Shown: positions 1 to 41,403 of the stretch, one piece after another
How the letters are laid out: every line of letters begins with the position of its first letter
Numbering within the stretch: the stretch's first letter is position 1
Source: Opitutia bacterium Tous-C10FEB
Lineage (GTDB): Bacteria; Verrucomicrobiota; Verrucomicrobiia; Opitutales; Opitutaceae
DNA: 41,403 nucleotides
Reading direction: 5' to 3'
NCBI GenBank assembly: GCA_002304425.1
Contig: NEUY01000003.1
Coordinates: 1 to 41,403, forward strand
Translations under genes and position numbers: made by a program
The notes under the pieces: model-generated
What the model saw: the letters and a program-made list of their open reading frames with translations, nothing else
What the model was told of the DNA's origin: nothing
Database searches by the model: none

Positions 1-119
1 CGCTCATGCTTCGCGGCGTAGGTCCACTTTGGTCGCGAACAGTTTTACCGCGCCCAACTATTTTCGCAGCGGTGAAAGCAGCGTTGGATCCAGATAACCG
101 TTTCCCCTTGGACAACTAA
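1..119 (+). CDS. Glycolate oxidase FAD-binding subunit (GlcE/GlcD-like), C-terminal end only
   Basis: The window opens inside a reading frame whose complete codons begin at base 3 and which stops with TAA at 117-119. The last residues read ALDPDNRFPLDN, the DP-x-x-RFP type ending seen at the C-terminus of FAD-linked oxidases of the GlcD/GlcE and lactate dehydrogenase group. Its stop is one base before the glcF start, so the two are almost certainly co-transcribed and translationally coupled. In glycolate oxidase the FAD subunits take electrons from glycolate and pass them to the Fe-S subunit encoded next. Only about 38 residues are visible, so GlcD and GlcE cannot be told apart; GlcE is favoured because it usually lies directly before glcF. 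Confidence 0.6.
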   Translation, partial: LMLRGVGPLWSRTVLPRPTIFAAVKAALDPDNRFPLDN

Positions 120-120
120 A

Positions 121-1377
121 ATGCTGCATAAAATAAATTCTTCCGCGCATGGTTCGCTCGGAGCCCCCATGGCTCAGGCGGTTGATGCCTGCGTGCATTG
201 CGGTTTTTGCCTAGCAGCGTGTCCAACCTATGGGGCGCTCGGCCAAGAGATGGACTCGCCGCGCGGCCGGATCGTTCTGATGAAAGAAGTTTTAGAAGGC
301 ACGCTGCCCTGGGTAGCTGCCCAACCGCACGTCGATCGCTGCCTCGGTTGTCTCGCTTGCGAACCCGCTTGCCCCAGCGGGGTTCCCTATCGCGACCTCA
401 TCAGTCCGTTTCGCGCCGAGGCCCAAGCTAAATTTACGCGACCGTTGATCGAAAGGCTCCGTCGCTGGCTCGCCGCGCAAACGATTCCATATCCAGCTAG
501 ATTCCGGGCAGCGGCCATCATCGGTCGCGCATTTTATTTTCTCCGTCCCCTCATTCCTCGCGCCCTAAGGCCCATGTTGGATTTGATCCCCGCCACCTTG
601 CCGCCTGCCGAATCATGGGGTGAAGTAACTCCGGCGATTGGCCCGCGCCGCGCTCGCGTCGCGCTGCTGACAGGTTGCGCCCAGCAGGTGCTCGCCCCCG
701 ATATCAATACCGCGACGATTGCGGTCCTGACGCAGCAAGGCGTCGAAGTCGTAGTCCCACGTGAGCAAGGTTGCTGCGGCGGCTTAGCTTGGCACACCGG
801 CGACCGTAAGGCGGCGCAGGCTTTTGCGCGGTGCAATCTCGCGGCTTTCCCAACTGAGGTTGACGCTATTCTCACCAACGCAGCTGGGTGCGGCTCGGCC
901 ATGCACGAATATCATTTAATTTTAAGTGGGACACCCGATGAAGCCCGCGCCGAAGCTTTTCGTCATCGCGTCCAGGACGTCAGTTTATTTCTAGCAAAAC
1001 TCGGCTGGCGCCAGCCCACGGATTCACCACAAAAAAAGCTCCGCGTCGCCTACCACGACGCCTGCCACCTCGCCAATGCCCAGGGGGTACGCGCCGAACC
1101 GCGGGCGTTGCTCGCCACCATTCCGGGCATCGAGCTGCTCGAGCTCCCTGATGCGCATCTTTGTTGCGGCAGCGCCGGCACGTATAATTTGGATCAACCC
1201 GCTATAGCTGCTGGTCTCGGCGCGCAAAAAGCTCGGGCCATCATTGCCACCGGCGCCGAAGTATTGGCCTCCGGCAACATCGGCTGCCTGACCCAACTTG
1301 ACGCCCACCTCCAGCAACTTGGCTCGCCGATTCGGGTACGGCACACCATGCAGATTCTTCGCGACGCTTACCGGTAG
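121..1377 (+). CDS. glcF: Glycolate oxidase iron-sulfur subunit GlcF
   Basis: This 418-residue protein is the electron-transfer subunit of membrane-associated glycolate dehydrogenase, which oxidises glycolate to glyoxylate. Two ferredoxin-type 4Fe-4S motifs are visible: C24/C27/C30/C34 (CVHCGFCLAACPTY) and C74/C77/C80/C84 (CLGCLACEPACP). They are followed by two cysteine-rich CCG domains with paired cysteines at 218-219 (GCCGGLAWHTGD) and 348-349 (CCGSAGTYN). Length and domain order match the GlcF family. The ATG at 121 is one base after the preceding FAD-subunit stop, indicating an operon. A later in-frame Met (residue 17) is a possible alternative start. The gene converges on an LctP-type permease only 8 bases away, which fits a glycolate or lactate use locus. 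Confidence 0.93.
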   Translation: MLHKINSSAHGSLGAPMAQAVDACVHCGFCLAACPTYGALGQEMDSPRGRIVLMKEVLEGTLPWVAAQPHVDRCLGCLACEPACPSGVPYRDLISPFRAEAQAKFTRPLIERLRRWLAAQTIPYPARFRAAAIIGRAFYFLRPLIPRALRPMLDLIPATLPPAESWGEVTPAIGPRRARVALLTGCAQQVLAPDINTATIAVLTQQGVEVVVPREQGCCGGLAWHTGDRKAAQAFARCNLAAFPTEVDAILTNAAGCGSAMHEYHLILSGTPDEARAEAFRHRVQDVSLFLAKLGWRQPTDSPQKKLRVAYHDACHLANAQGVRAEPRALLATIPGIELLELPDAHLCCGSAGTYNLDQPAIAAGLGAQKARAIIATGAEVLASGNIGCLTQLDAHLQQLGSPIRVRHTMQILRDAYR

Positions 1378-1385
1378 AGTTCACC

Positions 1386-3020
1386 TCAATGGCCTGGGAT
1401 CATCCCCGTCCACACGTAAGCCTGCAGAAAGACAAGCACGCCGACCAGCAGGGCAAGACCGACGCTGTGCCAAAAAACGGAGCGCAGCACAGTACCCGCA
1501 TCTGGGCTGTCAGCATAGCCACCGGTCGCCACACTCGCCACGACGATGCTTTGCGCGTCGATCATCTTACCCATCACCCCGCCGGAACTATTGGCTGCCG
1601 CCATTAAGATCGGCGAGAGCCCGAGTTGTTGGGCCGTCACTTTTTGTAAATTACCGAAGAGAACGTTTGAGGAAGTATCGCTCCCCGTCAGGGCCACCCC
1701 GAGCCAGCCGATGAGGGGAGAGAAAAAGGGGAAGAAAAACCCCGTGCCGGCGAGCGCCAAGCCCATCGTAGTATCGGTCCCGCTATAGCGTGTGGTAAAA
1801 CCAAGGGCCAGCATGAGCGCGATCGTCAGCAGAGATAAGCGAACTTTCCAAAATGTTCGGCCGTAAAGCGACAGCAGTTGTCTTGGGCCTAAGCCAAGTA
1901 ACCAACCCGCCAAAATTCCCGCCAGCAATAAAGCGGTCCCGGTTGCGGAGAGAAAATTAAACACAAACAAAGCGGACTCGAGCTCCGGACGAGGCGCGAC
2001 CGGTGGCATTTTTTGCACCGCTAAATGCAACCACGGAACCGCATAGGCCGGAGAAAAAAGCTGATTGAGGGCATTCTTAACGAACGGCAGCCCCCAAAGA
2101 AAAACCAAAACGCAGAGCAGTGCCCACGGCAGCCAGGCCCGCCACACCACGCCCACGGGCGAAGTTACAGGGGCGGCGGCGGAGAGCGCGGGCGTGTCGG
2201 GCAACGGTACTGGTTGCCAGAATTGCATCAAGCCAGTCAACGCCGCGAGCGAGACGATTGCGGCGATAATATCTACCAACATAGGCCCAATATAATTACT
2301 CACTAAAAATTGCATGAGACCAAAGCTTGCCCCAGTGACCAGACAAGCCGGCCACACCGCTTTCATGCCACGCCAACCGACCTGCGCGGCCACCAGCCAG
2401 AACGGAACGAGGAGCGAAAAGAAAGGCAGTTGGCGTCCCACCATCGCGCTCAGCGCATTAACGTCCAACTCAGTGATCTTGGCCAAGGTAAGCAAAGGCG
2501 TGCCCAGCGCCCCAAACGCCACCGGCGCGGTGTTGCCGATCAAAGCGAGCTTAGCCGCCTCCAGCGGACGAAACCCCAAGCCAATTAATAAAGCCCCACT
2601 AATCGCCACCGGCGCACCAAAGCCCGCCGCGCCTTCAATGAAAGCGCCAAAGCTAAAGGCGATCAGCAACGCTTGAATCCGACGATCACGAGAAACCCCC
2701 GCAACTTGGCGTTGCAGCACTAAAAAACCACCAGTCTCCACTGACAGATTATAAAGAAAAATAGCATTGAGTACGATCCAGCCGATCGGGAAAAGACCAA
2801 AGGCTGCGCCGTAACCCATCGCGGCAAAGGCCAACGACGCGGGCATATGATAAACAAAAATAGCAATGAGCGCCGCCACGCATAAACTAACCAAAGCGGC
2901 GCGATGAGCGGCGACATGCCAAAAAGCCAGCAAGCCTAGCAGCGTAACGACCGGCAAGGTCGCCACCAAGGCGGATACGCCCACTCCGCCGAGCGGAGCA
3001 TAAATTTGTGACCAAACCAT
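1386..3020 (-). CDS. L-lactate/glycolate permease, LctP family
   Basis: This is a very hydrophobic protein with about 12 or more membrane segments. It has the family's typical N-terminus ([12 protein letters not shown], compare the W-x-Q-x-Y-x-P-x-G start of LldP/GlcA) and the glycine-rich region [16 protein letters not shown]. These transporters import L-lactate, D-lactate and glycolate with protons. From the ATG at 3020 the product is 544 residues, close to the usual length. Longer in-frame starts exist: ATG at 3059, preceded by GGAG eight bases upstream, and GTG at 3146 (586 residues). I prefer 3020 by family alignment. The gene faces glcF, and the pairing suggests glycolate uptake plus oxidation, although the substrate cannot be settled from sequence. 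Confidence 0.9.
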
Positions 3021-3259
3021 GGCGGGGGTAAAAATAACCAAAACAGTAACTAAAAACATCAAGTAATCTCCGGGCTCACGAGACGAGCCCAAAAGAGCCG
3101 TCGAACATTTAGCGCTTACCGCTGTAGCCGCAGTTGTGTTGCTCACTATTTTTGGGCCGAGCTTTGGAGCAACCGTTAGCGCCTTAATTGACGAGTGTTA
3201 AAAAATAGCCACCGGCAAAGCAGCTTGCGCGGGACGATGAACATCCGCCAATTTAAATC

Positions 3260-3586
3260 ATGCAAAATTTGGTCTGCTCCGCCTGCACGTTAGCCGATGT
3301 CATCAGCCATCCCGAGCATTGGGAATGCGCGACCTGTGGTCATGAATGGCCCAAAGACGCGCCAGTCGAAGGAGCACGAATCGTCAAAGATGCCCATGGC
3401 ACGCCACTCACCGAGGGCGATACGGTAGCATTGATCAAAGATTTAAAACTAGGCAGCGGATCCCAAGTGCTCAAAGCCGGGACCAAGGCAAAAAACATCC
3501 GGCTGCAAGCGGGTGATCATGAAATTGCCTGCAAAATCGACGGGAGCCCGCTGGCTCTCAAAGCCTGCTTGGTTAAAAAATCCTAA
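3260..3586 (+). CDS. PhnA/YjdM-like zinc-ribbon protein
   Basis: This 108-residue protein has an N-terminal zinc ribbon (C7-x2-C10 and C25-x2-C28) followed by the PhnA C-terminal beta domain with the hallmark stretch KDAHGTPLTEGDTVALIKDLKLGSG. The family was named for phosphonate use in E. coli, but phosphonoacetate hydrolase PhnA is a different protein, so the name should not be read as evidence for phosphonate breakdown. The biochemical role is unknown. There is no phosphonate gene nearby. The gene stands alone, diverging from the lactate/glycolate permease and followed by a decayed locus. Confidence 0.85.
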   Translation: MQNLVCSACTLADVISHPEHWECATCGHEWPKDAPVEGARIVKDAHGTPLTEGDTVALIKDLKLGSGSQVLKAGTKAKNIRLQAGDHEIACKIDGSPLALKACLVKKS

Positions 3587-3650
3587 ACTACACCTCGTTC
3601 AGTCGTGGCATCTTACCGCCGAAATCGAATTTCCCCTCACGCTAATCCGC

Positions 3651-3764
3651 GCGAGCACCTCAGTTGGGGTAACCAGCCTGATCTTATTCGTCTGTAGCGC
3701 AGCGATAGCCAGCCCACCGCGTAAACTCGAATTCGATCGAGATCTTCGACCGATTCTTACGTGA
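3651..3764 (+). pseudogene. 5' stub of a PSD1-type (Planctomycete cytochrome C / DUF1549-DUF1553) secreted protein
   Basis: One frame ending with TGA at 3762-3764 encodes a signal-peptide-like stretch (VTSLILFVCSAAIAS) directly followed by LEFDRDLRPILT and a stop. A hydrophobic export signal followed by F-x-RDIRPIL is the usual opening of the Planctomycete/Verrucomicrobia cytochrome-C-like domain, after which a C-x-x-CH haem site and DUF1549/DUF1553 domains would be expected. None of these follow: the frame stops and lpxD begins on the other strand about 55 bases later. No good start codon was found. I read it as the surviving first ~40 codons of a deleted gene. The match is short, so chance resemblance is possible. 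Confidence 0.4.
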
Positions 3765-3820
3765 GGCCCGGGCGAGCATCACCCGCCAGCAAGGTGAGCG
3801 CACCTTAATTATGCTATCGA

Positions 3821-4849
3821 TTAACCGAGACGAGCCGTGAGAGCGGCTACCTGCTTTTCCAATTCACGCATCCGCACGATCATATCCGGTAATTTCTGAA
3901 TGCCGATCCACTGGCGCTTGGCCTGTTTATCGGGCACGGCAGGGAATCCCATCACCGTTTCGCCGTCAGCGACATCCCGCGTCACCCCTGATTTTCCACC
4001 GACGGTGACTTGGCGGCCGATTTTAAGATGCCCGGCCACGCCGCTCTGCGAAGCAATGACGCAATAATCACCAAAGTGAGTGCTCCCCGCAAAACCGCAT
4101 TGGCCCATAATCAGGCAATGCTTACCGAAAACCACGTTATGTCCGATGTGAACGAGGTTATCTATTTTGCAGCCTTCACCAATTATGGTGGAGTCGAGCG
4201 CCGCTCGGTCGATGGTGCAATTAGTCCCAATCTCTACATCATCGTGAATGATTACGTTACCGACTTGGGGGATTTTGAGATGACGCCCTTGATCAAAAAC
4301 ATAACCGTACCCATCGGAACCAATGACCGTGCCCGCGTGAATCGCGACGCGTTGGCCCAGTTGCGTACCGGCATACAGTACGACGTGGGGATACAAGCGC
4401 GTGTCGTCGCCTACGCGGCAGTCACGCCCGAGATGGTTGCCGCCGACTAACACCACACGCGCTCCAATGATTGTGCCGGCGGCGATGACGCAATTAGGAC
4501 CGATATGCGCCGTCGGATTTATCTTAGCTGTAGGGTCAACCAGAGCACTGGAGTGAATCGCCGGGGCGTATTGCGCCGCTGGGAAAAAAAGCTCGAGCAC
4601 TTGCGCAGCCGCAACGCGAGCATTGCGCACTCGAATGATTACTTTGGTCGTAGAAGTAAACGCCCCCGCCACCAAGATGACAGAAGCCGCACTGGCTTCC
4701 GCGGCCGCGAAATAACTATCCCCTTCCGCAAAAGTTATTTCTCCGGCCCGCGCCCCAGCGGCAGCGGCTAGCCCAGTTAAAATAATCGAGCCATCACCGA
4801 TTACCTCACCTTGAACCTGAGTCGCAATCTGCGCAGCCGTGAAATTCAT
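3821..4849 (-). CDS. lpxD: UDP-3-O-(3-hydroxyacyl)glucosamine N-acyltransferase LpxD
   Basis: This 342-residue protein carries out the third step of lipid A synthesis, adding a second hydroxyacyl chain to UDP-3-O-acylglucosamine in the cytoplasm. An N-terminal uridine-binding domain (about 1-100) is followed by a long run of hexapeptide repeats forming a left-handed beta helix (about 100-290) and a C-terminal helix ([19 protein letters not shown]) that packs in the trimer. The catalytic histidine lies in HIGHNVV at H237, and the family motif GSDGYGYV is at about 178-184. It supports an LPS-bearing outer membrane, in agreement with the LptD-like gene near the right end. Other lipid A genes are not adjacent. 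Confidence 0.95.
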
Positions 4850-4866
4850 GGCTGAGATAAATGCGC

Positions 4867-5871
4867 TTATAAGCCGCGCACACCGACCATTTTTTGGGCT
4901 TCAACATCCCAAACCTTCAGACGCAGACAGCGTATAATATCTGTCGGCCACAACGAGGTCGTCTTCGGGAATTGCAATTCGGGAATCGCTTTGAGCACCT
5001 CCGGTAAGCGGTAAAAAGGTATGCGGGAATTTAAATGATGAATGTGATGGTAACCAATATTAGCCGTAAACCAGGCCAGGATCCGACCGGTGTACATCAT
5101 GCTCGATGACTCCAGCGCCGCTTTCTCATAGGTCCAACCATCTTTGTCGCTAAACGATACACCAGGAAAATTATGCTGGGCGTAAAAGAAATAAGCGCCG
5201 ATGCCGTGCATCACAAAATGAGGCACGATCTGGGTCAGCACCAGCATCTGCCAGCCGCCAAAAATCAGGAGCACCGTGCTGATGGAAAAATGGACCACCA
5301 TCGCCAAGAAGCAGTCGAAATGTTTGAGGGGATGGTTAATGAAAGGCTTGATACACATCCCATGAAAAAACATGAAAAGGTAACCAAACATGATGGTCAG
5401 CGGATGACGGATAAATAAATAACCGAAACGCTTAGTCCGCGAACTTTTCTTAAACTGCGCCGTCGTCATAATCGGATACGATCCAATGTGTGAGCCCCGC
5501 AGCTTCGAATTGTGATTGTGATGGTGATTGTGGGAGCTGCGCCAGACGCTGCTCGGACTGAGCGCCAAAATCCCATAAATCCGCATCAAACCTTCGGCTA
5601 GTTTGGAGCGCGGCAAAATCGCATAATGCTGCTGGTCATGATAAATGACGAAAAAGCGGGTCATCAGCAGACCAGCGATGACACTGCAGACCAATTGCAG
5701 ACCTAGATTGAGGTTCCAGACCGTCCCCGCCAAGGTGGCGAGAATGAGCAGCGCGGTGGATAAAATAACCCACCAACTACGCACTGGATTATCTTGGGCG
5801 AAAGGCTTCGTCGCCAAGATGAGTTCAATGCCTTCTTTGGTTTCCGGTTCCTCGTGGTCGTGATCGCTCAT
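4867..5871 (-). CDS. Membrane fatty acid desaturase
   Basis: This 334-residue integral membrane di-iron protein belongs to the fatty acid desaturase family (PF00487). The three histidine clusters are clear: HDQQH at 78-82, HNHHHNHN at 114-121 and the C-terminal HHIHH at 275-279, with a further H233 in YAQHN. Hydrophobic segments lie at about 33-75, 155-172 and 195-230. Such enzymes introduce cis double bonds into acyl chains and so adjust membrane fluidity; regioselectivity cannot be read from the sequence. It lies 17 bases upstream of lpxD on the same strand, so the two may be co-transcribed as an envelope-lipid pair. The upstream region is AT-rich and holds possible promoter elements, none of them strong. 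Confidence 0.9.
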
Positions 5872-5954
5872 ATGCGTTTTAATAAGTGTTCAAATATCAC
5901 ATTCCTGCAAGAAATATGTCACGGATGTATTTACTCGCTCAACGTTTAAGCGAG

Positions 5955-6329
5955 CTACCGCGCGGTGACGGCTTGGTGCGATCCCTCCAAGCGATCGCCT
6001 TCAATAAGAATTTTACGGATGGTTAAGTCGTGCTCGTTTTCGGGGGAAGCTCAAACGCCTTGGCCAGATCCGCTTTTTCATCCAACGCGCCAAGGCCCAG
6101 CGGCCTCAAGAATTTTTCCCCACCGAAGCCTGCTTAAAAAGTTTCACTGGGTTCCAAATTACTAAAAAAACAAACTGCGCAATCCAGGTGGGCAGCGCTA
6201 CGATCCAGTAAAAGCTACCGATATTAAAAAACGGTGAGAGCCACTTAACTGGCCCCACCCCGCATCGAGGAGCATAAGCAAGACCCCCGCCCAGCATACG
6301 ATCAGGAAGCGCCTGAAAACATCTTTCAT
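5955..6329 (-). pseudogene. Small membrane protein broken by three single-base gaps in homopolymers
   Basis: Read leftward from the ATG at 6329, the frame starts well (MKDVFRRFLIVCWAGVLLML, a signal or membrane segment) but is lost at a T6 run. A second frame then carries the hydrophobic stretch FYWIVALPTWIAQFVFLVIW and is lost at a GGGG-AAAAA run. A third runs to a C5 run. A final frame ends in ILIEGDRLEGSHQAVTAR and a TAG at 5957-5955. Adding one base in each run (T6 to T7, G4 to G5, C5 to C6) gives a single smooth 125-residue protein with two membrane segments and a charged C-terminal tail. I do not recognise the family. The three gaps may be real decay or sequencing errors, since all are missing bases in homopolymers. 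Confidence 0.6.
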
Positions 6330-6441
6330 TAATTCGCACGAAAGACGTTGTTTCACGGCGAGTCAGCTCGCCGCGGAGCGACGTTCATTAACGGCCGCGC
6401 GCTGGTGGTCCCGGTTGCCGCTCGCACAAGTTGGTAACCAA

Positions 6442-6512
6442 TCAGCCTAAGTTCGCCCGCGGTCGATAGGCGCTAGGGCTGATACCGTGGGCTTTACGCC
6501 GAGGAAATAATT
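6442..6512 (-). pseudogene. C-terminal remnant of an AraC-family regulator
   Basis: Immediately after the aminotransferase stop, on the same strand, a short frame reads RRKAHGISPSAYRPRANLG and stops (TGA at 6444-6442). The G-x-SPSAYR sequence is the very end of the second helix-turn-helix of AraC/XylS regulators. Just upstream, in another frame, N-Y-F is readable, which would be the preceding NYF-x-R part of the same helix, implying at least one small deletion. Nothing earlier in the domain survives because the aminotransferase gene occupies the space. A perfect 7-bp hairpin (6356-6362 with 6367-6373) lies between this remnant and the next broken gene; it may be its old terminator, though it lacks a T-tract. 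Confidence 0.45.
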
Positions 6513-7703
6513 CTAGCGTTTGAGGGACGCGCAAAACCGCGTCAACCGCTCGACGCCCTTGCGAAGAATTTCGTCAGATGTCGCATAGCTCAGCCGCAGG
6601 TAACCTTCCGCCCCGAAGGCTGAGCCAGGAACCGCCGCTACCTTCTCCTGCTCCAGTAGGCGGGCGCAGAAATCAGTATCCTTCAGACCGAAGCTGGAAA
6701 TATTAGGGAATAGATAAAACGCCCCACCCGCCAGTAAGCAGGTCACCCCGGGGATGCGATTGAGCTCAGCGTGGAGGTAGCGGCGGCGACGATCGAAAGC
6801 CGTTTTCATTTCGCTAAGAGCGGCTACGGCCTGCGCCTTCTCTTTGAGCGCAGCAAGCGCTCCATATTGGGCGAACGTCGTCGCATTGGATGACATCTGG
6901 CTCTGCAACTCGGAGCAGGCTTTGGCGATCGGCAGCGGTGCCACCAGCGTCCCGAGACGCCAGCCGGTCATGGCATAAGTTTTAGAAAAACCCGCGACGG
7001 TAATCGTACGCTCCGCCACGGCGGTGCTCAGCGTCGCAAAATTTACGGGCTCATGACCGTCATAGATTAAATGCTCATACATTTCGTCCGCGAGCACATA
7101 GAGATTATGCCGCACCGCTACTTCGGCCAACGCACTCAGTTCAGCCCGCGAATAAATTGCGCCGGTCGGATTTGAAGGAGAATTGAGAATCACGAGCTTG
7201 GTCCGAGGCGTGATGGCTGCGGCCAACAACGCGGGCGTTAATTTAAATCCAGCGCGATCATCACAGAGCACAAATTTGGGCGTCGCCCCTGCGAGCTTAA
7301 TCATCTCGGGATAACTGACCCAGTAAGGCGCGGGGACAATCGCCTCATCGCCCGGACTGCAGGTCGCCAAAATTGCGAGATAACAGGAATATTTTCCGCC
7401 CGGCGATACCACGACTTGGCCGGAGGTTATTTTGTAGCCATACTCCGTCAAATAACGATCAGCGATGGCCTGGCGCAGCGGCTCGATCCCTGGCGTCGGC
7501 GCATACTTAGTCTTGCCGGATTGTAGCGCCGCGATGGCCGCATCTTTAATGAATTGCGGCGTATCAAAATCAGGTTCCCCCGCGGCAAAGCTGCAGACGT
7601 CCTCGCCCGCGGCCTGCAAGGCCTTAGCCTTGGCATCGATCGCGAGGGTCGGCGACGGCGAGATGTTTTTAGCCCAACTAGACAACGGTAACGGCGTGCT
7701 CAT
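6513..7703 (-). CDS. Class I PLP-dependent aminotransferase (aspartate aminotransferase-like)
   Basis: This 396-residue cytoplasmic enzyme belongs to fold-type I subgroup I-beta/gamma. Visible features are [10 protein letters not shown] near the N-terminus, NSPSNPTG (174-181) for PLP-ring contact, ADEMYEHL for the Asp/Tyr pair, the Schiff-base lysine K241 in [14 protein letters not shown], and a C-terminal arginine in YLRLSYATS for the substrate carboxylate. Length and motifs match AspC/AatA-type aspartate or aspartate-prephenate aminotransferases. It would exchange amino groups between aspartate (or aromatic amino acids) and 2-oxoglutarate. It is followed by decayed sequence and preceded by the ribbon-helix-helix gene about 100 bases upstream, so it probably has its own promoter. 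Confidence 0.92.
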
Positions 7704-7807
7704 AACTTAAGAAATAACTAAGCCACGTTTCCGAACGCAAGCCAACCCTTGCCCGGGAGGATGTCATAGCGCCCTCGCGACGTCCCGACCGCTCGATGGG
7801 GCTAGCG

Positions 7808-8164
7808 TCAACCCTTGCGCCGGAGTTTACGCGCTGGCTTACGCCGCGCGGTTTGACGCTTAGCGAGTACGGGAGCTTCTAATTTCGGGAGATAAGCCTC
7901 TACCGCGGCCCGCACCAGATGGCTGATACTCGTGTGCTTAGTCCGCGCGAGCTTCTTTAAATTTTTCCGAATTTCTAACGGCAGGCGCACCGAAATCTGC
8001 AACTGGGGTGCGTGCAGCACGATCACTTTCTCAAAATCATAGTGCGCCAGCGCCGTGCGAATAATTGCGCTCACCGAAGCCGCCTTGCCCTCACGCACCG
8101 ACTCATGCAGACGATCCAGAAAATCTACCTCTAAAACCAACGGGAAAGGGCGATTAGTTTTCAT
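7808..8164 (-). CDS. Double ribbon-helix-helix DNA-binding protein
   Basis: This 118-residue basic protein carries two successive stretches with the beta-strand-helix-helix pattern of CopG/Arc/MetJ-type domains: LVLEVDFLDRLHESVREG-x-SVSAIIRTALAHY, then LQISVRLPLEIRKNLKKLAR-x5-SISHLVRAAVEAYL. A lysine/arginine-rich tail follows. Ribbon-helix-helix proteins normally dimerise to make one DNA-binding unit, so two in one chain could act as a built-in dimer. Start choice: an upstream GAGG lies eight bases before the ATG at 8164, better spaced than for the alternative ATG at 8170, which would add two residues. It lies 10 bases after the LolA-like gene on the same strand. A regulator role is inferred; no target is visible, and no toxin partner is next to it. 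Confidence 0.75.
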   Translation of the reverse strand: MKTNRPFPLVLEVDFLDRLHESVREGKAASVSAIIRTALAHYDFEKVIVLHAPQLQISVRLPLEIRKNLKKLARTKHTSISHLVRAAVEAYLPKLEAPVLAKRQTARRKPARKLRRKG

Positions 8165-8174
8165 GGGCATAACC

Positions 8175-9062
8175 TCAGAGCGGCTGACGCTGCTCGCCGG
8201 GCACGACCGGCGCGGGCTTCGCCAAGTCGGTCGGCGCGAAGATACTGACGGGCAACGTTAGCGCCAATGCCGCCGCGGTAATCGTCAGGCGGGTTTTGGC
8301 TCGGGTCAGATGATTGCGGAGATCGATTGATTTAGGCAGCCATTGTTCGCCAATTTTTTTTAAATTAAGAATGGTAATGGTCTTGGTAATCGCGCCCTTA
8401 GTTCCGAGTAGTTCCGCCTGCATGAAGGCTTGAAACTCCGTATCGAGGTGCACGCGAACCCCCGTTAAATCCATCGGCGAGGTACTCTGATCAGTCGGCG
8501 GATACAGCAAAAAGCTATGAGCCGGGCGTCCGCGTACTTTCGCCACCCCCTCATAAATAAAATCGGTCCAATAAAGAAAAGGCATCTGCAAATCAAAGGG
8601 GGTCAGTTCAGAGCCGGCGATGGCTTGCAAGGATTCGTTGGAGGTTAGTGCGGTCGGCTCACCTGCGCCCCCCAACCACTGCCATGTGGTTGGCTGCGGT
8701 CCGCTTTGTAACAACCAGCGTTGTTCACCCGCGGCGGCGGGCAGCGTCAAACGTGAGATGGGGCCGAGGGCATTACGGCCGCCATGCAATTCGCCGATGA
8801 TAGTCCGGTCAGCTCCTTGCCTAGGCATGACGCGCAACTCAAATGCTAACCAATAATAACCACTGATGCCGGCTTGCTGAAACGTCTGGAGGATGCGGGC
8901 GCCCTCGCTTTGATCCGGTCGGCTACCCGAAATGAATTGCGCGGGGGGACGAAAAGCCTCGAGCGGCGCAGCGAGCCCCAGCCGACTGCTGCTGAGCAGC
9001 ACCAAAAAGAAAGCCCGGTATAAAACCGGGCTTAAATAAAACTTAAGGCGTCTTGGCTGCAC
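8175..9062 (-). CDS. Periplasmic LolA-like (outer membrane lipoprotein-sorting-like) protein
   Basis: This exported protein of up to 295 residues has an N-terminal signal (FFLVLLSSSRLGLAAP) followed by a beta-rich body. The C-terminal half has the pattern of LolA/LolB-fold 'outer membrane lipoprotein-sorting protein' relatives: a YEGVAKVRGRPAHSFLLYPP strand pair, a predicted RVHLDTEFQAFMQAELL strand and KIGEQWLPKSIDLRN. The extreme C-terminus has a second hydrophobic stretch (TAAALALTLPVSIF) and a proline-rich tail. The likely start is GTG at 9062, inside the last codons of secG, so the first ~17 codons run through a terminator-like hairpin. A later start would leave too short a signal peptide. 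The function is inferred from fold similarity only. Confidence 0.65.
   Translation of the reverse strand: MQPRRLKFYLSPVLYRAFFLVLLSSSRLGLAAPLEAFRPPAQFISGSRPDQSEGARILQTFQQAGISGYYWLAFELRVMPRQGADRTIIGELHGGRNALGPISRLTLPAAAGEQRWLLQSGPQPTTWQWLGGAGEPTALTSNESLQAIAGSELTPFDLQMPFLYWTDFIYEGVAKVRGRPAHSFLLYPPTDQSTSPMDLTGVRVHLDTEFQAFMQAELLGTKGAITKTITILNLKKIGEQWLPKSIDLRNHLTRAKTRLTITAAALALTLPVSIFAPTDLAKPAPVVPGEQRQPL
9002..9033 (-). terminator. Rho-independent terminator-like hairpin after secG
   Basis: Leftward from the secG stop (9043) lies a perfect 8-bp stem, AAGCCCGG at 9033-9026 and CCGGGCTT at 9018-9011, with a 7-base loop and a T-rich run (TTCTTTTT, 9010-9003) right after it. This is a textbook intrinsic terminator for secG. 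It is unusual because it also lies inside the first codons of the overlapping downstream reading frame. Confidence 0.7.
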
Positions 9063-9405
9063 CCGGCACCGGAGTTACAGGTTTCGCGGGCACAGGGGCA
9101 CTCGTCGCGGCCGGAGCACTGATAACCTGAGGCAGCTTGCTATCAGCAGCCACCACGTGCTTTGACTGATAAATATGGGCCAAATAAAGGGCGAAGCTTA
9201 CCACGAAGAAAATGATCGCTGCTTTAATCGTGGCCCCACTGAGCACGTTACCGGTTTCAGCACCGAAGGTTGATTCCATGCTGCCGCCGCCCATGGCCGC
9301 GCCCATCCCGCCGTCAGTTTTGGCGCGCTGCATGAGAACAACGAGCACCAAGAACAGTGAAGTGATGATCAGAACGAAAGTTAAAATACCGATTAGCAGA
9401 CTCAT
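9043..9405 (-). CDS. secG: Preprotein translocase subunit SecG
   Basis: This 120-residue protein is the small SecG subunit of the SecYEG channel, which aids SecA-driven export. It has the family pattern: a first membrane segment (LLIGILTFVLIITSLFLVLVVLMQ), the conserved loop RAKTDGGMGAAMGGGSMESTFGAETGNVLS, a second membrane segment (KAAIIFFVVSFALYLAHIY) and a variable Ala/Pro-rich tail. The start is ATG at 9405, at the beginning of the first membrane helix; an upstream in-frame ATG at 9447 would add 14 residues not seen in the family. The 3' end overlaps the likely start of the LolA-like gene by 20 bases, and a terminator hairpin follows. Confidence 0.93.
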   Translation of the reverse strand: MSLLIGILTFVLIITSLFLVLVVLMQRAKTDGGMGAAMGGGSMESTFGAETGNVLSGATIKAAIIFFVVSFALYLAHIYQSKHVVAADSKLPQVISAPAATSAPVPAKPVTPVPGAAKTP

Positions 9406-9454
9406 AAAGGGGCAAAAAAACGTCGTCCGAGGGGCTTTGTCAACCAAAGTTCTA

Positions 9455-9495
9455 GCCGAAGCCGGGGGACGCCAGGGGCTCCCGCCAGCTTCAGC
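9455..9495. repeat. Imperfect inverted repeat in the divergent secG upstream region
   Basis: GCCGAAGC at 9455-9462 can pair with GCTTCAGC at 9488-9495 (one mismatch), with additional G-rich/C-rich pairing inside. It lies about 50 bases upstream of secG and 70 bases upstream of the divergent exported-protein gene. It could be a leader structure or an operator. No T-tract follows on either strand, so I do not call it a terminator. Confidence 0.3.
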
Positions 9496-9567
9496 TGATT
9501 GCAGGAATTTGCCAATCGCCCCAAATTAACCACGGTAGTCTGAACGTTACTAGATCGAGCCACCACC

Positions 9568-10119
9568 ATGCAACCCGCGACGCACTTTAGATTCGGTCTC
9601 GCCTTAGCTTTGGCCACCACCGTGCTCAGCGGGGCTACGCTGCCTGCGACTACGAGTACTCCAACCATTCAGACCGCTGATCTCCAGGTGACGATCGATG
9701 TGCCGCCCACGTGGCGCCCTCTGCTTGACGAAGATATCGCCGAAGCCCTCGCAGGACGCTTGATCAGCCTGTTCCATAAACGGGGTTATTCGGGGCGTAT
9801 GGTGCAGCTCAAAGCTGGCACCACGGCCGCCAACGGCGTACCCCAAATTACCATTCGCCTCATCGAATGGCGGATCGGACGCAGCGGCCAAGCCGATTGT
9901 ACTTTAAGTGCCAGCATCCGCAGTCCAGCCGGCGAAAAAGACCTCGGCTTAATAAGCAGTAGCGCGATTTTTTGGCCTCACGCCAGCGGACACTGGGGCC
10001 TCAATCGTTCCTATGATACAACCCATGCTTTAGAAGATGCGGCGGAATCGGCGATGCGGGATTTGTACGGTCGGTTAGTCAAAACCGGCCTTATTCCGAG
10101 CTTAGGCCCTAAAAAGTAA
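9568..10119 (+). CDS. Exported protein of unknown function
   Basis: This 183-residue protein has a clear signal peptide (RFGLALALATTVLSGATLPA) and a compact mixed alpha/beta body. Visible stretches include LQVTIDVPPTWRPLLDEDIAE, ITIRLIEWRIGRSGQADCTLS and a C-terminal helix HALEDAAESAMRDLYGRLVKTG. It probably sits in the periplasm. I do not recognise the family; the arrangement (strands, an outlying I-R-L-x-x-W segment, a final helix) recalls small periplasmic proteins that bind or assemble at the outer membrane, but this is only an impression. It diverges from secG and converges on parB with a 15-base gap, so it is likely transcribed alone. Confidence 0.75.
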   Translation: MQPATHFRFGLALALATTVLSGATLPATTSTPTIQTADLQVTIDVPPTWRPLLDEDIAEALAGRLISLFHKRGYSGRMVQLKAGTTAANGVPQITIRLIEWRIGRSGQADCTLSASIRSPAGEKDLGLISSSAIFWPHASGHWGLNRSYDTTHALEDAAESAMRDLYGRLVKTGLIPSLGPKK

Positions 10120-10134
10120 GCGCAGGCATGGCGC

Positions 10135-11049
10135 TCACAAGCGCACGCCCATTTTTTCGAGCACGCGGGACAGATCATCGTTCCCCTGGTATTCAATCAT
10201 GATGCGCCCGCGCTTCGGCGAATGCTTAAGCGTCGTCCGCGCGCCGAGGTGTGACGTAACTTTTTTCTCAATATCAGACAACGCCGTAGCCGTCGCCGCC
10301 GGCATCTTCCGTTTTTTTCCCGAGCCACCGCCGTGGGTTTGCACTAATTCCTCGAGAGCCCGAACGCTCAAACCTTGCTCTAAAGTGCGTCGGCCAAGCG
10401 CCACCCTTTCGCGAGAATTTTCAACCCCCAGCAACACTTTCGCGTGGCCGACACTGAGTAAGCCTTTGCTGATATACCCTTGCAGTTCAGTTTCCAACCC
10501 CAGTAGCCGCAGTGAATTAGCCACTGAAGCCCGGCCCTTGCCCACGCGTTGCGCCGCGGCATCTTGGGTTAAATCAAAATCTCGAATCAAACTGGCATAA
10601 CCGTGAGCTTCCTCGAGCGCATTCAAATCCGCGCGCTGTAAATTTTCGATCAGCGCCAATGAAGCCGAAGAGGCATCACTAGAAGTCATCACCCGCGCCG
10701 GAATAGTTTTAATTTTTAGCTGCTGAAAAGCCCGCCAACGGCGCTCTCCGGCGATGAGCTGAAATTTATCACCGACGGCCCGCACCACGATCGGCTGCAA
10801 CAAACCCTCCGCCCGGATACTCTCGACTAATTCAGCGAGTGCTTCCGGTAAAAATTCTTTGCGGGGCTGATAGGGATTAGGCTCCACGAGATGAACGGCC
10901 AGTTCACGATAGCCGGGGAGGCCATCAGCTACGGCTACGGGCGCAGCCGGGAGAACGCTGACCGGAGTCGGCGATGATTTAGGTGCAGTGGTCCCACTCG
11001 TGATAAGTGAACCCAAACCGCGGCCGAGTCGTGATTTTGGAATAGCCAT
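10135..11049 (-). CDS. parB: Chromosome partitioning protein ParB
   Basis: This 304-residue ParB/Spo0J protein binds parS sites, hydrolyses CTP and spreads along the origin region. Features in order: the N-terminal ParA-contact motif RLGRGLGSLI (7-16), the CTP-binding box GERRWRA (101-107), the ENLQRADLNALEEA segment (135-148), a helix-turn-helix (about 161-183) and a C-terminal dimerisation region. The parA gene that usually precedes parB is absent; instead a LysM protein ends two bases upstream on the same strand, so the two are co-transcribed. An AGGG sequence about 10 bases before the ATG is a plausible ribosome site. No convincing parS site was found in this window. Confidence 0.95.
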   Translation of the reverse strand: MAIPKSRLGRGLGSLITSGTTAPKSSPTPVSVLPAAPVAVADGLPGYRELAVHLVEPNPYQPRKEFLPEALAELVESIRAEGLLQPIVVRAVGDKFQLIAGERRWRAFQQLKIKTIPARVMTSSDASSASLALIENLQRADLNALEEAHGYASLIRDFDLTQDAAAQRVGKGRASVANSLRLLGLETELQGYISKGLLSVGHAKVLLGVENSRERVALGRRTLEQGLSVRALEELVQTHGGGSGKKRKMPAATATALSDIEKKVTSHLGARTTLKHSPKRGRIMIEYQGNDDLSRVLEKMGVRL

Positions 11050-11051
11050 AA

Positions 11052-11630
11052 TTAATTTCCCTGAGGGATAAAAAGCGTTTGCCCGACGCGGATTCGCGTA
11101 TCATCGGCAATTTTATTAGCGTTGCGCACATCGGCGAGCTTAGCCCCGGTTTTTTTCGCAATGCCGGATAGAGTATCGCCGGCTTGAACCGTATAGTTGA
11201 TGCCCTCCTTGGGGAATTCTTCCGAAAAAGCCGTCTGCACCGCCGGACGCGTCGCTTGGTTCTTAGCCAAAGCATCGATCGCGGCTTGGGTCTGTCGGGC
11301 CAGTCGCTCCATTTGCGCGCTGACGTGATTCAGGGTGTCGCGTTTCTGTTGCGTCAGGCCAGCTTGCAGGCTGCGGTTTATATCCGCCACCGCCTTATTC
11401 AATTGCTCGATCGTCGCATAGCTTTGGTTCGCCGTATTCTGGAGCGAACTATTATCCCGCGTGAGTTGCTCGACTGTCATCGACAACTCCCCCACCCGCT
11501 GCGTGAGCAACAGCATATCCTGACGAAGATTGGCTAATTCCACGCGAACATTGTCCGAGTAATTTTGGCCCCACGCCGCCGTGGTCAGCACGACCAGCCA
11601 ACTGCCCGCTCGTAATAAATTACTACCCAT
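11052..11630 (-). CDS. Exported coiled-coil protein with C-terminal LysM domain
   Basis: From the ATG at 11630 this is a 192-residue protein. It has a signal peptide (LLRAGSWLVVLTTAAWG), a coiled-coil region rich in Q, L and N (VRVELANLRQDMLLLTQRV through the AQMERLARQTQ stretch), and one C-terminal LysM repeat starting YTVQAGDTLSGIAKKTG and ending VGQTLFIPQGN. LysM domains bind the glycan of peptidoglycan, so the protein is likely a periplasmic wall-binding factor. An in-frame extension reaches 11867 but is rich in Cys and Arg and overlaps fmt, so I discard it. It ends two bases before parB, in the place where parA would be expected. Confidence 0.85.
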   Translation of the reverse strand: MGSNLLRAGSWLVVLTTAAWGQNYSDNVRVELANLRQDMLLLTQRVGELSMTVEQLTRDNSSLQNTANQSYATIEQLNKAVADINRSLQAGLTQQKRDTLNHVSAQMERLARQTQAAIDALAKNQATRPAVQTAFSEEFPKEGINYTVQAGDTLSGIAKKTGAKLADVRNANKIADDTRIRVGQTLFIPQGN

Positions 11631-11667
11631 GAGGCTATGTTCGGGAAAACTTTGAAAAAAACAAGCC

Positions 11668-12666
11668 TTAGCCTTTCGACCGCGTAAAGGGCCGCGCGGC
11701 GACAAGCGGCGCCATCGGTTGACTGGGCAACGCCGTCGCTGTCGGCACAGGGAACCCCCGCAGAAATTCCGCCGCTGCCAGCATCTTACCGCCGGGACGC
11801 TGCAGCTGACGCAAACGGAGCAAGCCTTGGCCCGTATCCACGAGGAGCCCATCGGCGTCAGTGCCATACACCACCCCGGCTCCCACTGGCTGGTACGGGG
11901 TTAAATTGCTCACGTCGGCCAAGCCTAATTTAATCAGCTGCCCGTTCAGCAAAACCGTGGAACTGGGCCAGGCCGCCAGACCGTTAATTCGCGCTGCCAA
12001 TACCCGCGCAGGGGCATTAAAATCGAGTGCGCCGTCAGATTTTTCCAGTCGCCGACAAAAAGTTGCCGCCGCTGAATTTTGCTCTGTAAAAATCTGGGTG
12101 CCCGCCAAGATGGCCGGCAATAAGCGCTGCAACAATGCCACACTGGCTTGCGCCAACTTTGCCTCCACCGCGAGCGCGGTATCGAGCGGAGCGATCACCA
12201 CTAATTCCTGCCCCGCAATCGGCCCAGCATCCAATTCTGGCACAATGCGCATGAGGGTGATCCCTGTAGTCGTTTCCCCTGCGGCAATCGCGGTTTGAAT
12301 GGGTGAAGCCCCTCGGTACGCGGGTAAAATCGAGGTATGGAGATTAAGCGTTCCCCCGGTCGGCGTGTTGATAAATTCCGGCCGTAAAATGTGTCCGTAC
12401 GCCATGACCAGCGTAATATCAGGCTGAAATGCGGCTAATTGTTCGCGCTCGAGGCTACCCAATTTAACCGGTTGCCGCACCGGTAAGCCCTGCGCCAGCG
12501 CCCAAGTTTTAATGGCATTGACGGAAATCTTTTGCCCACGGCCCACGGCGCGATCGGGCTGGGTGAAAACTGCCACCACCTCCGCCCAATCCTTCGCTGC
12601 GTTGACCAGCCAGTTCAAGGCGGGCAGCGCCAGGCCATCCGAGCCCATGAAAACAATCCGCCGCAT
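11668..12666 (-). CDS. fmt: Methionyl-tRNA formyltransferase
   Basis: This 332-residue cytoplasmic enzyme transfers a formyl group from 10-formyl-tetrahydrofolate to initiator Met-tRNA. The catalytic triad of the formyltransferase fold is visible as N108 and H110 in LNLHTSILPAYRGASPIQTAI and D146 in PELDAGPI. The C-terminal tRNA-binding domain (about 205-320) contains a typical GAGVVYGTDADGLLVDTGQGLLRLRQLQ stretch, split here only for description. The opening glycine loop is GSDGLALPAL rather than the more common G-T-P-x-F. It starts three bases after der on the same strand, so der-fmt are co-transcribed, probably continuing into the LysM and parB genes. Confidence 0.94.
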   Translation of the reverse strand: MRRIVFMGSDGLALPALNWLVNAAKDWAEVVAVFTQPDRAVGRGQKISVNAIKTWALAQGLPVRQPVKLGSLEREQLAAFQPDITLVMAYGHILRPEFINTPTGGTLNLHTSILPAYRGASPIQTAIAAGETTTGITLMRIVPELDAGPIAGQELVVIAPLDTALAVEAKLAQASVALLQRLLPAILAGTQIFTEQNSAAATFCRRLEKSDGALDFNAPARVLAARINGLAAWPSSTVLLNGQLIKLGLADVSNLTPYQPVGAGVVYGTDADGLLVDTGQGLLRLRQLQRPGGKMLAAAEFLRGFPVPTATALPSQPMAPLVAARPFTRSKG

Positions 12667-12669
12667 AGC

Positions 12670-14154
12670 TTAGTCGTCGAACGTGTCCTCATCCACGCCC
12701 GCGGCCTCGGCTCGCGCCAGATTTTGGCGCTGACCTTTAGCCGCGAGACGATCAGCCACGCTTTGTTTTTTCTTGCCGATGAGATCGAAGTGAATCGGGC
12801 AGCCGTCCAAATCAAATTCCTTAACCAGCCCCGCTTCAAGGTAGCGCCGGTAAGATTCCGTCAAACTCCGTTCTTGGTTACAGAACAATTTCATCCGGAA
12901 GGGACGCGTGCTGGTCTGCGTCGCGTAATAAATCCGGAAACGAATATTATACGTGCTGGGCGGCGGCGTCCGCTCCGCGAGCCGGATAATTGCCGCATTC
13001 AATTTAGCCGTAGGGATCTTCGTATCTAGCCGCCGATTCAGCGCGCGGGCCGACTTGAGCATGCGGGTAATTTCATGACCGGTGAGCGCGGACACAAACA
13101 TCACGGGAGCCCCGGGCGTAAAAAATAATTTCTCGAACATCGCTTTCTCGAAATGCTCGCGAAATTCGCGCTCCGTGGCGAATTTCTCCACCGCCGAATT
13201 CTCCCCGCCGCTGAAAGCCTTGTGCACCAAGTCCCATTTATTAATGACGATCACAATGGGTTTGGCCGCTTTAACGATCTCGCCCGCGATCGATTGATCC
13301 TGCTGCGTGACCCCTTCCATCGCATCCAGCACCATAAAAACAACGTCGGCGCTGTGGATGGCTTCCAACGAGCGCAAGCGGGAGAAATATTCGACCGACG
13401 AAGATAATTTGGTGGCGGCGCGAATGCCTGCGGTGTCGATCAAGCGAAATGGCCACGGTTTTCCTTCCCGGCTAATATAAGTAAAATCAAGCTCGACGGC
13501 GTCGCGCGTCGTGCCCGGTTGATCACTAACAATCAGCCGATCGCTTTTCAGCAGCCGATTGCTGAGAGAGGATTTCCCAACGTTGGGTCGACCAACAAAA
13601 CAAATGCTCAACCGTTCTTTATCGAGTTCCGTCAATTCGGGCATCGGCCCGAGCTCGGCTAAAATTGCGTCCCGCAACTCAGCTTCGCCATTGCCATGCT
13701 CCGCTGACAAGTAGAAGGGTTTGCCGAAGCCCAAACGAAAGAAGCTCGAAACTTCCGAGATTTTTTCCTCACCACTATCCGCCTTATTGGCGACGAGGAG
13801 CACCGTTTTTTTGCTACGGCGCAGTAATTGGGCAATGCGCTCATCAAGCGCGGTAACACCCTCGCGGGCATCGATAACGAAGACGATTACCCCTGCCGCC
13901 TCGATCGCAAAACTGACCTGCAATTCAGAGGCTTTGGTGATCCGCGCCGGCGTATCGCTACCGGTTAAACCGATCCCGCCGGTGTCGAGCAAGGTATAGC
14001 CGCCGTCTTTAACCTCGGCGTTGACCACATCGCGGGTAACCCCGGGCATATCGTGAACGATTGAAATGCGTTTACGGGCCAAGCGATTAAACAGGCGGCT
14101 TTTGCCCACATTAGGGCGGCCTACAATAGCGACAGTGCGCGGAGCGGGAATCAT
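12670..14154 (-). CDS. der: Ribosome biogenesis GTPase Der (EngA)
   Basis: This 494-residue protein has the double-GTPase architecture unique to Der. The first G domain has the P-loop GRPNVGKS at 12-19, DTGG at 57-60 and NKAD at 123-126; the second has GRPNVGKS at 188-195, DTAG and NKWD. A C-terminal KH-like domain (about 385-470) follows, with a basic tail. Der acts in 50S subunit assembly. The divergent ffh starts 90 bases away, so the promoters of both translation-linked genes share this short gap. The C-terminal extension after the KH-like domain is somewhat longer than in E. coli. Confidence 0.96.
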
Positions 14155-14244
14155 TGGAGCCAGACCTTCGGGGCGGAGGGGCTCGCTGGCAAGCGATACT
14201 TGCCGCTTGTCGCGGAGCTCGTGATACCTAGATTCCCGCTTCTC

Positions 14245-15588
14245 ATGTTCGCAAGCCTCACTGAAAAACTAACCGGCGCACTCCGCAACCTCCGTGGGGT
14301 CGGCCAATTATCCGAAGCCAACATGGCGGATGCCCTCAAAGAAGTGCGCGCCGCGCTTTTGTCGGCGGATGTCCACTTTAAGGTCGCCCGTGAATTTATC
14401 GACCGCGTCCAGTTGCAATGCACGGGGCAAAATGTCCTTCAATCAGTCACCCCAGGCCAACAGATCATCAAAATTATCAATGATGAACTCGTCCGCTTAT
14501 TGGGCGAAGGTACCACCGAATTAGCGCCGTGCCGCCCGCTTAAAGTACTCATGGTCGGTCTCCATGGTTCGGGTAAAACGACCACCACGGTAAAACTGGG
14601 CAAATTCCTTAAGAAAAAAGGATCCCGACCCTTCGTGGTCGCTTGTGACATTTATCGGCCCGCGGCGATCGATCAGTTGGAGATTCTCGCCCAGCAGGAA
14701 ACGCTCGGCTTTTACGGCGACCGCACTTCGCGGGATGTCACAGCCATCGCCACTCAGGGACTCACCCGCGCGCTCGCACAGGCGGCGGATGTGATTCTTT
14801 TCGATACCGCCGGCCGCCTGCAAATCGATGAAAACTTAATTGCGGAAGTTAAAAAACTCAGCGCGCAGATCCAGCCAGACGAAATTCTCCTCGTTGCCGA
14901 TGGCGCCCTGGGCCAAGAGGCGGTTAATGTAGCGCAAGCGTTTCACGCCGCGCTGACCCTCACCGGACTTGTTTTGACTAAGTTGGATGGCGATGCCCGC
15001 GGCGGTGCGGCCCTCTCCATCAAGTCGGTCACAGGGGTGCCCATAAAATTTATCGGCGTCGGCGAAAAAATGGCGGATCTCGAGGTTTTTTACCCCGAGC
15101 GACTGGCCTCACGTATTCTTGGCATGGGCGACGTGGTTACGCTCGTCGAGAAAGCCCAAGAGAACATTGACCAAGCAGAAGCGGAGCGCATGGCCGAGAA
15201 AATGCGCAAGGCAGACTTCAATCTGGAAGATTTTCTCGCGCAGATGCAGCAGGTTAAAAAAATGGGGTCCATGCAGTCGATCATGGGGCTGATGCCAGGT
15301 ATGAGTGGCGTGCAGCTACCGGATGATTCGGATAAGCAAATGAAGCGGACCGAAGCGATCATTCAATCCATGACGATTCAGGAAAGGCGCAAACCCGGCG
15401 TGTTAAACGGCAATCGCCGCATCCGCATCGCGAAGGGCGCGGGCGTCAAGGTGCTCGAGGTCAATCAACTGCTCAAACAGTTTGAGCAGATGCAGAAGAT
15501 GATGAAAATGATGAAGGGCGGCAATCAGCAGAAGATGATGCGCCAGCTTGAGGCCATGAAAGGTCGGGGTGGTCGGCCCGGCTTTTAA
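14245..15588 (+). CDS. ffh: Signal recognition particle protein Ffh
   Basis: This 447-residue SRP54 protein binds signal sequences on nascent inner-membrane proteins and, with 4.5S RNA and FtsY, brings ribosomes to the translocon. It shows an N-terminal helical domain, a P-loop [11 protein letters not shown] at about 105-115, [21 protein letters not shown], and a methionine-rich M domain with the [11 protein letters not shown] region and a C-terminal [11 protein letters not shown] stretch. The start is ATG at 14245 (MFASLTEKL, the family's usual opening); an in-frame ATG at 14200 would add 15 residues not matching the family. It diverges from der and converges with trpF. Confidence 0.96.
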
Positions 15589-15636
15589 ACGAGGCCGCCA
15601 GCGAGGCCGGCCCCAACTCACTGCGGGCAAATTATT

Positions 15637-16287
15637 CTAGTGGGCCGCAGGGCGCATAGCGGCCCTGAGCGCCTGCAATTTAGCGGGGCTTTTGAGGCCG
15701 GGGGCTTGCTCAACCCCGCTATTAACATCGACCCACGTCGTGCCGGTAGCAGTCACCGCGGCTAAAATATTGGTCGGGCCTAGCCCACCCGAAAGGATCC
15801 AGTGTTTAGCCGGATGCGCCTCGCGGTAGGCTTTAAATTGCGCCCAATCACCGGCCTCGCCCGTTCCGCCCATTTTATCCGGATGGTAAGTATCGATTAA
15901 AATAGTCCCAGCAATGGCGAGCAACTCAGGGGGGATGGCCATGGCCGCCGGCAACCGCGGCGCGAGCCAAAGCCGAGCGGCGCCTACGGTATCAGCCCAC
16001 GCCTGCAGCACTGCTGGGGGCGTTTGGGCCGGACAATGAATTTGGAAATGATCGAAGCCGAGTGCTCGCTGCCGCACTAAATCCGTCAGCGTGGGCTCAA
16101 CCGAGACCGCGACTTTTTTGCGCAATGGTAAGCGTTCGCGCATGGCTTCATAGTTAGCAAAAGACACGTAACGCGGCGACGCTGGGTAAAAAATAAACCC
16201 CAAATAATCAGCCCCACTGGCATCAGCCGCCTCGGCATCGACCAAAGAAGTGAGGCCACAGACTTTTAATCTAATGCCGTTAATCAT
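15637..16287 (-). CDS. trpF: Phosphoribosylanthranilate isomerase TrpF
   Basis: This 216-residue (beta/alpha)8 enzyme performs the third step of tryptophan synthesis. Catalytic C10 is in KVCGLT and the acid D132 in LIDTY. The phosphate-binding loops are visible as GGTGEAGDW, LSGGLGPTNI and DVNSGVE. No other trp gene is in the window, so the pathway genes are scattered. It lies about 70 bases downstream of the DegT-type aminotransferase gene on the same strand and faces ffh; whether it shares a transcript with the hem genes is unclear. Confidence 0.95.
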   Translation of the reverse strand: MINGIRLKVCGLTSLVDAEAADASGADYLGFIFYPASPRYVSFANYEAMRERLPLRKKVAVSVEPTLTDLVRQRALGFDHFQIHCPAQTPPAVLQAWADTVGAARLWLAPRLPAAMAIPPELLAIAGTILIDTYHPDKMGGTGEAGDWAQFKAYREAHPAKHWILSGGLGPTNILAAVTATGTTWVDVNSGVEQAPGLKSPAKLQALRAAMRPAAH

Positions 16288-16358
16288 GACGTGGGTGGAT
16301 AAAAAATAGCCGCGAGTGACAGCCAGTTGAGACCCGCCGTGTCAGCGCGACCGTTGGC

Positions 16359-17453
16359 TCAAAAAGCATTGAGGGAAGCGATCACGTGATCAACTTGAGC
16401 GTCCGTCAGCTCGGGAAACATCGGCAAACTTACACACCGCGCACTGGCATGCTCAGCTACCGGCAGTTGACCTGGGAGATAGCCCAGCTCCGCATAGCAG
16501 GGCTGCAAATGCATCGGGCCAGGATAAATAATCTCCGTCCCCACCCCGCCTTGCTCGAGATGCGCGCGCAAGGCATCGCGTTGGGGATGCAGTAAGGTAA
16601 ATTGATGCCAGACCGATTCGCCGTAAACCGGCACGATGGGCAACTGCACGTCGGGTCGCTTGATACCGCGCAAATAACGCGCCGCGATCGCCCGGCGGCG
16701 CGCGGTCCAAGTAGCGAGGTGCTGCAATTTAATATTCAGAATCGCACCCTGAAAACCATCCATGCGAAAATTAAAGCCCACCGCGGTGTGGGTGTAGCGT
16801 TTAGGTGAACCATGCACGCGGAGCAATTGGGCGCGATCCATCACCGCGGCATGCCGCGACACGAACGCCCCACCTTCGCCGCACGCGCCGAGGTTTTTGG
16901 TCGGATAAAAACTGAATGTGCCGCAATCTCCGATCCCCCCCACGGAGGCCCCTTTATACTGCGCGCCGACGGCCTGCGCACAGTCTTCCACGACGAATAA
17001 ATTATGCTGGCGCGCGATCGTCATAATTTCATCCATGCGCGCGGGCTGACCGAAAATATGCACGACCACGATCCCTTTGGTTTTCGGCGTGATGGCTCGG
17101 GCAATGGCCGCGGGACTGATGCACCACGTGTCAGGCTCAATATCGACAAAGACCGGTTTAGCCCCGACGTAGCTGATCCCCCAGCAACTTGAGGCAAAGG
17201 TAAACGGGGTGGTAATAATTTCGTCGCCGGGGCCAAACCCGCCACACAGCGAAGCAATATGCAGGGGCGAAGTTCCGCTATTCATCCCCAGCGTTCGCGC
17301 ATGACCAAAGGTAGCACTAAAAGCTTTTTCGAAATTCTCCACATCAGCGCCCAGACAAAAGCGGGTCGCATCATAAGTCGCCGCTAAGGCCGCGAGCACC
17401 TCCGTGCGGAGAGCTTGATGTTGCGGTTGCAGGTTGAGAAAAGGAACTTGCAT
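16359..17453 (-). CDS. DegT/DnrJ/EryC1/StrS-family aminotransferase (sugar nucleotide aminotransferase-like)
   Basis: This 364-residue PLP enzyme has the family's start (MQVPFLNLQPQHQALR), the substrate loop TPFTFASSCWGISYVGAKPVFVDI, the PLP-contact EDCAQAVGAQYKG and the catalytic lysine K186 in FSFYPTKNLGACGEGG. Relatives convert keto-sugar nucleotides to amino sugars for O-antigen or other surface glycans. The C-terminal region (GTEIIYPGPMHLQPCY) is also typical. I chose ATG at 17453; a GTG at 17468 would add five residues. It follows hemD by about 40 bases on the same strand. The sugar substrate cannot be assigned, and no glycan cluster surrounds it. Confidence 0.9.
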   Translation of the reverse strand: MQVPFLNLQPQHQALRTEVLAALAATYDATRFCLGADVENFEKAFSATFGHARTLGMNSGTSPLHIASLCGGFGPGDEIITTPFTFASSCWGISYVGAKPVFVDIEPDTWCISPAAIARAITPKTKGIVVVHIFGQPARMDEIMTIARQHNLFVVEDCAQAVGAQYKGASVGGIGDCGTFSFYPTKNLGACGEGGAFVSRHAAVMDRAQLLRVHGSPKRYTHTAVGFNFRMDGFQGAILNIKLQHLATWTARRRAIAARYLRGIKRPDVQLPIVPVYGESVWHQFTLLHPQRDALRAHLEQGGVGTEIIYPGPMHLQPCYAELGYLPGQLPVAEHASARCVSLPMFPELTDAQVDHVIASLNAF

Positions 17454-17492
17454 GCGGGGATTCTCCACGAAGGAGCAGGCTCAGGGCAAAAC

Positions 17493-18290
17493 TTATCCGC
17501 GCGCTAACTTGGCCCCTAAACTCGCCACTAAGGCCTGCAGACTGGGCGTGGCGGCTTCGAAATCGACCGGCAAGCCCAGTTGCTTCATGGCCGCAGTGGT
17601 CGTGGCCCCGATGCTACCGGCTAACGGACGTTGGGCTTTGGGTCCTAATTTGAGGGCCGCCGCTTGATCAAAAAACGACTGCGCCGCGGAGGGACTCGCG
17701 AAAAAAATAGCGTCAGCCCCCGCGCGTCGAAATTCGGCCGCCACCGGATCGGCCCCGAGATCGGTCTCCACATTTGTATAAACCACCAGGCGATCCACGA
17801 TGGTGCGGGCCTCGTGCAGTTTATCGATCAGCACTTCACGATTACGATCGCCGGTGATCACGAGCACTTTCGCGCTATCCATGGCTTCCCGTTCAATCAA
17901 AGCCTTGGCTAATTCTTCCGCACTCGCCTGCTTCGGCTGTAAGTCGACGCGTAAGTGTAACGCTTGGATCGCGGCGGCCGTGGCTTGGCCCACCGCCGCA
18001 ATGCGCACCAAGCCAAGCGCCCGAATGTCTTCATGCACGCGGATAAATTCCTCAAAAAAATATTTTACGCCGTGGGCGCTGGTGAAGATCAGCCACTCAT
18101 AGCTACCAAATTCGCCGAGCACTTCGGCGAGCGTTTCAAGATTAACCTGCTTCGTAACCTGTATCAGGGGCAACTCGAGCACGGTGGCGCCAAGTGCGGT
18201 GAGCTGCTGCTGCCACTCGGCGCCAGCGGCGAGCGGACGGGTGAGCACAATTCGGCGTTTGGCCAAGGAAATAGAGGGAGAATCAGACAT
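17493..18290 (-). CDS. hemD: Uroporphyrinogen-III synthase HemD
   Basis: This 265-residue enzyme closes and inverts ring D of hydroxymethylbilane to form uroporphyrinogen III. The family is poorly conserved, but the two-lobed pattern is visible: ILTRP-like start (RRIVLTRPLAAG), YEWLIFTSAHGVKYFF, AAVGQATAAAI, VLVITGDRNREVL, YTNVET and the late DAIFFASPSAAQSFF with SIGATTTAAMKQLG. The start overlaps the end of hemC by eight bases, the usual tight coupling of these two steps. The identification rests on motif order plus the hemC context. Confidence 0.93.
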   Translation of the reverse strand: MSDSPSISLAKRRIVLTRPLAAGAEWQQQLTALGATVLELPLIQVTKQVNLETLAEVLGEFGSYEWLIFTSAHGVKYFFEEFIRVHEDIRALGLVRIAAVGQATAAAIQALHLRVDLQPKQASAEELAKALIEREAMDSAKVLVITGDRNREVLIDKLHEARTIVDRLVVYTNVETDLGADPVAAEFRRAGADAIFFASPSAAQSFFDQAAALKLGPKAQRPLAGSIGATTTAAMKQLGLPVDFEAATPSLQALVASLGAKLARG

Positions 18291-19137
18291 GGAAATTTAA
18301 TGCCGCCAGCAAACGAGCGGCCGCCGCGGTGGGCTCGGCAAAATCAGCAGCGCGAAGCGCCAGCGTGCGCGGCCCGGTTTGTTCATGATAAAAATAAAGC
18401 ATCTCGCCGCCAACGTGCGCCGCAAAAGCCATCTGGCAACCACCGCCGATCGCTGCTTGCAGGGCCCGCTCCAAACTAACGGTCCGCGCCGTCGCGGCAT
18501 CCAGCACAGCGGCAAAGCGGGCACTATCTTCCGTTCGACATTGAATCGCAATCGCCCCCTGCCCTACGGCCGGCACACTTTCGTTTAAGGCCAGCGGACG
18601 AAATGTAAGCCCCGGCCAGTCCTTAATACCCAGCCGATCCATTCCCGCCGCGGCTAAAATGGTGGCATCCGCCGCACCGCTCGCGATTTTTTTGAGCCGC
18701 GTATCAACGTTGCCACGAATCTCCGTAAACGTTGCCGCCGGATAAAGTAATTTGATTTGTTGCTGCCGGCGCGGACTGCTCGTGGCGATCGTGGCAGGGG
18801 TCGTGACCCCCGCCCGCAAAATCAGCACATCCCGCACATCGGCGCGCGGCAGGTAGCCCGCGACCGCGAGCCCGGCGACCATTTCTCCCGGCAAATCTTT
18901 GCAACTATGCACCGCGACGTGGGCCTCCCCGCGGAGCAAGGCTTGCTCGAGTTCGGCGGTGAACAACCCTTTGCCGCCTTGCTTGCCCAAAGACCATTCG
19001 GCTTGGCGATCCCCCGTCGTGACAATTTTCAACAACTCACAATCCGCGCCGGGGATCATCTCGCGCAAACGCGCCGCGACCATTTCAGTCTGCGTGAGCG
19101 CCAAGGGGCTTTTGCGAGTGGCGAGAATAATTTTCAT
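18283..19137 (-). CDS. hemC: Porphobilinogen deaminase (hydroxymethylbilane synthase) HemC
   Basis: This 284-residue enzyme joins four porphobilinogens into hydroxymethylbilane. It shows the opening MKIILATRKSPLALTQTEMV, GKGLFTAELEQALL, HSCKDLPGE (usually HSMKDLP; the Met is replaced by Cys), SSPRRQQQ and EIRGNVDTRLKK. The dipyrromethane cofactor cysteine is C234 in IGGGCQMAF. The start is ATG at 19137; an upstream in-frame start at 19161 would add eight residues before the conserved opening. hemC-hemD overlap. tRNA-Val lies 83 bases upstream in the same orientation, so a shared transcript with tRNA processing is possible. Confidence 0.95.
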   Translation of the reverse strand: MKIILATRKSPLALTQTEMVAARLREMIPGADCELLKIVTTGDRQAEWSLGKQGGKGLFTAELEQALLRGEAHVAVHSCKDLPGEMVAGLAVAGYLPRADVRDVLILRAGVTTPATIATSSPRRQQQIKLLYPAATFTEIRGNVDTRLKKIASGAADATILAAAGMDRLGIKDWPGLTFRPLALNESVPAVGQGAIAIQCRTEDSARFAAVLDAATARTVSLERALQAAIGGGCQMAFAAHVGGEMLYFYHEQTGPRTLALRAADFAEPTAAAARLLAALNFHV

Positions 19138-19220
19138 GAAGTGAGCAAGCGGCGCGACCAAGTGCGACCGACGGTCGATAGGCTAGATGGGCACTGGTCC
19201 CGCCACCACAGAAATAAAAT

Positions 19221-19297
19221 TGGTGGACGATGAGGGACTCGAACCCCCGACACCCTCGGTGTAAGCGAGGTGCTCTAACCAACTGAGCTAATCGTCC
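19221..19297 (-). tRNA. tRNA-Val (anticodon UAC)
   Basis: On the minus strand the segment folds as a complete cloverleaf: acceptor GGACGAT paired with ATCGTCC, D arm GCTC/GAGC, anticodon stem CCTCG/CGAGG around the loop CTTACAC with anticodon TAC, a five-base variable loop, and a T arm with TTCGAGT. Discriminator A is followed by an encoded CCA (19223-19221). It lies between asd and hemC, all on the same strand. Confidence 0.96.
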
Positions 19298-19370
19298 AGT
19301 AGTTTCCGAAGAAACGGAAATATTTTGCCGCCGGCAAGGGATAATTAAGCCCCGCCCGCTACCGCCCCAT

Positions 19371-20399
19371 TCAAGCCCGCAGAGGCAAACTTAATGCGAT
19401 CATTTTTTCCACGGTCTGAATCGCGTTAAGGGCGGCCCCTTTCCAGAGATTGTCGCCGCTGACCCAGAGGGCGAGTCCGTTGTCGAGGGCGGTATCCACG
19501 CGAATCCGCCCCACCCCACACTGTTCCTGGCGGCTAAAAGCCAGCGGTGTAGGGTATGCTTGGCTCGCGGGTTCATCGATTAGTTTGGCCCCGGCAAAAG
19601 CGGCGATGGCTTGGCGGGCGGCCGCCACGGAAACCGGGCGCGTGAATTCAGCGTTAATCGCGACCGAATGAGCCCGCACGACCGGCACACGCACGCAGGT
19701 CGCCGAAACTTTAAGATCCGGTAAACCGAGTATTTTGCGGCTCTCCGCGCGCATCTTGCTTTCCTCGCCGGTGTAACCATCGGCGCCGAATGAGTCGATC
19801 TGCGGAATGAGATTCTGGAAAATCTGATAGGGATAGACGGTGCGAGGCAGCGGTTGCTGCGCGGTGTAAGCCTGCACCTGCGCTTCAAGTTCCGCCACGG
19901 CATCGGCCCCGGTGCCAGAAACCGATTGATAGGTGGAAAAAACCACGCGCTTTAAACCAAAGGCTTGATGCAGCGGATAGAGCCCCATCAGGGCGATGGC
20001 CGTCGAGCAATTTGGACTAGCGATAATTCCGTGATGGCTCCGTAGGGCTTCGGCATTGATTTCGGGCACCACGAGCGGAACCGACGGATCCATGCGATAG
20101 GCCGAGCTTTTATCAATTACCAGACACCCCCGACTTACGGCCTCAGGGGCTAATATTTTCGTAACCGCGGTGCCCGCGGCAAAAAAAGCAAAATCGAGAT
20201 CAGCGAAAGCCGCGGGCGTCGCTGCCTGCACGGCGATTTTTTTTTGACCAAATGTAATGTGGCGACCCACGGAACGAGCGGAAGCCAAGGGCCGAAGCTC
20301 TGCGAGCGGCAGCGCACGGGCTTGCAGCAAGGCAATCAATTCTTGACCGACCGCTCCGGTGGCGCCGACGATACCGACTCGATAAGATTTAGAGCTCAC
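19371..20399 (-). CDS. asd: Aspartate-semialdehyde dehydrogenase
   Basis: This 342-residue NADPH-dependent enzyme reduces aspartyl phosphate to the semialdehyde that feeds lysine, diaminopimelate, threonine and methionine synthesis. It has the nucleotide loop VGIVGATGAVGQEL near the N-terminus, the catalytic C131 in ASPNCSTAIALMGLYPLH, SVSGTGADAVAEL, and the active-site His in VPVVRAHSVAIN. I chose GTG at 20399 because homology begins there. An ATG at 20453 (18 residues longer) is possible and would overlap the longer form of the divergent gene. tRNA-Val lies about 75 bases downstream. Confidence 0.94.
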   Translation of the reverse strand: MSSKSYRVGIVGATGAVGQELIALLQARALPLAELRPLASARSVGRHITFGQKKIAVQAATPAAFADLDFAFFAAGTAVTKILAPEAVSRGCLVIDKSSAYRMDPSVPLVVPEINAEALRSHHGIIASPNCSTAIALMGLYPLHQAFGLKRVVFSTYQSVSGTGADAVAELEAQVQAYTAQQPLPRTVYPYQIFQNLIPQIDSFGADGYTGEESKMRAESRKILGLPDLKVSATCVRVPVVRAHSVAINAEFTRPVSVAAARQAIAAFAGAKLIDEPASQAYPTPLAFSRQEQCGVGRIRVDTALDNGLALWVSGDNLWKGAALNAIQTVEKMIALSLPLRA

Positions 20400-20469
20400 G
20401 ATGAATAATATTTTGCAACGAATGAAAGAAAGGTGTGCGGCCTTGGTAATCAAGCCGACAGCGCGAGTT

Positions 20470-20937
20470 ATGACAGTTTCTATTGCGCAGCAACTGCTTG
20501 GATTTTACCGCGATGAGGTGTTAATCCAATCCTATATCATTTCTACCTCCCTGCGCCCACCTTCCAACCGCAAAGATTCCCGAGGGACGCCCCGGGGTCT
20601 GCATGAAATCGCGGAGCGGATTGGCGCCGGGGCGCTGCCCGGCACGGTATTCAAAGGCCGCGTCAATCTCGGCCAACACTTCAATGAACTCAGCGGCGAG
20701 GAGCACACCAAGAATCTCATTACCTCACGCATTCTTTGGCTCCGCGGTCGCGAACCCGGCGTGAATGCCGGCGGTGAAGTTGATTCGTACGAACGCTATA
20801 TTTACATGCACGGCACTAATCATGAGGAAAAATTAGGCACTCCCTTTAGCGGAGGCTGCATCGAAATGCGCAACCTCGAGATCATCGCTTTGTTTGCAGA
20901 AATCCGCGTCGGCGATTTAATTTGGATTGAGGACTAA
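20470..20937 (+). CDS. L,D-transpeptidase (YkuD-fold) protein without a signal peptide
   Basis: The product is 155 residues from the ATG at 20470. The YkuD catalytic motif is present: HGTNHEEKLGTPFSGGCIEM, containing the His and the nucleophilic Cys of SGGC followed by I-E-M-R-N. The beginning (MTVSIAQQLLGFY and YIISTSLRPP) matches the first strands of the domain. Such enzymes make 3-3 peptidoglycan cross-links or attach lipoproteins to the wall, outside the cytoplasm. No signal peptide or membrane segment is visible even in the longest form, starting at 20401 (178 residues), so either export occurs another way or the role differs. It diverges from asd. Confidence 0.85.
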   Translation: MTVSIAQQLLGFYRDEVLIQSYIISTSLRPPSNRKDSRGTPRGLHEIAERIGAGALPGTVFKGRVNLGQHFNELSGEEHTKNLITSRILWLRGREPGVNAGGEVDSYERYIYMHGTNHEEKLGTPFSGGCIEMRNLEIIALFAEIRVGDLIWIED

Positions 20938-20952
20938 CCTCGCCCACCGCCG

Positions 20953-23190
20953 CTAAGCATTTTTGCCAAAGAGCAGGCGGAGTGAATTAATACAGACAAT
21001 GAGCGTGCTGCCCTCGTGGGCGGCTACGCCTACGGCCAGGGGAACCGTCCCGAAGGCGGTCGCGAGCACCATGATAATTACCACCCCGAGTGAGATCGTT
21101 AAGTTCTGCCGAATGATCGCTTTCGCCCTGCGACTGAGTCGATGCGCGGCCAAAAAATTATCGATCCGATCGTGCATTAAAATGACTTCGGCCTGCTCCA
21201 GCGCCGCATCACTCCCCCGCGCCCCCATGGCGACCGAAACATAAGCGGCCGCAAGACTGGGGGCATCATTCACTCCATCACCCACCATGGCCACTTTACG
21301 GCCCTGCTGCCGGAACGCTTCGACGGCTTCGACTTTATTTTCGGGAGAAAGTCCCGCCCGCACCTCACCCACGCCGAGCTCATGGGCAACTGACTCCGCG
21401 GCCAGACGACGATCACCGGTGAGCATCACCGTATGGATTCCCATTTTTTTCAACGTGGCCAACACGACCTTGGATTCAACGCGAATCTGATCCCGCAAAA
21501 GCACCCGGCCGAGCAGGTCTTTTCCCACCACCCAAACTTCGGATAGCTCGGCGGCGGCGGGGGGTAATTTTTCGGCCCAACCAGCTAGGGGACCGGCATC
21601 GAGTAATTCGCGGCGGCCGAGGAGGGCTTGCGTCTCGCCAAATTTACCGCGCACCCCTTGCCCAATAATATTTTGAAAATCGTGTAGTTCTAACGCCCGG
21701 ACCCCGCGCGCTTTGGCATCGCGGACAATGGCGCGAGCGAGCGGATGCTCCGAATTAGCCTCTAAGGCATAAGCCAATTCCATCACTTCCGTCTCCCGTC
21801 CCGGGGGAAAACTCTCGTAACCAACCACGGCCAATTCACCCGTGGTCAAGGTGCCGGTTTTATCCAGGGCGACGACGTCGATATCAGCCAATTTCTCAAT
21901 CGCGGCCCCACCGCGGAAAAGCACCCCATGGCGAGCGCCCCACGCAATGGCGGCGAGAATGGCGGAGGGAATGGAGAGGACGAGCGCGCACGGGCTGGCC
22001 ACGACCATTAACGTCATGGCGCGGTAAAAAGCGGAGCGCGTCTCGGGCGTATTGGTAAAAGCCGGTAAATCAAACCACCCCCACCAGATTAAGAACATGA
22101 GCGTCGAACCCCCGATTACGGCATAAGTATAACCCGTGCCAAATTTATCAGTGAAGCGCTCACTGGGGGCTTTCAGTTTTTGCGCCGTCTGAATTAACCG
22201 GATAATTTGCTGCAGCGTGCTCTCCGCGGGCAAGCGAACCACCTCATATTCGACCGCGCCCCAGAGATTCAGGGTGCCACTAAATACCTGGTCACCCGTA
22301 TTTTTTTCCACCGGATTGGCTTCGCCCGTCAGAGCCGATTCATCGCTGGCACTGCGCCCCTTTAAAATCAGTCCATCCGCGGCGAAGGCCTCGCCTGGCC
22401 GGACGCGCACCCGGTCGTGCAACTGCAGTTGCGCCGCAGCCACGATTTTTTCCGTCCCATCCGCGGCAATTAACGTCGCCTGCTTCGGCGAAGTTTTAAG
22501 CAACGCACTCACCTCACGTTGGGTGCGATCGAGAGCATATTCTTCCATGGCGCCCGAAGCCGAAAACAAAAATAACAACATCACCGCTTCTCCCCAGGCG
22601 CCGATCAACGTCGCCCCGAGCGCGACCGCGAGCATGAGAAAATGGATATCAATTTCTCGTTGCTGGAGATTTTTCCAAGTATCACCCGCCGCGTCCCACC
22701 CGCCGGCGATCAAGCCGACCAAGAAAAATGCGCGCGATAGCCCGGACAATTCCGGCCAGCAATACTGCACGATAAAACCAGCGCTCCCGGCGACTCCACA
22801 AATAGCCGCTAAGATCGCAAGCGTGCGCCATGCTTGATCAGCGGGCGATGGATCGGCTTTAATTTCGGGCCATTCCAGCTCGCGCCAGAGCCACATTTTT
22901 TCGGCGGTGACGCAAGTGTCCCGCCCGAGCACAATCGTCCCGCCGTCCTGTTTCAGCGAGAAACCACCCGGCGTAGGCGAGGCCGCTTTATGTGCCAGCT
23001 GGGCTTCGACTCCCGCAATGGTAGCGGCGAGCTTTGCCTCCAAATCCGCCAGATCGATTTGATCAAAAGTGGCGATCGATACCTTATGCGCCTGAGCGTC
23101 TATTCGCAGAGCCCGCACGGCCGGCTGCGCTTGCAAAAAGCGGACGAGCTCATCCATCCAATTTTTTTCGGCCGGCGCGGGCGAGGACAT
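20953..23190 (-). CDS. P1B-4-type heavy-metal-transporting ATPase
   Basis: This 745-residue P-type ATPase has an N-terminal ferredoxin-like domain (about 10-60) lacking the C-x-x-C metal site. It is followed by about six to eight membrane segments, the actuator TGE at 288-290, SPC at 399-401 in the metal-binding helix, the phosphorylated D443 in DKTGTLT, EHPLARAIV, and GDGVNDAPSLA. The last membrane segment carries HEGST at 725-729. SPC together with HEG-x-T is the signature of the P1B-4 subgroup (CzcP/CoaT/CtpD-like), which exports Co, Zn, Ni or Fe ions. I chose ATG at 23190; the in-frame extension to 23394 overlaps the divergent helicase gene. No metal-sensing regulator is adjacent. Confidence 0.92.
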   Translation of the reverse strand: MSSPAPAEKNWMDELVRFLQAQPAVRALRIDAQAHKVSIATFDQIDLADLEAKLAATIAGVEAQLAHKAASPTPGGFSLKQDGGTIVLGRDTCVTAEKMWLWRELEWPEIKADPSPADQAWRTLAILAAICGVAGSAGFIVQYCWPELSGLSRAFFLVGLIAGGWDAAGDTWKNLQQREIDIHFLMLAVALGATLIGAWGEAVMLLFLFSASGAMEEYALDRTQREVSALLKTSPKQATLIAADGTEKIVAAAQLQLHDRVRVRPGEAFAADGLILKGRSASDESALTGEANPVEKNTGDQVFSGTLNLWGAVEYEVVRLPAESTLQQIIRLIQTAQKLKAPSERFTDKFGTGYTYAVIGGSTLMFLIWWGWFDLPAFTNTPETRSAFYRAMTLMVVASPCALVLSIPSAILAAIAWGARHGVLFRGGAAIEKLADIDVVALDKTGTLTTGELAVVGYESFPPGRETEVMELAYALEANSEHPLARAIVRDAKARGVRALELHDFQNIIGQGVRGKFGETQALLGRRELLDAGPLAGWAEKLPPAAAELSEVWVVGKDLLGRVLLRDQIRVESKVVLATLKKMGIHTVMLTGDRRLAAESVAHELGVGEVRAGLSPENKVEAVEAFRQQGRKVAMVGDGVNDAPSLAAAYVSVAMGARGSDAALEQAEVILMHDRIDNFLAAHRLSRRAKAIIRQNLTISLGVVIIMVLATAFGTVPLAVGVAAHEGSTLIVCINSLRLLFGKNA

Positions 23191-23265
23191 AAGCTGAAAC
23201 CTACGAGAACGACCAGCGACCGCAATTTGATTTGCGGCGCATGGATTAACCCGCTCTCTGACGCC

Positions 23266-25353
23266 ATGATTGGGCTGAACGAAGACCCTGAATTGCCGGT
23301 TGAGACCGGCCCCAAGCCAACCCGCGTGCGCGAGTTGGCTCAGGAGATTTTCGCCCCAACCGGTCAGTTGTGCTCGGCCCTGCAACTCGATCACCGACCG
23401 GAACAGGCCCAGATGGCGCGCGCCGTGGCGGGGGCCATGCTTGACGATGTCCCCTTACTTTTTGAGGCCGGCACCGGGGTGGGTAAATCGCTCGCTTATC
23501 TCATTCCAGGGCTCATCCACGCGACCGATCAGGGCCGCCAGCTGATTGTTTCAACCCACACCATTTCTCTGCAGGAGCAAATTGAGCAACAAGATCTACC
23601 GATTTGTCGCCGAGTCTTTAAAACTTCGCCCGCTCTTGCGCGTTACGCTGATTTTCGTTCAGCCGTGTTGGTGGGGAAGTCGAATTATCTTTGCCCCACG
23701 CGGCTTGGCCATGCTCTCGCTGATCGCAGCACCCTTTTTGCCGACGCCGACTACGCGGAATTACAGCGCATTGCGGAGTGGGCGAAGACGACCACCACCG
23801 GTTTACGTCATGAACTAAAACCGCCCCCGCGGGCGGAGGTCTGGGATGCCGTCAACGCCGATGCCGCCTCTTGCTCCCGCAAGCACTGCGATAGCGAAAA
23901 ATGCCACTACCAGCGCGCGCGCGTTCGGCTCCGCACCGCTCAAGTGGTGATTGTTAACCACGCCCTCCTCTTTGCGTTGATTAATTCCGCCGGCACTCCG
24001 CCGAAAATGCCCGGCAATACCACCGCGCGGGGCGTAATTTTCCCCGATGATTTTTTAGTCCTCGATGAAGCTCACACCGTTCCGGAAGTAGCCACCAATA
24101 ATTTTGGTCTGGCGCTGAGCAGCTACAGTGTCGATCGCGCGCTCAAATATCTTTACAATCCCCGTACCAAACGCGGCCTGCTGCGGAAACAGGGTGGTCC
24201 GGCCGCTCAACAGCTTGTGCTGGACGCACTCGATGCCGCCCAATTATTTTTTGAATTTATCACCACTAAATTGCTCACCCCGCGCGCGATCGTGCGCATC
24301 CGCGAAACCGGCGCCGCCGAACCGATGTTGGACGGTCCGTTGGGCGCACTCCACCGGCTGATCGGAAAACTTGCGGACAAATTAGAGGACGGCCGCGAGC
24401 ACGATGAACTGCTCGAGCAGCAACAACGCATCCAAGGGCTACAAGCTGGCCTCACAGAATGGCTCACGCTTGGAAATCCGGGCCATGTTTACTGGGCTGA
24501 GCGGAGTGGCCGTAAGCAAACGATCGTGGCCTTGCGCAGCGCGCCGATCGACGTGGCCCCCGAATTGCGCCGCCATCTTTTTGGCTGTGGCACGAGCGTG
24601 CTTTGCACCAGCGCGACGCTCGCAATGGGCGGGAGCATTACGCCGTTGGCGCAACGCATGGGAGCCGATCACGCAGAAAAAATCGCCGTCAAGTCGCCCT
24701 TCGATTTCGAGCGTAACATGCGAGTTTTTGTCGCGACCGACATCCCCCTGCCCTCGCCTAAGGAAGCTAAACTGGCCTTAGATACGCTCACCGATTATAT
24801 TCGTTTTTGTGTAAACCGTGTGACCGGTGGGTCGTTGGTGCTCTTTACGAGCTACGCCGATATGCGCACGATCGCCCTCGCGCTGGAACCTGAATGGCGG
24901 GCCGCGGGTCGCCCCTTCCTCATGCAAGGCGCCGATTTGTCCCGCACGGAACTCACCCACCAAATGCGTTCACTCGGCAATGCGGTACTCTTCGGGACCG
25001 ATAGTTTTTGGACCGGCGTGGATGTACCGGGTACAGCACTCTCGCAAGTGATCATCACTCGACTACCGTTCGATCCGCCGACCCATCCCATCACCGAAGC
25101 CAAGTGCGAACACATCAGGGACGAGGGCGGCAATCCATTTAATGATCTCACTTTGCCCGATGCCTTAATCAAATTCCGCCAAGGCATCGGTCGATTAATT
25201 CGCAATCAGCGTGATCGAGGTTTAATTACGATTCTTGACTCCCGCGTTCTCGCCAAGGCCTATGGCCGTGAATTCCTCGGGGCGCTGCCCATGGCTGATT
25301 ATACCCGCATGGCGAAAGAAAATCGGGATAATGTCTTCCGCCCCTTTCCTTAG
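23266..25353 (+). CDS. DinG/XPD-family Fe-S helicase
   Basis: This 695-residue superfamily 2 helicase has Walker A EAGTGVGKS (67-75), four cysteines at 143, 203, 208 and 213 matching the Fe-S cluster of XPD/DinG enzymes, LDEAH (DEAH 267-270), CTSATLA, GTDSFWTGVDVPG and the C-terminal QGIGRLIRNQRDRG arginine-finger motif. It is expected to unwind 5'-tailed DNA or R-loops during repair and replication. The start is ATG at 23266; a longer in-frame extension to 22834 overlaps the ATPase gene and is implausible. It is followed 20 bases later by a PP2C phosphatase on the same strand. Confidence 0.93.
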   Translation: MIGLNEDPELPVETGPKPTRVRELAQEIFAPTGQLCSALQLDHRPEQAQMARAVAGAMLDDVPLLFEAGTGVGKSLAYLIPGLIHATDQGRQLIVSTHTISLQEQIEQQDLPICRRVFKTSPALARYADFRSAVLVGKSNYLCPTRLGHALADRSTLFADADYAELQRIAEWAKTTTTGLRHELKPPPRAEVWDAVNADAASCSRKHCDSEKCHYQRARVRLRTAQVVIVNHALLFALINSAGTPPKMPGNTTARGVIFPDDFLVLDEAHTVPEVATNNFGLALSSYSVDRALKYLYNPRTKRGLLRKQGGPAAQQLVLDALDAAQLFFEFITTKLLTPRAIVRIRETGAAEPMLDGPLGALHRLIGKLADKLEDGREHDELLEQQQRIQGLQAGLTEWLTLGNPGHVYWAERSGRKQTIVALRSAPIDVAPELRRHLFGCGTSVLCTSATLAMGGSITPLAQRMGADHAEKIAVKSPFDFERNMRVFVATDIPLPSPKEAKLALDTLTDYIRFCVNRVTGGSLVLFTSYADMRTIALALEPEWRAAGRPFLMQGADLSRTELTHQMRSLGNAVLFGTDSFWTGVDVPGTALSQVIITRLPFDPPTHPITEAKCEHIRDEGGNPFNDLTLPDALIKFRQGIGRLIRNQRDRGLITILDSRVLAKAYGREFLGALPMADYTRMAKENRDNVFRPFP

Positions 25354-25373
25354 CCGCCCCGCTTCGCTTTTGC

Positions 25374-26087
25374 ATGCATCTACGCTCTTTTGCCTTTTCC
25401 CATATCGGCCGAGTCCGCCCAGAAAATGAAGATAGCTTTCTGTGTGATGATGGCCGGCAACTCTACGCGGTGGCCGATGGCATTGGCGGACTTCCGGCTG
25501 GGGCACAGGCTAGCCAGAAAGCCATGGCTGCCCTCACTCAATTAATTGCCCCGTACCCGCCACCGAAAAATCTTAACTACGGCGAGATTCTTCAAGAAAT
25601 TAACCAACAAGTTTTTAACTTAGGCCGCGTACTCTGTCCGCAAGCTGGCTTAGGCTCGACCCTAACCTGGGCGCACCTCGTCGGCGTGAAATTGCATATC
25701 AATCATGTGGGGGACTCGGCCGCACTCCGACTGCGCAGCACGCGACTCGAACAATTGACCCAAGACCACACCGTGGAAGGGGAAAACCGCGCGCAGTTGG
25801 CTCGGGGTGAATCAGGCCCGCTCCTCACCGGCCATCCGCAGGCGCTCACGCGCTGCGTCGGTCAGCCGCCCCCATTTCGCAGCGAGTGCCTCGTGCATAA
25901 GATCTTACCCCACGACCGCTACCTCCTCGCCACCGATGGCATTACCCATTTCATCTCAACGGCAGAAATAGCGGAGCTGATGCAGCAAGCGACTGCCCCG
26001 GACGAAGTGGCGACTAAATTAATCGAACGCGCCAATCAGCGCGGTGGCCGCGACAACGCCACCGCGGTCGTCTTATTTATAGATTAA
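25374..26087 (+). CDS. PP2C-family serine/threonine phosphatase
   Basis: This 237-residue soluble phosphatase shows the PP2C metal-site motifs in order: GRVRPENEDSF, VADGIGGLPAG, GSTLTWAHLVG, INHVGDSAALRLR, DHTVEGENRAQLARGE, LTRCVGQPP, LLATDGITHF and GGRDNATAVVLF. Bacterial members (PrpC/Stp type) dephosphorylate Ser/Thr sites and oppose Hanks-type kinases. No kinase gene or FHA-domain gene is next to it, which is notable because the pair is often adjacent. It begins 20 bases after the helicase stop and is followed by a small TPR-like gene, so the three likely form a short operon. Confidence 0.93.
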   Translation: MHLRSFAFSHIGRVRPENEDSFLCDDGRQLYAVADGIGGLPAGAQASQKAMAALTQLIAPYPPPKNLNYGEILQEINQQVFNLGRVLCPQAGLGSTLTWAHLVGVKLHINHVGDSAALRLRSTRLEQLTQDHTVEGENRAQLARGESGPLLTGHPQALTRCVGQPPPFRSECLVHKILPHDRYLLATDGITHFISTAEIAELMQQATAPDEVATKLIERANQRGGRDNATAVVLFID

Positions 26088-26129
26088 TCGGCCGCCCAGA
26101 TCATCCACCCCATTGCCCTCATCCGCGCC

Positions 26130-26438
26130 ATGCCCCGCTCCGAACATTTTGCCGCCTTAGTTGCTCGCCTCCCCGACAACGAACTTTTCCGTTTCAGCCT
26201 CGCGCAAGCTTTGCTGGCCGAAGGTCAACCCGCCGCCGCCATCGAGCATCTTGTCGTCTGCGCAAATAAAAAACCGGACTGGATGATGCCGCGGATATTA
26301 TTAGGGAAAACCCTCTTGGCGCTGCAGCAAAAAGTGGACGCGCGGACTTGGTTGGAGCAAGCGCTCCACTTAGCCGTTACGCAAAATCATGATGATCCCG
26401 CGCAGGAACTTCGTCAGCTCCTCGCGGAGTTAAATTAA
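26130..26438 (+). CDS. Small TPR-repeat protein
   Basis: This 102-residue cytoplasmic protein has about two tetratricopeptide repeats: one around LPDNELFRFSLAQALLAEGQ-x-AAIEHL and one around PRILLGKTLLALQQ-x-DARTWLEQAL. TPR repeats mediate protein contacts. No signal peptide or catalytic site is seen. It follows the PP2C gene by about 40 bases and converges on the sugar-nucleotide gene. Its partner is unknown; the phosphatase is a candidate by position. Confidence 0.75.
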   Translation: MPRSEHFAALVARLPDNELFRFSLAQALLAEGQPAAAIEHLVVCANKKPDWMMPRILLGKTLLALQQKVDARTWLEQALHLAVTQNHDDPAQELRQLLAELN

Positions 26439-26439
26439 T

Positions 26440-26467
26440 CCGCCGTGCGTGAGCGGACGATCGGCGG
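26440..26467. terminator. Hairpin between converging genes
   Basis: CCGCCG at 26440-26445 pairs with CGGCGG at 26462-26467 around a 16-base loop, in the short gap between the TPR gene and the converging pyrophosphorylase gene. Leftward it is followed by ATTAATTTAA, so it could end the leftward transcript. The loop is long and the T-tract weak. Confidence 0.3.
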
Positions 26468-26475
26468 CCATCACC

Positions 26476-27393
26476 CTACCCCCACAAGGGCGCGGGATAC
26501 TGACCCTGCGCAATTAGTGCGCGGACCGCACTTTGGGCGGCGACCAGATCTTCGCGATAGGTGAGCCCAAACCACGCGTCGCGACTGGTCAGTAAAGCCA
26601 CCTGGGCTGCACCGCTCTCATTGAGCGAACTCAGCGCGGTCGGTAGATAAAATTCAGCCTTCGGGTTGGTGGCTTGCGTGGCAATAAACTCGCCAAACAG
26701 CTTTTCCAGCTGAGGAAAGATTGCGGGGGTAAAGCCCCAGAAATTCATCGAGACAATTTCTTCGCCGCTCAGAGGCTCAGGCTGACCGTTGACTCCGGGA
26801 TAGTGGGCGCCGGTGCCGGTTTGAGTGATCTGGGTAATTTCCGTGATTCGCTGCAGCCGTCCCTGCACATCGGTGGCACACAAACCACGGCTCACGGCGC
26901 CAAATTCCGAAAGAGTTTGTTTGAGGGGATACCCCACCAAAGCGTAATGCGGCTGCGTGGGAGTCGCGAGGGCAGCAAAATGGCGGGCTAATACGGCATA
27001 GCCCGATGCTCCATAAAAATCGTCAGCGTTAATCACCGCAAATGGTCGCTGGACGGCTTCGCGGGCGGCGAGAACTGCATGACCTGTCCCCCATGGCTTG
27101 GTGCGCTCCGGCAAGACCGCACTCCTCGGGAACTGCGTGTCGAGTTCCTGGAAAACATACTGCACATCCATGCGTGCTTCTAATCGTCGGCCAATTTGCG
27201 CGCGAAAATCAGCTTCCATCCCTCGACGAATGACGAGCACCAAACGGTTGAAGCCCGCCCGCTGGGCGTCATACAATGAATACTCGATGATGAGCTCACC
27301 GACCGGACCGATGGGCTGAACTTGCTTAAGCCCACCGAAGCGACTGCCCATGCCTGCGGCCAGAATCACTAAATCGTAGGAAGAGGTACTCAC
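26476..27393 (-). CDS. NDP-sugar pyrophosphorylase-like nucleotidyltransferase
   Basis: This 305-residue protein opens with the nucleotidyltransferase signature ILAAGMGSRFGGLKQ, with LVLVIRRGM and the metal-binding AVINADDFYG following. The C-terminal third (EIVSMNFWGFTPAIFPQLEKLF) is typical of relatives annotated as sugar-1-phosphate nucleotidylyltransferases. It would couple a sugar-1-phosphate or phosphocholine-like group to NTP. The likely start is GTG at 27393 (VSTSSYDLVILAAGMGS); the in-frame extension to 27468 is cysteine-rich and unlikely. The substrate is unknown. Upstream lies a leader with a 6-bp hairpin (27460-27465 with 27473-27478). Confidence 0.85.
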   Translation of the reverse strand: MSTSSYDLVILAAGMGSRFGGLKQVQPIGPVGELIIEYSLYDAQRAGFNRLVLVIRRGMEADFRAQIGRRLEARMDVQYVFQELDTQFPRSAVLPERTKPWGTGHAVLAAREAVQRPFAVINADDFYGASGYAVLARHFAALATPTQPHYALVGYPLKQTLSEFGAVSRGLCATDVQGRLQRITEITQITQTGTGAHYPGVNGQPEPLSGEEIVSMNFWGFTPAIFPQLEKLFGEFIATQATNPKAEFYLPTALSSLNESGAAQVALLTSRDAWFGLTYREDLVAAQSAVRALIAQGQYPAPLWG

Positions 27394-27553
27394 GTGACGA
27401 AGCAAACGGGGGAAGCCGGTGCCGTAAAACAAAAAGAGCATGCACCGGCAGATGCACCCGAGCGCCAATCCAGCGCTCTTAGACTTTTAGCGACAGGGCT
27501 CGATTTATCATTGCCGCACGTTGCCCGTTAAAGATGCCTGAGGGCGGATATTT

Positions 27554-27643
27554 TTACGACTGCTTCAAGCCAGCGGATTTCAAGGTCAGCTCGTAAAATT
27601 TGGCGGCAGCAGCTTTCAATTTCGCCAGCGCTGGCTGAGGCAA
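27554..27643 (-). CDS. Possible 29-residue basic peptide upstream of the pyrophosphorylase gene
   Basis: A short frame between stops encodes PALAKLKAAAAKFYELTLKSAGLKQS after a TTG start at 27643, with a G-rich run about 11 bases upstream. Composition (Lys/Ala/Leu helix) looks protein-like, unlike the other frames here. It lies in the leader of the pyrophosphorylase gene on the same strand. It is too short to assign a function and could be chance. A longer frame on the same strand (27528-27746) overlaps it and looks less protein-like. Apart from this and a small hairpin I see nothing else in 27394-27749. Confidence 0.25.
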   Translation of the reverse strand: MPQPALAKLKAAAAKFYELTLKSAGLKQS

Positions 27644-27749
27644 ATAAAATTACCCCCCGCTGAAACCCCCACCCGCGGGGAGCGTCTTGTCTCTTCCAGC
27701 TTGCGACTTTAATTTGCGCCCCGCTCACTATTGGCTCCGCTTTCACCCT

Positions 27750-29219
27750 ATGGCCTCATCTTCTAACTCTTCCTTGAAAATATTCCTGCTCATCCTCGTC
27801 CTCGGCGGCGCAGGCGGCGGCTATTATTATTTCCAGCAGGCCCGCACCTCGGCGCAGCCGCCGAACTATAATACGACCACCATTGCACTGGGCAGCGTGC
27901 GGCAACTCGTCACGGCCACGGGCCAACTTGATCCGTTACTCAATATTGACGTCGGCAGCCAAATTTCGGGTCTCGTGAAAACCATCTACGTCGACTTCAA
28001 CTCCGTCGTTAAAAAAGGCGCGAAGTTAGCAGAAATTGACCCTTCGACATACAAACAAAAGCTGCGCCAAGCCGAAGCTAACCTCGCTTCCACGGAAGCC
28101 GGCAATCGGCTCCAACGACTCAATACCGAGCGAGCGCGTGAATTGCGCGATAAACAGCTGGTCTCCCAACAGGATTACGATCAGGCCCTCGCCCAGTTAC
28201 AACAATCCGAAGCGCAATTGCTCACGAGCAAAGCGGCGATGGAAAACGCCCGCGTCGATCTGGAACGCTGCACGATCAGCTCCCCCATCGATGGCATCGT
28301 CATCGCCAAGCAAACCGAAGAGGGCAAAACGGTAGCCGCCAGCCTCAACGCTCCGGTGCTCTTCACCATCGCTAACGATCTCGCCAAAATGCAGATCTCG
28401 GCCGCCGTGGCGGAAGCTGATATCGGCGCCGTGGAAGCGGGCCAGTCAGTTAATTTCACGGTAGACGCCTTCCCAAATCGATCTTTCTCCGGCCAGGTGG
28501 TGCAAGTCCGCAACTCGCCCAAAACTTCGAGTAATGTCGTGACGTATGAGACCATTATTAATGTGGATAATGCGGATCTAAAACTTCGTCCCGGCATGAC
28601 GGCTAATGTTTCCATCATTGTCGCTAGTCGCGAAAACACTTTGCGCTTACCCAACTCCGCTCTGCGGGTACGTCTAGCTGATGCGACGGTTGCGGCCAGT
28701 GCGCCGGCGCCAGTCACGAGCGGCCCGATCGCCGCCGCTCCGAGTCAAGCTACGGGTGCCGGGCGCGAACGGAGCTCCCGCGAAGGTGGCGCTAGTGCTG
28801 GCAGCAACTCACGGCGCGGCGGCAGCGGATTCTTGGGCGAAGATGCCACCCCCGAACAACGCCAAAAAGCTCGCGAGATTATTACCGAGCTGGGTATCGA
28901 TTTTCGCAATGGCCCACCCTCCGCTGAACAACGTGAGCAAATCCGAAAATTATTAATCGAACGGGGCGTCATCACGGAAACCGTCCCCGGCCAACCTGTC
29001 TTCACCACACGCACCGTTTACCGCCTACCCCGTGGCGATAAATCGGCTAGCCCCGAGGCCGTCGCGATTAAAGTCGGGATCACCGACGGGACTTTCTCTG
29101 AAGTAGGGAGCGGCCTAGCCGTCGGTGATATCGTCATCACCGGGCTGAGCGCAAGCAGCCCGAGCGGCCCCACCTCTCCCGTCAGCAATCCTTTCAGCGG
29201 CGGCGGTCGGCGCTTCTAA
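27750..29219 (+). CDS. MacA-like periplasmic adaptor (membrane fusion protein)
   Basis: This 489-residue protein has an N-terminal membrane anchor (LKIFLLILVLGGAGGGYYYF), an RND/HlyD-type barrel-sandwich domain beginning QLDPLLNIDVGSQISGLV, a short alpha-hairpin (about residues 98-165: LRQAEANLASTEAGN to TSKAAMENARVDLE), the second half of the lipoyl domain (CTISSPIDGIV) and a beta-barrel (GQSVNFTVDAFPNRSFSGQV). The membrane-proximal domain is interrupted by a Gly/Ser/Arg-rich low-complexity stretch plus a charged helical insert (about 320-410). It links an inner-membrane MacB transporter to a TolC-type channel. The ATPase and permease follow directly; no TolC gene is nearby. Confidence 0.9.
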   Translation: MASSSNSSLKIFLLILVLGGAGGGYYYFQQARTSAQPPNYNTTTIALGSVRQLVTATGQLDPLLNIDVGSQISGLVKTIYVDFNSVVKKGAKLAEIDPSTYKQKLRQAEANLASTEAGNRLQRLNTERARELRDKQLVSQQDYDQALAQLQQSEAQLLTSKAAMENARVDLERCTISSPIDGIVIAKQTEEGKTVAASLNAPVLFTIANDLAKMQISAAVAEADIGAVEAGQSVNFTVDAFPNRSFSGQVVQVRNSPKTSSNVVTYETIINVDNADLKLRPGMTANVSIIVASRENTLRLPNSALRVRLADATVAASAPAPVTSGPIAAAPSQATGAGRERSSREGGASAGSNSRRGGSGFLGEDATPEQRQKAREIITELGIDFRNGPPSAEQREQIRKLLIERGVITETVPGQPVFTTRTVYRLPRGDKSASPEAVAIKVGITDGTFSEVGSGLAVGDIVITGLSASSPSGPTSPVSNPFSGGGRRF

Positions 29220-29265
29220 TCGGCGCAGTTGCTTTCAACCTAGCGCGCCCCGCCCGAAATTCGCC

Positions 29266-30027
29266 ATGTCGCACGTCGTTCAACTCGAGGACATTCACAA
29301 GACCTACGAATCAGGGGAAGTGCCGGTCTTGGCTGTGCAGGGCGTAACGCTGACGATTACGGGTGGCGAATTTGTGGCCATCATGGGCGCGAGCGGCTCA
29401 GGTAAATCTACTTTAATGAATTTATTGGGGTGCCTCGATCGCCCCACCCGCGGGCGCTACTTGCTCGGGGGCACGGATGTTTCAAACCTCGACCGCAACG
29501 AACTAGCCGATCTACGTAATCAGAAACTCGGCTTTATTTTCCAGGGCTTTAATTTACTCTCGCGCACCACCGCCCTCGAAAATGTCGAACTGCCTATGCT
29601 TTATGGTCGGCGCCATTTCTCGACTCGGGAAATTCGCGAACGGGCCCGCCAGAGTCTCGACATCGTGGGGTTATCAAATCGCGCCGATCATTTCCCCAGC
29701 CAGCTCTCCGGCGGACAACAACAGCGCGTCGCTATCGCTCGCGCCTTGATCAATGAGCCGCAAATCCTTCTCGCCGATGAACCGACGGGGAATCTTGATT
29801 CTAAAACATCCGTGGAAATCATGGGGGTGTTTCAAAAACTTAACGCGCAAGGCATCACGGTTGTAATGGTTACGCATGAGCTTGATATCGCTCACTATTG
29901 TAAGCGGAACCTCATCATGCGCGATGGTCGGCTTGTGAGCGATACTCCCGTCGTCGATCGGTTGGTCGCCACCGAACAAATGCAGCGCATTGTCACCGCC
30001 GAGACCGACGCCAAACTCATTGCCTGA
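29266..30027 (+). CDS. MacB-type ABC transporter ATP-binding protein
   Basis: This 253-residue ATPase of the MacB/LolD/FtsE group has Walker [10 protein letters not shown] (41-49), Q-loop FIFQGFNLL, signature LSGGQQQ (147-153), Walker [10 protein letters not shown] (167-175), D-loop GNLDSKT and the switch His in VMVTHELD. In E. coli MacB, ATPase and permease are fused; here they are separate genes, a common arrangement outside enterobacteria. It lies 46 bases after the adaptor and 8 bases before the permease, so the three are an operon, likely exporting a peptide, lipid or macrolide-like compound. Confidence 0.94.
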
Positions 30028-30035
30028 TTCTACCG

Positions 30036-31244
30036 ATGCGCTTTATTAATGTCATTAAAGTAGCCCTGCGGGCCCTCCGGCGTAGCGCCATGCGTTCGAT
30101 CCTGACCGCCCTTGGAATTATCATCGGGGTCGCTGCTGTCATCGCGATGGTGAGCATTGGCAACGGCGCGAAATCCCAGGTCGAAGCGTCGATCGCTAGT
30201 CTCGGACAGAATATTATTTCAGTTTTTCCGGGCAGCGCGAAAACCGGCGGCATGTACGGTGGTTGGGGCTCGGCGAGTTCGCTCACGGTCGACGAGGCCC
30301 TCACTATTCGTCGCGAAATTTCTGGCATTGTCGCGGTTAGCCCAGAAATGCGCGACCGCCAGCAAGTCTTAGCCAATGGCCTGAACTGGAATAGCTCAGT
30401 CAATGGCGAGGATGTCACTTATCTCGATATTCGCCTATGGACGATTGCCGAGGGCGAAATGTTTACCGAGGGGGATGTCAACAGCGCGGCTAAAGTTTGC
30501 GTGATCGGACAGACCGTCGTCGCTAAATTATTTCCCGACGGCGATCCCGTGGGCCGCTCACTCCGAATTCGTAATTTGCCGTTCAAAATTATTGGAGTAC
30601 TGAAGGCCAAAGGTTTTAATTATTTCGGCTCTGATCAAGATGACGTCGTCATCATTCCTTACACCAGCCATATCAAACGCATCGCTCGGCGCCCCAATTT
30701 AAATTCAATTATCATCCAAGCTGAATCACCGGATCAAATGACGCGCATCCAACAAGACGTCACCGATTTATTACAACAACGGCGCAACGGCCGTGATCCG
30801 GATTTCACCGTGCGTAACCAGCAGGAATTGGCCGAGGCGGCGACCGCGACCACCAAAACTATGACGGTGCTGCTCGGCGCCATTGCCGGTGTGTCGCTGA
30901 TCGTGGGCGGGATTGGCATCATGAATATCATGCTTGTTTCCGTCACCGAGCGCACGCGTGAGATTGGGATTCGCTTAGCCGTCGGCGCGCACGGTCGCGA
31001 CGTCTTAACGCAATTTTTAGTCGAAGCGATTATTCTCAGTGTCATGGGAGGCACCTTAGGAATTCTCCTCGGTGTAGGATCGTCCCAGTTGATTTCCCGA
31101 CTTAATGGTTGGCCAGTGTTGATCTCAACTTCAGCTATCTTTGGCGCGGTGGCTTTCAGCGCCGCGATTGGCGTTTTCTTTGGCTTTTATCCCGCCCGCA
31201 AAGCAGCCCAACTTGATCCGATCGAAGCGTTGCGCTACGAGTAA
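30036..31244 (+). CDS. MacB-type ABC transporter permease (FtsX-like)
   Basis: This 402-residue permease has one N-terminal membrane helix (LTALGIIIGVAAVIAMVSIG), a periplasmic MacB_PCD domain of about 230 residues (GNGAKSQVEASIASLGQNII onward), and the C-terminal three-helix FtsX domain with the conserved AGVSLIVGGIGIMNIMLVSV and TERTREIGIRLAVGA. It ends DPIEALRYE, as the family does. It couples ATP hydrolysis to a mechanical pull on the periplasmic adaptor (mechanotransmission) rather than forming a classic pore. It starts eight bases after the ATPase stop. Confidence 0.94.
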   Translation: MRFINVIKVALRALRRSAMRSILTALGIIIGVAAVIAMVSIGNGAKSQVEASIASLGQNIISVFPGSAKTGGMYGGWGSASSLTVDEALTIRREISGIVAVSPEMRDRQQVLANGLNWNSSVNGEDVTYLDIRLWTIAEGEMFTEGDVNSAAKVCVIGQTVVAKLFPDGDPVGRSLRIRNLPFKIIGVLKAKGFNYFGSDQDDVVIIPYTSHIKRIARRPNLNSIIIQAESPDQMTRIQQDVTDLLQQRRNGRDPDFTVRNQQELAEAATATTKTMTVLLGAIAGVSLIVGGIGIMNIMLVSVTERTREIGIRLAVGAHGRDVLTQFLVEAIILSVMGGTLGILLGVGSSQLISRLNGWPVLISTSAIFGAVAFSAAIGVFFGFYPARKAAQLDPIEALRYE

Positions 31245-31275
31245 TGATCAACGGAGCGCGCCCTGCCGTTGCGTC

Positions 31276-31280
31276 AGGAG
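31276..31280 (+). promoter_or_regulatory. Clear Shine-Dalgarno sequence before the secreted TPR gene
   Basis: AGGAG lies nine bases before the ATG at 31290 and decides that start over the in-frame TTG at 31269. It stands out because most genes in this window have no recognisable Shine-Dalgarno. Confidence 0.6.
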
Positions 31281-31289
31281 TTAATTTCC

Positions 31290-32156
31290 ATGCTTAAAGT
31301 CTGCCGTTTAATCAGCTGCTGGCTCCTACCGGCGATGAGTTTCGCCCTCGATCAAGCGGCCTACACCGCCGCCATCGATCTCTACGCGCAACGCAAGCCA
31401 ATCGAAGCGCAGCGTGCATTTGAGGCGCTCGCCGTGGCGAACCCCGCGCACGGTGACATTCAATTCTATCTGGGTCGACTCGCCTTACAGCGCAACGACG
31501 CCGCCCCGGCCGTCGTCTATTTAGAAAAAGCCGCCGCGCTTTCGCCGCGCGATAGCCGGATCCACCATCGCCTGGGAGATGCTTATGGTCTCTCCGCGCG
31601 GAAGGCAGGATTGTTTGCCCAGATGGGTTGGGCCAAAAAATGTTTAGCGGCGTACGAAAAAGCCGTCGCCCTTAATCCCGAAAATATCGAGGCTCGCTCG
31701 GCCTTGCTGAATTATTATCTCCTCGCTCCGAGTATGGTCGGCGGCGGCAAAAATCTAGCCTTGCAGCAAGCCGTGACGATTAAGCAAAAAGACCCCGTGG
31801 CTGGAAGACTAGCCATGGCCGCGGTGTATCTGGCCGACAAAAAATACGCCCTCGCTTTTCAAGAATACGAAGAAGCGCTGCGGGCCAATCCCACCGACTA
31901 CACGGCGCTTTTCCAGGTCGGTCGCTTAGCCGCGATTACGGGGGAACAACCTGAGCGCGGGCTAAAATCGCTCCGCCAATGTCTTGAACTCAAGCCCACT
32001 GAAAATGCCCCGCCCCATGCCGCCGTGCATTGGCGCATCGGCTTTATTCTCGCCCAGCAAGGCGAGCACGCCAACGCCCGCCAAGCCTACGAAGCCGCGC
32101 TCAAGCTCGACCCGCAATTCGCCCCGGCTCGCGCCTCACTCAAAGAGTTGCCCTAG
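31290..32156 (+). CDS. Exported TPR-repeat protein
   Basis: This 288-residue protein has a signal peptide (LKVCRLISCWLLPAMSFALD) followed by about six tetratricopeptide-type helix pairs covering nearly the whole chain, for example GDIQFYLGRLALQRNDAAPA, IHHRLGDAYGLSARKAG and the last AHARQAYEAALKLDP-like repeat. It is probably a periplasmic scaffold. It follows the MacB permease by 45 bases and may be read through from that operon. A role in envelope assembly or in the efflux complex is possible but not shown by sequence. Confidence 0.82.
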   Translation: MLKVCRLISCWLLPAMSFALDQAAYTAAIDLYAQRKPIEAQRAFEALAVANPAHGDIQFYLGRLALQRNDAAPAVVYLEKAAALSPRDSRIHHRLGDAYGLSARKAGLFAQMGWAKKCLAAYEKAVALNPENIEARSALLNYYLLAPSMVGGGKNLALQQAVTIKQKDPVAGRLAMAAVYLADKKYALAFQEYEEALRANPTDYTALFQVGRLAAITGEQPERGLKSLRQCLELKPTENAPPHAAVHWRIGFILAQQGEHANARQAYEAALKLDPQFAPARASLKELP

Positions 32157-32312
32157 AGCGCCGGCAATAGTGAGCCCCCCGTTCGCGCATTTCCCCCTGA
32201 CCGGCTTAGGTGGTAAATCCTAGCCGGATCGGAGCACCGCTCAATCCCTCTTGCGATGCCGAGGCTCGCGCGACAACTTAATCGTATGCCGATTGTTCGT
32301 CTTCGCGTCGCA

Positions 32313-32678
32313 ATGCCACCAACCGAGCGCCCACTCCTGCTCTTTGATGGCGACTGCCAGTTCTGCCAGCAATGGGCTCGGCGCTGGCAGACGGCCTATG
32401 CGGTGCGGCTCGCGGTGGTGCCTTCCCAGGAGGCCCGCGCCCAATTCCCTGAAATCCCCTCAGCGGCCTACGACGAAGCCCTGCAACTGATCGAACTCGA
32501 TGGCTCGGTCTATTCCGGGGCTAACGCGGCGCTGCGCGCCATCGCGCACGGTCGGAGTCGGCGCGGCTTCCTTCTCCCCATTTATGAATCGGTACCGGGC
32601 GCCGCCTTACTCATGGAATTAGGCTACCGCATAGTAGCTCGCCATCGGCGAATTTTCTCTATGCTGATGGGATCATGA
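32313..32678 (+). CDS. DCC-family thiol-disulfide oxidoreductase-like protein (DUF393)
   Basis: This 121-residue protein opens with the family signature LLLFDGDCQFCQQW, which contains the D-x-C-x-x-C site, followed by LIELDGSVYSGANAALRAI and a C-terminal LLMELGYRIVARHRR segment. The fold is thioredoxin-like, and members are assumed to be redox-active, though few are characterised. The start is ATG at 32313; in-frame ATGs at 32286 and 32256 exist upstream. It overlaps the next methyltransferase gene by four bases (ATGA), indicating translational coupling. Confidence 0.82.
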   Translation: MPPTERPLLLFDGDCQFCQQWARRWQTAYAVRLAVVPSQEARAQFPEIPSAAYDEALQLIELDGSVYSGANAALRAIAHGRSRRGFLLPIYESVPGAALLMELGYRIVARHRRIFSMLMGS

Positions 32679-33865
32679 CGGCTCCCCTTTCCCCGCGCGA
32701 AGATTTTCTAGCGCAACTCGTCACCGCCACGCGCGAGGGTAATTTAGTTAAATTAACCTTGGGGAAAGCCCGTGGCCCCGACGCCACCCTGCGCAATCTG
32801 CTCGTTCGCCCCATCACCCTGCGCGGCGCGGCCCAGATCTCGTTTGTCTGGCGTCACGAACGTCAGGATATCACCAAAAATTATTCGCTCGAAGCAGCCT
32901 TAGAATTACTGGCCCCGTTAATCGGCACAGATTTCCATAGCGCACATCTCTTCACCACGACGCGCCTCGTACAGCTAGAGTATAACAAAAAAGCCGAGCC
33001 ACGACTCACCTATGGCCCCCCCGCCACGGGAGCCCCGCGTGAAACGCATGATCGGGCCAAAAAAAGACTCCTGCCCGACCAGAGCCAAGCCTGGCTACAG
33101 GCACTGGGCGTCACCACCGCTCAGTCTGTTGTCCGCGAAGGCATGGCGGACAAACACCGTCAGATTCACAAATTTGTAGAAATCCTCAGCCATCTCGTCG
33201 TTGAAGCAAATCTACCCACGGAGAGGCCGATTGAAATCGCCGACATGGGCTGCGGTAAAGGGTATCTGACATTCGCCACCCACGATTATTTCCATCTCGT
33301 CGCAAACCGTCCCGCTCATGTTCATGGCATAGAACTTCGGCCCGAGCTGGTTCGGGCATGCAACGAGATAGCCGCTGCCACGGGCCGCCCGACCCTCGAT
33401 TTCACCGCCGGAACTATCCAGTCGGCGATCTATCCAGCTCTCGACGTCCTGATCGCACTGCATGCCTGCGATACGGCCACCGACGACGCGCTGGCCAAAG
33501 GGGTGCAAGCCGAGGCGGCTTTGCTGGTCGTGGCCCCGTGTTGCCAAAAAGAATTGCGCAGCCAACTGACACCGGCCCCCGTGCTCGCGCCGGCCCTGCG
33601 GCACGGAATTTTCCAAGAGCGCCAAGCAGAATTTGCGACCGATGCTCTGCGCGCCTTGCTCCTCGAATGGGCCGGCTACGATACTAAAGTCTTTGAATTT
33701 ATCTCCACCGACCACACGGCCAAAAATATCATGGTTGCCGCAATCAAGCACGCGCGCCCAGCGCGGACCGCCGAAGCGGCTGAGTCGGTGCGGGCCTTCG
33801 CCGCTTTTTACGGCATCACCGCCCAAGCCTTAGCGCGCCAGCTTGGCTTTGCACTTAGCCAGTGA
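32675..33865 (+). CDS. SAM-dependent methyltransferase, Methyltransf_32-like (GSTCD/METTL25-like)
   Basis: This 396-residue protein has a unique N-terminal half (about 1-150, with VRPITLRGAAQISFVWRH and FTTTRLVQLEYNKK) and a C-terminal Rossmann methyltransferase domain with motif I ADMGCGKGYLTF (189-200), the acidic GIELRPELV, and the family motifs ALHACDTATDDAL (261-273) and APCCQKELR (287-295). The HACDTATD and CCQ patterns are those of the PF13679 group. The substrate is unknown; RNA is a reasonable guess given relatives. It overlaps the DCC gene by four bases and is followed after 42 bases by a second methyltransferase-like gene. Confidence 0.85.
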   Translation: MTAPLSPREDFLAQLVTATREGNLVKLTLGKARGPDATLRNLLVRPITLRGAAQISFVWRHERQDITKNYSLEAALELLAPLIGTDFHSAHLFTTTRLVQLEYNKKAEPRLTYGPPATGAPRETHDRAKKRLLPDQSQAWLQALGVTTAQSVVREGMADKHRQIHKFVEILSHLVVEANLPTERPIEIADMGCGKGYLTFATHDYFHLVANRPAHVHGIELRPELVRACNEIAAATGRPTLDFTAGTIQSAIYPALDVLIALHACDTATDDALAKGVQAEAALLVVAPCCQKELRSQLTPAPVLAPALRHGIFQERQAEFATDALRALLLEWAGYDTKVFEFISTDHTAKNIMVAAIKHARPARTAEAAESVRAFAAFYGITAQALARQLGFALSQ

Positions 33866-33907
33866 GCAGACCGCCATTCCTGCGCCAAATAATTTCATAC
33901 GCTGCAC

Positions 33908-34999
33908 ATGGATTGGGCATCACTCGACTGGGAAGTACTGGATAATTTGCGGGAGAAATTTCTCTCCGGCTACGCGGCCGAGGGTCCTTACTGGCACACG
34001 ATCACCGACCTCGAGTGTTACGATTTTACTTTCGGCGAACGGATCGGTTGGAAATGGGATGCCGTTTTAAGTGAACTAAAACTCCACGGCTGGACCCCAC
34101 CGCGCGCGGCGACCGTCCTCGATTGGGGCTGCGGCAGCGGCGTCGCCGGCCGCCGCGTGGTGGATTTCATCGGTCCGGCGGACAACCCCCGCTTGCTCCT
34201 GCACGACCATTCTAATCTTGCGCTTGATTTTGCCGAACATCGCGGACGAGCCGCGTACCCTCATTTACTCGTGGACCGCGCGAGTACTCGCTTCCTCCGT
34301 GGCACTGAGCCGATCGATGTGCTGGTCATCAGCCACGTCCTCAATGAGCTCAACGAAATCGCGCGGGCCGAACTGGCCGAACTACTGACGCGGGCTCAAA
34401 CGGTGCTTTGGGTGGAACCCGGCACCCATGAAGTCAGTCGCCTGCTCGGTACCTGGCGCGAGAAGCTAAAACCGCGCTTCCGGGCCATTGCCCCTTGCCC
34501 TCACCAAGGCGCCTGCGGAATTTTCGCCGCTGGCAACGAGCGACATTGGTGCCATTTTTTCGCGACGCCACCCCACGGAGTCCAAGCTGATTCTGGATGG
34601 GTCCGTTTTGGTCAGCGAGCCGGCATCGACTTGCGCTCATTGCCTTACAGTTTTCTCGTGCTGGACGCCCGTGCCGCTCTTTCGACGACACCCCCGCTTG
34701 AGCAATCGCCCGCTGAACAATCAGCCCGGCCGACAGAAGCTAGTCAAGTAGCCCGCCTATTAGGCGAACCGCGCCACTACAAAGGCTACGTCAAGATGTT
34801 TGCCTGCGCGCCTGACGGCGTGGCTGACCTGATGCTGCAAAAACGCGAAGCACCCCAGATTTTTAAAGCACTGAAACGAGCTGACGGACCGCTGATCTAT
34901 CGTTGGACACGGCAAGCGGATCGCGTCGTCGCGGTTACCCCTTATTTTGGGCAACCACCGACGACCGCGTCGACCGACGCGGTGCCGCCCGCGGCTTAA
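33908..34999 (+). CDS. Rsm22/METTL17-like methyltransferase-fold protein
   Basis: This 363-residue protein shows motif I VLDWGCGSGVAG (70-81), SHVLNEL (142-148), WVEPGTHEVSRLL and the diagnostic cysteine segment APCPHQGACGIF ... HWCHFF. C197, C203, C215 and a later C300 (KMFAC) match the four-cysteine pattern of the Rsm22 family, whose mitochondrial members bind a 4Fe-4S cluster and act in small-subunit ribosome assembly. The C-terminal RHYKGYVKMFAC is also typical. Bacterial members are largely unstudied. The protein is probably ribosome-associated; real methyltransferase activity is uncertain because mitochondrial relatives may act without catalysis. Confidence 0.85.
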   Translation: MDWASLDWEVLDNLREKFLSGYAAEGPYWHTITDLECYDFTFGERIGWKWDAVLSELKLHGWTPPRAATVLDWGCGSGVAGRRVVDFIGPADNPRLLLHDHSNLALDFAEHRGRAAYPHLLVDRASTRFLRGTEPIDVLVISHVLNELNEIARAELAELLTRAQTVLWVEPGTHEVSRLLGTWREKLKPRFRAIAPCPHQGACGIFAAGNERHWCHFFATPPHGVQADSGWVRFGQRAGIDLRSLPYSFLVLDARAALSTTPPLEQSPAEQSARPTEASQVARLLGEPRHYKGYVKMFACAPDGVADLMLQKREAPQIFKALKRADGPLIYRWTRQADRVVAVTPYFGQPPTTASTDAVPPAA

Positions 35000-35227
35000 A
35001 AATCAGCGAGCGCGCCGGCCACAGCGCTAGGCCAGCATGGCTTGGAAGTTTCGATTAAAGCGTCAAGTCGCCCCGTTAGCGCAATTCTGCGCGTCTTTCA
35101 CCGCATGCCTGCGGCCCAGTTTTGCCAGAATCAGACCTCATTTTTTTGCAGTTCTAGCCGATTTATCTCTCACCATGCCGTGCGTTATCCTCATTGAAGT
35201 GCCCGACCATGCGACTAACCCTCTGCG

Positions 35228-35995
35228 ATGATGCTCACTTCATCTCACCTTAGCTCGATCCCTGCTCCTCGCATCTTCGACCGTGGAGCGGCGTCTTACC
35301 GACTCGTCAAGCTGGCGTTACTCGCTGGGCTTGCCCTCACGCTCGGACAAGCCGCCCCGCAGCCCGATTATCTGCGCACCGCGCTGGCTACTTTCAATCC
35401 GGCGGTGCCTTCCGGTTGGGCCTACACGCAGATTACGACCCAAAACAAGACTACGATCACCGAGCGTTATGACCCAGCCAAGCCAGCGGCAGAACAATGG
35501 ACTCTCATCCAGAATAACGGCCAAATACCCACCGCCAAAGAATTAGCCCAGTACGTTCCGTATAAAGCCGCTCAGGCCTCAAGCCTGACCCAACCTGTTT
35601 TTTCCCCCAGCGACATTGAGCCCGCGAGTCTCGAACTCCTGCGCGAAAATGCGGCGCGCGCTGTTTTCACCGGCCGCTTCCGCGTCGCCGCCACTGCTAC
35701 CGATAAGATGCTGGGGCACTTACAACTCCAGCTGACGGTAAACAAGCAGCACTCCCAGATAGAAAGAGTTACCCTCGAATTGCTCGCCCCGTATAGCCCC
35801 GTGCTCGGCGTCAAAATGAACGAGCTTACCGTCACCATGGATTTTGCCCTAGCCACCGCGGACCAACCCAGTCTGCCCACCACGCGCACGTCTCATTTTT
35901 CCGGACGAATTTTGTTTTTTGGCAATGAAGAGAATGTGCATGTCATTTATGATGCTTATCACCGGACCCCGCCGCCCACTGGGACGAAACGGTGA
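35228..35995 (+). CDS. Exported protein of unknown function
   Basis: This 255-residue protein has a long N-terminal region and a signal segment (LVKLALLAGLALTLGQAAP), then a beta-rich body with an AQYVPYKAAQASSLTQPVF stretch and a pattern of long amphipathic strands (LQLQLTVNKQHSQIERVTLEL). It may be periplasmic or lodged in the outer membrane. I do not recognise the family. It stands alone: no gene lies in the 228 bases before it, where I saw nothing recognisable, and a decayed sensor gene follows. Confidence 0.7.
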   Translation: MMLTSSHLSSIPAPRIFDRGAASYRLVKLALLAGLALTLGQAAPQPDYLRTALATFNPAVPSGWAYTQITTQNKTTITERYDPAKPAAEQWTLIQNNGQIPTAKELAQYVPYKAAQASSLTQPVFSPSDIEPASLELLRENAARAVFTGRFRVAATATDKMLGHLQLQLTVNKQHSQIERVTLELLAPYSPVLGVKMNELTVTMDFALATADQPSLPTTRTSHFSGRILFFGNEENVHVIYDAYHRTPPPTGTKR

Positions 35996-36013
35996 TGATC
36001 ACGTGCCTATCTA

Positions 36014-36036
36014 TTGCTAAAGGATTGCTTTAGCAA
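36014..36036. repeat. 8-bp perfect inverted repeat
   Basis: TTGCTAAA at 36014-36021 pairs with TTTAGCAA at 36029-36036 around a 7-base loop, just after the exported-protein gene and before the truncated sensor gene. There is no T-tract on either side, so it may be an operator rather than a terminator. Confidence 0.4.
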
Positions 36037-36054
36037 ATAACCGCCATCCTTCAC

Positions 36055-36399
36055 GTGAGACGCATTCTTATTCGCTGGCAGTTAACCTTGTTCATTATGC
36101 TGATTTGCGGCGTAACGCTTTCTTTGGCGTTCGTCGGGCTTTATTATTACGACGTTCAGCAATTCAACACCGAGGTTCAGCAGAGACTAGAAAAAACCCG
36201 GGGCGGCTTGATGCAAAATTTATTACGCTCCGATTACCCCCATACCTTCTTCGCCGTTCTGCCACGGCGGCTTGACAATCACGACGAGGGGCCAGCGCCC
36301 CCCGAGGTGCTACCGTGGGGGGGGGGATTTTCCCACGATTGGATGTTACCCCTTCGCGGACCATTTAAAGACCAACGTCGACAGCCCGGGCAAAGTTAG
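36055..36399 (+). pseudogene. Truncated membrane sensor (histidine-kinase-like N-terminus)
   Basis: From a GTG at 36055 the frame encodes RRILIRWQLTLFIMLICGVT with a long membrane helix, then YYYDVQQFNTEVQQRLEKTR, a layout typical of the first part of a sensor histidine kinase or other two-helix sensor. It then runs through a Pro/Gly-rich stretch, crosses a ten-G tract and ends at 36399, overlapping the 3' end of glgB on the other strand. No second membrane helix, HAMP or kinase domain follows, so the gene is cut off at the glgB boundary. It might instead be a small intact membrane protein. The sensor reading is inference from the helix and the coiled segment. Confidence 0.45.
36317..36326. 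repeat. Ten-G homopolymer tract
   Basis: G10 lies inside the truncated sensor frame and about 20 bases past the glgB stop. Tracts of this length slip easily in replication and are also hard to sequence. Confidence 0.85.
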
Positions 36400-38562
36400 C
36401 TGCAGCGCATGCTCATACCCATCCGCCAGCGCCGCCGAAGTTTGCTTGCCGCCATGATTCCCGAAGCCGCTGCCGCCATAATAAGTTGAATTGGTATTCA
36501 ACACCTCGCGCCAATAGCCGGCATAGGGCACGCCAACCTGATAACGGTTGCGCGTTAATGGCGTGAAATTTACCACAACGAGATACGCCGACTTCTGCGC
36601 TTCATCGAGACGCAAAAAACTGAGGCTGCTGTGATCACCGTCAGCACAATTAACCCAGCGAAAAGCTGCGGCCGAAAAATCCCGGGCACTGAGCACCGGG
36701 TCACTTGTATAAAGTTTATTCAGGTCACGCACCAACAGCCGGAGCCCTTCATGCAAGGGTTCCTGCAATAAGCCCCAATCTAGGCTGGCATCATGATTCC
36801 ATTCCGCCAGTTGGCCAAATTCGCCGCCCATGAAGAGTAATTTCTTCCCCGGATAAAGCCAAACATAGCCGTAGAACGTCCGTAAATTCGCGGCCTTATC
36901 CGTCCAATTGTCCGCCGCCATTTTAGTCCAGAGCGAACCTTTTTGATGCACGACCTCATCGTGCGAATAGACGGAAACAAAATTCTCGGAATACTGATAG
37001 AGCATCCCAAAGGTCAATTTATCGTGGGACCATTTTCGGTGGATGGGATCTTTCTGAAAATACGCCAGCGTATCATGCATCATGCCCATGTTCCATTTGT
37101 AGTCGAACCCGAGACCGCCCTCCGCGGTCGGCCGAGTGACTTTCGGAAACGAGGTTGATTCTTCTGCAAACATTAGCACTCCGGGATAATAGCGGTGGAC
37201 GAGATCATTGACCTGCCGCAAAAAGCCGATGGCCGCCAAGTTCTCACGACCGCCAAATTCGTTGGGAATCCATTCTCCCTCGGCTCGGGAATAATCGAGA
37301 TAAAGCATCGAGGCGACCGCATCCACCCGCAGGCCATCGATGTGGTAGCGCTCCAGCCAAGCCAGCGCGCTCGCGATCAAGAAACTGCGCACCTCATGAC
37401 GACCATAATTAAAGATCAACGTGCCCCAGTCCATGTGGGCGCCTAAGCGCGGATCGGCGTGCTCGTAGAGGTGGGTGCCATCGAATTGCGCGAGGGCAAA
37501 ACTATCCCGAGGGAAATGGGCCGGCACCCAGTCGAGGATAATTCCGATGCCTCGTTGGTGCAGATAATCGCAGAAAAATTGGAAATCTTCCGGGGAGCCT
37601 CCGCGGTGGGTCGGCGCAAAATAACCCGTGACTTGGTAACCCCACGAACCGGTGAAAGGAAATTCGCTGACGGGTAAAACCTCAATGTGGGTAAACCCCA
37701 TCGCCGCGACATAATCAGCGAGCAACGGCGCTAACTCGCGATAACTGTACGGCCGATTCGCTTCCGCCAAATTGCGCCGCCATGAACCGAGATGGACTTC
37801 GTAAATTGAAATGGGGCGATCCACCTGCCCCGCCAGCGCCGTGCGTTGCGCCATCCACGCGCGATCACCCCATTGATAATTTGTCGTATCACAAATAATG
37901 GCGGCATTATTTGGCGGTGCCTCAAAAGCAGTGCCATAGGGATCAGTCTTCAACTGCCGGTGCCCCGCCCGATCCCAGATCGCAAATTTGTAGAGCTCGC
38001 CCGCCCGTACATCGGGTACAAATAATTCCCAGACCCCCGAACCACCGAGCGGACGCATCGGGTGGTAGCGCGGGTCCCAATTATTAAAGTTACCGACCAG
38101 CGATACTCGCGAGGCCGCCGGAGCCCAAACCGCAAAGGCCACCCCCGGCACTTCGCCCATCGTGCGGATATGCGCGCCTAATTTTTCATAAATGCGGTGC
38201 TCATTCCCTTCATTAAATAAATATAAATCCTGCGCCGATAACGTCGGGAGAAAAGCATACGCATGATGGATCTGGTGCATATCCCCCCACGAAGTTTCGT
38301 AGCGCAGTTGGTAGCGAAAGATGGCTTTCCCCGGAAGGAAAACTTCGAAAAAGCCTTCCGGCGCGAGCTGCTCCATCGGATAAGGTGACGCTTGCGCCGC
38401 CTCGAGATCAATGACCGCACATTTCACGGCGGCCTTCATGAAAGCGCGGACTACCACCCCCGTCGTAGGGCCTTGCGTCAACGGATGCATCCCCAGCCAG
38501 CCATGCGGGTTGGCCTGATGATTGCCCAAAAAGGCGTTGAGCTCATTAAGCGGTATGATCAC
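36346..38562 (-). CDS. glgB: 1,4-alpha-glucan branching enzyme GlgB
   Basis: This 738-residue enzyme makes alpha-1,6 branches in glycogen. An N-terminal beta-sandwich (carbohydrate-binding module 48, about 120-235) precedes a TIM-barrel with the GH13 motifs DWVPAHFP (344-351), the nucleophile D414 in GLRVDAVASMLYLDY, the acid/base E467 in MFAEEST and D535 in YSHDEVVH, then a C-terminal beta domain ending LVFKW. The start is GTG at 38562. No other glycogen gene is in the window. It ends within a few bases of the truncated sensor gene on the other strand. Confidence 0.96.
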   Translation of the reverse strand: MIIPLNELNAFLGNHQANPHGWLGMHPLTQGPTTGVVVRAFMKAAVKCAVIDLEAAQASPYPMEQLAPEGFFEVFLPGKAIFRYQLRYETSWGDMHQIHHAYAFLPTLSAQDLYLFNEGNEHRIYEKLGAHIRTMGEVPGVAFAVWAPAASRVSLVGNFNNWDPRYHPMRPLGGSGVWELFVPDVRAGELYKFAIWDRAGHRQLKTDPYGTAFEAPPNNAAIICDTTNYQWGDRAWMAQRTALAGQVDRPISIYEVHLGSWRRNLAEANRPYSYRELAPLLADYVAAMGFTHIEVLPVSEFPFTGSWGYQVTGYFAPTHRGGSPEDFQFFCDYLHQRGIGIILDWVPAHFPRDSFALAQFDGTHLYEHADPRLGAHMDWGTLIFNYGRHEVRSFLIASALAWLERYHIDGLRVDAVASMLYLDYSRAEGEWIPNEFGGRENLAAIGFLRQVNDLVHRYYPGVLMFAEESTSFPKVTRPTAEGGLGFDYKWNMGMMHDTLAYFQKDPIHRKWSHDKLTFGMLYQYSENFVSVYSHDEVVHQKGSLWTKMAADNWTDKAANLRTFYGYVWLYPGKKLLFMGGEFGQLAEWNHDASLDWGLLQEPLHEGLRLLVRDLNKLYTSDPVLSARDFSAAAFRWVNCADGDHSSLSFLRLDEAQKSAYLVVVNFTPLTRNRYQVGVPYAGYWREVLNTNSTYYGGSGFGNHGGKQTSAALADGYEHALQLTLPGLSTLVFKWSAKG

Positions 38563-38718
38563 GGACGAAAAAATTACAGTGACCGACCCCGATGCGGCGT
38601 CTAGCCGAAACGTGACCCGAACATCCTAGGCGCGGAACTCCGGCCGTCGGTCGCAGTCAGGATTTTTGCATTTCTAAATCTATTTGCGCCCAACCTTTTC
38701 GCCCGCCACTTCAGACCT

Positions 38719-40815
38719 ATGCTATTTGTTCGTACTTTCCGCCCGCTGGCCGCGGTTACCGCCGCCCTAGGGGTCCTCGTGGGGTCAGGCTTCAGTCAGA
38801 ATCAAGCCGCGACCGTCGATGGACTGAAAGTGGAGACAAACTATGCGACCAAAGAAACCACCGTCACGGGTAACGCGCGGTTAACCTATGGCACAGTGCT
38901 GCTAACGGCCGATACGATTCGTTATAACGACCTGACCCATCTCGCCATTGCCACTGGCCACTTCAACCTGACTTACGCGGCCCGCCGCTTGGTCGCTGAT
39001 GAGGGTACTTACAATCTTGCCACTCAAGAAATTCATGTGCGCAACCTCCGCCTCGGAGAATTTCCCGTTTACCTCTCCGGCGATACCGTCGACGGCACCA
39101 TCGATGAACTAACATTTACCAATGCCACCATCTTCTTCCGTGAAAATGCGCGCTATACACCTGCCATCCATGCCCGCCACCTCACTTACACCAAGGGCAA
39201 GATTGTTCGCGCGGAGGGCCTGAGCCTGGGCGTGCTCGGCCGGCATTTTATCTCCCTCCCGCGCTTTGAGCAGGCGCTCGATGCTCCATTTATTTCTTAT
39301 CTCAGCGAACGCGTCGGCTATCGCGGCAAGCTCGGGGCCTTTGCTGAACTGGGCCTGCATGTGCCCGTGGGCCCGGGCGTAAAATTAGGCGCTGACGTCG
39401 GGCTCTATACCGCTCGCGGCCTCATGGTGGGTCCCTCGGGCAGCTACCACCAAAGCGCTTCCGGGCAGTCCCTCGATGGTTCGTTTCGCTCCGGCTATAT
39501 TTACGACCTGAGCAATCGTCGCCAAACTGATGTTCTCGGTCAGGCCGTTCCACGCCAACGCGCCTATCTCGCTTGGGAGCATCACCAGCAGATCGGCGAA
39601 AATTTCACGCTGCATGGTCAGTTTAATTATTGGAGCGATTCGGAAATTTTGCGCGATTTCAATCACAAGGAGTTCGCTCGCCTCCCCGAGCCGGATTCCT
39701 TTCTCGAAGGCCTCTATACCCAGGGCAATTACAGTCTGAGCGCCTTCGCCCGCGTGCACCCCAACCGCTACCACCGCGTTGCCGAACGCCTACCCGAAGT
39801 CCGCTTTGACTTACTTCCGAGCCCGCTCGCTCTCGGCTTCTTCCAACGCTTCAACGCCAGCGCCGCAGTGCTCCAAGCCGATGCGTGGGGCACCCAGCCT
39901 GCTTTGCGCACGGACCGAATCGATGCTTACTACGGACTCGAGCGTCCCCTCAACCTCGCGCCTTGGTTCACGTTCACCCCCGTCGCCGGGGGACGCGTCA
40001 CTCACTACACGAATGCCCTCGGCGCCAAACAAAATTACACGCGGTCACTCGGCGAAGTTGGGTTCGATGCCCGCCTGCGCTCGAGCGGTACCTTCGACTA
40101 TAAAAATCCCGTCTGGGAGATCGATGGCTTACGCCACCTGATCGAGCCTAAATTCGCCTATCGCTACGCACCAGCCGCCGCCCGGGGACGCGCTTACATT
40201 CCGCCCATCGACCGCCGCACTTTCTCGACTTACCTGCAGCCGCTTTCCATCGGAGATTCCCGCTCCAGCGATGACCTCACCGCCCTCGATACCCTGCGGC
40301 TGGAGTTTGCCCATACGTTGCAGACGCGCGATCCCAGCTACGGCTCGCGCAATTTAGCTTCACTCAATTTTGCCACCGACTACCGCTTTGACCACGTCGC
40401 TGGACGTCAACGGCTCGCCGATTTTTATACTGAGTTCGCCCTCACCCCCGCCCCTTGGCTTAAGTGGGAAGTTTTTCAACGCACCAATCTTCACACCTCC
40501 AGCCAACAGGAATTAAATACAGCGATCGAGCTGATTGATCAGGAATGGTGGACGCTCCGCTTCGCCACCCACTATCTGCGCGACCAGTATCACGAATACT
40601 ATCTCGAGTATCGGCAACGACTCAATGAAACCTTCGACGTCACGGGTCTCTGGCGCTACGATACCCGGAACGCACGGTTTAATGAACAAAGCTACGGCGT
40701 CTGGCAACGCCTCGGTCAAACTTGGGCCATCAAATACGAAATCGCTTGGTTCGATGGCCCCCGCCGCGAAAGCGCCTTTGCCCTCAATATCGAGGTCGAG
40801 CTGCTGAAATTTTAA
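38719..40815 (+). CDS. LPS-assembly protein LptD-like (OstA family)
   Basis: This 698-residue outer membrane protein has a signal peptide (LAAVTAALGVLVGSGFSQ), an N-terminal OstA/LptA-like beta-jellyroll (about 30-190, with VTGNARLTYGTVLLTADTI and the repeated ADEGTYN pattern), then a beta-barrel of many alternating strands ending in an aromatic-terminated strand (VELLKF), as outer-membrane proteins do. It would insert LPS into the outer leaflet. There is no cysteine anywhere in the chain, whereas E. coli LptD needs two disulfides. It diverges from glgB. Confidence 0.85.
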   Translation: MLFVRTFRPLAAVTAALGVLVGSGFSQNQAATVDGLKVETNYATKETTVTGNARLTYGTVLLTADTIRYNDLTHLAIATGHFNLTYAARRLVADEGTYNLATQEIHVRNLRLGEFPVYLSGDTVDGTIDELTFTNATIFFRENARYTPAIHARHLTYTKGKIVRAEGLSLGVLGRHFISLPRFEQALDAPFISYLSERVGYRGKLGAFAELGLHVPVGPGVKLGADVGLYTARGLMVGPSGSYHQSASGQSLDGSFRSGYIYDLSNRRQTDVLGQAVPRQRAYLAWEHHQQIGENFTLHGQFNYWSDSEILRDFNHKEFARLPEPDSFLEGLYTQGNYSLSAFARVHPNRYHRVAERLPEVRFDLLPSPLALGFFQRFNASAAVLQADAWGTQPALRTDRIDAYYGLERPLNLAPWFTFTPVAGGRVTHYTNALGAKQNYTRSLGEVGFDARLRSSGTFDYKNPVWEIDGLRHLIEPKFAYRYAPAAARGRAYIPPIDRRTFSTYLQPLSIGDSRSSDDLTALDTLRLEFAHTLQTRDPSYGSRNLASLNFATDYRFDHVAGRQRLADFYTEFALTPAPWLKWEVFQRTNLHTSSQQELNTAIELIDQEWWTLRFATHYLRDQYHEYYLEYRQRLNETFDVTGLWRYDTRNARFNEQSYGVWQRLGQTWAIKYEIAWFDGPRRESAFALNIEVELLKF

Positions 40816-40891
40816 CCACGCTCTCTCCGCTTCTGGCCGCACTTGGGCGTGCCTCATTTAGGTTAATTATTTCGCGGACTTTTAATTTTTC

Positions 40892-41403
40892 ATGAACCCC
40901 AACATCGCGGCCAATCAGCAGCGTTTATTCCTCAACTTCTTGAGTGATCTTCGTCCGCACCTGCGCCGCGACAGCTCCCTTCCGCGGCGCATTAAAGAAA
41001 TTTTTAGCCGCAATCGCGCCATCGGCTCCCGTGATCGCAAACTCTACCGCGAACTCGTCTATACCGCGCTGCGCTTCCTCCCCTGGATCGAACCTTGGCT
41101 CGACCAGTCGCCCGACATGGCCGCCAAAATCACTGCTTGGCTCGCCCCCGAGCTCAAGCCGACCTCTGCCTACCGCGCCGCCCACTGTAGCGACTGGCCC
41201 ATCGTGCCCGATGCCCTGGCGGAAAAAGCCGCCATGCTCACTCGCCTCATAAGCGCGACCGCGAATTTGCCGTCCCCGGCTCCCTTCCAATTTGAGGCCG
41301 AAGCTCTCCTCCCTGACTGGTTTCGCGAACATTGCCCTGCTGCGTTTACCTCACCTCACCTCGACTCCATTAATCGTCGAGCGAATGTCTGGGTGCGCAT
41401 TCA
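40892..41403 (+). CDS. rsmB: 16S rRNA (cytosine-C5) methyltransferase RsmB, N-terminal part
   Basis: The ATG at 40892 opens a frame that runs off the window. It encodes a NusB-like helical domain with SLPRRIKEIFSRNRAIGSRD and RKLYRELVYTALRFLPWIEP, followed by the linker LLPDWFREHCPAAF and the start of the catalytic half, INRRANVWVRI. This is the layout of RsmB/Sun, which methylates C967 of 16S rRNA. The SAM-binding domain and catalytic cysteines lie beyond the end. It begins about 75 bases after lptD on the same strand. Confidence 0.85.
   Translation, partial: MNPNIAANQQRLFLNFLSDLRPHLRRDSSLPRRIKEIFSRNRAIGSRDRKLYRELVYTALRFLPWIEPWLDQSPDMAAKITAWLAPELKPTSAYRAAHCSDWPIVPDALAEKAAMLTRLISATANLPSPAPFQFEAEALLPDWFREHCPAAFTSPHLDSINRRANVWVRI

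Follow-up and report, generated by a model that had tools for sequence, protein, structure and literature searches.

Organization of the locus

The window analysed here, 41,403 nucleotides in full, comes from Opitutia bacterium Tous-C10FEB, whose genome is available as a 1.42 Mb assembly that is 70% complete and divided into 71 contigs. Within it, a small gene lies between an aminotransferase gene and a fatty acid desaturase gene, and all three read leftward, on the minus strand. The features of the locus are given below by their positions in the window; L006, L007 and L087 are the corresponding loci of three related genomes.

6513–7703, minus strand: class I/II aminotransferase, intact (Pfam E 4.3e-76), upstream of the small gene
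6106–6329, minus strand: gene for a putative small two-helix membrane protein (ATG 6329–6327, TGA 6108–6106), with homologues in L007, L006 and L087 and with dN far below dS before and after the break
6226–6231, minus strand: T6 run, codons 33–35; T7 in L006 and L007, the sole frame change backed by relatives
6118–6121, minus strand: G4 run, the second change of the original prediction; unsupported, with the same run and the same TGA in L006
6042–6046 (plus coordinates), minus strand: C5 run, the third change of the original prediction, within the spacer
5926–6105, minus strand: non-coding spacer containing the proposed tail; substitutions relative to L006 even over codon positions, chance extension 35.7%
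5872–5925, minus strand: conserved block with a promoter-like site just upstream of the desaturase (alignment to relatives and promoter scan)
4867–5871, minus strand: fatty acid desaturase, intact (Pfam PF00487, E 7.3e-26), neighbour of the small gene
3821–4849, minus strand: LpxD-like acyltransferase, intact, downstream of the desaturase (Pfam LpxD and hexapeptide repeats)

Against the NCBIfam model for DesA delta-5 desaturases, the desaturase scores 175 bits, far below the cut-off of 500.

Reading frames of the small gene

A chain of consecutive frames runs on the minus strand from the ATG at 6329 down to 5955. The original prediction had described this relay without giving the strand, and the relay and the three runs at which it called for changes of the same sign are present in the sequence. 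Reading from the ATG with 0, 1, 2 or 3 one-base changes of the same sign, in runs of at least four bases, spans 43, 74, 102 and 125 codons, respectively. The uncorrected ATG frame encodes 43 residues, and an uncompensated frame change thus truncates the reading (43 codons compared with 74 after one change).

We compared these lengths with shuffled sequence. When the region was shuffled 1,000 times with dinucleotides preserved, 8.9% of the sequences attained 125 codons with three changes, and in a separate set of 1,000 such shuffles, 13.6% attained 74 codons with one change. When the tail was shuffled (2,000 sequences), its length of 51 codons was attained with two further changes in 35.7%. The 51-codon tail is a chance-level extension, and the case for the first 74 codons as a predicted coding sequence is one of homology, not of frame openness.

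Homologous copies in related genomes

In a search of 150 family genomes, the joined chain matched one genome besides the window's own, over residues 1–69. Searching with the desaturase retrieved L007, which has an enzyme 95% identical to that of the window, and L006, where the identity is 99%. L007 was taken to be G147:C116 and L006 to be G152:C252 (first 400 bases identical); L087 is the locus of G163.

L007 has an uninterrupted ORF of 71 codons (1052–1267) between the aminotransferase and the desaturase, and an intact homologue of the broken window gene therefore exists at the same place. The two pieces of the window gene are 79% (residues 1–34) and 80% (residues 34–68) identical to the L007 protein. 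L006, the nearest relative, has one extra T in the run, stays in frame across it and shares its terminal TGA with the window; its contig begins in codon 32, so that only the 3' part of the gene is present. The gene is also found in L087, where one base is missing at a different place, near codon 15, and a stop of its own follows the second helix. Among the three full-length copies, one is intact and two carry a single deletion, each at a different place. The protein C-termini of the three relatives fall within a few residues of each other, those of L007 and L087 being their own. What we call the normal state of the gene is defined by L007 and the 3' part of L006, and all copies are from assemblies, three of which were taken to be metagenome assemblies.

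Selection on the gene and the adjacent spacer

Substitution rates were estimated over codons 1–66, leaving out codons at the breaks; the gene is short and dS is near saturation in several pairs, so these values are rough. Between the window and L007, dN is 0.099 and dS is 1.45 (64 codons), and the parts on either side of the break give similar dN/dS values (0.084/1.40 for codons 1–32 and 0.102/1.70 for codons 36–66). The corresponding dN and dS are 0.147 and 1.66 for the window and L087, 0.123 and 0.77 for L007 and L087, and 0.013 and 0.164 for the window and L006 (32 codons). Low dN relative to dS both before and after the break suggests that one protein was selected through it.

The DNA behind the TGA behaves differently. 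Compared with L006, 6 of 122 bases are substituted in the second half of the gene, with no gap outside the T run, whereas the spacer (6108–5926) has 25 substitutions in 182 bases and three gap openings, a rate nearly three times that of the gene. Across the two segments of the proposed tail, these substitutions are spread over the codon positions without bias (2, 3, 3 and 7, 5, 6). Over 170 aligned bases, the spacer differs from that of L007 at 56 positions and from that of L087 at 55, and these alignments contain 19 and 22 gap openings, respectively. The DNA alignment of the gene itself with L087 has four gap openings in each half; by codons, the two pair without gaps apart from one deletion and a ragged C-terminus.

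These comparisons bear on the original prediction of a single 125-residue protein, interrupted by three breaks of the same sign and ending in a charged tail rich in E, D and R. The three-step reading is indeed open, and two pieces of the tail match L006 in a translated search (E 2.9e-6 and 0.016). However, the first of these matches lies in two L006 frames, and similarity of spacer DNA alone would give both. In all three relatives, the reading ends behind the second helix, at the TGA of the window (6108–6106) in L006 and within a few codons of it in the others, and the tail is at chance level, as noted above. The even codon positions and the gap openings relative to L006 identify the supposed tail as spacer DNA. 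Of the three proposed disruptions, the one in the T6 run holds, while those in the G4 and C5 runs are unsupported by relatives: the latter two changes only bypass a real stop into spacer DNA. We therefore regard a protein of 125 residues as extremely improbable. A reading stitched from several frames can thus be half right, with homology keeping one frame change and the protein and dropping two spurious changes.

The block between the spacer and the desaturase (5872–5925) is strongly conserved, more so than the spacer behind it, with 2, 7 and 8 substitutions in 54 bases relative to L006, L007 and L087, respectively, and two gap openings each relative to L007 and L087. It contains a promoter-like site consisting of GTGACA, 18 nt and GATATT, with TG ahead of the second hexamer. 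A promoter-like match occurs at the same place in scans of the window, L007 and L087, but with two matches per scanned region compared with 0.6–0.9 expected, this is weak evidence by itself. As a separate matter, an RNA family was considered at the locus; the one match (E 0.14, 23 bits compared with a gathering score of 50) was taken to be chance.

Distribution of the small gene

A four-row profile searched against 252 family genomes matched 14 at E ≤ 0.1, of which four were counted as real (E 4.3e-23 or better). These four carriers are the window's genome, G147, G152 and G163, all from one genus. Extending the search to 387 phylum genomes gave 22 genomes with a match, including the window's own, the best other at E 6.8e-4. 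Weak profile matches were considered as distant homologues, and the open frames around eight of these weak places were inspected and judged by eye to be chance.

Of 21 genus genomes, the four with the small gene are also the ones with the desaturase (E ≤ 1e-50). Since the genes are neighbours and the four carrier genomes probably form one clade, this co-occurrence may represent one inheritance event, not four. Among 80 desaturase loci, none beyond L006 and L007 gave a match to the L007 protein better than E 2.2 (the L009 sequence begins within the desaturase, and a few others include little DNA ahead of the enzyme). In 20 related loci, other small hydrophobic ORFs preceding the desaturase were also inspected by eye, and none was recognised as the small protein. 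Searches of phage and plasmid records found nothing at E ≤ 1, no viral contig contained the exact peptide patterns used, and a literature search for an Opitutaceae small protein associated with a desaturase found none.

Cause of the frame change

In the assembly, a T is missing from the run in what would be the loop between the two helices. Translation from the ATG would end after 43 residues, with loss of the second helix and, presumably, of function. The explanation that we think probable is that one T was lost from the run and that the gene, whose intact form has 71–74 residues and is followed by spacer rather than a tail, was freshly inactivated. On this reading, the deletion most likely reflects a genuine mutation that recently inactivated a gene on its way to being dispensable, as suggested by the different deletion in a second genome, G163.

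Alternatively, the organism may carry an intact gene whose T run was shortened in the assembly by a sequencing or assembly error. The frame change sits in a homopolymer, the run is longer in the nearest relative, L006, and purifying selection is visible until very recently. Contigs also end in or near the small-gene locus in G152 and G163, which could be a sign of assembly trouble. Nevertheless, frame breaks are not seen in the other window ORFs examined. When the 38 window ORFs of at least 100 residues were compared with G152, G147 and G163, respectively, 28, 36 and 32 were intact in one frame, 2, 2 and 4 were partly covered, 8, 0 and 2 were absent from the stretches compared, and none was split. 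In the reverse comparison, 28, 42 and 39 of the relatives' ORFs were intact in the window and 3, 2 and 2 were partly covered; the single ORF of a relative that was split falls where two neighbouring window ORFs meet. This control covers ORFs of at least 100 residues in three relatives.

The comparison with G152 contains eight frame-changing indels in 31,271 aligned ORF bases. Three are in the ORF at 36034–36396, which looks decayed; three are at 3094–3183, around the first possible start of a permease and ahead of its Pfam domain, and two of these cancel; the other two are ahead of the first start codon of their ORFs. For G147 and G163, 35 and 34 indels were listed, which by inspection are mostly cancelling neighbour pairs or changes at gene edges.

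Random error should hit all genes alike and would rarely hit the same gene twice, yet two independent one-base deletions (in the window and in G163) fall in this small gene and none is established elsewhere. We therefore favour real loss and consider an error unlikely, noting that the case for decay over error is an argument from rates. The original prediction had left the choice between a silenced gene and a cluster of sequencing deletions; recent silencing is the better reading, given the different deletion in the second genome and the absence of any split among the 38 ORFs, and a deletion cluster is not needed.

Homopolymer frameshift pseudogenes attributed to recent one-base changes have been described in Blochmannia (PMC3017870). 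As in the cases described there, the window gene has a single indel in a T run, the rest of the gene is conserved and separate breaks occur across related genomes. It differs from them in being a small orphan and in having a run of only 6–7 bases.

Expression could also be corrected despite the missing base, through a −1 ribosomal slip on T TTT TTA or RNA polymerase slippage in the T run, giving some 74-residue protein. The zero frame at 6231–6225 is T TTT TTA, where slipping by −1 would lead into precisely the frame of the relatives; in Blochmannia, some frameshifted homopolymers may be corrected during transcription (PMC3017870). The heptamer is thus in the right frame for a −1 site of this type (PMC5009743), but T TTT TTA arises automatically once a T is lost from the run. 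It differs from such sites in that it is followed by no stable pseudoknot-free structure (z 0.08 and 0.62 relative to shuffles, for two lengths), and L006 and L007 are in one frame at the run, so that the frame change is not conserved among relatives. By eye, the break in L087 is without such a heptamer. U_UUU_UUA is described as much less shift-prone than A_AAA_AAG in E. coli (PMC5009743), and the run is short compared with the Blochmannia tracts counted, which have 9 or more bases (PMC3017870). We consider corrected expression improbable. A more elaborate version, in which a clade-specific membrane protein tied to the desaturase is broken differently across species, still made here by a −1 slip and missed by annotation, is if anything slightly more doubtful.

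The predicted small protein

With recent inactivation as the preferred reading, sequence comparison indicates that the window locus is a genuine lineage-restricted small gene with a predicted product of about 74 residues (71–74) and two putative hydrophobic helices. This agrees with the original prediction of a genuine small Verrucomicrobia membrane protein with an anchor and a second hydrophobic helix, since relatives have homologues and the L007 protein has two hydrophobic stretches (residues 3–21 and 40–58). Basic residues are present at both ends, and the topology that we propose for the membrane is likewise predicted. Structure prediction for the L007 protein and one partial relative gave two long helices and a short third, with low confidence (pLDDT 64.4, pTM 0.34).

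Small two-helix inner-membrane proteins are a general class in bacteria. The protein resembles them in size, in its two hydrophobic stretches and in the basic residues at both ends. It differs in that the L007 protein had no match in Pfam or NCBIfam (E limit 10) and no meaningful family match in PHROGs (E limit 10; a single match, E 0.075), the best match among PDB sequences being at E 1.1. It is therefore a putative small membrane protein without a name or family model, and gene callers may overlook proteins this small.

From its place and shape, the intact protein is probably a small accessory or modulating membrane protein, perhaps one involved in the modification of acyl chains by the adjacent desaturase. 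Judging only from position and co-occurrence, it could modulate or stabilise the desaturase, and any action together with this enzyme would make it a new accessory of lipid desaturation in bacteria. Counter to such a tie, a separate conserved block precedes the desaturase. The gene also appears to be dispensable in two genomes, because it is broken there.

Other observations in the window

Upstream of the small gene, L007 (716–982) and L087 (920–1183, reverse) share an ORF of 88 residues that is 72% identical between them, with 16, 15 and 30 differences at the three codon positions. It is missing from the window, where a remnant with an inverted repeat (6345–6362 and 6367–6384) can be made out by eye at about 6345–6410. 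Among the 21 genus genomes, three matched this ORF, one of them weakly.

At 36034–36399 on the plus strand, the start of an ORF resembles the membrane-anchored start of a larger protein, and a G10 run lies inside it. The frame breaks after about 36225 relative to G152 and G163. The G147 stretches corresponding to window positions 36225 and 36348 are about 4.3 kb apart, and a deletion in the window has therefore probably shortened a larger gene.

The LpxD-like protein (3821–4849, minus strand) is 91–97% identical between the window and the other three desaturase carriers. A match was found in 19 of the 21 genus genomes, and in the 15 others it is 40–45% identical to that of the window, a contrast that reflects either deep divergence or replacement.
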